From positions 1 through 64,000 of the forward strand of contig JAUIHP010000027.1 of assembly GCA_030431975.1 (NCBI GenBank): a stretch of 64,000 nucleotides of DNA. Reading direction: 5' to 3'. Within the stretch, counting starts at the first letter, position 1. The number at the start of each line of letters is the position of its first letter. This DNA is from a bacterium (GTDB taxonomy: Bacteria > Eisenbacteria > RBG-16-71-46 > CAIMUX01). The notes beneath the pieces were generated by a model, which was not told the DNA's origin, did no database searches, and saw nothing but the letters and a program-made list of their open reading frames with translations. Shown piece after piece: positions 1 to 64,000 of this stretch. The translations under genes were made by a program, and so were the position numbers.

Positions 1-556
1 GGGTGCGAACGAGCGATAAACCCACGTTTCTCGGACTTATGTTGCGCGCCGCACCCGCAGCGGGTGCGAACGAACGATAAGCCCACGTTTCTCGGACTTA
101 TGCTGCGCACCGCACCCGCAGCGGGTACGAACGAACGATAAACCCACGTTTCTCGGACTTATGCTGCACACCACACCGAAGCGGGTGCAAACGAACGATA
201 AGCCCACGTTCCCCGGACTTATGCTGCGCGCCGCACCTGCAGCGGGTACGAACGAACGATAAACCCACGTTCCCCGGACTTATGCTGCGCGCCGCACCCG
301 CAGCGGGTACGAATGACCGATAAAACCACGTTTCTCGGACTTATGCTGCGCACCGCACCCGCAGCGGGTACGAATGACCGATAAAACCACGTTTCTCGGA
401 CTTATGCCGCGCGCCGCACCCGCAGCGGGTACGAATGACCGATAAACCCACGTTTCTCGGACTTATGCTGCGCGCCGCACCCGTAGCGGGTGCGAACGAA
501 CGATAAACCCACGTTTCTCGGACTTATGCCGCGCGCCGTACCCGCAGCGGGTGCGG
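1..556. repeat. 61-bp tandem array with palindromic junctions
   Basis: Nine head-to-tail copies begin near 1, 62, 123, 183, 244, 305, 366, 427 and 488, with a partial copy at 549. All are 61 bp except one of 60 bp. Each unit holds a conserved core, CCACGTTTCTCGGACTTATG (ccccgg in two copies), and an AT-richer part GATAAACCCACG. At the junctions, CGCACCCGC-A-GCGGGTGCG forms a 9-bp inverted repeat (perfect at 50-68). Other junctions carry one or two changes. The period is not a multiple of three, so the array does not code for protein. It starts 14 bp after the stop of the minus-strand gene at 570 and runs off the left edge. Each palindrome could fold as a hairpin and end transcription of that gene. 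Confidence 0.95.
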
Positions 557-569
557 GGGCTGGGGCTGG

Positions 570-1607
570 TTAGTCGGCCTGACTTCGTCTGGGCCTGGAG
601 CCGCGGGGTAGCACGGCCCGCATGAACGGCAATCCGACCACGGCCGGCAGCCAGTAGCCGTAGAGCGAGTAGAGCAGTCCGACTCCGAGAGACACTTCCG
701 CGGGCGCGTAGGCCTGGAAGAGAAAGATGAACGCCGAGTCCCGGGTTCCCATCCCGCTCAAAGTTACCGGAAGGAGTCCGACGAAGATGGCAAGCGGGAC
801 GGCTCCCGTCGTCATAAGCAGCGGGACATCGACTCCGAGCGCCTTGTAGCAAACGACGACCTGAACGACGCTGGCCATCCAGTTGCAAACGGTCCAAAAG
901 ACGATTTGCGCCAGAAGCCCGGGGGAAGACAGCGTGGCCCGCACGGCGTCGAGCACGGGTTCAAGCTTCTGCCCGATCTTGGCCGGGATGGGGAGCCGGG
1001 CTCGCAGGAGCAGGAAAAGCACGCCGATGCCGAAGACGAAACCAGCACCGGCCAGGGCGGCCAGCTCCCACCTCTGAAAAAGAACACAACCGAACAAGGC
1101 CATGCCGAGTAGGACCAGCACGTCCAGTGCCCGCTCAGCCACGACCGAACCGAGGACCGTCCGTACCGGAATCTCATCTTTCAGGAAGTACGCTTTGACG
1201 ACGTCACCGGCTTTTGACGGAGTCAACGTCCCCATCGGCCATGCCGCCATGATGAGTTGGACGGCACGCCCCAAGCCAAGCTCGTAGCCGAGACCGCGGA
1301 GCATTCGTTGCCAGCGAAGCGCGGAGAACACCGGAAACGTTGCGGTCAGCAGAACGCCGACACCGAGCAGAACCGGATCCGCGTCCTTGAGAACGGACCA
1401 CACTTCGCTGTAGTCGAGGCCGGTCCCCAACAACACGAAGACGGCAACGGTGACCACCGCGAGCAGGATCCAACGAAGCCACCCCTTCCCTTCGATCCGC
1501 TTCTCGAGGTCAGCCGAGGTTGGGTCGGGTGAAGTTGAGCCTGACGCCTGCCTTGACGGAAAACCTTCGGGCTTCCCGTCGTTCCTCGTCGATTCCGAAT
1601 CGGTCAT
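570..1607 (-). CDS. Lysylphosphatidylglycerol synthase TM-domain (UPF0104) membrane protein
   Basis: This 345-residue protein has a polar N-terminus of about 40 residues followed by roughly eight hydrophobic segments. It carries two stretches typical of the LPG_synthase_TM family (MprF/AglD flippase domain): PSKAGDVVKAYFLKD with a following VVAERALD, and LPVTLSGMGTRDSAF. The soluble aminoacyl-transferase domain of full MprF is absent, so transport or flipping of a lipid-linked substrate is more likely than lipid aminoacylation. It is the last gene of a minus-strand run, 21 bp after the lyase-like gene. The pairing with a polysaccharide-active-looking enzyme suggests envelope glycan or glycolipid work. 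The family is secure; the substrate is unknown. Confidence 0.85.
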   Translation of the reverse strand: MTDSESTRNDGKPEGFPSRQASGSTSPDPTSADLEKRIEGKGWLRWILLAVVTVAVFVLLGTGLDYSEVWSVLKDADPVLLGVGVLLTATFPVFSALRWQRMLRGLGYELGLGRAVQLIMAAWPMGTLTPSKAGDVVKAYFLKDEIPVRTVLGSVVAERALDVLVLLGMALFGCVLFQRWELAALAGAGFVFGIGVLFLLLRARLPIPAKIGQKLEPVLDAVRATLSSPGLLAQIVFWTVCNWMASVVQVVVCYKALGVDVPLLMTTGAVPLAIFVGLLPVTLSGMGTRDSAFIFLFQAYAPAEVSLGVGLLYSLYGYWLPAVVGLPFMRAVLPRGSRPRRSQAD

Positions 1608-1628
1608 GCGTTTATCTACCGGCTCGGG

Positions 1629-3443
1629 CTACGAGCCGCTCAGGATCTGGCGTTCCAGCGGCCCGTCGTAGTAGTCGAACGTCCGACGCAAAGTCAGCGT
1701 TCCGTGCTCATTGAGTTGAGCCAGCTCTTCCGCGTTGAGCTCGATTCCTTCCATGTCCAGCTCCTGCGGCTGGAAGTACCGGCTTTGCGGCACGTAGCGG
1801 ACATGGAACTCATCTCCGATGACGGCTTTCGCAACCTTGGGCGCACCGTGACGCTCGATGCGGTCGATGACGGTGAGCTTGTCGTCTCCAAAGGAAACGC
1901 GACGATGGAACCGTAGCGGAGAGGCTCCGCTCCGCGTCATCAGGAGCTTGCGGATCCAACCTTTGATCTCGTAGGCCATGCGAGTCTGCCAACCGACGGC
2001 GAGCATGAAGACGCGGAATCCGATCATCGTTACGGGATTGAAGAGCTTCATGACCATGTAGTGAATGGGCGTCTCAACCGCAACACGTTCAGAGCCGTCG
2101 GCGCCGGAGGGATCCGCCTGCGCGGCGGCCGCATCGAGGCTGGCTTTCTGATTCTCCGGTCCCCACGAAAGGTTCTCTTCGCTGATCCACTGCGACGTCA
2201 CGACCTTGCCGTCTTCGAGCGAAGCCAGAAAGCCGCAGTCGTTCACCACCGACTTCCCGGAGTCCAAACGGAAGTGTTTGATGACCCCGCCCTTGGCCAG
2301 GTTGACGAGGGTGTACGACGCGCGCCCGCGAGTGTCGACCGTCTTGCGCGCATGAATCTTCGCTCCCGGCCAGTAGCGGGAGAATGGTTCGCCTTCGTCC
2401 GGCAACGGAGGCAACACATCCGGCCGCTCGGAGTAATCGACCCACGATTCCAGGAGCTCCGGAATGCGGTAGAGGAAGTACCGATCCTCCTGGATCTCCG
2501 GCGGAACGAGTGCGCCTTCGGCCAGTCCTCGCAGCATGCGCTCTGCCACCGCTGACGCCATCGCGTTGCCCTGCCCGCCGTAGATCTCGAACCCGTGCGG
2601 ATAGAAGTGCAGCGTCTGCCGGCTTCCCATCGATCCCGCGTAGTGAAGGTTCGGATACGCAAAGTACGAAGCGAAGTCGACCGCCTTCCGACAAACCTCT
2701 TCGGTGCGCTCGTCCTTGTAGAGTTTGTGGAGCTTCGAAAGAAAACTGACCGTAGCCGAGAGATAGCCGAGATCGGTTCCGTCGTACTCGAGACACCAAC
2801 CTTCCTCACGCGTCTGATCGAGGAAGTCGTCGAGGCGAACGTGAAACCCGTCGAGCAGCTTCTTGTCCTGGATGAGGTGGTAGGCCTCGTAAATCGGAAG
2901 GATGGCCATCGCATGATGGTTGGCGAGCACGCCCGGCTCATCGTACTTGGCCAGGAAGCGGCCCGCCTTGTCGACGGCTTCGAGGAACGGCTGCCGCATC
3001 GAGTTCGGGAACTCGTCACCGAGCAGACGGTAGCTGTCGCACATGACGTAGAGCAGAAACCCGGTCGGCCCCGCCCATCCGCGTTCGTTCGGATAGAACT
3101 CGTCGAAGGACCCGTCGCTCTTCTGGATCTTCATCCAGTAGTCGATGCCCGCCAGCGTCCACTTCAGCATCTTCGGTGAGCGATAGAACTGGTTGTCGGG
3201 AAACGGCTGCGTGTAGGCAAGCGCCAAAGAGTGCACGCCGAACTGCGCAATGGCCGACGGAAAATCGAGCGTGCGGCACAGCCAGTACTCGCGATTGAAG
3301 CAGCCGTAGGTCTTGCTGAACTCGTTTCGGTCCTGCAGGGAAAGAAGCCGCGGAATCTGGCTGAGACCCTTTTGCGCGTAGACATCGCGCGAGGTGCGAA
3401 CCGCGCTGCTCATGGGTGCCGTTTCCGTCTCAACCTGCGACAT
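1629..3443 (-). CDS. Putative alpha-toroid lyase-like protein (heparinase II/III-type layout), function unknown
   Basis: This 604-residue protein has no obvious signal peptide. The N-terminal ~350 residues are helix-rich with repeated aromatic and His motifs (KSDGSFDEFYPNERGW, NHHAMAILPIYEAYH, LEYDGTDLGYLSAT, HFYPHGFEIYGGQGNAMAS), as in an alpha/alpha toroid. The C-terminal ~200 residues look beta-rich. That order resembles heparinase II/III-type lyases and related C5-epimerase-like proteins, but I cannot identify catalytic residues with certainty. ATG at 3443 was chosen because AGGAAGGA lies about 8 bases upstream; a longer GTG frame starts at 3464. The start lies inside the 3' end of the methyltransferase gene (14-bp overlap), which indicates co-transcription. 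A role in envelope polysaccharide is inferred from the flippase-like gene that follows. Confidence 0.55.
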   Translation of the reverse strand: MSQVETETAPMSSAVRTSRDVYAQKGLSQIPRLLSLQDRNEFSKTYGCFNREYWLCRTLDFPSAIAQFGVHSLALAYTQPFPDNQFYRSPKMLKWTLAGIDYWMKIQKSDGSFDEFYPNERGWAGPTGFLLYVMCDSYRLLGDEFPNSMRQPFLEAVDKAGRFLAKYDEPGVLANHHAMAILPIYEAYHLIQDKKLLDGFHVRLDDFLDQTREEGWCLEYDGTDLGYLSATVSFLSKLHKLYKDERTEEVCRKAVDFASYFAYPNLHYAGSMGSRQTLHFYPHGFEIYGGQGNAMASAVAERMLRGLAEGALVPPEIQEDRYFLYRIPELLESWVDYSERPDVLPPLPDEGEPFSRYWPGAKIHARKTVDTRGRASYTLVNLAKGGVIKHFRLDSGKSVVNDCGFLASLEDGKVVTSQWISEENLSWGPENQKASLDAAAAQADPSGADGSERVAVETPIHYMVMKLFNPVTMIGFRVFMLAVGWQTRMAYEIKGWIRKLLMTRSGASPLRFHRRVSFGDDKLTVIDRIERHGAPKVAKAVIGDEFHVRYVPQSRYFQPQELDMEGIELNAEELAQLNEHGTLTLRRTFDYYDGPLERQILSGS

Positions 3444-4443
3444 CGAATCGTCCTTCCTCTTCACTATCCGCTGGGCGCTTCACGCCCGCCTTCTTCTTGC
3501 TGTCTGTCGGGCACTTCTCGCCCAGGCTTCGCTCGCGGTCGCTTCGCAGGACATCCCACGCGATCTGCGTTGACGTCCAACCTGCGCAGGATTCCGCTTC
3601 GTCCTCAATCCGTCGTTTCGACGTCTCCTCGGATAGCTCGGCCCGATCCCCAACGACCCAGCTTCGACCCAGCCGCATCGCCGCGACCGCGGTCGTTCCC
3701 GAACCGGCGAAGAAGTCGGCAACGGTATCGCCCGGATCGGTCGCCGCCTCGAGAATCCGCTCGAGCAGGGCCACCGGCTTTTGGGTCGGATAACCCGTCC
3801 GCTCCTTGGCGTCCTGCGTCAGCCAGGGAATCGTCCAAACATCGTCGAGGAACTTGTAGCGATACCAGCCGCCCTCGTCCCGAAACTCCTCCACACCCTT
3901 GCGGCTCATCTTGTGGGCCAGATACTTCTTCTGCTGCAGTCGGTGGAACGTGTGTCCGTTCCCGTCGGGGTCGCTCTTGACGTAATAGAGAATGGTGTCG
4001 TGCTTTCGCGCGAACCAACGCTTCGGAACGCCCCCCGTGGCGTAGTGCCAAATGATCTCGTTGAGGAAGTTATCGGCCCCGAAGATGTCGTCCAGAAGGA
4101 TCTTCGCCCGGTGCACGGTGCGCCAGTCGAGATGGAGAAAGAAGGCCCCACCCGGCCGAAGGACCCTCTCGATCTGGTCGAAAAGCTCTGCCAGTTCCTC
4201 GGAGGGAGCCGATCGCGCGCCGTCCTCGTAGGCCCGCTCCCCCGCCCGGCGGCCCTTTCCACCGCGCCCCTGCAGCATGGTCCACGCCGATCCGGTACCG
4301 AACGGTGGATCGATATAAACCAGATCGATGGAGGCGTCAGGGAGCGACGCGGCCAAATCCAAGGCCTCAGCCCGGACCCATCGGCCGTTCAACTCGGTTT
4401 CGGAATTCTCGTTCACGGAAGGATGAGTGTAGCCTCGATTCAA
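3430..4443 (-). CDS. Beta-class DNA (adenine-N6 or cytosine-N4) methyltransferase
   Basis: The protein is about 337 residues. The catalytic motif IV, YIDPPFGTG, lies near residue 45. Motif X/I follows near the C-terminus: GYPTQKPVALLERIL, then DFFAGSGTTAVAA (AdoMet binding). Motif IV before motif I is the beta-class order seen in many type III and orphan modification enzymes. The DPPF motif fits either N6-adenine or N4-cytosine as target. The last ~60 residues are charged and poorly conserved. The start is uncertain: TTG at 4443 and GTG at 4416 are both in frame, and neither has a good ribosome site. A 23-bp tandem repeat overlaps the 5' end. An HNH endonuclease gene lies 99 bp upstream on the same strand. 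Confidence 0.85.
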   Translation of the reverse strand: MNRGYTHPSVNENSETELNGRWVRAEALDLAASLPDASIDLVYIDPPFGTGSAWTMLQGRGGKGRRAGERAYEDGARSAPSEELAELFDQIERVLRPGGAFFLHLDWRTVHRAKILLDDIFGADNFLNEIIWHYATGGVPKRWFARKHDTILYYVKSDPDGNGHTFHRLQQKKYLAHKMSRKGVEEFRDEGGWYRYKFLDDVWTIPWLTQDAKERTGYPTQKPVALLERILEAATDPGDTVADFFAGSGTTAVAAMRLGRSWVVGDRAELSEETSKRRIEDEAESCAGWTSTQIAWDVLRSDRERSLGEKCPTDSKKKAGVKRPADSEEEGRFDVAG

Positions 4444-4505
4444 GGCTTCGTGGTCGACCGATTCGAGACTTCGTGGTCGACTGGCTCCAGACTTCGCGGT
4501 CGACT
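4437..4505. repeat. Three 23-bp tandem repeats
   Basis: Copies at 4437-4459, 4460-4482 and 4483-4505 share CTTCGTGGTCGAC (one copy has CTTCGCGGTCGAC). They fill most of the spacer between the HNH and methyltransferase genes and reach the methyltransferase start. The odd period and the spacer position argue against a coding role. Confidence 0.85.
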
Positions 4506-4542
4506 GGGACGAGGGTCTTTCTGGCCGCCCCTTAGGGTCCTG

Positions 4543-5130
4543 CTATTCGGAAAGCTCCACGTTCCAGTATTCGTTGGAGATGAACTGCTCCCACGACGTC
4601 CGGCGTTGCGCCAGAGGAATGGTTACAAAGGGAGACCACCTCGGCTCCTTGGGCTGGCGGTGCAGCTTGAGGCCGCTCTCCTTGAGGGTCCGGTTCGCCT
4701 TGCGACGATTGCACCGGAGGCAGGCCAGGACGCAGTTCTCCCAGTTCGACTTACCCCTCCGCGAACGCGGGATGACGTGGTCGATGGACAGATCCTGGAT
4801 GGCCGGCTTGGCCCCGCAGTACTGGCAGGTGTAGAGATCCCGCCGATAGAGGTTCTTGCGGGAGAACGTCACGCGGCGGCGAGGAAACGCGCCGTAGCGG
4901 GTCAGAAGGACGACCTCGGGGACCTTGATCCGGAGGCTCACCGTCGAGATCGCGGGCTCATCCTCGTTCACCGCAAGGCTGGCCCAGGAGTCAAAGTCGT
5001 GGAGGCTGTAATCGTTGGGCAGGATTACGCGGGCTGCCTCTCGATAGATCAGGCAGAGGGCGTTGCGGACCGAGATCGTTCCCACCGGCACCCAGTGCCG
5101 GTTCAGAACAAGCGTGGGTTGGTCGAGCAT
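4543..5130 (-). CDS. HNH endonuclease family protein
   Basis: This 195-residue protein has a central HNH zinc-finger nuclease fold: CQYCGA, then LSIDHVIPRSRRGKSNWENC, then CLRCNRRKAN. The two CxxC pairs would hold zinc, and the DH...N residues form the HNH core. The N-terminal ~90 residues (LNRHWVPVGTISVRNALCLIYREAA) match a common stand-alone bacterial HNH family found widely in environmental phyla, whose role is unclear. It is likely cytoplasmic. A sigma-70 type promoter lies about 55 bp upstream. The gene is first in a same-strand run with the DNA methyltransferase, so a restriction-modification role is conceivable. The family is usually not restriction-linked. Confidence 0.85.
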   Translation of the reverse strand: MLDQPTLVLNRHWVPVGTISVRNALCLIYREAARVILPNDYSLHDFDSWASLAVNEDEPAISTVSLRIKVPEVVLLTRYGAFPRRRVTFSRKNLYRRDLYTCQYCGAKPAIQDLSIDHVIPRSRRGKSNWENCVLACLRCNRRKANRTLKESGLKLHRQPKEPRWSPFVTIPLAQRRTSWEQFISNEYWNVELSE

Positions 5131-5183
5131 CTCCGAAACCTCGGCTTTCCTAGGCTCGACGAATCGAGACTAGCTCCAAACGA

Positions 5184-5212
5184 AGCGTATCCGGTGTAAG
5201 ACAAACCGTCAA
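5184..5212 (-). promoter_or_regulatory. Sigma-70-like promoter for the HNH gene
   Basis: On the minus strand TTGACG (5212-5207) is followed by exactly 17 bases and then TACGCT (5189-5184). The predicted start of transcription is near 5177, giving a leader of about 47 bases before the ATG at 5130. This is the best-matching promoter in the window. Confidence 0.55.
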
Positions 5213-5690
5213 ACGCCCATGCATGCGTAGAACTTGGGTTGTGGACGGAGGATTGCGGACGCCAACCTCCTAAACGGCGACGACACAGCGTCCTTGGCAA
5301 TTCAATCCACATGGGACTGACGCGGCGTAAAACCGTCGCTGTAACTACAACCTCATAGAACCACTTGGCCCGATCCCGTCCGCAATCTTCCGACCACAAC
5401 CATTTGACCAGCCGTTTCGTGGGGGACGGTGCGCCGACTTGGGACGCGACGTGGACCCGCGCGTACACGGCGGACGGACTTCAGCTCCATCGGCAAGCGG
5501 GACCGTGGCGAAGCACGCCCGCTTTCTTCCTACCGACCAAAGACTTACAAGGTTCTATGCCTGCTTCAGCCTCATTTGGCACGGGCCTTTCTTTATCAAG
5601 AATCAGAACCGCGACTCCCTTGAGGGTCGCAGACACAGAACGAGAGGCGCGACCGAACCGGGCGCGCCGAGTCCGACAAGGAGCACCACG
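5213..5690. other. Spacer between divergent genes
   Basis: About 480 bp separate the HNH promoter from the exported-protein gene. I see no convincing gene here. TGGCACG at 5577-5583 resembles a sigma-54 -24 element but lacks the GC of the -12 element. Confidence 0.5.
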
Positions 5691-6044
5691 ATGCGTACAT
5701 TCATGAAGCTCTCCGCCCTCTCCGCCCTGGCGATCCTGGGAGCACTGAGCCTGGGAGTCACGACCGTCGACGCCGGCGTCCGGGTTGTCGTCAGGCCGAC
5801 TCCGGTCGTCAAGGTCGTCAAGAAGACCCCGACGGTCAAAGTGGTCGCCACCACCCCCGCCGTGAAGGTCGTCGCCAATCCGGCCACCGGCGTTCGGGTG
5901 ACCGTGGCCAAACCAGCGCCGCGGGCGGAGGTTGTCGTCAAGCGCCCGGCTGGCCACGGCTGGGTCTGGGTCAAGGGCCACTGGGCCTGGCGTCCGGTCC
6001 ACCAGCGCTGGCACTGGGTCAGCGGCCACTGGACCCGGAAGTAG
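5691..6044 (+). CDS. Small exported basic protein with WxWVxGHW repeats
   Basis: This 117-residue protein starts at the ATG preceded by AAGGAG. It has a signal peptide (SALSALAILGALSLGVTTVDA) and a Val/Lys/Pro-rich stretch with repeats of the type TPxVKVV and ANPATGVRVTVAKPAP. The C-terminus is aromatic: WVWVKGHWAWRP and WHWVSGHWTRK. WxWVxGHW tails resemble YXWGXW-type exported proteins of unknown role. The very basic composition suggests periplasmic or envelope binding to an acidic polymer, which is inference. It stands alone: a minus-strand gene lies upstream and a terminator-like hairpin 157 bp downstream. Confidence 0.75.
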   Translation: MRTFMKLSALSALAILGALSLGVTTVDAGVRVVVRPTPVVKVVKKTPTVKVVATTPAVKVVANPATGVRVTVAKPAPRAEVVVKRPAGHGWVWVKGHWAWRPVHQRWHWVSGHWTRK

Positions 6045-6200
6045 CGCAAACCTGGAGGCCGATGCCGGTTTCGAGACAGCATGCTGGTCTCCATGAAGAC
6101 GAGATAGTTCGAGGAGAGTCACGGTCCACCCTCTCCACGAAGGCGCGTCGCCGACCGACGCGTCGTGCGCCCCGCGCACTCGGGCTTCGGCCCGGAAGCT

Positions 6201-6245
6201 GCCGCCTCCTCAGGCCCCCCACCGAGGAGGCGGCACTTCATTTTG
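6201..6245 (+). terminator. Rho-independent terminator
   Basis: GCCGCCTCCTC (6201-6211) and GAGGAGGCGGC (6224-6234) form a perfect 11-bp stem with a 12-base loop, followed by a short T-rich tail (acttcatttt). It likely ends the transcript of the exported protein at 5691-6044. The 156 bp between the stop codon and this stem show no gene. Confidence 0.7.
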
Positions 6246-6293
6246 TCGCCGCAACCTTGCGAAAGTCGTCGTGACACGTGTGGTGGAGCCTAC

Positions 6294-6400
6294 GCGGGTT
6301 CCGAGGCAGGTTCCGACGCGGGTTCCGACGCGGGTTTCAACGCCGGTTCCGAGGCGGGTTTCTACCGAGTTCCGACGCGGGTTTCGACGCGGTTCCGCCG
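6294..6400. repeat. 12-bp minisatellite, about nine units
   Basis: The degenerate unit GCGGGTTCCGAC repeats about nine times with single-base changes and one 11-base unit. Because 12 is a multiple of 3, every frame on both strands reads as a periodic peptide, so the open frames here are not evidence of a gene. The rest of 6045-6613 holds the terminator and a weak promoter and nothing else I can support. Confidence 0.85.
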
Positions 6401-6434
6401 CCGCCTCCATCGACGCTAGCTCGACTCGTGACCT

Positions 6435-6462
6435 TTGCTCAAAATATCTGGAATGGTAGCTT
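6435..6462 (+). promoter_or_regulatory. Possible promoter for the GNAT gene
   Basis: TTGCTC (6435-6440), a 16-base spacer and TAGCTT (6457-6462) with an extended TGG just before it. The leader would be long, about 145 bases, so this is tentative. Confidence 0.3.
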
Positions 6463-6613
6463 TGGCTCGTCTTTCTCACTTCAGCCAGAAGGGAAGGGCT
6501 GGCTCTCTCTGGCCGAAGACACCGAAGAGGGTGGCCTGAGTCTCGATGGCTCCCGGAGAGAGATCTCTTTGGCCGATGGGCATCGTGACAAAGACAAATA
6601 GAAGGAGTCGCCA

Positions 6614-7222
6614 TTGGTGCTTTTGACCAAAGAGATCGATGAGACCATGTGGGCTGATGTGGAGGCCGTCCTGGGCCCCGATGGGGGCGGTAGCGGTTGC
6701 TGGTGCATGGGTTGGCGCCGCAAGGACCATCTCCCCCAGGATGAGGCCAGAGCGGCCCTTCAAGCGGCAGTGGAGGCCGGTCAGGTCCACGCCAGGATCG
6801 CCTATGCCGATGGCGTCCCCGTGGGTTGGTGTACTTTTGGGCCGCGCCATTCTTTCTACCACGCCCGCCAGCATCTGCGTCAGGCAGATCATCTGCCCGA
6901 TGATACGAGCTGGGCCATCCCTTGCTTCTTTATCAAGCCCGGCTATCGGGGCAAAGGCGTCTCGCAGCGACTCTTGGAGGACGTCCTTCAGAGTCTGAAG
7001 GCCCATGGCGCCGACACAGCCGAGGGCTATCCCTTCGATGCTGCAATGCAAGACGAGGCTTCAAGGGCCGACGACGAAACGGCTGCAGATTGGGCCTTCA
7101 CGGGCTCGATGAAGACATTTGAGCGGGGTGGCTTTCAGGCCTCGCAGCAGTGCATGAATGGCTGCCTGCATGTGATGATCAAGGAGCTGCCAGAGGAGCT
7201 GCCAGAGGCAAAGGGGCGGTGA
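6614..7222 (+). CDS. GNAT family N-acetyltransferase
   Basis: This protein of about 202 residues has the acetyl-CoA pyrophosphate-binding motif A of GNAT enzymes: PCFFIKPGYRGKGVSQRLLEDVL, with the R-x-x-G-x-G/S core near residue 115. The N-terminal half carries a Cys/Trp-rich segment (GCWCMGWRRKDH) seen in a subgroup of environmental GNATs. It would transfer an acetyl group from acetyl-CoA to an unknown amine and act in the cytoplasm. The start is TTG at 6614 or GTG at 6617; AAGGAG at 6602-6607 suits both. The gene is flanked by a minisatellite and an IS91 fragment, so it sits in a disturbed region and may be an acquired gene. Confidence 0.75.
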   Translation: MVLLTKEIDETMWADVEAVLGPDGGGSGCWCMGWRRKDHLPQDEARAALQAAVEAGQVHARIAYADGVPVGWCTFGPRHSFYHARQHLRQADHLPDDTSWAIPCFFIKPGYRGKGVSQRLLEDVLQSLKAHGADTAEGYPFDAAMQDEASRADDETAADWAFTGSMKTFERGGFQASQQCMNGCLHVMIKELPEELPEAKGR

Positions 7223-7236
7223 GATCTGATCGGTGT

Positions 7237-7354
7237 GTACGCGATGGCGTCGACCCGCTCTGATAAGCCGTGTCGACAAAGAGGCTGGCGCGATCCGCAA
7301 CCGGAACCCACATCGACCGGGAGAACGAAGACTCCATCGACGGAACCGTCTCTT
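7237..7354 (-). mobile_element. IS91-family transposase fragment (118 bp remnant)
   Basis: This stretch aligns without gaps to 30305-30422 inside the larger IS91-like transposase remnant at 29842-30790. Over 7273-7354 I count 9 mismatches in 82 bases; identity is lower over 7237-7272. Both copies have the same orientation. The fragment lies between the GNAT gene and the 3' end of phnE and has no open frame of its own. It is the remains of a copy of the same or a sister element. Confidence 0.8.
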
Positions 7355-7383
7355 AGGTCCTCGAGTTGCCGAAGGAAGAGCGA

Positions 7384-8472
7384 CTACTTCGATTCGCGAA
7401 CGACGCGGCGCAACCAGGCGGATACGGCATCGCCGAGCAGGATGAGCAGACTTCCAAGCAGGACGAAGTGAACCATCTCGTCATAGCGCACGCCCGCTCT
7501 CGACTCCTGGATGTACCAACCGAGCGAGACGAAGCCGAGGAGTCCCAAGACCGTTGCCTCGCGCACGCAGGTTTCCCAACGGTAGAAGAAGTAGAGCAGA
7601 TAGCGGCCCATCAGCTGCGGTAGAAGCGCGGTGGCGAAGGTCTGCGTTCGTCCGGCTCCGAGCGCGGCCTGCGACGTAGCTGCGCGTTCGTCCGCGTTCT
7701 CGATCGTCTCCCGATAGAGCCGTCCGAGAATCCCAGCGTTGTGAAGAGCCAGAGCGAGAACCGCGGGCCACGCGCCGACGCCGAGTAGGGTGAGCAGGAG
7801 AAAGGCCCAGACGTACTCCGGTATTGCTCGCAGAAGAATGGCGAAGAATCTCACCACTCCCCGCAATGTCCACCAGAGAGAGCGCGCGAGACGGCTCGGG
7901 TTTCCCGGAAGGCCGAAGGGAAACGCGCGGGCGAGGTTGCCGGCCGAAACCGGCGCCATGAACAAGGCACCGAGCCCCGACAGAACCACCGCTGCGACCG
8001 AAAGAGCGAGCGTGGATGTCAGCGCGCGGGGCGCTGTGTCCTGCAAGGTCTCTCGCAGCCACTCGCCATAGACTCCCCAGTTCCAATCAACACCCTGCAG
8101 CGGATAGGGACGGATCTCGGTCAGGAATCGGTCGAGGTTGCGCTGAGCGCGCTCTGTCGTCAGGTCCCCCAGATCAAACGAGCCGCTTGTCCAGGCCCAG
8201 ATGATGACGACGAGACAAAGAACGAGATTGCCTCGAAGGATCCAATCGCGCGGACGAAGTCGTCGGAGTTCAGCAACGCGCTTCTTCCTCTCCCCCTGCC
8301 TCTCCAGGTTTCTGTCTGCGCTCCCGCCTGCTTTTCTATCTGCTTTTCTATCTGCTTTTCTGTCCGCATTCCTCTCCCTGTTTGTGTCGGCGTTTGTGTC
8401 GGCGCTTGTGTCTGCGTTTGCGCGAGCGTTTCTACCTGTGCTACCACCTGTGTTTCTCGTCTGATCGTTCAT
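7384..8472 (-). CDS. phnE: Phosphonate/phosphite-type ABC transporter permease, second copy
   Basis: This 362-residue inner-membrane permease has a core with about six hydrophobic segments and a PhnE-type cytoplasmic loop: ENADERAATSQAALGAGRTQTFATALLPQLMGRYLLYFFYRWE. The start is ATG at 8472, which overlaps the stop of the upstream permease as ATGA. The first ~75 residues are unlike any transporter. They form a hydrophilic run of tetrapeptides of the type (A/D)(R/T)(N/K/S)x, encoded by a 12-bp tandem repeat. This tail would sit in the cytoplasm before the first membrane segment (GNLVLCLVVIIWAW). The gene is last in the phnDCEE operon. The fold is certain; whether the substrate is phosphonate, phosphite or phosphate is not shown. 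Confidence 0.85.
   Translation of the reverse strand: MNDQTRNTGGSTGRNARANADTSADTNADTNRERNADRKADRKADRKAGGSADRNLERQGERKKRVAELRRLRPRDWILRGNLVLCLVVIIWAWTSGSFDLGDLTTERAQRNLDRFLTEIRPYPLQGVDWNWGVYGEWLRETLQDTAPRALTSTLALSVAAVVLSGLGALFMAPVSAGNLARAFPFGLPGNPSRLARSLWWTLRGVVRFFAILLRAIPEYVWAFLLLTLLGVGAWPAVLALALHNAGILGRLYRETIENADERAATSQAALGAGRTQTFATALLPQLMGRYLLYFFYRWETCVREATVLGLLGFVSLGWYIQESRAGVRYDEMVHFVLLGSLLILLGDAVSAWLRRVVRESK
8329..8460. repeat. 12-bp tandem repeat coding for tetrapeptides in phnE
   Basis: Eleven consecutive 12-bp units fill this stretch, three of them nearly identical (TGCTTTTCTATC on the plus strand at 8329, 8341 and 8353). On the coding strand they give ADRK, ADTN and related tetrapeptides. 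Because units are whole codons, copy-number change would lengthen or shorten the tail without a frameshift. Confidence 0.85.
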
Positions 8473-9365
8473 GCGAAGTCGTGCCTTCTTCGAAGAAGCA
8501 CGCTCCAGAACTCGACGATGATGATGAGGCCGAGAAGCGTGTAGAGGTAGGTCCACACTTCGCGGTAGTAGAGGTTCTCGAACGAGGCCGAGATGAAATA
8601 GCCGAGAGTCGGGTACCCGAAGAAACCGAGAACGGCGGCGGAACGAAGGGCGCACTCGAATCGGTAGAGCGCGTAGGCCGTGATGTCCGGTAGCGCTCGG
8701 GGAAAGATGCCGATTGCGAGGACGGTGGCCTCCCCCGCCCCGGCGGCACGCAGTGCCAAACCAGCTCCGCGGGGCGCCTCGTCGATCATCTCGCTGAAGA
8801 TTTTCGCGAGGATCCCGGAGTAGGGCAGGGCAATGGCAAGTACCGCTGTGGCGTGCGAAAGCCCGAAAGCACTAAGAAGCATCATCGCCCAGAGGAGTTC
8901 GTGAACGGAACGAAGCAGTCCGATGAAGAGCCGCGCCACGCCGGTGATCGAAGGACCGACTGTTCGTCGGAGCGCTCTTTGAAAGCCCGTCTCTCCCCCG
9001 ACGAGATCCCCGTCCCACCAAACGCTGGACGCGAGGAAACCGAGGATGAGTCCGGCAATCACAGCCAAACTCATAGCCGCGATCGCGAAAACAAGGGTTG
9101 CCTGGACTCCTTCGAGCACCGCCGGGAGCAGAAAGAGTTCCGAGCCGCTCTCGCTGATCAACGTCGGTTGAAGAGCGGCGCCGAAGAAGTCACGGATGAC
9201 CTTCCAGCTGCGAATCTCGGTGAAGAGCGTGATGGGGTTGAGGCCGAGGTGGACGGCGGCGATCAGACCGGCCGCGAAGATTCCTGTGATGACCCGAGCT
9301 CTTGTGGATCCGCCGAGACGCCCTCGTGGACCCTTGGCGCCGGCCGACCCGGGCTTTGGATTCAA
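8469..9365 (-). CDS. phnE: Phosphonate/phosphite-type ABC transporter permease, first copy
   Basis: This 298-residue PhnE-type permease has a short basic N-terminus, then a membrane segment (RVITGIFAAGLIAAVHLGL) and about five more. The loop that docks on the ATPase reads EMIDEAPRGAGLALRAAGAGEATVLAIGIFPRALPDITAYALYRFE, with the typical G-A-G...P...P pattern. Its start overlaps the phnC stop by 4 bp (ATGA) and its stop overlaps the next permease start in the same way, so the three proteins are probably made in step. Two PhnE subunits imply a heterodimeric membrane channel. Confidence 0.88.
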   Translation of the reverse strand: MNPKPGSAGAKGPRGRLGGSTRARVITGIFAAGLIAAVHLGLNPITLFTEIRSWKVIRDFFGAALQPTLISESGSELFLLPAVLEGVQATLVFAIAAMSLAVIAGLILGFLASSVWWDGDLVGGETGFQRALRRTVGPSITGVARLFIGLLRSVHELLWAMMLLSAFGLSHATAVLAIALPYSGILAKIFSEMIDEAPRGAGLALRAAGAGEATVLAIGIFPRALPDITAYALYRFECALRSAAVLGFFGYPTLGYFISASFENLYYREVWTYLYTLLGLIIIVEFWSVLLRRRHDFA

Positions 9366-10147
9366 CGGTGAGCTCCCTGCTCGATCATCTCTTCTTCGGT
9401 GAGCGAATACAGCCGCGTGAAGGCCTCGGATGAAAGGTTCGACGGATCATCGTCGAACATGACCCGTCCGTTCCGAAGCCCGACGAGTCTGGAGAAGTGA
9501 TCCCGCGCAAGCTCGAGGTTGTGCAGACTCATGACGAGAGTGATCTCCCGCTCGCGCGCCGCGTCACAGAGCAGCCGAACGACATCTCTGGCTCTTGCCG
9601 GGTCGACACTGCTTACGGGTTCATCGGCAAGGAGCACCGCCGGCTCCTGATAAAGCGACCGGGCGATGGCGACTCGCTGCTGCTGCCCACCGGAAAGCTG
9701 GTTCGTCCGGTGATAGAGCTTCTCTTCGATCCCAACGCTTTCGAGAATCTCGTGGATCTGTGCGACGGAACCGCCGCTCGGCAGAAAGAGATCGCGAAGC
9801 AGGCCGAGGAACGAACGGCGACCGGCGCGCACGGCGGCGACGTTCTGATAGACGCGCAATTCCGGAACCAGTCGCAGATCCTGGTAGATGGTCGCGACCG
9901 TAGACCGAAACCGTCGCAGCTCTTTCGGGGAGAGCTGAGAGAGGTCGGTGCCATCGACACGAACCCGCCCTTTTGTCGGTTCGCGGATGGCACCGGCCAG
10001 TCGCAGGAGCGTCGTCTTTCCCGAGCCGCTGGGGCCGACGAGAGCGACCTGCGCTCCGGGGTCGATCCGCAGGTCGACATCGGCCACTCCAATGGTCTCG
10101 CCGTAGCGAACGGTGACGCCATCGAACTCGAGAGACGCTCCGCTCAC
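9362..10147 (-). CDS. phnC: Phosphonate-type ABC transporter ATP-binding protein
   Basis: This 261-residue ABC ATPase of normal length has Walker A GPSGSGKTT near residue 38, a Q-loop (TIYQDLRLVPEL), signature LSGGQQQR, Walker B VLLADEP and the switch His in MSLHNLELA. The RxxxATIYQ region and overall pattern match PhnC rather than amino-acid or lipoprotein importers. It powers import through the two PhnE permeases. It starts 7 bp after the phnD stop and overlaps the next gene by 4 bp. Confidence 0.9.
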   Translation of the reverse strand: MSGASLEFDGVTVRYGETIGVADVDLRIDPGAQVALVGPSGSGKTTLLRLAGAIREPTKGRVRVDGTDLSQLSPKELRRFRSTVATIYQDLRLVPELRVYQNVAAVRAGRRSFLGLLRDLFLPSGGSVAQIHEILESVGIEEKLYHRTNQLSGGQQQRVAIARSLYQEPAVLLADEPVSSVDPARARDVVRLLCDAAREREITLVMSLHNLELARDHFSRLVGLRNGRVMFDDDPSNLSSEAFTRLYSLTEEEMIEQGAHR

Positions 10148-10154
10148 AGCCGAC

Positions 10155-11135
10155 CTAGCGGGCCAGGTCGAGGTCCCGAGCCACGCCCAGGATCTTGTCG
10201 AACTCGGCGTTGGTCGCCGGGATCAACGCCGAACGGCGGAACGCGCCCAGAAGGTTCGCGTCCTTGATGCCGATGAGAGTCTGCTGGAGTTTGTCGGTGA
10301 AGCCGGCGCCGTACATGCGGTCGAGTTCCGGATGCGCCGTGAAGTTGTAGTCTGCGTAGTTCGGCGTCTTCCAAATGACCTTGCAGACCTTGGGATCGAC
10401 CTTGCCCTCGGCGACCATGGCGTCATAGGTCTTGTAGCTGCATGCGCCGACGTCGAACGCGCCACTCGCAACCTGCTCGACCGTCTTGTTGTGCGAACCG
10501 GAGAAGCCGTATTCGTTGGAGAAGAACTCCTCGGGAGTCTTGCCCGACTCCTGACGGATGAAGTACTCGGGCATCAGGCGGCCGGACGTGGACTTCGAAG
10601 AGCCGAAGGTGAACTTTAGGTCGGCGATGGCAGCCGGAAAGTTCGGGCTCTCTTCCAGGCCCGTCGAGGCGTTGGCGATGAAGTAGGAGAAGTAGTCCGG
10701 ATCTTCCGCCCCCTGGACGATGGCGCGTGCGCCACTTACGGCCTGCCGAGCCTGCACTCCGGTCAGTCCGCCGAACCAGGCCAGATGAACGTCGCCGTTC
10801 TTGAACATCTCGACCGACGCTCCGTAGTCGGCCGAAGGCACGTACTCGACGGGAATTCCGAGTTGCTCGCTGAGATAGTCTGCGACCGGATTGTACTTCT
10901 GGCGGAGTTCGGTGGTGTTGTCATCGGGGATCGCGGTGAACTTGAGCGTCGGCTTGGCAGCCTCATCGGAACTTGCCGAGTCGCCCGACTCGCCCCCGCT
11001 GTCACCGCCACCGCAGCCGATCCATGCAAAGGCAAACAGACCCAGGATCCAAGGAGCCATGGAGAGGAATCCGCGTCTACTTCGGGACTCCCCTGTGGGA
11101 CGATGTGAAGATCCGTTCATCAACGCTACGTTCAT
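10155..11135 (-). CDS. phnD: Phosphate/phosphite/phosphonate-binding lipoprotein
   Basis: This 326-residue substrate-binding protein of the PhnD family carries TAIPDDNTTELRQKYNPVADYLSEQLG, VEMFKNGDVHLAWFGG, GSSKSTSGRLMPEYFI and NKTVEQVASGAFDVGACSYKTYD, all family hallmarks. The start at 11135 was chosen for AGAGGG about 9 bases upstream; a longer frame runs to 11237. The leader contains SRSRRGFLSM, a twin-arginine motif, then a hydrophobic stretch and the lipobox WIGC. This points to a Tat-exported lipoprotein, with Cys at about residue 42 as the anchor. A Gly/Ser linker follows. It is the first gene of phnDCEE. No C-P lyase or phosphonatase gene is nearby. Confidence 0.88.
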   Translation of the reverse strand: MNVALMNGSSHRPTGESRSRRGFLSMAPWILGLFAFAWIGCGGGDSGGESGDSASSDEAAKPTLKFTAIPDDNTTELRQKYNPVADYLSEQLGIPVEYVPSADYGASVEMFKNGDVHLAWFGGLTGVQARQAVSGARAIVQGAEDPDYFSYFIANASTGLEESPNFPAAIADLKFTFGSSKSTSGRLMPEYFIRQESGKTPEEFFSNEYGFSGSHNKTVEQVASGAFDVGACSYKTYDAMVAEGKVDPKVCKVIWKTPNYADYNFTAHPELDRMYGAGFTDKLQQTLIGIKDANLLGAFRRSALIPATNAEFDKILGVARDLDLAR

Positions 11136-11205
11136 AAAGTGTTCCCTCTTTCTGGCACAACCGGTGGTCTCACCGCGTCGTTGAGCCGTTCCTTGCCGAC
11201 CGGGC

Positions 11206-11225
11206 CTGACGCAACATTCCGTCAG
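11206..11225. promoter_or_regulatory. Inverted repeat upstream of phnD
   Basis: CTGACG (11206-11211) and CGTCAG (11220-11225) are perfect 6-bp arms 8 bases apart, about 70 bp upstream of the phnD start. It does not look like a Pho box. It may be an operator; there is no direct proof. Confidence 0.3.
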
Positions 11226-11271
11226 TTTGCGATGCATCGGCCGCAGACCATGCGCCCCTCCCGGGTCCCGG

Positions 11272-12948
11272 TCAAGAGGCTTCCCGTCGGCCGCCGGTCA
11301 GGGCAGAAACGACGATTCCTACGATCACCACCGTCAGCGTTCCAACGGTATTGAGATAGAGAAACGCCAAGTCGGTTTGAGCGGACAAGCCGACGGCGAT
11401 CATGCCCACGATCAAGCCGACAAACGCGCCATGTCCGTTCGATTTCTTCCAGATGAAGGCGAGGATGAACGCTCCCAACAAGGATCCGTAGACATAGGAC
11501 CCGACCTTGTTCACGGCTTCGACGAGTGACCCGACAACTTCTGCGTATGCGGCGAAGGCCGTCGCAAATGCGCCGACCAGGACCGTGGCCCAACGGGACG
11601 CCCGGAGCAGAGCGGGGTTCTTTTCGACATCGCCTTCCTTCCGCTTCCGGGCCCACAGATCGAGGACCGCAACGGTCGTCATCGCGTTGATCTCCGAATC
11701 GATGCTGGAGAGGGCCGCAGCGAAGATGGCGGCAAGAAGGAGACCGACGATCCCAATCGGAAGATGCTCAACAATGAAATCAAGGAACACGTAGTTCGTA
11801 TCGCGAACACCGCCACGGATCTCGCGAGCATCGTCACGAAGCCGGTCCGAGTCGGAGAGTAGGTTCTTGTAGTTCTCCGTAGCCTCGTCGACTTCTGCAG
11901 GCTCGGCCGCCACCAGGTCGCGCGCCGCAAGTTCGAGTCGTCCCTGAACGCCGATGTATTCCTCGACCACTGCGGTGTAGGCGCCCCGTTTGCCGTCCGG
12001 TAGCTCGGTCAGCGCGTTCTGGGCGCCAGGTTCGAACGCGATCGGAGATCCCTGCAGAACATAGAAAACGAACAGCAACGTTCCGAGGAACAGAACCAGG
12101 AATTGGAAGGGCACCTTGAAGATTGCGTTCAGGAGTAGCGCACCTTGCGCATCACGTACGGAGCGTCCGGCCAACAGCCGCTGCACCTGACTTTGATCCG
12201 TCCCGAAGTAGGAGAGGAATAGAAAGAGCCCGCCGATCAGACTGCTCCAGATGGTGTACTTCTCTGAGGGGTCCCAGCTCCAGTCGACTGCGGTCAACCG
12301 TCCCGTTTCGCCGGCCAATCGAAGCGCGCCTCCCCACCCCACTTCGCCGACCACGAATTGCGAAACCGCAACGAAGGCTGCGATCAGTCCGACGACCATG
12401 ACGATCATCTGTTTCACGTCGGTCCAGATCACCGCTTTCAAACCGCCGAAAGCGGTGTACGCCACGGCCACTCCACCCATGAAAACGATGGTCGGTTTGA
12501 GGGGAAGTCCAAACATCTTCGAGAGGACAAGCGACGGAGTGTAGATGACGAACCCGACGGAAAGCCCTCGCAGGAACAGAAAGAGGATGGCGGAGAGAAG
12601 GCGCGTCTTTTCATCGAAACGTCGGCCCAGGTACTCGTAGGCCGTGTTGACCCGAAGACGTTGGTAGGCCGGAACCGCCACAAAAGCCAGAATGAGCATG
12701 GCGATCGGAAGGGCGAAGTAGAACTGCACGAAGCGAAGCCCGTCGGCCCAACCCTGACCGGTCGTTCCGACCATCGTGATCGCGGAGGCCTGGGTCGCCA
12801 TGATCGACAGTCCGACCGCCCACCAGGGAACGGCTCGGCCGGCCATGAAATAGTCGTCAACCGATTCGGCCCCCCGACCGCGGCGGGCGCCGTCCCAAAT
12901 GACGTAGACGAGAAAACCGAAGAACAGCAGCCAATCGATCCCGTGCAT
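11272..12948 (-). CDS. Sodium:solute symporter (SSS family)
   Basis: This 558-residue inner-membrane protein has about 13 hydrophobic segments. Family marks include DDYFMAGRAVPWWAVGLSIMATQASAITMVG near the N-terminus, NTAYEYLGRRFDEKTRLL, TDVKQMIVMV and SYFGTDQSQVQRLLAGRS. It would import a small organic solute with sodium. The substrate cannot be read from the sequence; sugars, acids and nucleosides are all handled by this family. A charged loop near residue 350 (EEYIGVQGRLELAARDLVAAEPAEVDEATEN) is longer than usual. The start is ATG at 12948, preceded by AGAGGAGAG. The gene lies 136 bp upstream of phnD on the same strand, so read-through is possible. Confidence 0.88.
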   Translation of the reverse strand: MHGIDWLLFFGFLVYVIWDGARRGRGAESVDDYFMAGRAVPWWAVGLSIMATQASAITMVGTTGQGWADGLRFVQFYFALPIAMLILAFVAVPAYQRLRVNTAYEYLGRRFDEKTRLLSAILFLFLRGLSVGFVIYTPSLVLSKMFGLPLKPTIVFMGGVAVAYTAFGGLKAVIWTDVKQMIVMVVGLIAAFVAVSQFVVGEVGWGGALRLAGETGRLTAVDWSWDPSEKYTIWSSLIGGLFLFLSYFGTDQSQVQRLLAGRSVRDAQGALLLNAIFKVPFQFLVLFLGTLLFVFYVLQGSPIAFEPGAQNALTELPDGKRGAYTAVVEEYIGVQGRLELAARDLVAAEPAEVDEATENYKNLLSDSDRLRDDAREIRGGVRDTNYVFLDFIVEHLPIGIVGLLLAAIFAAALSSIDSEINAMTTVAVLDLWARKRKEGDVEKNPALLRASRWATVLVGAFATAFAAYAEVVGSLVEAVNKVGSYVYGSLLGAFILAFIWKKSNGHGAFVGLIVGMIAVGLSAQTDLAFLYLNTVGTLTVVIVGIVVSALTGGRREAS

Positions 12949-12982
12949 GGCTCTCCTCTGGAACTTCCGTAGGCGTCGGGAG

Positions 12983-12991
12983 ACAATACCA
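12983..12991 (-). promoter_or_regulatory. Extended -10 promoter element for the symporter
   Basis: On the minus strand TGGTATTGT (12991-12983) is an extended -10 about 35 bp upstream of the symporter ATG. GTGACG at 13009-13004 is a weak -35, with a 15-base spacer. Confidence 0.35.
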
Positions 12992-13067
12992 GCCACGAGA
13001 GGCCGTCACCATCAGACACCTGGGGAGAAGTCGCTTGCGGAAAGCACATTTTGAGGCTGGAGAGAAA

Positions 13068-15824
13068 ATGTCGCGACCGACGCACACATACGAGGGGCGT
13101 CGAGGCCCCACACCCGCACGATGGGCGTTCCTATGGCGTCGGCGGCGCCTCCCGCAAGGGGCCCCTCAACAGCTTCGGGGAACTGTCCCGCAACTGGAGC
13201 CGCGAACGCTCTTGCTCGGCCTCATTCACATGTTTCCCCCCGCTCTCGGTCTTGCACCGACTCTCGCTCTCTGCCTGACTCTGTCCCTCGCGCTGACCGG
13301 AGGCCCGGCCCTGGCGCACGCGCCGACCGCGCCGACCGATCCCATCCGACAGTTCGAGCTTTCTCTGCGCGAGCTCGAGCAACCTGGTCGCATCCTCTAT
13401 GTCGTCGCACATCCGGATGACGAGGATTCGGGGCTCCTCGCGCGCCTCTGTCGCGGGGAGGGTCACGAGCTTCTGCTTCTCACTTTGACCCGCGGCGAGG
13501 GTGGCCAGAACGAAGTCGGCACCGAGCTCTTCGACGCCCTCGGCGTGCTTCGCTCGCGAGAGCTGGAGGCGAGCTCGAACTACATCGGCAACCTTCAACG
13601 TTTCAGTCGCGCTTTCGAGTTCGGATACTCCTTCTCCGTCGAAGAGACCTATGACCTGTGGGGCTACGAGCCGATCGTTCGGGAGATCGTCGCCACGATT
13701 CGCGACTTCCAGCCGGACGTGGTTCTGACCATGTGGCCGGGCGGTCCCGGCGGCGGACAGCATCATCAGGCGAGCGCGCGCATGACCTACGACGCGTTCG
13801 AGATCGCGGGCACTGATCGTTGGCCGGAGTTGGGCACACCGCACCGCGCGTCACGACTCTTTCAGCAGGTACGTCGTGACATCGACAACGATCACGCCCC
13901 AGAGCGTTTGGTCGCGTTGGAGACGGGCCAGTACGACGCTGTGCTGGGTTCGACGTATCAGGAGTTCGGACTTCGGGGCCGGGAGTCGCATCAGTGCCAG
14001 GGCATGGCGCGGCTCCGCGAAGTGATGCCGACCTCGACCTCCCGTTGGTACTGGGCGCGTGAATGGTCCGGATCGACGGTTCGGGAACCCTCACCCGCCA
14101 CCGCTTTGGATCACTTCTTCAGCGGACTCGACCTCACGTGGACCGATGACCCGAAATCAGAGGCCAAGGTCGCGCGGCTTCTCGAAGAATCACGCCGCTC
14201 CGAAGGCGCGGACAAGCTGCGCAGAGTTCGCGAGGCCTTTGAGGAACTGAAGTCGACATCCTTCGCGAGCGCATCGCGTGAGGAGACGTGGCGTCGTCGC
14301 TTCCAACGTTTGGTCGCACTCTCGGCGCAGGTTGCGATAGAAGTTCGAGCCGATCGTCGACTCGCCGCGGCCGGGGATGAACTCGACATCTCGATCGGTC
14401 TCTTCTCGAGCGAAGAGGCGGAACTGAAGCTCGAGATCGTCGGCCCGACAACGAGCATCGAAGGCTCGCCCTGGTCCGGCCCCGCCATTCAGGCCGAACT
14501 CGACGGCGAGAACACGTGGAAGGACACGGTCTCGATTCAGCTTCCCCAGAGCATGGAGCCATCGATCGCCCGCCCCGTGCCCCGCGGTCCGGCGGTTGGC
14601 GATGTCGATCCGCGTGAGTTCGCAGCGCCGACCTGGGGCGCGTTCTACGCCAAGCCGACGCTGACCCTGGATGGAATGACTTTCGATCTCGAGCCGGTTC
14701 GAATCGTCAATCAGGAACTCGACGCCGAGCTTCCTCAGACGTTCTATTCAGACCTTCATGTCGTTCCCGATCCCAGCATTCGCACCAAGAACCCGCGCGT
14801 ACCGCTGCCATTGTTCGACGGCCCGGGCGCCGGCGCCGCCGAAACTGAGATCACCTGGTGGGTTTCGTCGCTCAAGGGCGGCGAGATCGAAGTGGTCCCG
14901 TCGGTACCTCCCGGTTGGACCATCGAACCGGCCTCACGCACGGTGTCCCCTCGACCGGGCGCGGAAGTGCCGGCCAAGTTCACGCTGCGTCCGCCCGCCT
15001 CACTGCGCGACGATGCGAATCCAACCGGACCGGAAGTGATCATCGCTGCCCGTGCCCGACATCTCGAGAGCGGAGAGGAAAGCCGTGTCGGCTATCAGCG
15101 GGTCGAGCACCGACACATTCGTCCGGGCGCGCTGCTCGTTTCCTCGGAGTTCACGATCACGCCGTTCCGCGTCGAGATGACCAGCGGACTGCGAGTCGGT
15201 TTCGTCGAGGGATCCGGCGATCAGATGCCGGCCGCACTCAACGTGCTGGGCATCGAGGCCGTTCCCATGTCCGACGCGGATCTTCTCGAGGGAGACCTGG
15301 ATCGCTTCGACGTCATCGTGACCGGAGTGCGGGCCTACAAAGTCCGTGAAGACCTGGCCGCGGCGCAGCCCCGACTGATGGAATGGGTCGAACGCGGCGG
15401 AACGTTGCTTGTGCAGTACAACAAGTTCGAGTTCAACGCGGGCGAGCAAGTATCCAGTCCCTTCGCTCCCTTCCCGGAAACGAAGGTCGGGCGCCGACGC
15501 GTGACCGATCCGGCGTCACCCGTCGTCGTCAATCACGCGGATCATCCTGTGTTTGCGCAGCCGAACCGAATCGTTCCCGGCGACTGGGAAGGTTGGGTCC
15601 AGGAGCGGGGACTCTATTTCCTCGACGTGACCGACCCGCGCTATCTCGATCTGATTACTTTGGAAGATCCCTGGCCTCTCAACGCAGGACCAAAGGGTGG
15701 TGCACTTGTCGACGCACCCGTGGGCGAGGGGCATTGGGTCTATGTGGGTGTCGGGCTCTTCCGCCAGCTGCCAGCGGCCGTCCCCGGTGCCTACCGACTG
15801 CTGGCGAATCTGCTCGCTTTGTAG
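13068..15824 (+). CDS. Large PIG-L/LmbE-family deacetylase, exported
   Basis: The zinc-dependent deacetylase domain (about residues 110-330) shows VAHPDDEDSG, NEVG, and GGGQHHQASARMTYDAFE, the metal-binding and catalytic motifs of PIG-L/LmbE enzymes that remove N-acetyl from GlcNAc-type groups. A beta-sandwich-like middle and a C-terminal domain resembling a class-I amidotransferase fold (FDVIVTGVRAYKVREDL..., GGTLLVQYNKFEF) follow. Large PIG-L proteins of 800-900 residues with such tails are common in FCB bacteria. The start is uncertain. ATG at 13068 has GGAG well placed (918 residues). ATG at 13230 puts the signal peptide (PALGLAPTLALCLTLSLALT) at the extreme N-terminus but lacks a ribosome site. 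It is transcribed away from the symporter. Confidence 0.8.
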   Translation: MSRPTHTYEGRRGPTPARWAFLWRRRRLPQGAPQQLRGTVPQLEPRTLLLGLIHMFPPALGLAPTLALCLTLSLALTGGPALAHAPTAPTDPIRQFELSLRELEQPGRILYVVAHPDDEDSGLLARLCRGEGHELLLLTLTRGEGGQNEVGTELFDALGVLRSRELEASSNYIGNLQRFSRAFEFGYSFSVEETYDLWGYEPIVREIVATIRDFQPDVVLTMWPGGPGGGQHHQASARMTYDAFEIAGTDRWPELGTPHRASRLFQQVRRDIDNDHAPERLVALETGQYDAVLGSTYQEFGLRGRESHQCQGMARLREVMPTSTSRWYWAREWSGSTVREPSPATALDHFFSGLDLTWTDDPKSEAKVARLLEESRRSEGADKLRRVREAFEELKSTSFASASREETWRRRFQRLVALSAQVAIEVRADRRLAAAGDELDISIGLFSSEEAELKLEIVGPTTSIEGSPWSGPAIQAELDGENTWKDTVSIQLPQSMEPSIARPVPRGPAVGDVDPREFAAPTWGAFYAKPTLTLDGMTFDLEPVRIVNQELDAELPQTFYSDLHVVPDPSIRTKNPRVPLPLFDGPGAGAAETEITWWVSSLKGGEIEVVPSVPPGWTIEPASRTVSPRPGAEVPAKFTLRPPASLRDDANPTGPEVIIAARARHLESGEESRVGYQRVEHRHIRPGALLVSSEFTITPFRVEMTSGLRVGFVEGSGDQMPAALNVLGIEAVPMSDADLLEGDLDRFDVIVTGVRAYKVREDLAAAQPRLMEWVERGGTLLVQYNKFEFNAGEQVSSPFAPFPETKVGRRRVTDPASPVVVNHADHPVFAQPNRIVPGDWEGWVQERGLYFLDVTDPRYLDLITLEDPWPLNAGPKGGALVDAPVGEGHWVYVGVGLFRQLPAAVPGAYRLLANLLAL

Positions 15825-15838
15825 CAAGCCCAGGTTCG

Positions 15839-17527
15839 TTACCGTGACTTGACGCCTCGCAAGGCGACGGAACGCCCATCCACCGTGACTGCCCGCATGA
15901 AGTAGACGCCCTCCGCGACTTCGAAGCCCTGGGCGTCGCGTCCATCCCAGACAAAAGAGTGGGTTCCCGCCGGAAGGTTCCCGCCATGGAGAGTTCGCAA
16001 CTCCCTCCCGTCTACGCTGTGCACGGTCAGATGTAAGGAGGCGGGTTCGGTCAGCGAAAGCTCCAGGTTCAGAGCTGAGCGGAACGGATGCTCTCCGACA
16101 CGACGCAGTGAGAGTCCCGCTGAGTCGTTGGCGAGTCCGGAGACCGAGCTTGTCACGCCCTCGGTTTCGTAGCTGTAGTTCGTCGCTCCCCCGCTGGAAA
16201 CGTTGCCGGCGACAAGGACGACTTCGTCGACTCCGGCTCCGAAGTCGGGCAAATCGATTCCGCCGTCGTCCGACGCATCGAGAACGATCGGGTCGATCGA
16301 GAATGGGACCCCGCCCTGGAACTGGATGACCTGGGGAGTCCATGCGCTGGTGTCACCTCCGTTGAAGAGAAGGCGAAGCGGCTCCCCGTCTATGAAGCGA
16401 ATGTAGTCTGTCGCCCAGTGGTTGACCGTCGCGTTCACCGTCGGTACCGGATAGGAACTGCGCGTGATCGCAGTGAACGACGGCAAGTCCTCCCCAACGT
16501 ATCCGTACTCGCCGTTCGCAAGGGAAGGGTCGTCGAGGTAGTTGGCGAGAAACCATTTGGCGACCGCGTCAGCAAAGTCGTCCGTGGCCCCGGCATTGTC
16601 CAAGGCGATCTCGACGCCGGCGACGCTGTTCGAGGGCTGAGATACCAGGTCCAGAATCGTGGACTGTCCCCCGTACTGCTCGTAGAGATAGAGCGTCCAC
16701 AGATAGGTCTTGATGTAGTCGGCGAAGTTCCCGTTCCAGGCCGTGAGGTTGTTGTCCGGGTTTGCGTTGAAAGCGACGACATCGTCAGGCCGGCCGTAGA
16801 GCCACATCGCGAGTTCACTGCATCCTTCGTTCACCCAGCTCGATTCGTTGTCATCCGCCAGCCAGTGGATCATGTGCTGGAACTCGTGGGCCTGGACCGA
16901 GATGAGGTAGTCGCCTCCCGGATCGAAGTCGCTGGAATTCATGTAGAGCACTTCCGTCTCATTCGAGGCGAAGGATTGAGTGCCGTCGGGAGCCATGTCG
17001 AAAGCCCAGAAGAATCCGTCCGCATTCACATCGAAGTCGTAGTAGAGGACGTAGACCTTCGGATCGTTGTCGAGCTGGTCAGGTACGGGCCCGAAATTCT
17101 CGGAGGTGAGTTCGTAAATCCCCTTCTCCGGCCAGTTCCCGAGGGAACTGTTGTCCCAAGCTTCCAGCATCGCATCGACGTCAGCCTGGTCGACGTTCGT
17201 GTTCCATTGCGAGTCCTCGACGACGATGTAGACGTTCGTCCCTTCTCCACGGACGGTGCACATCTTCTCCTCGGCCACGGGGAAGCCGGCCAGCTTCCAC
17301 GTGTACCAGAGCCAGGAGTCGCCGACGTCCGGATCTTCCGGGGGGGCCATCCGATGTCCGGGGCCGTGTGTTGGAACCATTTGATCGGCCGGTACCGGTC
17401 CCATCTGATCCGTATGGACGCGCAGATCGTGGAGGAGGCAATCGACGGCCGATGCACCGGGGGCGGCCAGGACCGAAAGAAGGAGAGCGAGAGTTGGAAT
17501 CCGAGTTGGGAAGCGGAAATCGATCAC
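15839..17527 (-). CDS. Secreted HExxH metalloprotease with FlgD-like C-terminal module
   Basis: This 562-residue protein starts with GTG at 17527, six bases after GGAGGA; longer frames lack a site. A signal peptide (TRIPTLALLLSVLAAPGASA) is followed by a zinc peptidase domain with AHEFQHMIHW and, about 20 residues on, WVNEGCSELA. The HExxH plus NEG.SE layout resembles hyicolysin-type (M30) gluzincins. In that reading the two His of HEFQH and the Glu in NEG would bind zinc, with the Glu of HExxH as base. The last ~85 residues are the FlgD-like Ig module (SVDGRELRTL... FVWDGRDAQGFEVAEGVYF), probably a surface sorting or anchoring tail. It converges on the deacetylase gene with only 14 bp between stops. 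Confidence 0.85.
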   Translation of the reverse strand: MIDFRFPTRIPTLALLLSVLAAPGASAVDCLLHDLRVHTDQMGPVPADQMVPTHGPGHRMAPPEDPDVGDSWLWYTWKLAGFPVAEEKMCTVRGEGTNVYIVVEDSQWNTNVDQADVDAMLEAWDNSSLGNWPEKGIYELTSENFGPVPDQLDNDPKVYVLYYDFDVNADGFFWAFDMAPDGTQSFASNETEVLYMNSSDFDPGGDYLISVQAHEFQHMIHWLADDNESSWVNEGCSELAMWLYGRPDDVVAFNANPDNNLTAWNGNFADYIKTYLWTLYLYEQYGGQSTILDLVSQPSNSVAGVEIALDNAGATDDFADAVAKWFLANYLDDPSLANGEYGYVGEDLPSFTAITRSSYPVPTVNATVNHWATDYIRFIDGEPLRLLFNGGDTSAWTPQVIQFQGGVPFSIDPIVLDASDDGGIDLPDFGAGVDEVVLVAGNVSSGGATNYSYETEGVTSSVSGLANDSAGLSLRRVGEHPFRSALNLELSLTEPASLHLTVHSVDGRELRTLHGGNLPAGTHSFVWDGRDAQGFEVAEGVYFMRAVTVDGRSVALRGVKSR

Positions 17528-17762
17528 GAGTTCCTCCGTGGTGTTTCGTGACAGGCTGAACGGGACCGGGCCAAGGATAGAGGACATCTCTTGCGTCACC
17601 CAAGCCCGGAAGGAAGTTGCGCTCCGCTGCTGAGTCGCTGCCTCGAGCCCGGCCTGGGTCGGAGTCGTGGGTTGCGCGAAATCCCCTGTATCAAACCTCC
17701 GGTCCGACGGCCCCTCTTGGGACGGCTCCACAAAACCGAGAGGAAAGGACAGGAGGGCTCCA

Positions 17763-19313
17763 ATGAAATCTTCGAAACGGCTCGTTCTCTTGACGGCAGC
17801 GTCCGTCATGACGGCCATGGTTTCATCGCACGACGCGATACAGGCATGTGGTGAGGCTACCGGGATCGGTGGTGCGTCCTACTTGCGAATGGATGGATTC
17901 ATCCCGCTCGCCGACATCGATTCCAGCATGGATCTTCCACTCTTGCCTGCGAACCCGAGCGAAGTTCCGGCTGGACATAGTTGCCCGGTTCCCCCCTGCA
18001 GCGCCACGACTTGCGCGACCGTCAATCCGTCGACGCCCTTCGTGAGGGTTCCGGGTACGGAGTCCGCTCCGATCTTTCATCGGGCCGGCTGCTTCGGGAT
18101 CGCGAAGAAGAACGACAACTTCTACGTGCAGCTGACGATGGACGGCGGCGGCGGGGCCATGACCCGCAACGTTTCGACCGACGGCGGGTTCACCTGGACG
18201 GAAACCGGTATCGTTCTGGATCCCGACAATCACTGGTTCAACGGCATGAAGTGCCCGGACCCTCACTTCATCGGCGACCAGGGTAAGATGGTCGTCTACT
18301 TCAAGGCCTTCGCGAATCCTGGCGGTATCGCGCGCGCTGTGTCGAACGATGACGGTGTCACGTGGACCGTAGACTCGGCCCCGTTGGTCACTTCGGGAAC
18401 TCCGGGCTACTTCCTGGACAATCCGAGTGTGATCCAGCGTAATCCCACGCTTTGGCTGATGGCCTACACGTACGCCTGCGCGGGACCGGGCATCACGGGT
18501 CCATTCCAAATGGCCGAGACTCACCTGGCCTATTCGTCGGACGGGCTCAACTGGACGAAATCACCGTTCAACCCGGCAATCACCGTCGGAGATTGCGGAG
18601 CTTGGGATCAGGGTGGGATTGCCAACCCGGTTCTCATGAACGATCCAAACAACGGCTCCAAGGTCCATCTGTTTTATACCGGCGCGAACTGGAACGGTCA
18701 GACGACGCGCGGCTGTGCCAAGTTCGGGCATGCGATCTCGACGAACGGCGGTCGCAACTTCTGCAAGACAGGGGTCGTCATCGATCATCCGTCTGCCACG
18801 TCCCCGGCCTGGGACGACGAGCAGTACATGGTGAGCAGCTTCACGATCGAACCGAACAACAAGATCCGAGCCTACTACTGGGCGCAGGGACAAAACGCTT
18901 TCGGCCTTGGTGTCGCCGAAGCGGATTGGCCGCTTCCGGGTTGCCCATCGCCCCAACACGTCGATCACGCCGGCGTCGGGATGGCAGACCAGCAGATCGG
19001 TGACTTCTCCGAGCTTCTGGACGGCACCGTGCCCTTCCTCAGAACGCAGCCGAATCCGAGCAACGGTCGCACCTTCATCCATCACAACCTGGACAAGGGT
19101 CAATTCGACGGCATCGGCTCCGTTACCGTCTTCGACATTCAGGGCCGTGAGATCGCTCGAGTCTGGAGCGGACGCCTGGATGAGGCGCCGACGCAGTTCG
19201 AGTGGGACGGTCTTGACCGAAGCGGCCAGAGCGTGGCAGCCGGGCGCTATCTCATTCGCCTCAACCGCGGCGGAGAGGCTTTGGCCACGAGCTGGGTGAC
19301 GGTGATGCCGTAA
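17763..19313 (+). CDS. Secreted sialidase-like (BNR/Asp-box) propeller with FlgD-like tail
   Basis: This 516-residue protein has a start well supported by AGGAGGG. A signal peptide (RLVLLTAASVMTAMVSS) precedes a propeller domain with Asp boxes: STDGGFTWTETG, SNDDGVTWTVD and SSDGLNWTKSPF, plus a degenerate STNGGRNF. Such repeats mark sialidase and other exo-glycosidase propellers, but I cannot find the full arginine triad, so the enzyme activity is open. A Pro/Cys-rich segment near residue 70 may hold disulfides. The C-terminal ~85 residues are the FlgD-like module (FDIQGREIARVWSG... WDGLDRSGQSVAAGRYLIRL). It is divergent from the metalloprotease gene, with a 236-bp shared spacer. Confidence 0.75.
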   Translation: MKSSKRLVLLTAASVMTAMVSSHDAIQACGEATGIGGASYLRMDGFIPLADIDSSMDLPLLPANPSEVPAGHSCPVPPCSATTCATVNPSTPFVRVPGTESAPIFHRAGCFGIAKKNDNFYVQLTMDGGGGAMTRNVSTDGGFTWTETGIVLDPDNHWFNGMKCPDPHFIGDQGKMVVYFKAFANPGGIARAVSNDDGVTWTVDSAPLVTSGTPGYFLDNPSVIQRNPTLWLMAYTYACAGPGITGPFQMAETHLAYSSDGLNWTKSPFNPAITVGDCGAWDQGGIANPVLMNDPNNGSKVHLFYTGANWNGQTTRGCAKFGHAISTNGGRNFCKTGVVIDHPSATSPAWDDEQYMVSSFTIEPNNKIRAYYWAQGQNAFGLGVAEADWPLPGCPSPQHVDHAGVGMADQQIGDFSELLDGTVPFLRTQPNPSNGRTFIHHNLDKGQFDGIGSVTVFDIQGREIARVWSGRLDEAPTQFEWDGLDRSGQSVAAGRYLIRLNRGGEALATSWVTVMP

Positions 19314-19399
19314 CGCATCCTGAACCCATTGGGCCGCCGGACGGGACCGCAGTAGACCTTCTTGAATTGCGGGCTCAGAACAGCGGCATTACTGACATT

Positions 19400-19437
19400 A
19401 AATGGTGCTCGGCGAATCTTTCGTCGGGCACCATTTT
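19400..19437 (+). terminator. Rho-independent terminator
   Basis: AAATGGTGC (19400-19408) pairs with GCACCATTT (19428-19436), a 9-bp stem ending in a T run. It lies 87 bp after the sialidase-like gene. The rest of 19314-19592 shows no gene. Confidence 0.6.
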
Positions 19438-19592
19438 GTGACTTCACGAACACCCCATCCGAGTCCACGACAGCTCGTTAGGTTGGCCATTAGACGGCGC
19501 CGCCCCCCCTGCATTACGTCGATTGTTCCGTAGCTCGAGCAAGGCTGCTGCAGAACGCCTGCGGTCTCGGATCAAACAAAGGATGGACAATT

Positions 19593-19610
19593 CATAAGTA
19601 TGTACTTATG
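19593..19610. promoter_or_regulatory. ArsR-type operator
   Basis: CATAAGTA-TG-TACTTATG is a perfect 8-bp inverted repeat with a 2-base spacer, ending 8 bases before the arsR ATG. Winged-helix ArsR regulators bind short AT-rich dyads of this kind at their own promoters, so negative autoregulation of the three-gene operon is likely. Confidence 0.65.
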
Positions 19611-19618
19611 CTTTGGTC

Positions 19619-19939
19619 ATGCGAGTTGAGGACCAGATTTTTCGCGCTCTCGCCGATCCGAGTCGGCGCGCCATCTTCGAACGACTGACCCATGGCGAGA
19701 CGCCGGTAAAGGACCTGGCTGCGGCATTCGACATCTCGCAGCCCGCCGTCTCTCAGCATCTGGCGAGCCTGCGTCGCGCTGGTCTGGTTTCGCAAAGACG
19801 ACACGGTCGCCTCTCCTACTACCGCATTGCGCCCAAGGGACTGCGACCGCTCGTGAAATGGATTTCCCGGTACGAGGCCTTCTGGACGGAGCGGGTCGGA
19901 CGCCTCGAGAAACTGCTGGAGGAAATGGATGACGGGTAG
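19619..19939 (+). CDS. ArsR-family transcriptional regulator
   Basis: This 106-residue winged-helix protein carries DQIFRALADPSRRAIFERL, the helix-turn-helix LAAAFDISQPAVSQHLASLRRAGLVSQRR and the wing GRLSYYRIAP, followed by a C-terminal helix. There are no Cys residues in the usual metal-binding places, so it is unlikely to be a metal sensor. It belongs to the ArsR group paired with SRPBCC proteins. No ribosome site precedes ATG 19619, and a TTG lies at 19613, so the message may be leaderless. It overlaps the next gene by 11 bp. Confidence 0.9.
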   Translation: MRVEDQIFRALADPSRRAIFERLTHGETPVKDLAAAFDISQPAVSQHLASLRRAGLVSQRRHGRLSYYRIAPKGLRPLVKWISRYEAFWTERVGRLEKLLEEMDDG

Positions 19940-20354
19940 CGGCGACGACCGAACGATGATCCTGACTTTCGACCTGTCCCACCCGCCGGAAAAGGTCTGG
20001 CGAACCTTGACGGATCCCGAGCTGTTGGCGAAGTGGCTGTTACCGGTCACCGGATTCAACCTCGAAGCCGGAAGTGAGTTTGCCTTTTCGGCCCCGCCCC
20101 AACCCGACTGGGATGGCAGCGTGAACTGCCGAATGTTGGAGGTCGAAGAGTTCAAGCGACTCTCCTGGGCATGGGTCGCCGCCGATATCGACACCGTCCT
20201 CACTTTCGTCCTAGATCGGACGGAAACCGGAACTCGACTGACTATCCAGCAATCCGGATTCGAACCGGGACAGAAGCGCGCACTCGGTGGGGCCCGCTAC
20301 GGCTGGAAGATGATGGGAGAGCGACTCGAGAACCTGTTGGCGGCGCTTCCCTAA
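19929..20354 (+). CDS. AHSA1/SRPBCC (START-like) domain protein
   Basis: This 141-residue single-domain protein of the AHSA1/CalC group has ILTFDLSHPPEKVWRTLTDPELLAKWLLP at the N-terminus and LTIQQSGF and a GWKMMGERLENLLA end helix at the C-terminus. These proteins form a helix-grip cavity that binds a hydrophobic small molecule. Together with the overlapping arsR gene they form a common two-gene unit whose ligand is generally unknown. Cytoplasmic. Confidence 0.88.
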   Translation: MTGSGDDRTMILTFDLSHPPEKVWRTLTDPELLAKWLLPVTGFNLEAGSEFAFSAPPQPDWDGSVNCRMLEVEEFKRLSWAWVAADIDTVLTFVLDRTETGTRLTIQQSGFEPGQKRALGGARYGWKMMGERLENLLAALP

Positions 20355-20395
20355 CGATCTTGAGAGTCTGAAACGGTTTGTCAGTGGAGGATCGA

Positions 20396-20809
20396 ATGAA
20401 CGCGTTCCTGTTGATTCTGCAAGTGTTGCTTGCTGCGCATACCGCCATGGGGGCGGTTTGGAAACTGTCCCACTCGGCGGAACAAACGATGCCTTCGTTG
20501 AAGGCCATTCCGGACCCGGCGTGGCTCGGCATGGCCGGTTTGGAATTGCTTTGTGCCCTGGCGCTCGTGATTCCTGCCGTCTACCGACCTCTGCGCCTCT
20601 TGGTACCGATCGCCGCGAGCTTCGTTGCTCTCGAGATGCTCACCTACACGGGGCTTCATTTGTTCAGCGGCGACGGGTCTCTGGGGCCGGTGATCTACTG
20701 GATCACCGTCGCCCTGATTTGTGGGTTCATCGCCTTCAAGCGGCTCGCCTCGGACCCGGGGCAATCTTCAACGAGCCAAGCTGCTACGCGGAAGGAATTG
20801 AGCCTGTAG
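20396..20809 (+). CDS. DoxX-like small membrane protein
   Basis: This 137-residue protein has four hydrophobic segments and a DoxX-family pattern (LLAAHTAMGAVWKLSH, GLELLCALALVIPAVY). ATG at 20396 follows GGAGG by six bases and is preferred over an upstream TTG. It lies 41 bp after the SRPBCC gene, so it is the third member of the arsR operon. ArsR-SRPBCC-DoxX clusters are frequent in soil and marine bacteria. The biochemical role is not known. Confidence 0.75.
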   Translation: MNAFLLILQVLLAAHTAMGAVWKLSHSAEQTMPSLKAIPDPAWLGMAGLELLCALALVIPAVYRPLRLLVPIAASFVALEMLTYTGLHLFSGDGSLGPVIYWITVALICGFIAFKRLASDPGQSSTSQAATRKELSL

Positions 20810-20897
20810 GTAGCCGAGCAAGGCGAGCATAGAAGGTGTCGTGGGCCTGAAGCATGGTGTCCTCGTCGATCGCCCAGCCGCTATCTGGGGCGATAGA

Positions 20898-21437
20898 TCA
20901 GGACCCTCTTCCGAAACGTCCCCCCCGGCCCCCACCTGTCGGCTGAAGAATGGTCGGCGGCACATAGACTTCGTAGTGCGCCGTACGGTCCCGCCCGAGA
21001 GTGAATCGACCGCCGAGACTGGGTCGGCCGCCCTGGCCACCGAGGAAGTGAAGACCGTCCGCACTTAGGACAGAGCCCGACATTCTGGAGTTTGTCTCCG
21101 CCGGAGCGCTGCCCGATGCGCTGCCCAGTGCGCTTGACTCGTTTACTGGTCGCTCGGACCACCGCCCCGAAACGAAGACCGGCTGCGGGACATGCCGAAC
21201 TTCCACGTCGAGTTCGAGGACCCCGAGCGATCGAGCTTCGAGAACAAAGCGGGCTCGCGTGATCTCGCCATCCCGCAAGCCTGTGGCCGCGACGCTTTCG
21301 ACGTCCACGGGATCGCGCGGCTCTCCCATCAACGTCCGGATCCAGGCGGTCCCTTCTTCGGAGCCATCTCGGGTGCAGCCCGTTCCGGCAAACAGTACTA
21401 CGCAGGTGATAAGAAGAAGTCGGCGGACAACAGACAT
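20898..21437 (-). CDS. Hypothetical lipoprotein
   Basis: This 179-residue protein has a signal sequence (RRLLLITCVVLFAGTGC) with a lipobox AGTGC, so it is probably anchored by Cys at about residue 21. The body contains a beta-rich stretch (GEITRARFVLEARSLGVLELDVEVRHVPQPVFVSG) and a Gly/Arg-rich C-terminus (GGGRGGRFGRG). I recognise no family. It converges on doxX and diverges from the propeller gene. Confidence 0.6.
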   Translation of the reverse strand: MSVVRRLLLITCVVLFAGTGCTRDGSEEGTAWIRTLMGEPRDPVDVESVAATGLRDGEITRARFVLEARSLGVLELDVEVRHVPQPVFVSGRWSERPVNESSALGSASGSAPAETNSRMSGSVLSADGLHFLGGQGGRPSLGGRFTLGRDRTAHYEVYVPPTILQPTGGGRGGRFGRGS

Positions 21438-21526
21438 CTAAGGACCCGCTCCCGTGTTGGCGTCAGACATCAGAGATTGTAGCAGCCCGGGCCTTCCGCG
21501 CCTTGACCGCCTTCCGGCACCGACTG

Positions 21527-21540
21527 TGCTATGCTATGCT
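21527..21540 (+). promoter_or_regulatory. Possible extended -10 promoter, duplicated
   Basis: TGCTATGCT occurs twice in overlap (21527-21535 and 21532-21540). Each matches an extended -10, about 40-45 bp before the propeller gene. TTGACC at 21503-21508 is too far for an ideal -35. Confidence 0.35.
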
Positions 21541-21576
21541 GGTATCCCCTCCCCCAGCCCTCTGGAGATCATCTCG

Positions 21577-23793
21577 ATGTCAAACTCACAGCAAATCACT
21601 GGTCCGTTGCGTGAATCTCTGATCGCCCTCGCTGTGCTCACTCTTCTGGCCGTACCTGGGGACACCCGGGCCCAGTGCGAGATCTACTCGGATGGACTGC
21701 AGTGGGTCGGCAGTGAGACCGTTTCGCCTCTTTCCGGCCCGATCTACTTCGAGATCCACGACGAGATGCTCTACGGCAGCGCCCTCGATGGCACGACTCG
21801 CACCTTCATCGTGACCGACCTCTCCGACCCGGACAATCCGCTGCCTCTCGGGCAGGTTGCGGTCGCCGGAGTCACGTGGGAGACGACGTATGATCTCGCT
21901 GCCGATCACGTCTACTTTGCCTACAACAACAAATTCGGAATCATCGACGTCTCGAATCCGTCGAGTCCTTCCCAGGTCGCGGAGATCAGCTCCCCGACGA
22001 TCTCGAAGGACGTCGAGGTCGGCCTTCCCTACGCCTACTTCGCCTCCGACGGCGCCACGGGAGGCGTTCAGATCTACGACGTGAGTGATCCGACGAACCC
22101 TGTTCATGTCGCGGACTCTCCCGACTTCGCCGCCCAACAGGTGGCTCTCATCGACACCTATCTTTACTACACCGCGAACTCCAGCTTTCACCTTGGCGTC
22201 CTCGACGTGACGAACCCCGCGTCCCCTGCGGTTGCGTGGGACGAGGTAGGCCAACCTTTCGTCTCGCTGGCAGTGGAAGACGATCTGCTCATGGTGGGAG
22301 TCCGGGACTTCGGTGTCCGGATCTACGACATCAGCACTCGAACGGCACCAGTCCTGGTCGGCAGTCTGGAAACGCCCTTCTTCCCAAGCCGGATCATGCT
22401 ACGTGAAGGCACGGCCTTTCTCGAGAGCATCGCCCACGACGGCTACGGCTCGGCCGTTGCCGTCCTCGACTATTCCGACCCGACCTCACCCCAGATCGTC
22501 GGTGTCGCCGAGAACGACCTGGTTGCGTTTGACCTGTTGGGTGACGAAATCTGGACCTCGGACGGTAGCGCCGTTCTCAGTCGTTTCGGAGGGGCCGAAT
22601 TCACAAACCCGCAACCATTGGGCCCCCCGATCACACTGGACCTCCCAACAGTCGCCGTCGACGTCGCCGGCGACTATGTCTACGTCGGAACGGCCTTCTT
22701 CTCCGGGTTCACGATCGTCGACGCCTCTGATCCGGCCAACCTTTTCGTGGCCGGCGCCTATGAGTCGGGACGGGTCGTGGACCTCGAGGTTCAGAACGAT
22801 ATCGCCTACGTTTCGGACGAAGCGGGATTCTTCATCGTCGATGTTTCCGACCCTTCGAATCCAGTCGAACTGTCGGAGGTCGACGACGGCATCCGGCGGC
22901 GTCACATCGTCGTCGATGGGAACCTGGCCTACGTCGTGAGCGGGAACGGTGGCTTCCAAATCTACGACGTGTCGGACCCGACAAGTCCGAGCTTGCTCGG
23001 CTTCGACTTCCTCCCCATTCAGGACGTCGCCGTCGATGGAGAGCAACTCATCGTCCTCGGCAATCAACTCATCGTCTACGACGTCTCCGATCCGACGAAC
23101 CCGACTCAAACGGCCTCAACGAGCTTTACGGGGACAGCATCCAACATCATCTGGCACGGAACGACGGCCTACGCCACCGGATCCGTCTTTCTCCACACCT
23201 TCGATCTCTCCGATCCCGGCACGCCGGTTTGGTTGGGCCGCACGCGCCTTCTCGACGCCGGAACTCGCATGGCCATTTCTGCGGATCGCCTCTATGTCGC
23301 CGTCACCAGCGGCGGCGTCCATGTCTACGACCTGACAGACCCCATGGCGCCGACGCTGTTGGGCTTTGCCCATCCCGGAGGTAGCTGTATAGATCTCGAT
23401 CTGTCTGCCGACGGCGATGATCTCTTTACGATTGCGGCAGATATCGGTCTCTTCGCGTTTCCCGTCGACTGCGGGCCAACGACCTCCGCTCCCGATGAGT
23501 CCGCTGACACTGACCCGCTGTCCGGGCACAACCTTCGGCTCACGCCCAACCCGACATCGAGCGGGACCCACATTCAGTGGCGAGTCTCGGATTCCCAGTC
23601 CGTTCAGGCGTCCATCTTCGACGCTCAGGGACGAAGGGTCTGGAAGGAAACGAGGCAGGCCGCGGGTGGGCAGGTTCGCTTCCATTGGGATGGGCTGGGG
23701 CAGGACGGCGCGCCGCGATCGTCGGGCGTCTACTACGTAAGGCTGGACGGTGAAGAGGCCGAGGCCGTTTCACGGATCCATCTGGTGCGTTGA
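21577..23793 (+). CDS. Secreted LVIVD-repeat beta-propeller with FlgD-like tail
   Basis: This 738-residue protein has ATG at 21577 with GGAG about 9 bases upstream. A signal peptide ends near GDTRAQ. About a dozen repeats of 40-45 residues follow, each centred on (I/V)YDVSDPTNPV-type strands, matching the LVIVD repeat. These repeats build one or two propellers exposed outside the cell. The last ~85 residues are the FlgD-like module (FDAQGRRVWKETRQ... FHWDGLGQDGAPRSSGVYYVRL). Related proteins carry the label choice-of-anchor; the binding partner is unknown. Confidence 0.8.
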   Translation: MSNSQQITGPLRESLIALAVLTLLAVPGDTRAQCEIYSDGLQWVGSETVSPLSGPIYFEIHDEMLYGSALDGTTRTFIVTDLSDPDNPLPLGQVAVAGVTWETTYDLAADHVYFAYNNKFGIIDVSNPSSPSQVAEISSPTISKDVEVGLPYAYFASDGATGGVQIYDVSDPTNPVHVADSPDFAAQQVALIDTYLYYTANSSFHLGVLDVTNPASPAVAWDEVGQPFVSLAVEDDLLMVGVRDFGVRIYDISTRTAPVLVGSLETPFFPSRIMLREGTAFLESIAHDGYGSAVAVLDYSDPTSPQIVGVAENDLVAFDLLGDEIWTSDGSAVLSRFGGAEFTNPQPLGPPITLDLPTVAVDVAGDYVYVGTAFFSGFTIVDASDPANLFVAGAYESGRVVDLEVQNDIAYVSDEAGFFIVDVSDPSNPVELSEVDDGIRRRHIVVDGNLAYVVSGNGGFQIYDVSDPTSPSLLGFDFLPIQDVAVDGEQLIVLGNQLIVYDVSDPTNPTQTASTSFTGTASNIIWHGTTAYATGSVFLHTFDLSDPGTPVWLGRTRLLDAGTRMAISADRLYVAVTSGGVHVYDLTDPMAPTLLGFAHPGGSCIDLDLSADGDDLFTIAADIGLFAFPVDCGPTTSAPDESADTDPLSGHNLRLTPNPTSSGTHIQWRVSDSQSVQASIFDAQGRRVWKETRQAAGGQVRFHWDGLGQDGAPRSSGVYYVRLDGEEAEAVSRIHLVR

Positions 23794-24007
23794 CGTCGGG
23801 GCGAACCGCAAACGAACCTGATGCAGAGGCCATTCGGGGCCCGGAACCCTCCCACCGCCTCGCCGAGAGCTCTCCCCATTCCTCGGCAGGCGCGGAAACC
23901 TCTCCACCGCCACTGCCGACTTCAGCGGAAGCTAGACATCCCCGCCCGGGGACCCGCCGCTTCCTATCCGGTAGGCGACGAAGCCGGAGCAACACGGCAG
24001 GAAAAGG

Positions 24008-24947
24008 CTATCGAAAGTGGTTCTTGATCGATCCCCAGGTCATCTCGAGTACGGGTACCGGACTGCATCCTACATCGAATGCTCCAATCAGATCACAACC
24101 GTCCGGACTGAGTGCAGGGCTGCAGGGTGAGTCCGACCCAAGCGTGTAGTCCTGGCCTTTCGGATCGCAGAAGCGAGGATCATCGCTGAAGTTTGTTTCG
24201 GACGGTGCACAGACGAAGTCTGACCCGCCGCTGTTCCAAACATTGTTGCACTCCATGGTCGCCTCCCGACAGTCGACTCCGTTCCCTGACGAGTTGGCGA
24301 CGATGTTGGCGGTGAAGCGCACCGCACCGGAGTGGAGGACAACCGAACTCGCCTCCGTAGTTCGCTGCATTCGACTCGAAGCGGCAATCCTCGAACGTCG
24401 CGTTCGTCTGGGTGCACGAAACAGCTCCACCAAAGGCATTACCGGTTACGGGAACGGAGTTGTTGCGAAAGACGGTGGATCGAACGAGGAGATCGGCGTT
24501 CTGCACTGCGATTCCTCCTCCGGCGAACAAAGCTGCGTTTCCCTCGAAGATACAGTCCTCGATCGTTCCCACGGCGTCGCCGACAAAAGCTCCGCCTCCA
24601 TTTCCGTTTCCACTCTTCTTGTATCCGTTTCGGAGAGTCAGTCCTCGAATCGTGAATCCGGGCGATCCATCGATGTGCAGGCATTCGATGATGGGCCAGC
24701 TGTTCAGACCTTCGATGACCGTGAACTCGGCGCCGCTGGCTCCCTCGAGGGTGATCCCTTTCGAGAGGTATAGAGACTCAACGTAGGTGCCGGGTCCGAT
24801 TCGGACGACATCCCCGGTGGACGCGAGGTCGATCCCACCCTGAATCGTCGACGCGTCGCCAGGAACGTGGATGACTTCACTGTAGGCATCGGCCACAAGA
24901 ACGAGGCAGGAAATGATCACAGTCGCGAGGTTGAGGAAAGTGCGCAT
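24008..24947 (-). pseudogene. Frameshifted right-handed beta-helix exported protein
   Basis: The first part (24947 to about 24350) has a signal peptide (FLNLATVIISCLVLVADAYS), then IHVPGDASTIQGGIDLASTGDVVRIGPGTY, the standard start of a pectin-lyase-like parallel beta-helix, and Gly/Asn-rich coils (GNGGGAFVGDAVGTIEDCIFEGN). The reading then shifts. The continuation (SSVVLHSGAVRFTANIVANSS... to the stop at 24008) is in another frame. The break lies near 24340-24355 in GGAGGCGAGTTCGG and needs one base removed or two added. The C-terminal end (GCSPVPVLEMTWGSIKNHFR) looks complete, which suggests a recent mutation or a sequencing error rather than old decay. Confidence 0.75.
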
Positions 24948-25143
24948 CGGTTCCGCCGTTCGATTGCTGTGCCGATTCCGGCCCTCCTGCTCCAGATGAT
25001 TCTCGCACAACGACTAGGGCCGATCTATCCCCGCCCCGCGGAGTCCACCGGAAAAAGGATGTCCAGATCCGACCCCGCCTGTCGCGACGGGTCCTTCGAA
25101 CCGGATGCGAAGACGTTTGCAGAGACACAGGAGGAACTCCCCG

Positions 25144-28005
25144 ATGAAACGGATGGTCACGCTGATTGCCTGCACCCTGGCTCTGGGCACGACCGCCCCT
25201 GAGGCGACGACGGCTCAAACAGTCACCTGGACCTCACTGGCGGACGGGTTTTGGTCTCAGGACACCCGTTGGAGCCCGACCGGTGCTCCGGACGGCCCGA
25301 CCGTGGACGTCCGCATCAATGGGGACTTCAGCCCGGCCAATGTGACCCTCGACTCCAGCCGGATGATTCGCAGTTTGGATGTGGGCAGCAACGACGGCCT
25401 GATCATCGAAGACGGGAACGATCTGACCGTGGCCGGATCGGCCATCGAGAACGACCATGTGATCTCCCAAAACGCGGCGTCTTCCGCCACCGACATCCGT
25501 GTTGGAGCGGCCACTTTGTCCATCGGGGGATCGGGCGACTGGTTCCTCTCTGACAGTCCCTTCAACCGTTTCGTGGCTCTGTCCCCCGGGAACATCCTCG
25601 TTCATGAAGCCGACCATCGCATGGTCGGTTCCGGTACGTTCGGCGCCGGAACCGATCTGGGAATTCTCAACTACGGCACCATCGAGGCCGAAGGTGAGAG
25701 CGGCATCTCCATCGACCCGGGTGCCGGTGGCAACGCCGTGGGCAACTACGATCTCGTCAACCGGGGCCGGATCGATGCCGGCCAGTCGACCATCACCCTC
25801 GTCGGACCCCAGAGAATCGACAACACCAACGGAGTGTTGGCCGGCGGGCACAGTGGAGGGGCCGTTGTCTTCGACTCCAGCCTGGAGATCCGGGGTGGGG
25901 AACTCCTTGGCGACGGAGGCAACGGCGCCTTCGTGATTCCCGAGGGAACCCACAACCTGCTCCTGGCCGATCTCTCCATCGGGGAGTCGGCTGGGGTCGG
26001 GACCTATGGCGCGACGGTCGAACTCGAAGGAACGATCAGCATTGCCGAAGACGCTTCCATCCAATCCCACGGTCTGGACGTGTTCGAGATCCCTGCAGGC
26101 GGCGTGACCTTCACCGGCGGCGGCCTCTTCTACGGCGGAGGTGCCCAGGCCGCGACTTTGGCCAACGCGGACGGCCCCGGGGGCGCGTTTCGGGCGGTCA
26201 CCCTGGACTCGGGCGTGATCATGCGGGCCGCGTTCTTTGCAGGGACGGGGGATCACGTTGGTCTGGTCAACCGCGGGACCATCGAAAGCCACTTCTTCGA
26301 CATTCTGATCCATCCCGGGGATGACCCGGCAACGGCCTTCGAAGTCGTGAACGAAGGTGTGATCGAAGCAAACACCGACGGAGAGGTGCGATTCCTCGAA
26401 TGCGCCATCCAGAACGATGGCGGCATCCTTAGAGCGGAAAGCAACTCCGCGAACCTGCTCCTCGACGACGATGTCCTCCTCGATGGCGGACTTCTGGAGC
26501 TGGGCACCCTGAAGTTGGCCGAGGGTGCCCAGGACGTGGAAGTTCGGAACCTGTCCTTCGGTTCCGCGGACACGCGGGCCGAGCTCTTCGTCGACGTCGA
26601 TGAGCACGTCAACGTAAGTGGCACCCTCTTCTTTCATCAGCGATCCAGCGAGTTGGTTCCGGGGAGCTCGATCCAGGGCTACGGGTCAATCGGCCTGGCG
26701 GATGACCTGACCCTTTCCGGGCATGGCCAACTCAACGTTCTCGATCGGGTCCGGAACGAACACCCCGCGGATCTACCGGTCGAACTCCGGGTCGAAGAGA
26801 ATGGACGGATCTTCGGGCAGGGCTTCGTCGGGCTGGCCGACAATCTCGGCATTCGAAACGAAGGAGTCATCGAGGCCATTCTCGGCGCGCTCTTCCTGAA
26901 CCCCGGAGCGGGAGCGAACGTGGATGGCTCCACGGACATTCTGAACCAGGGCGTCGTCCGCGGTGGGTTCCCGGGTGGGCAGAGTGGAAGCCTGGTCGTC
27001 CAGAACGGAAGTTTCCGCAACGAGGGAACGGTCGAAGCGGGAGAGGAGAGCTTCGTCGGTTTCGGAGCAACCTCTGTGTTGGAGAACCTTGCCGGATCGT
27101 TCCTTCAGGGTGGAACCTGGACCAGCAGGGGCGAGATCGACCTCGGAGGCGAAGTTCAGGTGACGAAGATCGGCGCGGGAACGGTCGTCGAGCTGTCCGG
27201 AGTCGGGCAGGTCGTGGCGGGTCCGGAAGACGTCGACATCGAGAACACATGCACCGACATCGACGGGACCCTGCGGCTCTCCAACGGCCGGGATGCGCAG
27301 CCGTTCTCGAACGTCAGCATCAAGGGCACTCTGGATCTTGGTGTCGGGAGCGACTATGGCTTCCCCGCCGGCTCCATCGCCGTCTCCCTGGCCACCTCGT
27401 CGACCCTGTCCGTCGACATCGTGGGAGAGGGTGAGGAAGAGTACGGCCAGCTGGCCACCTCCGGTCCCGTTGTCGTCGATGGGACACTCCGCCTGATCCT
27501 GTCCGCGGATGCGGTCATCGAGGCGGGAGACATGTTCGTGCTCGTTTCCGGGTCGGAGGTTTCGGGAACGTTCGATGCGACGGAACTCCCCAACCTGGAA
27601 GGGGACCTGGCGTGGACGGTGGAGTACGGCGAGACGACAGTGACGGCACGTGTGGATGGCTCGACTTCCGGGGTCGGTGACTCCACGGAGGATGTGTCTT
27701 CTGAAGACGGAACGACTCCGGGTCGCGGTCTACGCGCCGTCCTTCCCAATCCCTTCCAGCCAAGCCGCGGCCAGGCCGAAGTCAGTTTCGCGCTGAGCGA
27801 GGCAGGTGCGTTCGATGTTTCGATCTACGCTCCCGATGGCCGCCGGATTCGGAGTCTGGAAAACCAGGTGCGGGAGGCGGGACTTCACTCCGTCCGGTGG
27901 AACGGAGAGGACGACTGGGGCCGTGCCGTGCCTGCGGGTGTCTACTTCGTGCAGCTGAACTCGGCCGATTCGAAGGACACGAGGAAGGTCGTCGTACGGA
28001 GATAG
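25144..28005 (+). CDS. Large exported beta-solenoid protein with FlgD-like tail
   Basis: This 953-residue protein has ATG at 25144 after AGGAGG. A signal peptide ends near TTAQ. The body is built of short Gly/Asn/Asp-rich strands and turns (LVNRGRIDAGQSTITLVG, NYGTIEAEGESGISIDPGAGG, NRGTIESHFFDILIHPGD, NEGVIEANTDGEVRFLEC). The pattern N-x-G-(T/V/R)-I-(E/D) recurs with a long period, as in beta-helical adhesin or autotransporter-type passengers. No autotransporter barrel is present. A ~85-residue FlgD-like module (IYAPDGRRIRSLENQ... VRWNGEDDWGRAVPAGVYFVQL) ends the protein. It is divergent from the frameshifted beta-helix gene. Confidence 0.75.
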   Translation: MKRMVTLIACTLALGTTAPEATTAQTVTWTSLADGFWSQDTRWSPTGAPDGPTVDVRINGDFSPANVTLDSSRMIRSLDVGSNDGLIIEDGNDLTVAGSAIENDHVISQNAASSATDIRVGAATLSIGGSGDWFLSDSPFNRFVALSPGNILVHEADHRMVGSGTFGAGTDLGILNYGTIEAEGESGISIDPGAGGNAVGNYDLVNRGRIDAGQSTITLVGPQRIDNTNGVLAGGHSGGAVVFDSSLEIRGGELLGDGGNGAFVIPEGTHNLLLADLSIGESAGVGTYGATVELEGTISIAEDASIQSHGLDVFEIPAGGVTFTGGGLFYGGGAQAATLANADGPGGAFRAVTLDSGVIMRAAFFAGTGDHVGLVNRGTIESHFFDILIHPGDDPATAFEVVNEGVIEANTDGEVRFLECAIQNDGGILRAESNSANLLLDDDVLLDGGLLELGTLKLAEGAQDVEVRNLSFGSADTRAELFVDVDEHVNVSGTLFFHQRSSELVPGSSIQGYGSIGLADDLTLSGHGQLNVLDRVRNEHPADLPVELRVEENGRIFGQGFVGLADNLGIRNEGVIEAILGALFLNPGAGANVDGSTDILNQGVVRGGFPGGQSGSLVVQNGSFRNEGTVEAGEESFVGFGATSVLENLAGSFLQGGTWTSRGEIDLGGEVQVTKIGAGTVVELSGVGQVVAGPEDVDIENTCTDIDGTLRLSNGRDAQPFSNVSIKGTLDLGVGSDYGFPAGSIAVSLATSSTLSVDIVGEGEEEYGQLATSGPVVVDGTLRLILSADAVIEAGDMFVLVSGSEVSGTFDATELPNLEGDLAWTVEYGETTVTARVDGSTSGVGDSTEDVSSEDGTTPGRGLRAVLPNPFQPSRGQAEVSFALSEAGAFDVSIYAPDGRRIRSLENQVREAGLHSVRWNGEDDWGRAVPAGVYFVQLNSADSKDTRKVVVRR

Positions 28006-28135
28006 ACGGGTGCGGATCGCTACCGACCTCACCCGACCGGACAAACTCCGACGGGGATTCGGGGGTGCGTGCGGGGTCGTCAAGGAGCGCGGCCGTGTCA
28101 TCGTCGGCACCGGCCCACCGTTCCACATCACTCGT

Positions 28136-28288
28136 TCAGTCGAGCATCCATTCGCTCGCGGTCTGAACTACGACTCCGGACGGAAACTCGGTGGAACACG
28201 CGTCGTTCCGTGCTGTCACGGATCGGCCGTTCGATGGATCCGCGAGTTTGTCGATGAGGACTTGGCGGATATGAGGCGGTGGTGACAT
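28136..28288 (-). CDS. Possible 50-residue small protein
   Basis: On the minus strand ATG at 28288 follows an excellent ribosome site (AAAGGAGATTCC). It opens a 50-codon frame beginning MSPPPHIRQVLIDKLADPSN and ending in TGA at 28136. A strong dyad lies 16-46 bp upstream of the start. I recognise no family, and the frame may be the stump of a truncated gene beside the IS91 remnant region. The surrounding 28006-28556 stretch shows no other convincing gene. Confidence 0.3.
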   Translation of the reverse strand: MSPPPHIRQVLIDKLADPSNGRSVTARNDACSTEFPSGVVVQTASEWMLD

Positions 28289-28303
28289 GGAATCTCCTTT
28301 TCC

Positions 28304-28334
28304 AAGGGTGAATATCGGCGATATTTCACCTTTT
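28304..28334. promoter_or_regulatory. Near-perfect dyad (operator or terminator-like)
   Basis: GGTGAATATC (28307-28316) pairs with GATATTTCACC (28320-28330) with one bulged base and a 3-base loop, flanked by AA on the left and TTTT on the right. On the plus strand it looks like a terminator. On the minus strand it sits just ahead of the small open frame at 28288. Confidence 0.45.
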
Positions 28335-28380
28335 CAGAAGGAGAAATTGAGCGATGAAATTCCATCGGTGACATCGTCTG

Positions 28381-28421
28381 TCCGTAACCGCTCATTTTCC
28401 AACGTGTTGGAGACTTACGGA
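28381..28421. other. Nested inverted repeats
   Basis: An outer TCCGTAA/TTACGGA pair (28381-28387 and 28415-28421) encloses an inner TCCAAC-GT-GTTGGA (28398-28411). The structure could fold in RNA or be a relic of a mobile element end. No gene covers it convincingly. Confidence 0.4.
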
Positions 28422-28556
28422 AATGGTGTCGGAGAATAAGGGACGCAGTGACTGTATCTGAGAACCCCTCACGCGACTCGAAGGGCACGGCGTCGGCGTG
28501 ATCTGCGCGAAGTGCCACCCGTCCAAGTGGCGTGCTCGGTGAGTGACGCCCTACCT

Positions 28557-29735
28557 TTAGAGCCAATCGGTTGGACTCGATGCGAAGAACTCTTCGAGCG
28601 GCATACCCGAACCTCCGATGACGATCGTTCGAGCCCCTGGATACTTGTCCCGGAAGGCGGTCAACCCTTGGACTGCATCCGGGCGACCGCTCTTGACCTC
28701 AATCCCCCACACGTCTTCCGGCGTTCGAACGACGAAGTCGACTTCGTGCTTTCGATGCCTCCAGTACGAGACTTCGTACGGAAGGGAGCGGAGCTCATTG
28801 AGAAAGTGGGCGCCGACCGCGTTCTCGACGAGTCTCCCCCAGTAGGCAGGATCATCGCGGCTCGAACGGAAACTACGGACTCCAAGCGCCGTAACCAGCG
28901 CGTTGTTCCACAGAACAAACTTGGGACTGGAACCCCGACTCCTTGCCTCTCCGGATGAGAAACGTTCGAGACCGGAAAGAAGGTAGGCGGATTCCAACAT
29001 CCGAACGTAGTTGGACAGAGTCGTCGTGTTCCCCGCGTCCTGCAACTGCCCGAGCATCTTGTTGTAGGAGAGAATCTGCGAAGGAAATCGCGAGGCGAGC
29101 ACGAAGAGATGGCGCAACAGAGTCGGCTTTGACACTCGGTGTGCTGCAACGACGTCACGGGAGATGACCGTCTCGATCAGCGAGTCCGCGACATAGCGCC
29201 GCCATTGGTCTTCGGTTTTCACGAACGGCACCGCGCCCGGGTAACCTCCGAAGAATGTCCAGCGATCGAGATCCCACCCGAACGCCTCTCGGCACTCCGG
29301 GTAGCTCCAGTGCAGACAACGTGTGAGAAAGAAACGGCCGGTCAGGCTTTCCGTCGTTCCCTGCGACAGGAGTAGCGCGGAGGACCCAAGAAGAAGAACG
29401 GAGAGTCGTTGACCCTTGTGCCGATCCTCATCCCAGAGCGATTTCACTGTCTCGCTCCACCCCATGACCTTCTGAACTTCATCGAGAATGAGTAGGCAAC
29501 CGGCTCCGGCTCGACGAGCTCGGTTCCAGTGAGTCTCGATCCAGACCGGCTCAGGGGGCAGAGGAGCATCAGCTGTGGCATAGATCACAGGGCCTCGCCA
29601 CTTTTCCTCGACCTGCCGCGCTGCGGTCGTCTTGCCGACCTGCCGCGGGCCGAGCAGGATCTGGATCATCGGTGGACCCTGAAGCTGAGTCAGCAGTTCA
29701 CCGACGATGGCTCGCTCAAACTGTGTGTTTGCCAT
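28557..29735 (-). CDS. AAA+ ATPase with C-terminal DUF4143 domain
   Basis: This 392-residue protein has the N-terminal P-loop LLGPRQVGKTT (Walker A near residue 29), Walker B CLLILDEVQKVMG, a sensor region LLLGSSALLLSQG and SLTGRFF. The C-terminal ~170 residues form the DUF4143 nuclease-like domain: GRLVENAVGAHFLNEL, SYWRHRKHEVDFVVR (core E-x-D-F) and GIEVKSG. The family is widespread, often in variable copy number, and its target is not established. The start is ATG at 29735. Two palindromic sites 40-80 bp upstream overlap a -10-like TAAAAT, so expression is probably tightly repressed. It lies next to a transposase remnant, which fits horizontal spread. Confidence 0.88.
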   Translation of the reverse strand: MANTQFERAIVGELLTQLQGPPMIQILLGPRQVGKTTAARQVEEKWRGPVIYATADAPLPPEPVWIETHWNRARRAGAGCLLILDEVQKVMGWSETVKSLWDEDRHKGQRLSVLLLGSSALLLSQGTTESLTGRFFLTRCLHWSYPECREAFGWDLDRWTFFGGYPGAVPFVKTEDQWRRYVADSLIETVISRDVVAAHRVSKPTLLRHLFVLASRFPSQILSYNKMLGQLQDAGNTTTLSNYVRMLESAYLLSGLERFSSGEARSRGSSPKFVLWNNALVTALGVRSFRSSRDDPAYWGRLVENAVGAHFLNELRSLPYEVSYWRHRKHEVDFVVRTPEDVWGIEVKSGRPDAVQGLTAFRDKYPGARTIVIGGSGMPLEEFFASSPTDWL

Positions 29736-29774
29736 GTATTGACTTTAGGGATCGACCGAATTGGGATCAACATT

Positions 29775-29814
29775 TTACTCAATGACTGAGTATTTTTACT
29801 CGATCATTGAGTAA
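29775..29814 (-). promoter_or_regulatory. Double palindromic operator of the DUF4143 ATPase gene
   Basis: Two 15-bp dyads, ACTCAATGACTGAGT (29777-29791) and ACTCGATCATTGAGT (29798-29812), have centres exactly 21 bp apart, two helical turns. Each is flanked by TT on the left, and together they form a larger 11-bp inverted repeat (TTACTCAATGA / TCATTGAGTAA). A minus-strand TAAAAT (29777-29772) touches the first site. Cooperative binding by a dimeric repressor is likely. Confidence 0.7.
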
Positions 29815-29841
29815 TCTATTAAGCCAATATCTGCCATACGC

Positions 29842-30790
29842 TTAACAAGCTACTTCGTCCGTGTCGAAGCGCGCGGGTAGGTCGGACTCCGGTCTCGACG
29901 AGAACTCTTCCCATTCCTCGACACGTGCCGGTTCCCACTCCGCAAATCCCTCCACTCCCACCGCCGCCGTCACCGGAAGAGGTGTCAGACGGGAACGCCA
30001 CTTCGAACGGCTGCTGAATACGCCGTGGTACCGAGTCAGATGCATGTAGGGAGACGGAATGAGCGATGACAGACGCTGCAGAAACTCCCGACCGTCCAGG
30101 GTCAGGTGCGTCACGCCCCCAGAGTGCGGCCAGGGACGGGGAAGCTCATAGATGACGCGACCGCCCTCGCTCACCCAGAGACCGTCCTGAGAGAACGGCG
30201 CGCGAAGGCCGTAGCGACAGAGGCGCTCCAGAGACTCCCGGTCTTCCGCAGACACACAACGACCGGCGTGAAGCGAGAAGCCGCCCCACTTCGTACACAA
30301 CGACGGACGCGACGCCGACGCCTCGCTCTCATGATCCGCATCGTCAAAGAGTCCGGCGCGATCCGCAACCGGAACCCGCATCGACCGGAGTAGCGAAGAC
30401 TCCATCGACAGAACCGTCTCTTCGAGCCGGCTGCCCCTCTCCTCTTCGCCCTCCAGCAGCTTCCGAACCCGTTTCGTGATCCGACGGGCAATCCGTTCGG
30501 TCAGCGAGGCGACTTCCTCGGCGTTCGGCGGCGGCAGGGACACAAACTCCAACTCTTCGCAACCCGCTACGGGAACGAAGAGGCCGTCTGGAATCAACGT
30601 ATGGAAGTGGGGATGCAGGTTGAGAGCGCCGCCGAACCGTTGCAGAAACGTCACCGAGCCCGTCTCGGAACCGCGGTCATCCCGCCAATCCGCGAGAAAC
30701 CCTTCCAGGTTCTCCCGGACGACCGCGTGCAACGCCGTCGACTCCGGAGAGCGAGGGCGATACTCCAGGGAAGTAGACCGGCACATCGCC
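29842..30790 (-). pseudogene. 5'-truncated IS91-family (Y2, HUH) transposase
   Basis: The remnant keeps the catalytic HUH motif in GSVTFLQRFGGALNLHPHFHTLIPDGLFV. It also keeps the later block GGFSLHAGRCVSAEDRESLERLCRYGLRAPF and the end HLTLDGREFLQRLSSLIPSPYMHLTRYHGVFS, typical of IS91/IS801-like rolling-circle transposases. The N-terminal zinc-finger region and about 100 residues are missing. The frame upstream of about 30790 has no family resemblance, so the break lies near there. The frame is otherwise open for more than 300 codons, so truncation was fairly recent. It abuts the transketolase promoter region. Confidence 0.85.
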
Positions 30791-30837
30791 CATGCCCCTG
30801 CGCGAATCGTGCCGACGGGGTCCGCAACCTCCCTACC

Positions 30838-30867
30838 TTGACCCCCTTCCGGACCCCATGAGATTCT
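30838..30867 (+). promoter_or_regulatory. Possible transketolase promoter
   Basis: TTGACC (30838-30843), an 18-base spacer and GATTCT (30862-30867) with TGA just upstream. It lies about 60 bp before the chosen GTG start and just outside the IS91 remnant. Confidence 0.35.
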
Positions 30868-30929
30868 CGCCCCTCGCTGGCCCACCCCCAATCGGGCCGG
30901 CCTCTCACGCAGGAAGAAAGGACTCCACC

Positions 30930-33302
30930 GTGGACAGCCAAACCGTGGACCGCGCCCGGGAAATCCAGGCCGAAAACGACACCAATCTGCATCACTGGGA
31001 CAAGACCAAGGACATCGTCGATCAGTTCATCGACATGACCCTGAACTTCCGCCAGAGCGGTCACCCGGGCGGTTCCCGCTCCAAGGTGCATGGGCTGGTC
31101 GCTACCCTTCTCGGGAACGTCATGCGCTGGGACGTCCGCCATCCGGAGAAGCGCTACAACGACCGCTTCGTCCTGGTCGCCGGGCACTGCACTCCTCTCC
31201 TCTACGCGACTCTCGCGACCATGAACGAGGCGATGCGGCGCAAGTACGAGCAGACGGGCGACTCCCGCTACCTGATTTCGGACTTCGAGAAGCGGGCTCT
31301 GGTCTGGGAAGACCTTCTGACCTTCCGCCGTCGCGGCGGCCTGCCGGGCCATGCGGAAATGGAAGGCAAGACTCTCTTCGTCAAGTTCAACACGGGCCCG
31401 TCGGGTCACGGTTCGCCGCCGGCGGCGGGTGCCGCAATGGCTCTGAAGCGTGCGGGCGCGGATGACGTCCGAGTCTTTGCCTTCGAGGGCGAGGGTGGTC
31501 TGACCACGGGTGCGACTCACGAGGTCAAGAACTCGGCTTGGGGGCTGGGACTCGACAACCTGGTCTACGTCATCGACTGGAATGACTTCGGCATCGATGA
31601 ACGCGCGGCCTCGGCCGTCGTCCCGGGCACTCCGGAAGACTGGTTCGCTCCCTACGGTTGGCGAGTCGTCGGCACCGAACACGGTTCCGACTTCGAGCAT
31701 GTCAACCGCGCGCTGGTTGACTGCATCCACGGCGACAACCCACCGAACGTCCCACGCATCTGTTGGCTGAAGACACGTAAGGGTCGCGGCTATCTCAAGT
31801 ACGACTTCGCGAGCCACGGCGCTCCGCACAAGTCGAACAGCGAGATCTACTGGGAAACGAAAAAGCCGTTCATGGAGAAGTACGGGATCGAGTTCGAGGG
31901 CTACGGCGAGCCGCGTCCCGAAGATCCGGACGCGTTCCACCGCCAGGCCGAGGCCAACTTCCGCAAGGTCGTCCAGGTCATGCACCGCGATCAGGAACTG
32001 ATCGACTACCTGGCCAACCGTCTGGCCGACATCGGCGACTCCGTTCCGGTCGATCATCCCAAGGTTCGCATCGACCTCGGAAAGAACCCGTGGAAAGACG
32101 CTGAACTGACCGACTTCGAAAACTATCCGAGCGAAATGTGGAAGGCTCCGGGCGAACAGGCCCCGAACCGCGCCGCCCTTGCAACCTGGGGCGCATGGGC
32201 CAACACCTGGGCCCGGCGGAAGTACGGCCGCCCGCTCATCATTGCGTCCTCGGCAGACCTCGCCGATTCGACCAACATTTCCGGGTTCGCCAAGTCTTTC
32301 AAAGAGAACGGCACCGAGACCGAGGGCTGGGGCTGGTACGACCGGGACAAGAACCCAGACGGTGCACTTCTTCCGCAGGAGATCACCGAGTTCGCCAACG
32401 CCGGAATCTCCGTGGGTATCGGTACCGTCAATCTCTCACCGAAGCCGTTCGAAGAGTTCGACGGGTTCGGCGCCGCCTGTTCGACCTATGGGTCCTTCAG
32501 CTACCTGAAGTATGGACTGATGCGTTTGTATTCGCAGGTCGCCCAGGACTCCCCGATCAAAGTCGGCAAGGTCATTTGGGTCGCCGGGCACTCCGGTCCG
32601 GAGACGGCCGACGACAGCCGGACCCACTTCGGCATTTTCGCAACGGGAGTGACACAGCTCTTCCCCGACGGTCACGTCATCGACGTCCATCCGTGGGAGT
32701 ACAACGAAGTCCCGGTCGTGATCGGCGCGGCGCTCAAGACGAAGGCGGCGATCATCGCGCTTCACCTGACGCGTCCGCCGGTGGAGATACCGGATCGCAA
32801 GGCGTTGGGCATCGATTCGCACTTCGCCGCCGCGAAGGGCGCGTACCTGATGCGCAAGTACGATCCGAGTAAGCCCAAGCACGGAACGATTCTCGTCACC
32901 GGAACCTCGACGACGGCCAACGTCGTCAAGCTTCTGCCCGAGCTCGACAAGCACGGACTCAACGTCAAGGTCGTCTCAGTCGTGTCTCCGCAGCTGTTCG
33001 AGCTGCAGGGACAGGTCTATCGCGATCAGCTGCTGCCGCAGGAGGACTGGATGGACTCGACGGTCATCTCCAACCGCTCCCGGCGTGTTTGCTATGACTG
33101 GCTGCCGCACAAGATCGCGGCCGAGTACGCCATGACGAGTGACTTCGACGACCGCTGGCGGACGGGTGGAAACATCGACGAGGTCATCGAGGAAGCGCAC
33201 CTTTCGCCGGACCATCTGCTGAGTGGAATCGAAAAGTTCGCGCGGGAGCGGCAGTCACGGCTGTCGCGTCTGCGTGATGCAGTGGAGAAGGCGCAGGGAT
33301 AG
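30930..33302 (+). CDS. Transketolase-like thiamine-diphosphate enzyme (divergent)
   Basis: This 790-residue protein starts with GTG at 30930, nine bases after AAAGGA; the longer frame upstream enters IS91 debris. The N-terminal half shows SGHPGGSRSKVHGLVATLLGNVMRWD, GPSGHGSPPAAGAAMAL and the ThDP site VFAFEGEGGLTTGATHEVKNSAWGLGLDNLVYVIDWNDFGID (GEG for the usual GDG). The C-terminal half has the pyrimidine-binding and TK-C domains, including GHSGPETADDSRTHFGIFA. In place of the segment that normally carries the cofactor-activating Glu (I-x-E-x-x-M), I read NAGISVGIGTVN. Length exceeds the usual ~670 residues. It probably shuffles two-carbon units of sugar phosphates, but the subfamily is unusual. 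A strong terminator follows. Confidence 0.8.
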   Translation: MDSQTVDRAREIQAENDTNLHHWDKTKDIVDQFIDMTLNFRQSGHPGGSRSKVHGLVATLLGNVMRWDVRHPEKRYNDRFVLVAGHCTPLLYATLATMNEAMRRKYEQTGDSRYLISDFEKRALVWEDLLTFRRRGGLPGHAEMEGKTLFVKFNTGPSGHGSPPAAGAAMALKRAGADDVRVFAFEGEGGLTTGATHEVKNSAWGLGLDNLVYVIDWNDFGIDERAASAVVPGTPEDWFAPYGWRVVGTEHGSDFEHVNRALVDCIHGDNPPNVPRICWLKTRKGRGYLKYDFASHGAPHKSNSEIYWETKKPFMEKYGIEFEGYGEPRPEDPDAFHRQAEANFRKVVQVMHRDQELIDYLANRLADIGDSVPVDHPKVRIDLGKNPWKDAELTDFENYPSEMWKAPGEQAPNRAALATWGAWANTWARRKYGRPLIIASSADLADSTNISGFAKSFKENGTETEGWGWYDRDKNPDGALLPQEITEFANAGISVGIGTVNLSPKPFEEFDGFGAACSTYGSFSYLKYGLMRLYSQVAQDSPIKVGKVIWVAGHSGPETADDSRTHFGIFATGVTQLFPDGHVIDVHPWEYNEVPVVIGAALKTKAAIIALHLTRPPVEIPDRKALGIDSHFAAAKGAYLMRKYDPSKPKHGTILVTGTSTTANVVKLLPELDKHGLNVKVVSVVSPQLFELQGQVYRDQLLPQEDWMDSTVISNRSRRVCYDWLPHKIAAEYAMTSDFDDRWRTGGNIDEVIEEAHLSPDHLLSGIEKFARERQSRLSRLRDAVEKAQG

Positions 33303-33333
33303 ACGGCGTAGCCTAGATCCGAACGAAACGGCA

Positions 33334-33370
33334 AACGCCCGGTCTCGTAAGTGGGACCGGGCGTTCTTTT
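33334..33370 (+). terminator. Rho-independent terminator
   Basis: AACGCCCGGTC (33334-33344) and GACCGGGCGTT (33355-33365) form a perfect 11-bp stem with a 10-base loop and a following CTTTT. It ends the transketolase transcript 32 bp after the stop and may also serve the convergent gene that stops at 33405. Confidence 0.85.
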
Positions 33371-33404
33371 GCGCGAGGCTCGCGACTCTGGTGGAATCCA
33401 GAGA

Positions 33405-34604
33405 CTAAAGGTGAAACGTTGCGTCGAGACTGAGAACGGGTTCGGTCAGGGACAGATCCGTCCGGATGAGCCCCGCCAATCGAATGTTCTTCCGCTCGTA
33501 CTCTAGTCCCCAGGCAAAGGCGTCCCTCGTCGTCCAACGGGCACGGTAGTTGGAAATGCCGCCTCCCTGTTCGTCGTAGTCGTACACACGCGAGACGCTG
33601 GCATTGATCCGGAGTTGACGGCTGACCTGCGTTGCCACTCCCGTCGAGGTTCGCACGATCCGAGTCTCGAACGACGAGACACCCGGCTCCTGCCCCTCAC
33701 GAGTGAAGACGTTGGACAGGTTGTTTGCGGCATAGTCAACCGCCAGGAAGATCCGACCTCTCTTGCGGTCGTGATTCATGATGACCCCAGCGAATCCGGT
33801 GTGTCCGTACACTTCCCGTGTCCCCGTCTCGGTCAACCCAAGCCTCTCGTACTCGAGCTCCTGACGACGATCGGTGAACCCGCCCATGGCTACGAAGTTG
33901 TTCCGACGTCCGAACTCGGTCCCGAATCGAGCGGCAAATGTGAACCGTGGATCGGTAACGAGCTCGTCCCGATACCGGGGCTCATCCAGCCGCTCGTCGA
34001 CGAGCTTCCGTTCGAAGCTCGGGAAGACGACACCGGCCGTGGCCTCGAAGAACTCGTCGCCTTGGCCGGCCCCGGCGCTGACGCGCGCGTGGAACTCGGA
34101 ACGATCCTGTTCCAGATCCGGCCCGCCGCGGTCTTCCACCGAACCGTCCAGATTGAAGCCCACGCTCAGGCCGAATCGGGAAACGTCGCCGCCTGTGGAG
34201 AAGGCCAGGATCTGCTCCGTCTCGAACGAGTCGAAGGTTGGTCCGCTCGTCGACAGCCAACCGACGGCGTGGTCCTCATTCGCCAACGTCACAATGAAGG
34301 ATTCGTTCTGTTGCAGGTCGAAGGCCGCGATTCCCGTGCGACGTTCCATCCGATGTGGAAAGAGAAACGCTGCTTCATACCCGTCTACCAGAAGAAGTGA
34401 AGACGTCTGGAACGAGCGCGAGCGAGCGCTCGCGACGGGCTCGACCGCAGAAGAAATCGAGGAGTCAAAAGGCGCCGCGACACAGGCTGTGGCCGCAATG
34501 ACAACGGCAATTGTCCTCTGTGCCAGGCCCGTGGAGCGTCGTATAGGCGAGAACAAGTAACAACGAAGACCTGCACCGGCGGCGTTTCCGAAAAGACACA
34601 TCAT
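33405..34604 (-). CDS. Putative outer-membrane beta-barrel protein
   Basis: This 399-residue protein has ATG at 34604 preceded by AAGGAG. A signal peptide lies about 20-50 residues in (RRSTGLAQRTIAVVIAATACVAAP). The mature part alternates short amphipathic strands with turns and ends in DLSLTEPVLSLDATFHL, a terminal strand suited to barrel insertion. Typical strands are GLSVGFNLDGS, FHARVSAGAGQ, FTFAARFGTEFGRRNNFVAMGGF and RGRIFLAVDYAANNLS. No specific porin family is recognised. It is last of a same-strand group with the M28 and M16 genes (142-bp gap) and may be transcribed with them. Confidence 0.65.
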   Translation of the reverse strand: MMCLFGNAAGAGLRCYLFSPIRRSTGLAQRTIAVVIAATACVAAPFDSSISSAVEPVASARSRSFQTSSLLLVDGYEAAFLFPHRMERRTGIAAFDLQQNESFIVTLANEDHAVGWLSTSGPTFDSFETEQILAFSTGGDVSRFGLSVGFNLDGSVEDRGGPDLEQDRSEFHARVSAGAGQGDEFFEATAGVVFPSFERKLVDERLDEPRYRDELVTDPRFTFAARFGTEFGRRNNFVAMGGFTDRRQELEYERLGLTETGTREVYGHTGFAGVIMNHDRKRGRIFLAVDYAANNLSNVFTREGQEPGVSSFETRIVRTSTGVATQVSRQLRINASVSRVYDYDEQGGGISNYRARWTTRDAFAWGLEYERKNIRLAGLIRTDLSLTEPVLSLDATFHL

Positions 34605-34746
34605 GGCAACTCCTTGGATCGACCAGGCCGAGAGGGAAAGCCTGAACCCACAATTCAGGGAGAAACCGTCCCAGGCTTGGAAGCGGACGGTCATCTCCAG
34701 CTATGTTGTGTCCTGGTCCAACCGAAGGGGCAGAGCCTGCTTCCGG

Positions 34747-36333
34747 TCACTGCCCCCGAAACGCGATCTGCTTGTCCATCTGCGACAGCGCTCTCACGAC
34801 ACCGTAGATGTACCGGGCGTTGCGGCCCAACGAACCGAGGTGGATCTTGTCGGGAGTGTCCATGGGTGTCCCGATGTCCCCGGTAGCGCCGCCGAAGAAC
34901 GTCAGCACCGGAACGTCCTTCTTGTAGAACGGAATGTGATCACCGACGTTGGCGACGTCTTTGTCGTTCTTGAGTTCCACCGGCGCCCGAACGTTGTCGT
35001 TGACCAGCTGCAACACCTCGACCAATCCGTCGCCGCTTCCGCTTCCGAACGCATGAAGAGCACTCTGGTTGTTGGTTCCGAGGATGTGCATGTTGACAAA
35101 GGCGGTCATCCGGTCGAACGGCAGGAGGTCGCTTCGGGTCAACGTCTCGGCCCCGGCATGTGTCATGTGGTGTCCGGAGAGCGCGACGAAGTAGACGGTC
35201 TTCTCGGGCTGCGGCATCTTCTTCAGTGCACGCGCCACCTCGATGAGCGTAGCGACGCCGGATGCATTTCCGTTGGCTCCGGGATGAAGCACGGCCACCG
35301 AGTTGTCCGGTCCCATTCCGTAGCCGTCGAAATGCGAGGCCAGGACGACAGCATCCTCCGTCCGACCGGGAATCTTGGCGATGACGTTGGTCAGGACCGA
35401 TTCCAGTCGGCGAAGCTTGACCATCATCTCGACTTTGTTTGGGAGGTCGGAAGACAGCGGCTGGTATCGCTTGTCGATGTCGCGCTGAAGGTTCGCAAGC
35501 TGGACGCCGGCGGGCTCGAGGAGTGACTGCGCTGCGCTCGCGCCCATTTGCACGACCATGATTCCGGTGTTGAGGAAGCCGGCCTCGGAAGAGATGCGCC
35601 AGACCTGATCGGGACGTTTCGCATAGAGCGGCCCCGGCGTCAGGATGAGCCCGGCAGCTCCATGCTCCCGCGCAACTTCGGCTTTCCGGTAGAGATCGCT
35701 GTGAAGCGTCGGGCTGGTTCCATCGAACGGACTGTCCGGATCTCGCATCCCGGGCTCGCCCAGAAACGCCAGAACGATCTTGCCGGTGACATCGAGTCCG
35801 GCGTAGTCGTCGTAGTCGAGATCCGGGGCGGTGATGCCATAGCCGGCGAAAACGAGGTCACCAGTGTGATGTCCGTCTGCGGACATGCCCAAGGGTGTGT
35901 AGTGGACGTTGTACTCGTAGCCGCGGTTCAGGTCTTGAAGGCCGATCACCCCCTGGACGCGAACTCCGCTCGACGCCAAGACACGTTGGGTAAAGCCGTC
36001 CCGGCCCGCGGGCTCGAGACCCATATCCTCGAACTGCTCCCGGATGTATTCGGCGGCCTTGGCGGCACCTTCCGAACCGGCGGAGCGGCCTTGAAGGTCT
36101 TCCGAGGCGAGGAAGTTCACGTGTTTCATCATGGCCGACGTCTCGATGCTGGATGCTCCGACGGCGACTTCCCGCCCCGACGACTGGGCCAGGGCCCAAC
36201 CCGGAGCGAATCCGATCGAAACTGTGGCAACCGTGGTGACCATCGCTGCCGTGGCGGCCATAGCTACCGTCGCGGCCGGGGCGACCCTCGCGTATGCCGC
36301 CGCCATGACGTCCCGAACCCCCGAAACCCTCAT
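34747..36333 (-). CDS. M28-family peptidase homologue lacking most zinc ligands (probable pseudoenzyme)
   Basis: This 528-residue protein has ATG at 36333 after AAGGAG. It has a signal peptide and a PA-type insert (VTGKIVLAFLGEPG... EHGAAGLILTPGP). The M28 core aligns clearly to active homologues, but metal ligands are changed. ASHFD keeps the first His. PGANGNASG has Gly where the bridging Asp is expected. VALSGHHMTHAG has HH where active enzymes have the catalytic and metal-binding EE. VNMHILG has His for the Asp ligand, and GTPMDTPDK lacks the final His. The scaffold (FVxLSG, NASGVATLIEVARAL, TPDKI) is intact. The protein is probably exported and folded but not a normal aminopeptidase. It follows the M16 gene by 32 bp. 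Confidence 0.85.
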   Translation of the reverse strand: MRVSGVRDVMAAAYARVAPAATVAMAATAAMVTTVATVSIGFAPGWALAQSSGREVAVGASSIETSAMMKHVNFLASEDLQGRSAGSEGAAKAAEYIREQFEDMGLEPAGRDGFTQRVLASSGVRVQGVIGLQDLNRGYEYNVHYTPLGMSADGHHTGDLVFAGYGITAPDLDYDDYAGLDVTGKIVLAFLGEPGMRDPDSPFDGTSPTLHSDLYRKAEVAREHGAAGLILTPGPLYAKRPDQVWRISSEAGFLNTGIMVVQMGASAAQSLLEPAGVQLANLQRDIDKRYQPLSSDLPNKVEMMVKLRRLESVLTNVIAKIPGRTEDAVVLASHFDGYGMGPDNSVAVLHPGANGNASGVATLIEVARALKKMPQPEKTVYFVALSGHHMTHAGAETLTRSDLLPFDRMTAFVNMHILGTNNQSALHAFGSGSGDGLVEVLQLVNDNVRAPVELKNDKDVANVGDHIPFYKKDVPVLTFFGGATGDIGTPMDTPDKIHLGSLGRNARYIYGVVRALSQMDKQIAFRGQ

Positions 36334-36365
36334 GCTCTCCTTCGCCTCCCTGTGCGATTCCAACT

Positions 36366-39137
36366 CTATTCCGCAAACGTCCCGGCCAGAACGACGACGA
36401 ATCGCCCGGAACCGGTCACCGCTGCCGTCGCAGATTTGACCTCATCCAGCTTCTGCGAGCGAATCCTTTCGCCGAATCGGTCGACGTAGTCGGCGCCCAG
36501 CCCCAAACGTTCGGCCCGGAGCAACGCTCCGGCAATTTCCGGCTTGGTGCTGACCCGAATCGGGTAGGAACCGGCCTCGTACTCCATGGCCTTCTCGAAC
36601 TCGGGCGCGGTGATTTCACCGCCGCCGTCCGACAAGGCCGCAAAGATCGTCTCGACCCCGTCGACTGCGGCCGTCACGTTGTCGGGATGGACGCCCAGGG
36701 CCGCGTGAAATCGCCCCTGCCCCGGCAGGTTCTCGAACCAGCTGGATGCACCGTAGGTCAGTCCCTGATCATCACGCAACGAACGGTTCAGGCGGGAGGT
36801 AAAAGCTCCCCCGACGACCACATTTCCTAGATACCCGGCTTCGTATTCCGGAGTTCCGGGAGCGGGCCCCGGTCCGACGAAGACGATGTCGACCTGGGAC
36901 CGATCCTCCATCGGTACACGGATGATCGTGGGCTCCTCCGGAAAGCTCGCCTCCGGCGCCTCCAGCGAAAGCGGCGTTCCTGCAGGCAAGTTCGCCAGGG
37001 CGCGGGACAGGCCTTTCCGCGCGTCTTCCGCGGTGACATCACCTACGACAGCAAAGGTCCAGCGCGCGCCGTGGAGCAGCTCGTCATGAAACGTCCGGGC
37101 GTCCGCGGCGGTCAGCGACCGGATCCCCTCTTCGGTACCCGCCGTGTAGCGAGCCAGCGGCGAGTCCTCGCCGTAGATTTCGGAGAGCGCCCGGCGGTAG
37201 GCGACGGTGTAGGTCTCACCCTTGTCTTCCTTGAGCTGGGACAACTGACGCACCCTGGCCTGTTCGACAACGTCGGGATCGAAGCGGGGCCGCAGAATGA
37301 CGTCGCCGAGAATGTCCCACAGTGATTCCAGGTCTTCGCTGAGACAGCGTGCACGCAGTTCGATCCCGTCGGGACCGGCCCAGAATTCCAAATCGATCCC
37401 CAGGGACTCGACATACTCCGAGAACTCCTGCGCGGACCGTTCACCGGCTCCCGAGACGAGAGTCTCCGCGACGAGTGAAGCGACGCCTTCCTTTCCTTTC
37501 GGTTCCAGAAACAGACCACCGTCGACTCGGGCCCGCAGCCCCACGGTTGGGTTGGCGTGGCTCTCCTTGATGAGCAGGGTGACGCCATTGTCCAGAACCT
37601 GGCGTTCGGTCGAGACTTCGGTCTGAGCCAACGCTCCCCCTGCACTCTGTCGACCTCGGTGATCGCTGCGGGCACGCGCTCCCGACCCAACACCTCGCAC
37701 GTCAGACCTTCCCGCCGGTCCCGGGCGATCATCTTCTTCCCGCTCGATCCAACCGCCGGACTCCTGTCCGCGCGGAAGATAGAAACCGACGGTCCGGCTG
37801 TCCGCATGGAAGTACTTGCGGACGACACGAGTCACGTCCTCCGGAGTCACCGCGCCCAAGTCATCGAGGTAATTCTCGTGCAGCGCGTACCCGCCGACCG
37901 TTTCCGCCTCCCCGATCGAGAACATGAGATTGACGATGTCGTCGTAGGAAAACAGCGTTTCGACGCGCGCGCGCTTTCGTACGCGAGCCATCTCTTCGGC
38001 CGTGGGCGGCGTCTCGCGAAAGCGATCGAGTTCTTCATAGATTGCGGACTCGACCGCGTCCGGATTCGCTTCCTCGGTCAACATCGCGTAGACAAAGAAG
38101 AGATAGGGATCGGCCATGGGCTGGTTGTAGGCAGCGATCCAAACCGCTTCCCCGCTTTCGACGAGACGAGACTCCAGCCGACTGGCTTTGCCGTCCGAAA
38201 GCAACCGACCCAGGACATCGAGCGCCGCGCTGTCGGCATGATTTCGTTCGGGAGTCCGGAAAGCCATGCCCAGAAGCCGCGAGTTTCCATTCTCCCGAAT
38301 GAGGAAACGCCGCTCACCCTTCTGCGGTGGCTCCTGTGTCACGACTTGAAACTCGGAACGTCCGGGTTCGATGTCGGCAAAATGCTTTTCTGCCGTGGCC
38401 AGCATTTCCTCGGGAGGAACGTCCCCGAGAATGAGAAGGAACGCGTTGTCCGGACGGTAGAACGCGTTGTAGTAGTCGTGAATCTGTTCGGCGGTGGTGG
38501 CCTCGACGTCACTCTTCCAACCGATCGTCGGCCAGTGATACGGATGTTCCAGAATCGCGACAGAGCCGATCCGTTCGTCCAACTCGGTCCAGGGATCGTC
38601 CTCGCCCTTTTCCATCTCGTTGCGGACGACCGGCATCTCATCTTCCAGGTCCTGATCGGTGAAGAGAGCTCCGCGCATTCGGTCCGCTTCGAGCTCGAGC
38701 AGAAGATCGAGTTTGTCCTTGGCGATGACGGCGTAGTAGTTGGTTCGATCGAGCCAGGTCGTTGCGTTGTTCAGACCGCCGTTGGCCTCGAGCAGGTCGT
38801 CATAGACACCCTTGCCGTAGCGTGCGGTGCCTTTGAACATCATGTGTTCGAGCAGATGAGCCAACCCGGTCGTCCCGTTGGACTCGTGCTTCGTGCCGGC
38901 CTGATACCAGATCGACGCGCAAACGATCGGCGAGGTCGTGACCTCTTTCATAAGGATGCGCAGGCCGTTGTCGAGCTCGGCTTCGTAGATTCCGCTCGGC
39001 GAGGGGCCGGTCAGTTCGGCGGCATTCGCGGGAAGCCCGGCACTGACGAGGCCAAGCAGGTTCAGCAAGAGTGCAAGGCCGACAATCCGTCCCCCACGAG
39101 CGTCGCTGGAGGGATTGGCACAGCCGTTCCTGATCAT
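36366..39137 (-). CDS. M16 (insulinase/pitrilysin) zinc protease, two fused halves
   Basis: This 923-residue protein starts at ATG 39137 with AAGGAG about 9 bases upstream, in preference to longer frames. A signal peptide (RIVGLALLLNLLGLVSAGLPANA) targets the periplasm. The first half carries the inverted zinc motif GLAHLLEHMMFKGT (HxxEH) and a downstream ELEADRM with the third ligand Glu. The second half (from VLDNGVTLLIKES) lacks HxxEH and is the usual inactive M16C partner. Between them lies an Arg/Gly-rich linker (REEDDRPGPAGRSDVRGVGSG). The two halves form a clamshell that degrades unfolded peptides. It is the promoter-proximal gene of M16-M28-barrel and is divergent from the HEAT-cyclophilin gene. 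Confidence 0.9.
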   Translation of the reverse strand: MIRNGCANPSSDARGGRIVGLALLLNLLGLVSAGLPANAAELTGPSPSGIYEAELDNGLRILMKEVTTSPIVCASIWYQAGTKHESNGTTGLAHLLEHMMFKGTARYGKGVYDDLLEANGGLNNATTWLDRTNYYAVIAKDKLDLLLELEADRMRGALFTDQDLEDEMPVVRNEMEKGEDDPWTELDERIGSVAILEHPYHWPTIGWKSDVEATTAEQIHDYYNAFYRPDNAFLLILGDVPPEEMLATAEKHFADIEPGRSEFQVVTQEPPQKGERRFLIRENGNSRLLGMAFRTPERNHADSAALDVLGRLLSDGKASRLESRLVESGEAVWIAAYNQPMADPYLFFVYAMLTEEANPDAVESAIYEELDRFRETPPTAEEMARVRKRARVETLFSYDDIVNLMFSIGEAETVGGYALHENYLDDLGAVTPEDVTRVVRKYFHADSRTVGFYLPRGQESGGWIEREEDDRPGPAGRSDVRGVGSGARARSDHRGRQSAGGALAQTEVSTERQVLDNGVTLLIKESHANPTVGLRARVDGGLFLEPKGKEGVASLVAETLVSGAGERSAQEFSEYVESLGIDLEFWAGPDGIELRARCLSEDLESLWDILGDVILRPRFDPDVVEQARVRQLSQLKEDKGETYTVAYRRALSEIYGEDSPLARYTAGTEEGIRSLTAADARTFHDELLHGARWTFAVVGDVTAEDARKGLSRALANLPAGTPLSLEAPEASFPEEPTIIRVPMEDRSQVDIVFVGPGPAPGTPEYEAGYLGNVVVGGAFTSRLNRSLRDDQGLTYGASSWFENLPGQGRFHAALGVHPDNVTAAVDGVETIFAALSDGGGEITAPEFEKAMEYEAGSYPIRVSTKPEIAGALLRAERLGLGADYVDRFGERIRSQKLDEVKSATAAVTGSGRFVVVLAGTFAE

Positions 39138-39233
39138 CTCGATAACTCCTTCCATGGAGGTTCGCCCGGTCGCGGAAAAAGGAGAGTAGCCTGCCTCCCG
39201 AGCGGTGAGAAACCCTCCATTCGGGCTCACGTT

Positions 39234-39251
39234 CGGTGTCACATGACACCG
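39234..39251. promoter_or_regulatory. Palindrome in divergent promoter region
   Basis: CGGTGTCA-CA-TGACACCG is a perfect 8-bp inverted repeat midway between the divergent M16 and HEAT-cyclophilin starts, 97 bp upstream of one and 191 bp upstream of the other. It suits a shared dimeric regulator. Confidence 0.45.
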
Positions 39252-39345
39252 GGGGCTCGGTGAGGGAGACCGGTCCCGCATCTCCCACCAGGCGCCCGGT
39301 GGGAGAAACCGTTCCCGCATGTCGCACCGGGCGCTCGGCGGCGTG
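39243..39345. repeat. Degenerate ~39-bp tandem repeat
   Basis: Two and a half imperfect copies begin at about 39243, 39281 and 39320. They share AT(G/C)(A/T)C(A/C/G)CACC, GCTCGGTG-like and CCGTTCCCGC blocks. With the palindrome at 39234-39251 this is all I see in the 304-bp spacer 39138-39441. Confidence 0.6.
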
Positions 39346-39441
39346 TCGGCACAATCCCCCTTGGGGTGTCCTCAGAGCTTGCCTCGTCTTTAGAGGATGG
39401 GCACCCTCTCCAGAAGCCGTTTCGGCCAAGGAGGCGCACAA

Positions 39442-41640
39442 ATGAAACGATTCCCGGATGTCACCACGCTCACCCCGAAGAGAACCGGCCTTACCGCCGG
39501 CATGATCGGGCTCGCGGTTCTGATCTCCGAGCCCGTCGATGTCGTGGAGCGGGGTTTGGGACTTGGAATGGGCTCCGGTTCGACCGCCTGGGCCATGGAC
39601 CGGGAGACCGAAGCCCGGATCATCGCGCAGGAAGACCGTCGGGAAGTCGACGCCACGTTGCTCGACCTCTTGAGCCACGAGGACGCGAAGACCCGGGGCC
39701 GCGCCGCTCTCGCCCTCGGTCGGATCGGCCGCAGCGAGGACGTTGCCCGGCTGGCCTCCGTTTTGCAGGACGAAGACGCGGGGGTCCGAGAATGGGCGGC
39801 CTTCGCTCTGGGTGAAATCGAGGACTCGACCGCAGCCATGATCCTGGAGACCCACCTCGTCTCGGGGCACGAGCAGAATCCGGTCGTTCGGGAACTGGCC
39901 GTTGAAGGTCTGGGCAAGCTGGGGCGCGGAAAGGAAGGTTGCCTGGCCGCCCTGCGCGACGGAAGTGAGCAGGTCCAGGCGCGGGCTCTTCTGGCCGCCT
40001 GGAGAATTCCGGGAGCCACGCCCGTCGACGAGATCCTGCAGATGTCGAACCACAAGAAGGACGAACTTCGCTGGACCGCAGCCTACTGCCTGATGCGAAT
40101 GGCCGGCGCGCCGGCCTCGGGCCGGACGGCCATTCCGGAGGGGGAGGAGCTGAGTGACGACGACAAGACACGAATCGCGGATCGCCTGCTCGAGATGACT
40201 CAGGAGGAGGACGCCCGAGTCCTGATGCAAGCCCTTCGAGGGCTACGGACCCGACCCGACGAAAAGGTGACGGCACGACTTCTGGAAATGGCCGACCACA
40301 GGGACTGGCGCGTTCGCGTCGAAACGTGGCGTGCGCTGACGGGGACGGAGGAGCCGCGCCAGATTCCGAACACCACGTGGAGTACGGGCCTGGAAGACTC
40401 GCAGCCAAACGTCGTGGCCGTCGTGGTCGAGGCGCTGGCCAAGGCCTCCGTCGCCCAGTTCGCGGAGACGCAGCTGCAACGCTTCCTCGGCGACGAGCGT
40501 CCGAGAATTCGCGAACTCGCCGTCGGCGCGTGGGCGGCGCGACTTCGTTCCATCGAGGCGCAGGACTCCGATGAGATAGAGGCAAAACTCACCTCGTTCT
40601 TCAAGGCAGTCGAACCGCTTCGATCCGACCCGCAATGGACCGTCCGCGCCGCCTGCATCGGCCTGACCGACCTTCTCCCCGAAGAACAGCGCGGCGACTT
40701 TCTGCGGCCCCTGACCGAGGACGTTCCCGCCGTGGCCAAGCTCGCCGTCGGCCCGTATCTCGAGTGGAAGGCTTCGTCGAAAGACGGAATCATTTCGCAG
40801 GACGTGCTTCAGCCTGAACTGGACCGATTCCTGGAAGCGGACGACCCGATGGTGGTCCTGATGGCCATGGGTAAGCTGACCGAACTCTTCGAAGCCGAGG
40901 AAGCGGACTCGACGACCGGAACGCCGGATTGGGCTCCGGTGGCCACCACAATAAAAAACGTTCGCGACCGAGCCCAGGATCCCCTCTGGTCGGACGTTCG
41001 GCAGGCCATCGCCGGAGAGGCCGGCAAGCATCTCGAACAACCGGGGATGCGCGACCTGGTCGACGCGGCCCTCGACGACCCAAGCTTCGTCGTACGTCGA
41101 GAAGCCGTCCAGGCACTGGAAGAAGCCGGAGAAACCCCGAGGCGGCAGGCCGAACCGATCGACGCCCGCCACTCCCACTCGGATTACCTCCGGATCCTCG
41201 AGTGGGCAGCGAAAGACCACCGCCTGGTCATCGAAACCGACGCCGGCACGCTGGAGGCCCGACTCTTCAGCGCAGACGCCCCGATGACCTGCTGGAACCT
41301 GGCCCAGCTTGCGCAAACGGGATATTTCGACGACGGCGCCTGGCACCGGGTCGTCCCCAACTTCGTTCTGCAGGACGGATGCCCCCGCGGAGACGGTTGG
41401 GGCGGCCCCGGGCACGAGATCCGCTGCGAAATCAACCGCCACCGCTACCAAAGAGGCGCTCTGGGCATGGCGCTGGCCGGCAAGGACACGGGCGGAAGCC
41501 AGTTTTTCTTCACCCACTCGTCGCAACCACACCTCGACGGCGGCTACACCGTCTTCGGCGAAATCGTGCGAGGCCGCGACGTGGCCGATCGCGTCGCACA
41601 GGGAGACGGAATTCAACGCATACGCGTGGTCAACGATTGA
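39442..41640 (+). CDS. HEAT-repeat protein fused to a cyclophilin-type peptidyl-prolyl isomerase
   Basis: This 732-residue protein has ATG at 39442 after AAGGAGG. A hydrophobic N-terminal stretch (GLTAGMIGLAVLISE) may export or anchor it. Residues ~60-560 are HEAT-like repeats (TRGRAALALGRIGRSEDVARLASVL, VREWAAFALGEI, VRELAVEGLGKL). The C-terminal ~165 residues are a cyclophilin: APMTCWNLAQLAQTGYFDDGAWHRVVPNFVLQDGCPRGDGWGGPG and GGSQFFFTHSSQPHLDGGYTVFGEIV. The key catalytic Arg sits in HRVVPNFVLQ. HEAT repeats would bind a client and the isomerase would act on its proline bonds, a plausible envelope folding factor. It is divergent from the M16 protease gene. Confidence 0.88.
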   Translation: MKRFPDVTTLTPKRTGLTAGMIGLAVLISEPVDVVERGLGLGMGSGSTAWAMDRETEARIIAQEDRREVDATLLDLLSHEDAKTRGRAALALGRIGRSEDVARLASVLQDEDAGVREWAAFALGEIEDSTAAMILETHLVSGHEQNPVVRELAVEGLGKLGRGKEGCLAALRDGSEQVQARALLAAWRIPGATPVDEILQMSNHKKDELRWTAAYCLMRMAGAPASGRTAIPEGEELSDDDKTRIADRLLEMTQEEDARVLMQALRGLRTRPDEKVTARLLEMADHRDWRVRVETWRALTGTEEPRQIPNTTWSTGLEDSQPNVVAVVVEALAKASVAQFAETQLQRFLGDERPRIRELAVGAWAARLRSIEAQDSDEIEAKLTSFFKAVEPLRSDPQWTVRAACIGLTDLLPEEQRGDFLRPLTEDVPAVAKLAVGPYLEWKASSKDGIISQDVLQPELDRFLEADDPMVVLMAMGKLTELFEAEEADSTTGTPDWAPVATTIKNVRDRAQDPLWSDVRQAIAGEAGKHLEQPGMRDLVDAALDDPSFVVRREAVQALEEAGETPRRQAEPIDARHSHSDYLRILEWAAKDHRLVIETDAGTLEARLFSADAPMTCWNLAQLAQTGYFDDGAWHRVVPNFVLQDGCPRGDGWGGPGHEIRCEINRHRYQRGALGMALAGKDTGGSQFFFTHSSQPHLDGGYTVFGEIVRGRDVADRVAQGDGIQRIRVVND

Positions 41641-41682
41641 GGGACAACCGCCGATGGAACGCAAAGAGGCGGACCGACCGCG

Positions 41683-41714
41683 ATCGGCAAATTTTGCCGA
41701 TTCGATGCTATTCT
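41683..41714 (+). promoter_or_regulatory. Dyad plus extended -10 before the TPR-TonB gene
   Basis: ATCGGCAA (41683-41690) and TTGCCGAT (41694-41701) form a perfect 8-bp inverted repeat. Just after it TGCTATTCT (41706-41714) matches an extended -10. The dyad covers the -35 position, as an operator would. It lies 100 bp upstream of the ATG at 41814. Confidence 0.4.
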
Positions 41715-41813
41715 CTCGGCGTGACGGCTGAATAACAGCCGCTTCTCATCATCTAGGGACTGCCGGGATGCCAGTCGCGGGCCGCCGAGGCCCGACCTTG
41801 AAGGGAATTCGAT

Positions 41814-43358
41814 ATGAAGAGTAGGCACACTCTGCTCCTGCTTTCGAGCTGCATCCTCCTCTCCCTAGGTACGACCGCCTTCGGCGCGGACGAAACGGTG
41901 CGCAAACTCGAGCAAATCGCCGCCGGAACCGACATCGAAGCGAACCGGACTCTCTGCCAGGAGATCCTCTACAGCGATCCGCAGCAGTACGCCCTGCACT
42001 TTTGCGAAGGCTACGAAGCGATTTTCCTCGGGATTCACGATGAAGTGCGTCGGCGCCTCAACCGCTGTCTGGACGAGCAACCGGAGTTTGGCCTCGCGGC
42101 ACTTCTTTACGGACGTGCCTACGAGGAACTCGGCGATGACAAGAAGGCGGAGTTCTTCTTTCAGCGCGCCATCGAGACGCAACCGCGCCGTCTCGACCTG
42201 CGGAACGAACTCGGACGGTTCTATCTGAAGCAGGCGCGAAACGGCGCCGACGGCCGCTACGCCGATGCCTTGGAAGCCTTCCGTCAGATGGCGCAGGCGA
42301 ACCCCAACCTTCCGGCCGGCTTCACTCAGATGGGAATCGTTCTCACGGAAATGGGACGCCTCGAGGACGCGCAGAACGTTCTGGAAAAGGCACTGGCCAA
42401 GGATCCGGAAAAGCCGTCCTCGTATGACAACCTCGCCGCCATCCATGCGCGCCGGGGCGACCTGGAGACGGCAACCAACTTCTGGCAGCAGGCCTGGGCC
42501 ATCGATCCGAACTACGGAGAGGCGGTCGTCGAACTTTCCAACCTGCACGGTCGAAGGGGCGAGATCGTCGAAGCCATGGCGATCCTTCGCCGTGCTTCGG
42601 AAACGATGACCGACGCCGCCTGGACGACGCGGCTTCGGCGCAACCTCGGCTTCGCCTTTCTGGCCGCCGGCGACCCGGTCCGGGCACGGGATACTTTCCA
42701 GGCGGCACTGATCTCCGGAAGCCAGGATGCGCTGACGTTCCTGGGGCTGGGCCACGTCCGCATGATGGGCGGTCTCACGGCAGAAGCCATCGACTCGTTC
42801 CGGCGTGGCGTGGCCCTGGACGCCACGGCGTCCGTCCCCTTCCTCGAGGCGTGGAAAGCGACTCTGGAGTTCGCTGTGACGGAGGGAGAAGTCGGGCCGC
42901 TCGCAGAGACGCTCTCCGGCATCCAATCCGGAGATATCCGGTCTGACGCCCTGAAGGGAGCCTCCGGACCGGATGCTTCCACCGCACTGGCCCGCTTCGT
43001 TTTGGGAGACTGGGACCTTTCGGGTGCATCTTCCGCGCTTCAGGAGTACTCGGAGATGTCGGCCAAAGCCCAGACTTCCGGATTCGATCAGGCTCCGACG
43101 CCGATCGACCAGTTTCCGGCCGATTACCCCGAGTGGGCACGGGAGCAGGGCCTCGAGGGAGACGTTAAGGTCAAGGTAACCGTCGACGAGACAGGGAAAG
43201 TCGTCGAGGCGACGGTTGCATCTTCGGAAGTCGATCCATCTTTGGCGGATTCTGCGGTCGAAGCGGCCGCAAAATGGACGTTTGTCCCGGCCTCGCGGTT
43301 CGGAGAGCCCGTAGAGGCAACCATCATCATCCCGTTCCGCTTCCGAAACCGGGATTAA
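41814..43358 (+). CDS. TPR protein with C-terminal TonB domain
   Basis: This 514-residue protein starts at ATG 41814 after AAGGG. A signal peptide (LLLLSSCILLSLGTTAFGA) precedes about nine TPR-like helical pairs, such as AALLYGRAYEELGDDKKAEFFFQRAIETQP and AGFTQMGIVLTEMGRLEDAQNVLEKALAKDP. The last ~85 residues are a TonB C-terminal fold: YPEWAREQGLEGDVKVKVTVDETGKVVEATVASS... AAAKWTFVPASRFGEPVEATIIIPFRFR. There is no N-terminal TonB membrane anchor with a Pro-rich spacer, so this is probably not an energy transducer. It may use the domain for protein contact in the periplasm. Confidence 0.85.
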   Translation: MKSRHTLLLLSSCILLSLGTTAFGADETVRKLEQIAAGTDIEANRTLCQEILYSDPQQYALHFCEGYEAIFLGIHDEVRRRLNRCLDEQPEFGLAALLYGRAYEELGDDKKAEFFFQRAIETQPRRLDLRNELGRFYLKQARNGADGRYADALEAFRQMAQANPNLPAGFTQMGIVLTEMGRLEDAQNVLEKALAKDPEKPSSYDNLAAIHARRGDLETATNFWQQAWAIDPNYGEAVVELSNLHGRRGEIVEAMAILRRASETMTDAAWTTRLRRNLGFAFLAAGDPVRARDTFQAALISGSQDALTFLGLGHVRMMGGLTAEAIDSFRRGVALDATASVPFLEAWKATLEFAVTEGEVGPLAETLSGIQSGDIRSDALKGASGPDASTALARFVLGDWDLSGASSALQEYSEMSAKAQTSGFDQAPTPIDQFPADYPEWAREQGLEGDVKVKVTVDETGKVVEATVASSEVDPSLADSAVEAAAKWTFVPASRFGEPVEATIIIPFRFRNRD

Positions 43359-43486
43359 CAGAAGGCCGGAAACGCCCGAAACCAATTGGGGGGACTTCGC
43401 CTGGGCGGCAGACGTCGAGCGTCCCGTAATCCTGCTGTCGGTCAAATGACCCAACGGCGGCCCTAAGTTGCCGTCGGGAGAGAAAC

Positions 43487-44632
43487 ATGCGCGATCGTAT
43501 CCTGCACCTTGCCGACTTACACCTCGGGGACCGTCACTCCTTCGTCGGTCCCAGATCCGCAGAACGAGCCCGTGAGGCGGACGGCATCCTGCGCCGGATC
43601 GTCGATGAGGTTCTGGCGAACGACTCCCGAGTGGCCGGGGTCATCATCGCGGGAGATCTCTTCGACGACTACGCCCCCGAAGCCACCCTCGTCGAAGAGG
43701 TCCGCAAGCAACTCCAGCGGCTGGTCGACGGCGGGATCCTCCTGCTGACGGTTCCCGGCAACCACGACGAGTTGAGTTATCCGAACTGCGCCTACCGGGA
43801 GATCGAGGACCGTTGGCCGGGAACGTTGGCAACCTCGCCTTCCGCCGCCAAGGTCGCAGAGTGGAAGATCGCCGACGTCGACATCGATCTCTACGCCATG
43901 GCCTTTGTTGCCGGTCGCAGCAAAGCTCCGTTCGACACCTTCGACGTCGAGAACCCGGACCGCTTCAACGTGGCCGTCTTCCACGGCTCCCTGGACCTTC
44001 AGTCCGGAGACCGTTCCGTGCCGCTTTCGAGCCGCGAACTTCAGAAACTGAACCTGGACTACGTCGCCCTCGGTCACCTTCACACACCGAGCGAACGCAA
44101 GCTCGGCAGCGGCAAGGTCGCCTACTGCGGCCGCATCGAGGGATCGAGCTTCCGTGACCCCGGAGGCGCACCGCTCCTCGAAGTCGAAGTGACCGCGAGT
44201 GGACCTGTCCTTCATCGCACGAAGGTGCTTGGACGGACGATCGAAACCGTCGAGGTGGGCGTCGGGACCTGCATCAACGAGGACGAGGTCGACCAACGAC
44301 TCCAACGAATCTTCGGTGACCAGGACGAGGATCGCATCGTCCGCGCTCGTCTCGTCGGGTCGCCGGGCTTTGTCGTACTGCCCGAAGTGCTGCAGACCCG
44401 TTGGAAAGACCGCTTCTATCACTTCGAAGTCGAGGGACCGGGCACTCCTCTTTCAGATTCCGATTTGGAAGAGCTGGCCACGGAGCCGACGGTGCGCGGC
44501 CGTTTCGTCCGCATCGCCCTCGAAAAGATCGAAACCATGCAGACGGACCGGGAACGGCAGGTTGCCCAGCTCGCTCTGCGTGAAGGCCTGACGGCGTTCT
44601 CCGGAACCGGTGTCGGGGCTCGTCAAGGCTGA
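43487..44632 (+). CDS. SbcD/YhaO-like calcineurin-type nuclease subunit
   Basis: This 381-residue metallophosphoesterase has motifs in order: ADLHLGD (residue 9), GDLFDD (~56), PGNHDE (~91), VFHGS (~165) and GHLHTP (~196), the full Mre11/SbcD metal site. The C-terminal ~130 residues form a capping region. It is 20 bp upstream of the large ATPase gene, the classic SbcD-SbcC arrangement, and would cut DNA ends or hairpins with it. Start ATG is preceded by GGGAG. The context (a partner with a membrane hinge) favours the YhaO type over canonical SbcD. Function at the membrane is inferred. Confidence 0.88.
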   Translation: MRDRILHLADLHLGDRHSFVGPRSAERAREADGILRRIVDEVLANDSRVAGVIIAGDLFDDYAPEATLVEEVRKQLQRLVDGGILLLTVPGNHDELSYPNCAYREIEDRWPGTLATSPSAAKVAEWKIADVDIDLYAMAFVAGRSKAPFDTFDVENPDRFNVAVFHGSLDLQSGDRSVPLSSRELQKLNLDYVALGHLHTPSERKLGSGKVAYCGRIEGSSFRDPGGAPLLEVEVTASGPVLHRTKVLGRTIETVEVGVGTCINEDEVDQRLQRIFGDQDEDRIVRARLVGSPGFVVLPEVLQTRWKDRFYHFEVEGPGTPLSDSDLEELATEPTVRGRFVRIALEKIETMQTDRERQVAQLALREGLTAFSGTGVGARQG

Positions 44633-44652
44633 GTCGAAGGGAGACTGACGAA

Positions 44653-47600
44653 GTGCTACGCATCCGTGAGCTAAGCCTGGCCGGGTTCGGTATCTATGAA
44701 GAGCCGACCCGATTCCTCGTCCCCGACGGGCCGGCCATCTTCTGGGGCGCCAACGAAACCGGGAAGAGCACCTTTCTCTGGGGCATCGCCGCGGTTTGGT
44801 TCGGCCTTCCGCAAAACTCGGATCCGACCAAGGTCGGGACCAGCCGCTTTCGCTCCTTTTCGAAACCGGAACAGTTTTGGGGAGAGTTGGTGTGGGACGT
44901 CGAAGGCGAGACCTATCGCCTTCACCGCAACTTCGACTCCCATCAGGTCAAGCTGACGCGCGATGGGACGGAGGGATCCTCCGTTCTCTTCCAGGGAGAA
45001 CACAATCCCCAGGGTCGTTCGTCGTCGGGGAAAGCCTTTCCGTCGAAGCTGAAGAAGATCATCGGATTCGCGCGGATGGATCTCTTCCTCGAGACTTTCT
45101 GTCTCTCGCAACCGTTTGTCGGTGACGCAACGATCGAGTCCGAACTGCAGCACCTGATCTCCGGCAGCCGGTCGGTCAAGGTGGACGACGTTCTCGGCCG
45201 ACTCTTCGCACGGATCAAAGAGCAGACGAAGACCACCGGGGACCTGGGTCTGGTTCGTCCCGGCACCTCCCGTCCGACCAACCAGCGTGAAGACGGACGA
45301 GTCGACGAACTTCGCACCGAACTGGCGCGGGCCCGACTGGACTTGGAGCTGGGTCGGAAAGAGCTCGAGAAGATCAACTCCGAAGGGATCGAGACCGAGG
45401 ACGCAAAGGCGCAGATCCAGCAGCTGCGTGATCGCCTCGAAGAGCGCCGGGCCCGTTTGGCCACTCTCGATCGCTGGACCGAACTGCAGGCCGAGAAGAC
45501 GTCCCGCACGGAAACCGTCCGCCGACTCGAAGCCTCGGCGACCGAACTGAAGAAGCTGAACGACGAGCGGGAGCAGGTCGAGGCGGAACTGACGGATTTC
45601 TCTCAGATGCTTCAGGACGCTCCGTCCGATGCCGCTGCCCGGCTGGAAGCGCTGGCCAACGCCGACCGCGAACTTCAACGTCGCCAGGATGAGGCGGACT
45701 CGAAGTCCGACGAACGCGAGAAGCTGGAGCGTGAGTTCGCGGAGACGAAAGAGAAACTCGAAGGCGAGTACAAAGAGTTCCGGGGACGGCCCGACTTCAT
45801 CGACACGCGCAACCGGTTGCGTGAAGCCGTCGCAAGACGTGACACCGCTCGCACCGAGATCGAAAGCCTCGAGGACGAAATCGAGAAACGTGAGCACGAT
45901 CTCGATTCCACGCGGAACATCGATCAGGTCCTCGTCTCATCCTGCCAGTCCCACTGCGAGTCTCTTCGGGACGCCCTCGAGCGCATCGAGAAGCTGGACG
46001 GCAAGCTCGCGGAGCTTCGTCAGCAGATGGAAGAGCGGGGTTATCTCGAAGACCACGACCGCATGGAGCAGCTCAACGAAAACCTCGAGCTGGAAGGCGA
46101 ACTCAAGGAGTGCACCACTCTTCTGCGCGAGCAGAAGGCCAACGTCATTCTCGCGCACGACCAGGTCGAGGAAGCGGAGGCGCGGGCGCGTCAGGTCCTG
46201 GAGGCTCCGGTCGTCGAAGAACCGGTCGAGGAGTTCGTCGAGGTCATGGAGCCCGAGGCTCCGGCTTCCAACACCCGTCTCTTCGGTTCGTTGGCGCTGG
46301 GTCTGATCGGCGGCTGTCTGACGTTTGTCGGTGGAACCCAGGCCGGCCTGCCCGCCTGGGCCATCCTGGCTGCCGGTTCGGTTCTGGTCCTGCTTGTGAC
46401 GTTCGTCGCATCACGTCCGCCCAAGAAGACCCGGACGGTCCGAAAGGTCCAGAACGGTTCGGCCGCGAATCACGAAGAACTGACCCCGGGCGAACGCCTT
46501 CGTCGCCGCATGATGGAGGGGCAGCCCACGGATTCTGAGATCTCCCGACCCAACGGTTCCGGGGAGTTGAACGTGGACGAAGCGAAGGACGCTCTGGCGG
46601 AGGCCGAGCGCCGACTCGAAGAGATCCAGGAGCGTGCGACCAAAATCGAGGCACGCCTCGAAGAGTTGCGTGAGCACCTGGGTGACTATGCAAGAACCAG
46701 TGCGGCGGAGTTGGCTCGTATGGAGGAGCGCTGGAAGCTTCTCGATGAACAGTTCAACAACCTTTCCGAGGAACGCGCCGAGATCCTGGAAGAACGGTTC
46801 GGAGCGGCCGGCGATGACGACTGGAAAGAGACCCCGGTTGCCGAAGCCACCGAGGAACTCGAGCAGCTGCTTCTGCTACCCGGCGGGCCGTCTCCCGACG
46901 ACAACCCGAGCGTCGGTGAGCTCATCGACTGGGTGGTCAAGCTCGACAGCGCCGACTGGGAGGCCTTTGCCGCAGCGGAAACGGCGCGCGCCGACTCGGT
47001 TCGCGAAGTCGAAACGCTGCGGGTTCGCCTTAGCGAAGCCCGCAAGCGCGTGACCAACGAAGACGAGATCAAAGAACTGGAAGCGAAGATGGCTCCGTTC
47101 GATCTCGAAACCGATCCGAAGTGGCTGCTGAACATGCAGGACGAGTGCGCCGACCTCGAGCGCGCTTTCAACCGATTGCAGACCAAGCTCGAAGAGTCCC
47201 ATCCCGAGTCGCAGATCGAGAGTCAGAAGCAGAAGGTCGAAGAGGCCTGGCAGAAACTGGCCGAGGACTGGAACTCCGCGGAACGTCCGAGCGGTGATGC
47301 GTTCGCCCAGTGGGCCGATGACACGCGCAAGCAGCTTCAGTCGCTGCAAAAACTCCGGGACAAAGCTGCCGGATTCGCGTCCCAGATTCCCAGTCTGCTG
47401 CGCAGCGCCGGCCTCTCCGACGCGAACGAGCTGGAGACCCGTCTGACCTCCGAGAAGGCTGCGCTGGGTGGAAACGTTCGCGAGTCCGAGGAACTCGAGG
47501 CCAGAGAGCTGACCCTTTCCGACGGTGGCGCGGGGCTCAGCCCGGAGAAGCGTGCGGAACTCTTCCAGTCGCGGCGCGAAAAGGAACTCGCCGCACAGAA

Positions 47601-48573
47601 GGAAGACGAGGCAGCTTTGGCCGAAGCGGAAACAGAGCTGCGCGAGCGTCTACGCAAGCAGGCGACCCTCGAAGGGACTCCCCTTCCCAACCTGGCCGCT
47701 TTGGAACTGAGCATCCGCCAGATGGAAGACGAACTCGGGGAGCGCGAGATTCAGACCGAGGCGCTGACCCATGCCTTCAAATGGGTCGAAGAAGCGGCGG
47801 AGACGTATCGCTCGACCTACCGGGAGAGTCTGGGCGAGCGAATCGGACATCACTTCCAGGGCCTGACCGGAAATCCTGACCGACGCGTGGAACTCGGCGA
47901 AACCTTCGAGCTGCGGGTACGCGACGGAGAGGGCCGGATCCTCGAAACCACGCAGCTGTCGCAGGGCGCCCGTGATCAGCTCATGCTCTCGCTGCGCCTC
48001 GGCGTCTCGGACCTGCTGAGTACTTCCGTCGCCCTGCCGTTCATCTTCGACGATCCGTTCGTTCACTTCGACGAGCAGCGCCTCGCCCAACTCCAGACGG
48101 GGCTCAAGGCGCTCGACCGTAGCCGTCAGTGGATTCTGTTGACGCACCGGAAGGAAATGGCGTCATGGGCGGATCCGGTTTTCACCGAACGCATCGGCGA
48201 AAGCACGGGAACGACGGGCCGCCCGTCGGGCGATCGAGTGGATGATCTTGTTGCATCCCCGTCCAATGGGAACGGTTCGAACGGTACGAGTGCAGGTCGG
48301 CTGGTTGAGAATGGGTCGGCAGCCGGCGGTGGCGACCCCGAAGCCGACACCGCGACCGGCACCGATGCCCATGCCGACGCCGATGCCGATGCCGACGGTC
48401 GTCCCGAGCACAAGATCACGGCCGCAGTCAGTATCACGCCGGAAGCCGATCGCGAGGCCCGCAGCAAGCGCGGGTCGAAGCGCCGACTGCGGAAGAAGCA
48501 GAGGAAGTCCGTGGAGGAGCAGACCAGTCTCTTCCAATCCGACGCCAGTGATTCCGCGTCGGAAGAAAAGTAG
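44653..48573 (+). CDS. SbcC/YhaN-like SMC ATPase with transmembrane hinge
   Basis: This 1306-residue protein has a GTG start. Walker A GANETGKST lies near residue 34. The signature LSQGARDQLMLSLRLG (~1105) and Walker B PFIFDDPFVHFDEQR (~1130) stand at the C-terminus. Between are two long Glu/Arg-rich coiled coils. At the centre (about 541-590), where SbcC and Rad50 carry a CxxC zinc hook, lie two hydrophobic segments: FGSLALGLIGGCLTFVGG and AWAILAAGSVLVLLVTFVA. The coiled coil would thus be tethered in the inner membrane with both heads in the cytoplasm, as in YhaN-type proteins. After the ATPase head an added ~130-residue low-complexity tail contains DADADADAD and a basic KRGSKRRLRKKQRK segment, which could bind DNA. 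Confidence 0.88.
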   Translation: MLRIRELSLAGFGIYEEPTRFLVPDGPAIFWGANETGKSTFLWGIAAVWFGLPQNSDPTKVGTSRFRSFSKPEQFWGELVWDVEGETYRLHRNFDSHQVKLTRDGTEGSSVLFQGEHNPQGRSSSGKAFPSKLKKIIGFARMDLFLETFCLSQPFVGDATIESELQHLISGSRSVKVDDVLGRLFARIKEQTKTTGDLGLVRPGTSRPTNQREDGRVDELRTELARARLDLELGRKELEKINSEGIETEDAKAQIQQLRDRLEERRARLATLDRWTELQAEKTSRTETVRRLEASATELKKLNDEREQVEAELTDFSQMLQDAPSDAAARLEALANADRELQRRQDEADSKSDEREKLEREFAETKEKLEGEYKEFRGRPDFIDTRNRLREAVARRDTARTEIESLEDEIEKREHDLDSTRNIDQVLVSSCQSHCESLRDALERIEKLDGKLAELRQQMEERGYLEDHDRMEQLNENLELEGELKECTTLLREQKANVILAHDQVEEAEARARQVLEAPVVEEPVEEFVEVMEPEAPASNTRLFGSLALGLIGGCLTFVGGTQAGLPAWAILAAGSVLVLLVTFVASRPPKKTRTVRKVQNGSAANHEELTPGERLRRRMMEGQPTDSEISRPNGSGELNVDEAKDALAEAERRLEEIQERATKIEARLEELREHLGDYARTSAAELARMEERWKLLDEQFNNLSEERAEILEERFGAAGDDDWKETPVAEATEELEQLLLLPGGPSPDDNPSVGELIDWVVKLDSADWEAFAAAETARADSVREVETLRVRLSEARKRVTNEDEIKELEAKMAPFDLETDPKWLLNMQDECADLERAFNRLQTKLEESHPESQIESQKQKVEEAWQKLAEDWNSAERPSGDAFAQWADDTRKQLQSLQKLRDKAAGFASQIPSLLRSAGLSDANELETRLTSEKAALGGNVRESEELEARELTLSDGGAGLSPEKRAELFQSRREKELAAQKEDEAALAEAETELRERLRKQATLEGTPLPNLAALELSIRQMEDELGEREIQTEALTHAFKWVEEAAETYRSTYRESLGERIGHHFQGLTGNPDRRVELGETFELRVRDGEGRILETTQLSQGARDQLMLSLRLGVSDLLSTSVALPFIFDDPFVHFDEQRLAQLQTGLKALDRSRQWILLTHRKEMASWADPVFTERIGESTGTTGRPSGDRVDDLVASPSNGNGSNGTSAGRLVENGSAAGGGDPEADTATGTDAHADADADADGRPEHKITAAVSITPEADREARSKRGSKRRLRKKQRKSVEEQTSLFQSDASDSASEEK

Positions 48574-48584
48574 TCAGCCGAGTT

Positions 48585-48604
48585 CGGGAGCGATTCCGCT
48601 CCCG
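48585..48604 (+). terminator. Hairpin after the ATPase gene, possible terminator
   Basis: CGGGAGCG (48585-48592), loop ATTC, CGCTCCCG (48597-48604) is a perfect 8-bp stem 11 bp after the stop. No T run follows, so termination would be weak or factor-assisted. Confidence 0.4.
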
Positions 48605-48677
48605 CCGCGACGCAGTCGACGTTAGTATCGGGCCGGCTTTCAGGAAGAAAGGCTTCCCGGCACAGGAGGATTCCGGG

Positions 48678-50393
48678 GTGAAAGGGACAGGGAACGTCGC
48701 TATCGCACGCATCGTTGATCACTGCGCGGGGCAGGTTACGCCTACCCAGGGGGATGCCTCGGGCGTCCTGACTCGGAATCGCGCTCACTCGGGGATTCTC
48801 CCGCTCGAACGATTCTCTTTCGGGTCGCTCGCGGACCGGGTCGTCGGGATGGGAACTCTCCCGTTCCTGCTTGTTTTCGCGTTGGTTGCGGCGGGATGGC
48901 CTGCGGTCGCTGTCGCCGATTCGCCGGTAGCCCCTGGTGACGGGCCTGATGAGTCCGGCCCCCGATCACGCCTGACCATTCGCGGCGAGTTCACCATCGA
49001 GAGCTTCTCCCAGCAGAACTTCTTTCTGGGCGGAGGTGGGACGCATGGCGTCTCCACCGACGACGACGGATACTGGGCCCAGAATCTGCTTCTACAGCCA
49101 CGGTTCATCCTCAGTGACAACCTCAACATCAATCTGAGCGTCGACGTGGCTCAGGGCGTCTGGGGCTTTGACACCCCGGCCGCCGCAGGCCAGATCAATC
49201 CGTATACGACCGGCAACTCTTTGACCGCTGTTCAGCTGGATTGGGCCTACCTCGCCTACCGGCATGTTCCGAGTTCGACCCGCTGGTATCTCGGTCGACA
49301 GGAGTTTCGCGTCGGAAAGGGACTCGTCCTCGATACCGACGCCAGCGGGATTCAGATCTACCGCGATTTCCCCGGCCTCTCTTCCGCTTTCGGTCTGGGT
49401 GTCGCCAAGATCTTCGAGGCTGGCGGCTTCAGCGACGCCAACAATCTGATCGACGAGGACGGAGCCCGCGCCGGTACAGACGGACGCGACGCCGACGTCT
49501 TTCTCGCCGAATGGGCGATGGAAGGCTCTTCGGTATCTCTGAGCCCATATTTCCTGATGTACATGGACCGATCGGGAGGAGACGGTTCGACCGTCCGTCC
49601 CGACGGCCTGGCCCCGACCGCAAGATTCCAACCCCACGTGACACGGGCCAACGCCATCGGTATCGAGGCCAGTCTTCGCGCCGGAGTTGTCGCCCTCGAC
49701 GTCGAGTTTGACTCCATCAAGGGCGTCGACCGCGTCGCGAACACGGAGTTCGGTCCGGGAGAAATCTGGGACAAGAACAACGGAGACCTCTCCGGATCGA
49801 ACATGTATCTGCGCGGTGCGATCGAGACCTCTCGCTTCGAGATCGGCGGAATCTTCGCGCAAGGTAGCGGCGACGACGATCCACGCTCCGGGGAGGGCAA
49901 CCTCAACCGGATCCACACCGACGGTCGCTTCTACATCACGGAAGTTTGGGAAGACTCCACCGTCCCGCCGATCGGCTTCCATCCGGAAGGGCTGGGCTCC
50001 CCGCTTTCCCGTGGGTATCGCGAGCTCGAGAACACGCGGATCATGCAGGGCTTCCTCGCCTTTCATGTCCGTCCCAACCTTCGCGTCTTCGGAAGCGCGT
50101 CACTCATCCGCGCGGTCCGGGACCTGCGCGGTTTCTCCGACGAGAACGGTGACGGCGTGCTGAGCGACGACGAATTCGGCACCGATCTCACTCGCGAGCT
50201 CGGCAGCGAATTCGACTGGCGTGTCGACTGGGACCACGGGGACTTCGAAACCTCGCTGAGCGGTGGCCTGTTCCTACCGCGCGTCGGAGCGGGATACGTG
50301 ATGTACGGCCGCAGCGACGGCGTGCAGGAGAAGGCCATGGAAATGAAATTCTCCATCCGGGTTCCGATCACGGAATTCTCGCTCGGCGGCTGA
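48678..50393 (+). CDS. Outer-membrane beta-barrel protein (alginate-export/porin-like)
   Basis: This protein is up to 571 residues. GTG at 48678 has GGAGG eight bases upstream, but the signal peptide (LPFLLVFALVAAGWPAVAVAD) then sits at residue ~60. ATG at 48849 would place it at the N-terminus without a clear ribosome site. The body is typical barrel: RLTIRGEFTIESFSQQNFF, VQLDWAYLAYRHVPSSTRWYLGRQEFRVGKG, LRGAIETSRFEIGGIFAQG, and a terminal strand KFSIRVPITEFSLGG. The segment LGRQEFRVGKGLVLD recalls AlgE-like exporters. One loop has DENGDGVLSDDEF, a full EF-hand calcium loop. It is likely an outer-membrane channel; the substrate is unknown. Confidence 0.75.
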   Translation: MKGTGNVAIARIVDHCAGQVTPTQGDASGVLTRNRAHSGILPLERFSFGSLADRVVGMGTLPFLLVFALVAAGWPAVAVADSPVAPGDGPDESGPRSRLTIRGEFTIESFSQQNFFLGGGGTHGVSTDDDGYWAQNLLLQPRFILSDNLNINLSVDVAQGVWGFDTPAAAGQINPYTTGNSLTAVQLDWAYLAYRHVPSSTRWYLGRQEFRVGKGLVLDTDASGIQIYRDFPGLSSAFGLGVAKIFEAGGFSDANNLIDEDGARAGTDGRDADVFLAEWAMEGSSVSLSPYFLMYMDRSGGDGSTVRPDGLAPTARFQPHVTRANAIGIEASLRAGVVALDVEFDSIKGVDRVANTEFGPGEIWDKNNGDLSGSNMYLRGAIETSRFEIGGIFAQGSGDDDPRSGEGNLNRIHTDGRFYITEVWEDSTVPPIGFHPEGLGSPLSRGYRELENTRIMQGFLAFHVRPNLRVFGSASLIRAVRDLRGFSDENGDGVLSDDEFGTDLTRELGSEFDWRVDWDHGDFETSLSGGLFLPRVGAGYVMYGRSDGVQEKAMEMKFSIRVPITEFSLGG

Positions 50394-50602
50394 CCCTACT
50401 GATCTCGACTCAGTCGAAATGAGTCCTCAGCGCGAACCCCAGGTTGCAGTTGGAAGGGAGCATCCAGACTTCCCCTGACAGTCTGACGTGCAACGTTGAT
50501 TTCATCTCCGTGCAATGGGGAAGGGTTCATACAAAGGTGAGCGGCACTCGAGCGGGCGGTTGCCCCGCGGCGGAGGGCTCCGAGATCCCGCGATCGGGAG
50601 TG

Positions 50603-50611
50603 TGCTAAAAT
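50603..50611 (+). promoter_or_regulatory. Extended -10 before the ECF sigma gene
   Basis: TGCTAAAAT is a good extended -10, giving a start of transcription near 50618 and a leader of about 30 bases. No -35 is clear. The spacer 50394-50602 shows nothing else. Confidence 0.4.
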
Positions 50612-50646
50612 AGGCGCTCAGCCCTTTGACCTTGGAGCTTCCGGCC

Positions 50647-51222
50647 GTGACCGACCCTCCCATCACCCAGCTCCTCCGTCGTTACGGGGAGGGCGACCAG
50701 GAAGCGTTTCGTCAGCTCCTGCCCGCCGTTTACGAGGAGCTTCATGGTATCGCCCTCAAGAAGGTGGGCCCCCAGAGCGGGCAAACGTTGAGTCCCACGG
50801 TGCTCGTTCACGAGGCCTACCTGAAGTTGTTCTCGGCCGGCAACCCGATACGCCTCGAGGACCGGCCACACTTCCTGGCCGTCGCCGCGCGCGCAATGCG
50901 GCACGTCCTGGTCGATCAGGCCCGCGCACGCACCGCGCAGAAGCGAGGCGGGAATCAGCCGTTCGTCACCCTCAACACGTCCGCCCACGGCCATGAGGCA
51001 AAGTCGGAAGAAGTGTTGCGTCTCGATCGAGCACTGGAAGAACTGGCCACGAAGGACCCTGTGCTCTTTCAGATCGTGGAGCTCCGATTCTTCGGTGGAC
51101 TGCAGCAGTCGGAAATCGCGGAGATCATCGGCAAGTCCGAGCGAACGGTGAAACGCGAATGGGCCGTGGCTCGCGCATGGCTGGCCAGAGAGTTGCGAGC
51201 GGACGAAGCGGGACCCCGGTGA
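50647..51222 (+). CDS. ECF-type sigma factor (TIGR02999-like)
   Basis: This 191-residue protein starts with GTG at 50647 with GGAG about 9 bases upstream (giving MTDPPITQLLRRYGEGDQEAF, the usual N-terminus). Region 2 is LLPAVYEELHGIALKKVG... TVLVHEAYLKLF and HFLAVAARAMRHVLVDQARAR. Region 4 is LRFFGGLQQSEIAEIIGKSERTVKREWAVARAWLARE. This group of sigma factors is usually next to a Ser/Thr kinase and lacks a classical anti-sigma. The downstream kinase overlaps by 4 bp (GTGA), so the two are translated together and probably signal together. Confidence 0.9.
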   Translation: MTDPPITQLLRRYGEGDQEAFRQLLPAVYEELHGIALKKVGPQSGQTLSPTVLVHEAYLKLFSAGNPIRLEDRPHFLAVAARAMRHVLVDQARARTAQKRGGNQPFVTLNTSAHGHEAKSEEVLRLDRALEELATKDPVLFQIVELRFFGGLQQSEIAEIIGKSERTVKREWAVARAWLARELRADEAGPR

Positions 51223-53948
51223 CGGCAAGCTGGGACCGCATCAAGGAAGTCTTCACCCAAGCCCGTGAACTCGACAACGAGTCGCGGGACTCGTTCCTGC
51301 AGTCGGAGTTGGGCAACGATCCGGAAGCGATCAGCGAAGTTCAATCCCTTCTCGACTCCGATCGCGAAGGCCATTCCCTGATCGATGAGCCCACGTTCGA
51401 AAAGGAGATCCAGTCCGCGCGAAACGCGGCGGCCTTGAATCCGCCCGAACCAGTTCCATCGACCCTCGGCCCCTACCGCATCGAAAGGCTCATCGGTCAG
51501 GGCGGAATGGGCCGAGTCTTCCTCGCAACGCAGCTCGAACCGATTCGTCGAAAAGTGGCTCTGAAGCTTCTCAATACGAGCATTGCAGGCCGCGAGCTGG
51601 AACGTCGGTTCGAGGCCGAACGTCAGGTATTGGCATCACTCGACCACCCGGGAATTGCCCGGATCTACGACGGCGGAGTGGTCGGCGATCAGCCGTACTT
51701 CTCCATGGAGTTCGTCGACGGCGTTCCCCTTCGCGAGTTCTGCAGTCGAAACGACCTCGACCTCAAAGAACGCATCCTCCTGGTCGCGAAGACCTGTGAC
51801 GCCGTCCAACACGCGCATCGAAACGGAATCATTCACAGGGACCTGAAGCCCTCGAACATCCTGGTCCGGGACGTCGACGGGGAACCGGTCGTCAAGGTGA
51901 TCGACTTCGGTGTCGCCAAGGTCGTTCCAACCGAAAGCACGTCATCGGTCGACCTCTCCCTCCACACGGAAGCCGGACAACTCCTGGGAACCCCGGAGTA
52001 CATGAGTCCGGAGCAGGTCGACCCTTCGGGACGCACCATCGACACGAGAAGCGATATCTACTCTCTTGGTGTCGTCCTCTACGAGTTGGTGACAGGACAA
52101 CTTCCGTTCGCCCGACCGACCGGAGATCCCGTCGGCTTTCTCGAACTGCAACGTCGGATTCTCAAGGACGCCCCTCCCCAAGCCAGCGAAGTCGGTGACA
52201 CGATTCAGGAGCTCGACTGGATCCTGCAGCGGGCGATGAACAAGTCACCGGATGACCGATACGCGTCAGCGGACGAGTTTGCCGGCGACCTCCGTCGATT
52301 CCTCAAGAACGAACCGCTCGTCGCCGGACCCGAAACCAGCCGGTATCGCGCGCGAAAGTTCATTCAACGAAACCGCGCGGCCGTCGCCGCCGCCGCCGCC
52401 ATCGTCGTCCTACTCGTTGGCGGAGTGGCCGCGAGTAGTTGGTTCGCTTTCCAGGCGAACCGTGAGCGGGCCGCAGCTCAGGTTCGTGTGCAGCAGATGA
52501 CTGCGGTCTACGACTTTCTTCTCGAAGACCTCATCACCGCCCCCAATCCGTTCGTCAACGCCAAGGACATCCGGGTTCTCGAAGTCCTGGAGTCCGCAAC
52601 GGCGGCCATCGACGACCGTGACCTGGCGCCGGAAACCGAGGCGGCAACTCGGTATGCCCTGGGCAGCAGCCTGTCCAACCTTTCCCAGAACGAAGCGGCA
52701 CGCGTACAGCTCGAGCGGGCGCTCTCTCTTCTCGGAGAGCACGGCGATCCGGACCTAAGGCTCGACATCCGTCACAAACTCGGGGCCAGCTACCTGAACG
52801 ACGATCCGGAGAAGGGGGTCGAGATTCTGGACGAAGTCGTCACCGAGCGAAGAGAACGCAACGGTCCCGACGCCTTCGATACTCTCGACGCCGACCTCGA
52901 ACGGGCTCAGGCCATGGATCAGCTCGATTTCGACAAGGGACTGGCGGAGATGCAACGGGTCGTTCAGGACATTCGGCGAGCTTTCGGGCCGGAACACGAG
53001 CACACTCTGGCGGCAACGGTGAGACTTGCCGACACAATGGGCAGACACCCCTCCCATTTCAAAGAGGCCGAGAACCTTCTTCGCGAAACTCTGGGGACGT
53101 ACGCTTCGCGCCATCCTCAGGACGACTACCGACTGGTTTCGGTCAAAGACAAGCTCGCCTACAACCTCCTTCGGCAGGGACAGGAACTGGACTACGCAGA
53201 ACAGCTGTTTCGTGAGTCGGCGGACTCTTTCCGAAGGATCCTTGGACCCGACCACGAAGTTACGCTGAATGCCTCGCACAATCTGGCGGCATGTCTCTTC
53301 GCGCTTGGCCGTCCTGCCGACGCCGAAGTCATCGTTCGAGAACTGTGGGAGCAGGTGAGGGAATCCGCGAATGAGTCACTCCCTCTCCTCTCCGTGCTCG
53401 TGAACATACATCTCGGCCGCGATGAGTTCAGCGTGGCCGATTCTTTGCTGCGCACTCACGTCCCGGATCGCGACCCGGACGCCGGCGATCTGCTGACAAC
53501 TTACTATGCAAGGCTCCGAATCACCCACGGAGTGGTTCTCAAGGAACTGGACCGCGTCGACGAGAGCATCGAAGCCCTGCAGGAAGGGATCGCGTTGTTG
53601 GGTTCGGTGCACGGTAGGACGGACTGGCACGTGCAAGTCTCCGTCCGAAACCTTTGCCGCACCTACGCGGGCGTCGGCCGCCACGAAGAAGCGTTCGCGG
53701 AACTTCAGAAGAACATCGACTACCTGCTGGAAGACCTGGGACCGTCGGACACGGGAACCCAGCCCGCCATTCTTCTCATGGCAGAACTCCATCGTGACCT
53801 GTCCGATTGGGAACGCGCCGAGTCCACGCTGGTTCGCTACGAAGAAATGCTCCTCGAAACAGAGGGCTTTGACGAAAAGATCCTCGCCGTCGTTCGGGAC
53901 CATTTGGAAACGACGCGGGAGGCCCGACGCGCGGCTTCCCTTCCCTGA
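51219..53948 (+). CDS. Transmembrane Ser/Thr protein kinase with TPR-like sensor domain
   Basis: This 909-residue protein starts with GTG at 51219, overlapping the sigma stop. Kinase domain: GQGGMGRVF (~93), Lys in VALKLL, GIIHRDLKPSNILV (~205), VIDFGVAK (~229), GTPEYMSPEQ and DIYSLGVVLYEL, all residues for activity present. A single membrane segment (AAVAAAAAIVVLLVGGVAASSWFAF) lies near 386-411. The ~490 residues beyond it are helical TPR-type repeats (EAARVQLERALSLLGEHGDPDLRLDIRHKLGASYL and others) that would lie in the periplasm. A signal sensed there could alter kinase action on the partner sigma factor. About 75 residues before the kinase domain have the WDRIKEVFTQA...LLDSD pattern common to this pairing. 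Confidence 0.9.
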   Translation: MTASWDRIKEVFTQARELDNESRDSFLQSELGNDPEAISEVQSLLDSDREGHSLIDEPTFEKEIQSARNAAALNPPEPVPSTLGPYRIERLIGQGGMGRVFLATQLEPIRRKVALKLLNTSIAGRELERRFEAERQVLASLDHPGIARIYDGGVVGDQPYFSMEFVDGVPLREFCSRNDLDLKERILLVAKTCDAVQHAHRNGIIHRDLKPSNILVRDVDGEPVVKVIDFGVAKVVPTESTSSVDLSLHTEAGQLLGTPEYMSPEQVDPSGRTIDTRSDIYSLGVVLYELVTGQLPFARPTGDPVGFLELQRRILKDAPPQASEVGDTIQELDWILQRAMNKSPDDRYASADEFAGDLRRFLKNEPLVAGPETSRYRARKFIQRNRAAVAAAAAIVVLLVGGVAASSWFAFQANRERAAAQVRVQQMTAVYDFLLEDLITAPNPFVNAKDIRVLEVLESATAAIDDRDLAPETEAATRYALGSSLSNLSQNEAARVQLERALSLLGEHGDPDLRLDIRHKLGASYLNDDPEKGVEILDEVVTERRERNGPDAFDTLDADLERAQAMDQLDFDKGLAEMQRVVQDIRRAFGPEHEHTLAATVRLADTMGRHPSHFKEAENLLRETLGTYASRHPQDDYRLVSVKDKLAYNLLRQGQELDYAEQLFRESADSFRRILGPDHEVTLNASHNLAACLFALGRPADAEVIVRELWEQVRESANESLPLLSVLVNIHLGRDEFSVADSLLRTHVPDRDPDAGDLLTTYYARLRITHGVVLKELDRVDESIEALQEGIALLGSVHGRTDWHVQVSVRNLCRTYAGVGRHEEAFAELQKNIDYLLEDLGPSDTGTQPAILLMAELHRDLSDWERAESTLVRYEEMLLETEGFDEKILAVVRDHLETTREARRAASLP

Positions 53949-54056
53949 ACCGCAGCTCTTGTGAACCAGCGTTCGTGAACCGCCCCCCCTGAGCCAGCTT
54001 CCCTTGACCGGCTTCCCTGGATCGGCCTCCATGGACCGACCTCCTCGGACCCGTTC
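53946..54056. repeat. Degenerate 14-16-bp tandem repeat
   Basis: About eight imperfect units of the type TGAACCGCcttccc, drifting to GGACCGACCTCC, fill the gap between the convergent kinase and duplicated-domain genes. No coding role; no clear hairpin terminator. Confidence 0.65.
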
Positions 54057-54065
54057 TACCCTGAG

Positions 54066-55652
54066 CTACGGCAGCTTTACGATCCGCCGCGCGTCCATTT
54101 GGGCGGCTCCGCTCCAGGACACGAAGTATGTTCCCGATGGAACGGGCGCACCTTCCTCATTCGTTCCGTCCCATTGAAAGTGGGATTGTCCGGCCGCAAG
54201 TGTTTCACGCCGGATCTCCCGACCGGAAACGTCGACGATGGAGACCGTCTCGAAGGAAACCTTCGAGGCGACTTCTCCTGCGTCGGACCTCTCGAACACG
54301 ACGGAGTCCCGGAAGGGATTCGGGGACGCCGTCCATCCTCCCGCCGCCAAGGGTGTCGACAACACATCGGTCGTGTTCTCGGTCGCGACGACTTGAATCG
54401 CCAGACTCCGACACGACTCCCACGAGGGAACGACGGACGGATGTTCCCACCCGGTTGGGAATCCCGAGTCCGGAGACACGCGGGTTCGCGAACATCCACC
54501 GGGTCCGGTTTCATCCGCGGCAATGAACCAACCCGCTTCCTCGTCCGGCCAGTCTCCCCAGTAACCGACCCACCACCGATCCGACACCGATGCAGAAATG
54601 GAGTAGGTGTGTTGGCTGACGTTCGGCCAAAGGGCGACGCTTCCCGCTTCCACACCGGGCAACATGGCCACGACCGCTCCCGGAGAGTCGACGCCGGAGT
54701 CTTCCCAGACGTAGACATCCAGGTCCTGGCCGGAGTAACCGCCGATCTGCGAGAAGAAGAACTGCACCTCGCAGATCTCGGCGTCGCCTTGGAAGCACTC
54801 GGCGAACGCGCCGAAGTCGGGAGGCGTTACGCCGTTGTAGATCCATCCGTAGGCGTTCTCCACCGTTCCGTCGTGGTTCTTGAAGACGGTGGCCTCACTG
54901 CAGTCACCCGATCTGGACTCGAGGGAGAGTCCTCCCCCGGCAAAGCGGGCCGCGTCGCCGACGGAGCCCACGGGAAGCGCATTGCGGCCCTGAACTTCGA
55001 TGGCCAGGCTTCGACAACTCGCCCAGGAAGAGAGGATGCTGGGATGCTCCCAACCTTGCGGCAGTCCGAGTCCGGGCGCGACGTTCGTGCGGGGACATCC
55101 GCCGGGACCATCTTCGTCAGCTCCGATGAACCATCCGGCCTGCGCGCCGGGCCAGTCCCCCCAGTAGCCGACCCACCACTTCCCTTCCACCAGAGCTGCG
55201 ACTTCCACATCGTGACGGCTGGTTTGCGGCCATGTAGCCACAGCCGAGAGTTCGACCTCGGGAACCATGGCCAGGACGGCGCCGGGACTTCCGTTTCCTA
55301 GGTCGTCCCAAACGTACACATCCATGGTTTGACCGGCCTGATGCCCCACCTGGGCAAAGTGGAACTGAACTTCACAGATTCGGAAACGTCCCTCGAAGCA
55401 CTCGGCGAACGCGCCATAGTCCGGTGCAACTACGCCGTCGAAGAGCCAGCCGTAGGCGTTCTCGATCGTTCCGTCGTGGTTGAAGAGGATCTCCGTCCCA
55501 CAGAACCCGTCCGCGTGCGGTGACGGGAGCGTGATCGTCTGCCCCTCTTCAGAAAGCGCGATGCTGAAAGCCTCGGCCGAAGCCTGAGCCGCAGCCGGGC
55601 AAAGGAACACGACTCCGGCCATCGACAGGATCCAAGCGCCGAAATACTTCAT
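54066..55652 (-). CDS. Exported protein with two copies of one domain and a FlgD-like tail
   Basis: This 528-residue protein has a signal peptide (SMAGVVFLCPAAAQASA) and two homologous ~190-residue domains. Each runs through NHDGT(I/V)ENAYGW(L/I), (P)DYGAFAECF, ICEVQF, DVYVW(D/E)D, WWVGYWGDWP, AGWFI(G/A)AD, GPGGC.RT and SW.SCRSLAI. Conserved Cys pairs suggest disulfides. The strands look like a carbohydrate- or surface-binding sandwich, but I recognise no named family. The last ~85 residues are the FlgD-like module (IVDVSGREIRRETL... FQWDGTNEEGAPVPSGTYFVSW). Its ATG overlaps the stop of the giant gene by 4 bp (ATGA), so both come from one message. Confidence 0.75.
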   Translation of the reverse strand: MKYFGAWILSMAGVVFLCPAAAQASAEAFSIALSEEGQTITLPSPHADGFCGTEILFNHDGTIENAYGWLFDGVVAPDYGAFAECFEGRFRICEVQFHFAQVGHQAGQTMDVYVWDDLGNGSPGAVLAMVPEVELSAVATWPQTSRHDVEVAALVEGKWWVGYWGDWPGAQAGWFIGADEDGPGGCPRTNVAPGLGLPQGWEHPSILSSWASCRSLAIEVQGRNALPVGSVGDAARFAGGGLSLESRSGDCSEATVFKNHDGTVENAYGWIYNGVTPPDFGAFAECFQGDAEICEVQFFFSQIGGYSGQDLDVYVWEDSGVDSPGAVVAMLPGVEAGSVALWPNVSQHTYSISASVSDRWWVGYWGDWPDEEAGWFIAADETGPGGCSRTRVSPDSGFPTGWEHPSVVPSWESCRSLAIQVVATENTTDVLSTPLAAGGWTASPNPFRDSVVFERSDAGEVASKVSFETVSIVDVSGREIRRETLAAGQSHFQWDGTNEEGAPVPSGTYFVSWSGAAQMDARRIVKLP

Positions 55653-58600
55653 CGGATCACCGCCAGCTTGCGAACCGACTCGTTGTTTCCCGCCTCGATG
55701 CGGTAGAAGTACATCCCAACCGGAACTCCTGTGACGTCAACCGACCTCGAGTGCCAGCCCGGCAACACCGGCTCGTCGACCAGGGTTCGGACTCGCCGTC
55801 CTTTCACGTCGAAGAGAGAAACCACGACATGCTCGGCCGTCGGTTGCGCCCAGCGGAGTTGTAGCGGAACCGTGCCGACAAACGGATTCGGGTAGTGCGG
55901 GTCGAGTGCGAACTCCTGCGGGACGAGCTCTGTTCCGCCAGGCGTTTCCGGCGTCAACGTGAAGATGAACGGCTCGTTCAGGCTTCCCGTAACCTTGTCC
56001 GAAGCGAAGGCCATGGCCTCTTCGATTCGAACGACTTCATCCTGGCCCGGATCGTAGTAGAAGAACTCGACGTTCTCCCCGTTGGGACGATCAGAGTGCA
56101 CCATGAGGAAGGCGATGTAGGATCCCAACGCCGAGACGTACCGAGCGGTCACGGCGCCGCGGAGCTCTCCATCAACAAACGCGCCGATCATGCCACCCGA
56201 TGTGCCTGCCGGCAGGTCGACATCCAGTTTTGCCGTGACCGTCATGTTGAATTGGTAGCCGCGAGTCAGTTCCCAGGTCGGTGCGTTCTCACCGAAGGAG
56301 GCGACAACGTTCGCCGGCTGGGAGGAGACGAACTCTCCTTCTGCGACATCTTCCTCGAAACGGGACACCCGGCCATCCGCAGCACCTTCCGAGTCGCCTG
56401 TGGGCAGAGGCTTTTGCCGTCTATCGGTGAGGCCCTTGTGGCCGGTGTCGCCGGTGTCGCCGGTGTCGCCGGACACGGTCATTGCGGCCATCAAGCCCGG
56501 CGGACTTGGATACCGCAGGAAGCTGCTCGATTGAAGAGCGTCGTCGAGATACAGCTTGTATCCCAACCCGGGACGCATCGTCTCGAGGCTGCCGATCCAC
56601 CGATCCTCACTCTCCACGTACTCCGCGAACGCGAACTGGCTCTTGATGACGTCGCCGTCTTCCGGAGAGAGGTTGACCAGTGCGTCGTTCACGGCCATCT
56701 CCTCGCTCGGCGGATAACCGACCCAGTTCCATCCGTCGACGACGGGGATCAGCGTCTGCGGATTCGCGGGACTCCCTTCGTGCAGGATGTTTCCGGCATT
56801 GGTGAGCTGGATCGCATAGGCCTGAGTCACGGAGATCTCATCGAGCACGCCGACCCAACCGATCGACGCGTCGAACTGGCTGAAGGACGACTGGGACTTG
56901 ATCAGATCACCTTCGGTCGGATTGAGGTCGCCCAGAACGTTGAAGACACTCATGTCCTGGTTCAGCTTGTTCACCGAGAACCAGGTCCACCCCGAACTCA
57001 GCGCGATCGACTGCGGGTCTCCGGCCGGCTCCTCCTGAGCCACCAGAACGATCGGAGTTTCCGGAGTCCCGTGGCGTCGATCGGCAGTGAAGCGCAGCAC
57101 CCGGTCCGCCGCTCCGTAGAGACGGCAATCGTCGGCGTCGAAGATCTTGAACCGGACGTTCTCTCCTTCTGCCCGGTTGCTGTAGAGGGTCAGAAAGACG
57201 ACGTACTCGTCCAGATCCTCGACATAGACGGGTCGTCCAACTCCGCGCAGCTGATTCCCGACGAAGCCGGCTACGATGTCATTGGTGTCTTCCGACACCG
57301 CGCCGTCCACCGAGAGCTGAAGGACTGCCGTCATCGAGTGTTCGAAGGACGCTGCGCGGGCCACCCATGCCGGCGGACGGCAGGCGACGTCGACGCGGAC
57401 CTCGAGCGGAGCAACGATCAGCGGGGACTCGGCATCGGGAACATTGGCAAGAACCGTCGCAACGTGCGTGCCCTCGGCCAGCGAATCCTGAATGCTGAAC
57501 ACGATCTCCGTACGCTCTCCCGACACGATGCTTCCCGATCCGACGTTCGGAGTCAGCCAGTCCGGAAGGTCGCTAAGCTCAAAGGAAACATCGGTCGCGG
57601 TTCCGTTGACCAACTCGGCAGCCAAGGTTCCCGGGTTGCGGAACGGAGCCTCCTTGAACAGCGTTTCCTCCGTCCAGGTGAAGGCGCCCCGGCGAATCTC
57701 GAAGCTCCACTCGACCGGCTCCGCAATCGGGTTTCCGACGAGGTCCTCGACCCCTTCGAGGCGCGCCGTCAGCAAGCGCCCTTCCAGAAGAGCCAGCTCT
57801 GCCTCGTCGGGTACGATGAAGATCTTCTTTCCGTCGCAAACCGTGTCGAACGCGACGGACACCGGAGCGTCATCTTCCAGATAGGTCAGGGTCACCCGAT
57901 TCGGGGTTACGGATCCGCAGGCGATCTTCTCATTGAAGTTGACGAGGATCTCGTCACCCAGAGCGAGAACGTTGTCCGCCGGCTGTGGCGATCCGGCAAG
58001 CACGGGTCTTTGCCGATCAATCACGCCCGTCGCCACGGTGGTAAAGGACCGCCCTCCGCTGCAGCGGGCGAAGCCTTGAATCTCGTAGGCGCCGTCCGGG
58101 ACGTTCGTCACGTTCCAGTCGATGGCCACACTCTTCGGGTCACCGTTGGGAAACCTGGGGAGGTCATCCCGCATTACTTCCGCAGCGACCGGAGTCCAGT
58201 CCTCGGTGTTCACCCGCCGGTACTCGGCGCCTACGGACTCCAGACTGTCGGTCTCGCTGATCTGGATCTCGAAGTCATCCAGCGTGAGTCGGAATTGGTT
58301 TTCCTCGTCGACGGAACGCTCGAGGTCATAGGCCCATCCGGACGTCGGCTCGAAGAGTGTGATGTCACTGCACGGCGCGGCGAACCCGACGCTGAAGGTC
58401 ACCGTATCGTCCAACTGCAGAGCTGCACCGTTACGGAAGTTCTCGAACTCGCAGGGCGGGACGACCTGAATCTTCAGATCTTCATAGTAGTAGCGACGCG
58501 GGCCACGTTCGACGGTCAGCGTCACCTCCTGCGTCTGGCCGGAGTCCACGAAGAAGGACCGTCCGGAGTTGAAGGGCTGTCCGTTGATGCTGAGCACAGC

Positions 58601-61600
58601 GCCGCTCGGATTGGAGGTCTGCACCGGCAGCAGCATGTACTCTCGCAGTTCCTCGCTCGGACTCGCATTCGTCAGGCTCACCGTGAAGACTGCGGCTTCG
58701 TCCGGCGAAACGTCCTGAAGAACGGGAGGCTCGATGGCCAGGAACGTACTGTCGCGGGGCTGGGTGGCGGGCTCCCACGGACAGGAACTGCGACCCTGGA
58801 CCAGGGTGAACGTCGGCGTCTTGAACTGCTTGTCCTTGCCGATGTCGACCGAGAAGTAGTCCCCGACATCGTCGTCACTCAACACGTAACCGGTCGTCGT
58901 CGTCTCGTCGGCGCCTCCCCCGCCTCGCAGCGAGAACGCGACACTCATCTTGGTGCGGTACACACCCTCTGCGCCGGAACCGGCGACGAAGAACTCCATC
59001 TCCTGAGCAGCCTCAGACGAGGCAAACGCGTCGATTGTGAGGAAAGCGCGCCCGCTGAGGCCGTCCGTCACCGATGCTTCGTAGTCCGCACCGGCACTGA
59101 AGGATCGGTTCTCGACGACGTCTGCCTCCTCGACCGCCTCCTTGTTCGTTTTCAGATGGCTTCGCCAGTTCTCGATCGCACTCTCGAAGAGGGCGGTGCT
59201 GTCCGGACTGAGTTCGACCAGTTCCTCCAGCTGGGGAATGAGCGTGTTTCGAATGTGGCTGTCGGTATAGGCGTAGAGGGTTTCAAACGGCTTGTCCTTG
59301 TCCCCGCCCAGGGTGACGCCCTGCGACCGGACGATTTCGCAAGCGTCCTCATCGATGAACAGCTCGTCCGTCTTCGCAAACACGACGTTCAGACCGACTC
59401 CGATGTATACGTCGCCGTCCCGGCCGACGAGGGTCTCCTGCGCCGAAGTGGCGAACCGCTCGCTGGTCGTCGCCGTGATCTCGATGTGGCCTTCCTGCGT
59501 CAGCCCGACGCCGAACGTGAACCCGGCGGTCACGGCGGTCAACGTCGTCTGTCCGGTGGTGTACCCGGGAACCCCGCTTTCGAACTCGAGTCCGGTCTTG
59601 ACCTTCACTTGGGACTCGGTTTCGTAGTTCTCCGCGAACTGGAGTTCGACGACACCAACGGAGGTGTAGCCCTCCTCGTAGTAGGCGTAGGAGTTGTCTC
59701 CGGGAGGATCACGCAGAATGCGAAGCGGAATCTCCTCCGTGGTGGCCGTGACGAAGGTTCCGGTGCGCGGAAGGAAGCCCGTAACGATGACCCACTCGGT
59801 CAGTTGTGCGGACTCCTGACCTTCGACGTCGGCCACGAAGGTGATCGGTTTCTGGAAGGAGCGGTCGTTGCCCTGCGCGTCCCGGCGACCGGCAAAGACG
59901 TTCGGTGTGTTGCCTGCTGTCGTGTACCGCACCTTTCCGTTCTGTATCTGGAGTACGGTGGGCTCGTCTCCCCTGTCGATGATTTCATCGAAGATAGCGA
60001 CGGTGCCGCTGTCGACTGGACACAGATTCCCGGCCCCGTAGTCTTCATACACTTCGATGACAAGCTCGGTGCGGCTTCCCTGTTCGATCAGCGGGACGCC
60101 GGGAATCTGGATCCCGGTCTCCGGATCGGTCAGCGTCGCGCCGTCACAAACCGGATCGGGCAGACCCTTCACGATCAGCGAGAGCGGAGCCCGGTAGGTG
60201 AAATCCTGGGTCGCGTCTCCTGCCGTCAGATCGACGATCTGGGATCCCAGATTCTCGAAGAAGGCCAGGATGTCCGCGCGGTCCAGAGTTTCGGGCACGT
60301 CCTCGACGTCGGTGACCCGAACGAAGTAGCGGACGGCCGGAAGCCCGGCCAGTTCGAAGTCCGAAGCCGTGTCGATCTGGAACGGTCCGACACAACCGTC
60401 TTCGCTCGTGACCTCGATGGAGACCGTACCGATAGGAAGGTCGCATCCTCCCCCGACGCGACCGGTGATGCGGCGTCGCGTCGTGTCGAGGAATTCGATT
60501 CCGGAAACATTGGAATCGACCTGGAGGTTCAGGTTTGGCGTTTCAAAGGTGTGATCTTCAAACTGAACGGATAGCACCCGGTCACCCGGCTGGGTCGCGA
60601 CCTCGAACCGACCGTTCGCGTCCGTCGCACCGACGACGGTCCCGTCGAGCAGGATCTGCGCTCCGGCCAGGAAACACGAGCCTTCGGAGAATCGAACGAA
60701 GCCGCTGAGAGCGAAGGACGTCACGTCGAAGAACTCGACCTCGTTCTGGACCGGGTTTTCGCGGGCCAGGACGATGGTCTTGAATGCCGGAGAGAAGCGT
60801 CGCTCTCCCAAAGACGGTTCGACGCGAAACGTTTGGCTGTCTCCGTAGCGAATGCCGGAGATCGTATAGTTGCCCTCGCTGTCGGTAACGGAACAGACCT
60901 CGAGAGGGGCGCCGCTCTCGGCCCAGTACGTACCCGCACCCAGGACTCCATAAGCGGAGACTCCAGGCAGGTCCGCCACTGCTGAACCCGATCCTGCGTC
61001 CATCGGCCAGTAGTGAACCAGCGCGGACTCGGTGCCGAGTAGCGGCCGCTTCATGTCGGCTGCGATGTCGACTCCGTTGCGAACCTCATCCCAAACTCGG
61101 ACTTCGTCCACGAGTCCCGTCAACGCCTGATCGGTAAAGGTGCCGTCGTCTTCGAGAGTCTGCCCGATGACCAGGATTCCCTCGGATTCGACGGCCCCGC
61201 CTTGGGAAACGGTGGCCGAAGCTTCGAGGACTCCATCCTTGTAGACGAGAAGACTGCCGTCGGAACTCTGCCAACTCACGGCAAGGTGGTGCCACTTTCC
61301 ATCATCGAAGGAAACACCGAGGGGGCCGGAGTTGTTTCCGTCGACCTTGACCCGAAGGTTGGCCGCATTGCGCACGAGAATGGATCCGTCCGCACCGTCA
61401 TCCAGATAGGAGAGCAGCGTCGCAGCGGTCCCATCCTGGTCCGGTACACGTACCCAGGCCTCGATGGTGAACGCGGAGTCCGGCATCGCCACCTCATCGA
61501 ACTGTAGGTGTCCTCCCAACCCATCGAGAAGAACGGCGCCGTTCGGGGAGGGGCTCAGGCAGACATCCACACCGGAGACGACGGCGCCTGAAAGGGTCGA

Positions 61601-64000
61601 GACGCGCCCCCCGATCGTTCCGTCGGGCAGCGCCCACCCGTAGTCCCGAGCCGGGTCGGAGTCGGGCGACTTCTCCGAAACGGCAACGACCACATACTCG
61701 TGAATCCGACCCGGACGGGCGTCGAAGTCGTCGAAGACTTCCCGGTTCGGTCCCACTTCGCCGATGGACACGCCGTCGCGCAGAATCTCGAACCCATCTT
61801 CGTTGAAAGAATGGTCTTCCCACCGGACCTGAACCCGTCCGGATCCTCCGTCCGTGGCCGTAACGAACTGAGGTGCAGCGAGACGTTTGAGGAAGTACAC
61901 CGTTCCTTCCAGGGAATCGAGGTTTGGTGCGCCGAGAAGGAATCGACCCTGGTCGATGGCGCATGGGCCGCCGCGGCTTCGCTCATCGGCAAGAAGGCGA
62001 ACATCCTCCAACCATGTGCCGGACTCCGAGTCCTGATGAAAGAGCTGGAAGCTGCCTTCGGATCCTTCTGTGATGCCGCCGTAGGTCGCGACGGCGATGT
62101 AGTCTCCGTCGATGCCGACGTGAAGTCCCCAACTGTCGCCCGAGGATGTGGACTCGAACTCGGAGGTTGCGATCCATTCGTCTGACGATCGGTCGTAGTC
62201 GAAGATCGCGGCACGACGCAACGCGCCTACGCCCTCGGAAAGCACGGTTGCAACCAGGCGATCGCCCTCGAGATCCATTGCCCACCCGAAGCGGGAACCG
62301 CTGACCTGAGTGTTCAACTGAAGGTTCTCACGAAAGCTCCAACTTCCCCCGGAGGACCGCTCGTACACCGAGACCGCGCCGGTTTCGCCATCCTTGAACG
62401 GATCGCCGATGAAGGCGAACTTGTCCGAGAGTTCGATCGAAAATCCCCAACCGTACCGTGGGTTGCCGGGCACGAGTTCCGCCGTAGGCAGGTCTGGCCA
62501 GGTGCCGTCCGAGTCGCGCTCGTAGACATAAACGGTTCCGTCGGTCGACGGTGCCTGCGTCGCCCCAACCAGGAGGTTTCCGTCGTGGATGGCGACCGAA
62601 CTTCCGAATCGCTCGTCATCGGCTGGCGTCGGATCCTTCAGATCCTTGATCTGCTTCCACTCCTCGTCTCCCTCGTCGTAGTCGAAGACAAACGCCTTCC
62701 CCTGATCGATTCCGGAGTTGTCGTCCCCGTCCGCCCCGACGATGGCCAGCCCATTGTGAATGGCCACGGCCGTACCGAAACGGTCTCCGTCATTCGGGTT
62801 TGCGTGGGTGAAGGACTGGAAGCGTTCCCACCCCGACCCGGTCCATCGGTAGGCGTGAACCACCCCCGAGTCGGTCCCATTCGCGTAGGGCGCACCGACC
62901 AGAGCGAGCTCGCCCTCCACCGCAACCGCGCTACCAAATCCGGCGCCGGTACGCGGCGTCGGCTCGTCGAACCGTGACGTCAATGCGACCGAGCCCACTT
63001 CGTTCGTGGGCGGAAGACGCCGGATGCCACGGTCGGAGATGCAGTCGGACAGGGAGTTCCCGGCGTCCGTTTTGACGCAGTACTCGTAGGCCTGTCCTGC
63101 AACCGCGGTCGTGTCGACCCAGCGGGTTACGCCTTCGTCGACCGTGCCGACGAGGGCGTCGTCGCGAAAGACCTTGTAGTTGTCTTCGTACTCGGAGTTG
63201 TCGATCCAGGAAACCACGACCTTATCGAGGTATCCGTCACTCGCATTGACGGCGCCCGGACTGGCCAGGACAGACGAGCCGGTCGTGGTGGCCGCGACGG
63301 AGGAACCGTAGTCGTCTTCTGCAACGAGGCTCAACGTTCCCGAGAAACCGGGAAAGGTCGTAAGTTCGTAGCGCTCCTGATCGGCATCGATCTCGACGGT
63401 TCCATGACCGACGAGCTTGTAGTTCGTTTCCGCGGACGAGTTGTCCTTCCAGGTCACAACGACCTTGTCCTCAAACTCGCCCTGGGTTGCAGTGAATTCG
63501 GTCGGGGCAGCCAGAGTCCGGCCGCCGGAGTCGACCACCGCCGCTGATTCTCCGCGTTCATCGACCGCCACCACCGAATACTCGTACTCGGTCCCCGGCA
63601 CACCCTGTTCATCGATAAGCGCTTCCGCTCCCGGACCGGTCGTCCCAACTACTTCGGATTGACCGTCCGCTGTTCGCGAGACAAGGTATCCGGTTTCTGC
63701 CTCCGACTCGTCTTTCCACGTGATGAGCACACGGTCTTCCAACGTGTTGTCCGTGGCTGCGACTTCGGTGGGAGCCGTCAGCTCTCGATACCCTTCGTCG
63801 CAGGCGCCTGCGGAATCGTCTTCGTGTGCCGTGACCGCGACGACGCAGTACTCGTAGGTCTCGTCCATTCCGGCATCAATCTTGTGGTCTTCGTAGGAGC
63901 GAGTTCCCCCGCTGACCGTCTTGATGGGAACACCGTCGCGAAGGATCTTGAACAGAACGACGCTCGTCGACGCGCTCTCCCAGGTCACGAGTACATGTGT
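55649..64000 (-). CDS. Giant multidomain surface protein, start beyond the window
   Basis: At least 2783 residues are present, and the frame stays open to the right edge. Reading from the visible end: four or more Fn3-like repeats (64000-63000); FG-GAP-like propeller repeats (GFGSAVAVEGELALVGAP, RFGTAVAIHNGLAIVGAD; ~62990-61870); another Fn3; a LamG domain (~61540-61070); and carboxypeptidase-regulatory-like sandwiches (~60950-60150). Then come a long beta-rich middle and an SbsA-like Ig domain ending in VEWSFEI (~58010-57680). Paired repeats follow (GWTWFSVNKLNQDMS..., GWNWVGYPPSEEMA...), then a GDTGDTGDTGHKG tract and the FlgD-like module (VSLFDVKGRRVRTLVDE... GVPVGMYFYRI). Probably an adhesin or matrix protein. 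Confidence 0.85.
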   Translation of the reverse strand, partial: THVLVTWESASTSVVLFKILRDGVPIKTVSGGTRSYEDHKIDAGMDETYEYCVVAVTAHEDDSAGACDEGYRELTAPTEVAATDNTLEDRVLITWKDESEAETGYLVSRTADGQSEVVGTTGPGAEALIDEQGVPGTEYEYSVVAVDERGESAAVVDSGGRTLAAPTEFTATQGEFEDKVVVTWKDNSSAETNYKLVGHGTVEIDADQERYELTTFPGFSGTLSLVAEDDYGSSVAATTTGSSVLASPGAVNASDGYLDKVVVSWIDNSEYEDNYKVFRDDALVGTVDEGVTRWVDTTAVAGQAYEYCVKTDAGNSLSDCISDRGIRRLPPTNEVGSVALTSRFDEPTPRTGAGFGSAVAVEGELALVGAPYANGTDSGVVHAYRWTGSGWERFQSFTHANPNDGDRFGTAVAIHNGLAIVGADGDDNSGIDQGKAFVFDYDEGDEEWKQIKDLKDPTPADDERFGSSVAIHDGNLLVGATQAPSTDGTVYVYERDSDGTWPDLPTAELVPGNPRYGWGFSIELSDKFAFIGDPFKDGETGAVSVYERSSGGSWSFRENLQLNTQVSGSRFGWAMDLEGDRLVATVLSEGVGALRRAAIFDYDRSSDEWIATSEFESTSSGDSWGLHVGIDGDYIAVATYGGITEGSEGSFQLFHQDSESGTWLEDVRLLADERSRGGPCAIDQGRFLLGAPNLDSLEGTVYFLKRLAAPQFVTATDGGSGRVQVRWEDHSFNEDGFEILRDGVSIGEVGPNREVFDDFDARPGRIHEYVVVAVSEKSPDSDPARDYGWALPDGTIGGRVSTLSGAVVSGVDVCLSPSPNGAVLLDGLGGHLQFDEVAMPDSAFTIEAWVRVPDQDGTAATLLSYLDDGADGSILVRNAANLRVKVDGNNSGPLGVSFDDGKWHHLAVSWQSSDGSLLVYKDGVLEASATVSQGGAVESEGILVIGQTLEDDGTFTDQALTGLVDEVRVWDEVRNGVDIAADMKRPLLGTESALVHYWPMDAGSGSAVADLPGVSAYGVLGAGTYWAESGAPLEVCSVTDSEGNYTISGIRYGDSQTFRVEPSLGERRFSPAFKTIVLARENPVQNEVEFFDVTSFALSGFVRFSEGSCFLAGAQILLDGTVVGATDANGRFEVATQPGDRVLSVQFEDHTFETPNLNLQVDSNVSGIEFLDTTRRRITGRVGGGCDLPIGTVSIEVTSEDGCVGPFQIDTASDFELAGLPAVRYFVRVTDVEDVPETLDRADILAFFENLGSQIVDLTAGDATQDFTYRAPLSLIVKGLPDPVCDGATLTDPETGIQIPGVPLIEQGSRTELVIEVYEDYGAGNLCPVDSGTVAIFDEIIDRGDEPTVLQIQNGKVRYTTAGNTPNVFAGRRDAQGNDRSFQKPITFVADVEGQESAQLTEWVIVTGFLPRTGTFVTATTEEIPLRILRDPPGDNSYAYYEEGYTSVGVVELQFAENYETESQVKVKTGLEFESGVPGYTTGQTTLTAVTAGFTFGVGLTQEGHIEITATTSERFATSAQETLVGRDGDVYIGVGLNVVFAKTDELFIDEDACEIVRSQGVTLGGDKDKPFETLYAYTDSHIRNTLIPQLEELVELSPDSTALFESAIENWRSHLKTNKEAVEEADVVENRSFSAGADYEASVTDGLSGRAFLTIDAFASSEAAQEMEFFVAGSGAEGVYRTKMSVAFSLRGGGGADETTTTGYVLSDDDVGDYFSVDIGKDKQFKTPTFTLVQGRSSCPWEPATQPRDSTFLAIEPPVLQDVSPDEAAVFTVSLTNASPSEELREYMLLPVQTSNPSGAVLSINGQPFNSGRSFFVDSGQTQEVTLTVERGPRRYYYEDLKIQVVPPCEFENFRNGAALQLDDTVTFSVGFAAPCSDITLFEPTSGWAYDLERSVDEENQFRLTLDDFEIQISETDSLESVGAEYRRVNTEDWTPVAAEVMRDDLPRFPNGDPKSVAIDWNVTNVPDGAYEIQGFARCSGGRSFTTVATGVIDRQRPVLAGSPQPADNVLALGDEILVNFNEKIACGSVTPNRVTLTYLEDDAPVSVAFDTVCDGKKIFIVPDEAELALLEGRLLTARLEGVEDLVGNPIAEPVEWSFEIRRGAFTWTEETLFKEAPFRNPGTLAAELVNGTATDVSFELSDLPDWLTPNVGSGSIVSGERTEIVFSIQDSLAEGTHVATVLANVPDAESPLIVAPLEVRVDVACRPPAWVARAASFEHSMTAVLQLSVDGAVSEDTNDIVAGFVGNQLRGVGRPVYVEDLDEYVVFLTLYSNRAEGENVRFKIFDADDCRLYGAADRVLRFTADRRHGTPETPIVLVAQEEPAGDPQSIALSSGWTWFSVNKLNQDMSVFNVLGDLNPTEGDLIKSQSSFSQFDASIGWVGVLDEISVTQAYAIQLTNAGNILHEGSPANPQTLIPVVDGWNWVGYPPSEEMAVNDALVNLSPEDGDVIKSQFAFAEYVESEDRWIGSLETMRPGLGYKLYLDDALQSSSFLRYPSPPGLMAAMTVSGDTGDTGDTGHKGLTDRRQKPLPTGDSEGAADGRVSRFEEDVAEGEFVSSQPANVVASFGENAPTWELTRGYQFNMTVTAKLDVDLPAGTSGGMIGAFVDGELRGAVTARYVSALGSYIAFLMVHSDRPNGENVEFFYYDPGQDEVVRIEEAMAFASDKVTGSLNEPFIFTLTPETPGGTELVPQEFALDPHYPNPFVGTVPLQLRWAQPTAEHVVVSLFDVKGRRVRTLVDEPVLPGWHSRSVDVTGVPVGMYFYRIEAGNNESVRKLAVIR
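56441..56476. repeat. 9-bp repeat coding GDT tripeptides
   Basis: GCCGGTGTC occurs three times in a row (56441, 56450, 56459) followed by GCCGGACAC. The coding strand reads GDTGDTGDTG, a short collagen-like (Gly-x-y) run inside the giant protein, prone to copy-number change without a frameshift. Confidence 0.8.

Follow-up and report, generated by a model that had tools for sequence, protein, structure and literature searches.

The window, the whole 64,000-nucleotide stretch of DNA that was analysed, carries on its minus strand a gene for an M28-like protein directly behind the gene of an intact M16 protease. The features of this locus are listed below.

33405..34694, minus strand: 429-aa protein downstream of the M28-like gene on the same strand, no Pfam match
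34747..36333, minus strand: gene of the M28-like putative pseudopeptidase, 528 aa, ATG at 36333, TGA at 34747-34749
36187..36333, minus strand: likely signal peptide, residues 1-49, ending in ALA before Q (sequence read by eye)
35635..35865, minus strand: PA domain, residues 157-233 (Pfam PF02225, 3.6e-5)
34804..35388, minus strand: Peptidase_M28 domain, residues 316-510 (Pfam PF04389, 7e-28; AlphaFold2 (AF2) and Foldseek)
36366..39320, minus strand: intact fused M16 protease, 984 aa (Pfam M16/M16_C), with its stop lying 32 nt before the M28-like ATG

The PF04389 score of 98.1 bits against a gathering cut-off of 21.3 identifies the protein as an M28 homologue by sequence, and its predicted fold agrees. 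A Shine-Dalgarno sequence rated good (AAGGAG, 36342-36337) lies within the 32 nt between the M16 stop and the M28-like ATG. The codon-position GC of the M28-like gene is 0.66/0.45/0.77, and its GC3 of 0.77 compares with 0.71-0.80 in the neighbours, indicating a normal codon composition. A plus-strand reading of 34747-36333 was ruled out by a stop in that strand. Based on its signal peptide, the M28-like protein is predicted to be exported. The genome also contains other, canonical M28 paralogues. The M16 protease carries HLLEH at residue 155, in its N-terminal half only, and the earlier note was right that an intact M16 gene immediately precedes the M28-like gene; the two are probably on one transcript. 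Judged by its sequence, the 429-aa downstream protein is a possible outer-membrane beta-barrel. Divergent from the M16 gene, at 39397-41640, is a gene whose product joins HEAT repeats to a cyclophilin-type peptidyl-prolyl isomerase at the C terminus (HEAT-PPIase).

To describe the altered site we use the numbering of the Aeromonas/Vibrio aminopeptidase (AAP), whose zinc ligands we take to be H97, D117 (bridging), E152, D179 and H256, with E151 as the general base. The AAP numbering was placed by counting along the AAP sequence, and the residues of the M28-like protein were mapped onto it by homologue alignment, with the following result.

35323..35337, minus strand: SHFDG, with H334 (AAP H97) and D336 (D99) retained
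35257..35280, minus strand: GANGNASG, residues 352-359, bridging D117 replaced by G355
35149..35178, minus strand: SGHHMTHAGA, residues 386-395, general base E151 replaced by H388 and ligand E152 by H389, with an extra H392
35077..35094, minus strand: NMHILG, residues 414-419, ligand D179 replaced by H416
34843..34875, minus strand: IGTPMDTPDKI, residues 487-497, ligand H256 replaced by G488, also Y487I

Only one of the five zinc ligands survives (H97, as H334), and the general base Glu is replaced as well; the M28-like protein thus has neither the five ligands nor the Glu general base of the co-catalytic zinc M28 enzymes. Three acidic positions (E151, E152 and D179) are replaced by His. The earlier note had taken the protein for an M28 homologue whose zinc site is replaced, and this is what we find, with its four motifs exactly as quoted; a fifth motif, in which AHYDH of the relatives becomes SHFDG, was absent from its list. 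Its change of GADD to GANG stands as a motif but not as the replacement of a ligand by Asn. The metal ligand of GADD is the second Asp, so that the bridging ligand is now Gly355. The D-to-N change affects a residue that is not a ligand, and two canonical homologues (L006 and L035) combine GAND with an ordinary EE pair.

At the same alignment positions, every close homologue has GADDNASG, xGEE, NxDMVG and YHxPSDT with all ligands retained, and the alignment is therefore sound. The earlier note had named misalignment, or a complete ligand set elsewhere, as a risk; both were ruled out, as the motifs align gap-free against 25+ relatives. Five codons, those for the lost ligands and the general base, were each changed separately and in frame, and the reading frame is open; because the substitutions are separate and in frame, a frameshift or assembly error was ruled out as the cause of the loss. 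Elsewhere among the M28 proteins, a clade from the source genome's own order (L132, L134, L143 and L137) has Ser or Asn at H256 (e.g. PHEDYSKVSDE) and retains the other ligands.

How far the divergence extends was measured against 19 canonical relatives, among which 66 columns are invariant. The M28-like protein departs at 20 of these, all among the 49 columns of the catalytic part and none among the 17 of the N-terminal part (Fisher p=0.0014), and most of the 20 departures fall in the active-site motifs. Within the motifs, identity between the M28-like protein and canonical relatives is 0.33-0.40, whereas canonical pairs share 0.58-0.81. For the remaining catalytic domain the values are 0.28-0.35 versus 0.24-0.44 between canonical pairs, and for the N-terminal part 0.25-0.40 versus 0.21-0.39. 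By these comparisons the replacement appears unusually clean and restricted to the active site, a pattern that argues for a loss of ancestral constraint at the active site alone and against general decay. The earlier suggestion that the framework is retained under selection rather than decaying gains support in the same way, with 17/17 N-terminal invariants kept and divergence limited to the active site.

The AF2 model, built from a 38-sequence alignment, has a confident catalytic core, with pLDDT exceeding 80 in most blocks beyond residue 311; the PA region is poor. Foldseek matched it to the M28 aminopeptidases 1QQ9 (E 5e-14), 6HC7 and 1AMP with probability 1.0, and the matches include glutaminyl cyclases and the inactive transferrin receptor, the latter also with probability 1.0. 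In the predicted structure, the M28 fold is retained despite the site changes.

The closest homologues, found in 47 genomes of the phylum, are up to 39% identical and all canonical. No orthologue with the altered site was present in these 47 genomes, where the HH pattern occurs in the source genome only, and two genomes of the same family yielded no orthologue of the M28-like protein. A search of 132 genomes of one other phylum and four of another found nothing closer, and a sample of 385 genomes, which had the source genome at its centre and reached across the domain, contained no orthologue; the new matches in both were canonical. A contig search with patterns taken from the M28-like protein alone gave no matches, the patterns being too protein-specific. 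We also scanned the DNA of 84,980 species with a pattern that required plain starting bases and accepted only CAC-CAC codons, so that GHH proteins encoded with CAT would be missed, and the full change set was not recovered. The scan returned 47 stretches, from which BLAST left a few true GHH M28 proteins: L061, L069 and L081 from Acidobacteriota and L045 from Bacteroidia. The last (L045:3257-4138) is a small M28 protein with AYSDG, GADANASG, DGHH, NLDQIG and NKPADT, another His-His M28 that lacks H97, D117 and H256.

In the tree, the M28-like protein sits on a long branch of ~1.1 substitutions per site. On conservation of the altered site between species, the sets searched contain no orthologue, and the loss pattern points to constraint in the rest of the protein. 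The earlier note had proposed a search for homologues with an SGHH-type site and had counted restriction to a single genome against its idea. The search returned no orthologue, but it did uncover GHH at E151-E152 in an acidobacterial subfamily; across everything searched, the full change set occurs in one genome only. The combination of altered positions is a new one and has so far been found once.

The acidobacterial GHH subfamily comprises L061, L069, L081 and L228-L237, 13 members from five genomes with several paralogues per genome. They are 31-52% identical to L069, for which no NCBIfam match was found. L061 has an Abhydrolase_10 domain N-terminal to M28, and L081 has an N-terminal region of similar length. 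All 13 members keep HxD, D117, His-His at E151-E152 and NxEH at D179, and H256 is kept in all 12 whose sequence extends that far. The M28-like protein resembles them in HxDG (present in most members), in GHH at E151-E152 and in a His at or beside D179. In contrast, the acidobacterial proteins retain D117 and H256, have Glu at 179, lack the loop before GADD and are distant in sequence, whereas the M28-like protein is without D117, E179 and H256 and has a long pre-GADD loop; it does not belong to the subfamily. The best tree, computed with the motifs masked, separates it from the acidobacterial GHH clade. On the basis of the tree and the loop, independent origins of the two HH pairs are favoured; a joint clade was not rejected (AU p=0.087), which leaves them unproven. 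In the open-access literature we found no account of an M28 site with His-His. Being common to paralogues and species, the acidobacterial site is directly testable, and this subfamily is possibly a better target than the M28-like protein of the window.

By the earlier note, a conserved subfamily found beside M16 every time would define a new pair; the neighbourhoods of relatives do not bear this out. No M16 gene was found near the M28 gene of 15 of the closest relatives in the flanking DNA at hand, and the M16 homologues inspected in six genomes of the same order have no M28 beside them either, some of the contigs being short. In one genome (G005) M16 is followed 7 kb downstream by a canonical M28 gene, and four genes on the opposite strand separate the two. 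There, HEAT-PPIase, M16, canonical M28 and a transketolase/PDH-like gene lie within ~17 kb, the same neighbourhood as in the window, which may mean that an active M28 once stood here and was displaced by the M28-like gene or gave rise to it. The pair of HEAT-PPIase and M16 is retained in G005 and G004. Both here and in G005, M16 is made as one fused polypeptide. In G010 it appears split into an active and an inactive half encoded by neighbouring ORFs, and elsewhere in the order the halves appear in separate frames.

Taken together, our preferred reading, to which we give a probability of about 0.6, is an exported M28-fold pseudopeptidase that has had its di-zinc site dismantled and acts by binding, a role as partner of M16 being one option. 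The protein would descend from an active M28 aminopeptidase with a PA domain, a type common in the phylum, and its two-zinc site would have lost the general base and four ligands, the bridging Asp among them. With D117, E152, D179 and H256 gone besides E151, there is no known route to a co-catalytic site. The substitutions, the fold and the active-site-specific divergence are directly apparent from the alignments and the model; from family chemistry we strongly infer the loss of di-zinc catalysis, and the protein would not be expected to cleave peptides through the co-catalytic zinc mechanism of M28. Since nearly every zinc-holding residue is swapped, binding rather than cutting is probable, and a peptide or protein partner could be held by the retained fold, the PA domain and the cleft. 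One plausible job, at which we can guess because the gene lies just behind that of M16, would be to assist the M16 protease, either as a partner without catalysis of its own or by capturing peptides for it. A binding pseudopeptidase is favoured by the replacement of 4/5 ligands and the general base where close homologues keep all, by divergence in the motifs with the N-terminal invariants intact, by the confident M28 core and its match to the inactive transferrin receptor, by the precedent of non-peptidase M28 homologues and by the canonical paralogues in the same genome. Against it counts that, with no orthologue in the sets searched, the altered state cannot be seen to be conserved, which is how a selected pseudoenzyme is usually proved; the M16 association is not conserved either, and the clustered His residues of the old cleft might bind metal.

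The last point leads to the main rival, a rebuilt His-rich mononuclear metal site of H334, H389, H416 and perhaps H388/H392 in a metal binder or an enzyme of new chemistry, which from the sequence we consider a serious but rather unlikely possibility. Both a binding role and a His-rich metal site had been offered in the earlier note. The three acidic positions became His and not random residues, and the change of the bridging Asp to Gly makes room. Single-zinc M28-fold proteins with non-canonical ligands have precedents in the DUF4910 protein CA_C2195 (PMC4000134) and the glutaminyl cyclases (PMC7522609), and the distant acidobacterial subfamily conserves GHH and NxEH in 13/13 members. However, H256 is now Gly, the His set is not backed by any conserved orthologue, and the acidobacterial proteins, as they keep D117 and H256, would have a metal site unlike that of the M28-like protein. 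A broader proposal, that M28-fold proteins have repeatedly moved to His-His, as HxD/GHH/NxEH in Acidobacteriota and again here, to form a His-dominated mononuclear site of undescribed chemistry, seems doubtful to us.

Relaxed selection, in which function was lost recently and the gene is decaying behind a still open frame, would fit the occurrence in one genome, the long branch and the two same-family genomes without an orthologue. A neutral gene on so long a branch would have gained stops, though, and here the frame, Shine-Dalgarno sequence, signal peptide, N-terminal invariants and codon composition are intact with the loss limited to the active site. With frame and scaffold intact on that branch, we judge decay decidedly improbable. 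That the protein is still an aminopeptidase with its changes tolerated is hardly credible: the AAP E151H mutant, which shares the His at the general base, is functional according to the title of PDB 2anp and to Bzymek et al. 2005 as cited in PMC3426542, so that H388 by itself is not decisive, but E151H leaves all five ligands intact, whereas here D117, which bridges both metals, E152, D179 and H256 are lost too.

Among known systems, the closest sequences found are canonical PA-domain M28 aminopeptidases of the phylum (L009, L010 and L011; 36-38% identity). They have the same domain order and share the pre-GADD loop G..G..S[LV]A..H.GA, but they keep five ligands and the general base and have no M16 neighbour. 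Transferrin receptors 1 and 2 have the M28 fold but no functional two-zinc site and act by binding, as we propose here; they are eukaryotic with another architecture, and TfR1 is a fold match only. Nicastrin and nicalin are further non-peptidase M28 homologues. MEROPS holds more than 550 such homologues, of which few are characterised, those having other functions (PMC4000134). Like the M28-like protein, CA_C2195 has an M28-related fold with the usual catalytic residues replaced. It differs in binding a single Zn by His189/Asp195/His324 and in having a DUF2172 insert and a wHTH and no PA domain (PMC4000134), and DUF4910 (PF16254) was not among the Pfam matches listed for the M28-like protein up to E 10. 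The single-zinc ligands of the glutaminyl cyclase type (the D117, E152 and H256 positions) are all three replaced. Non-peptidase M28 homologues are thus a known kind; what is unusual in this one is so clean a replacement, limited to the active site, in which three acidic positions became His.
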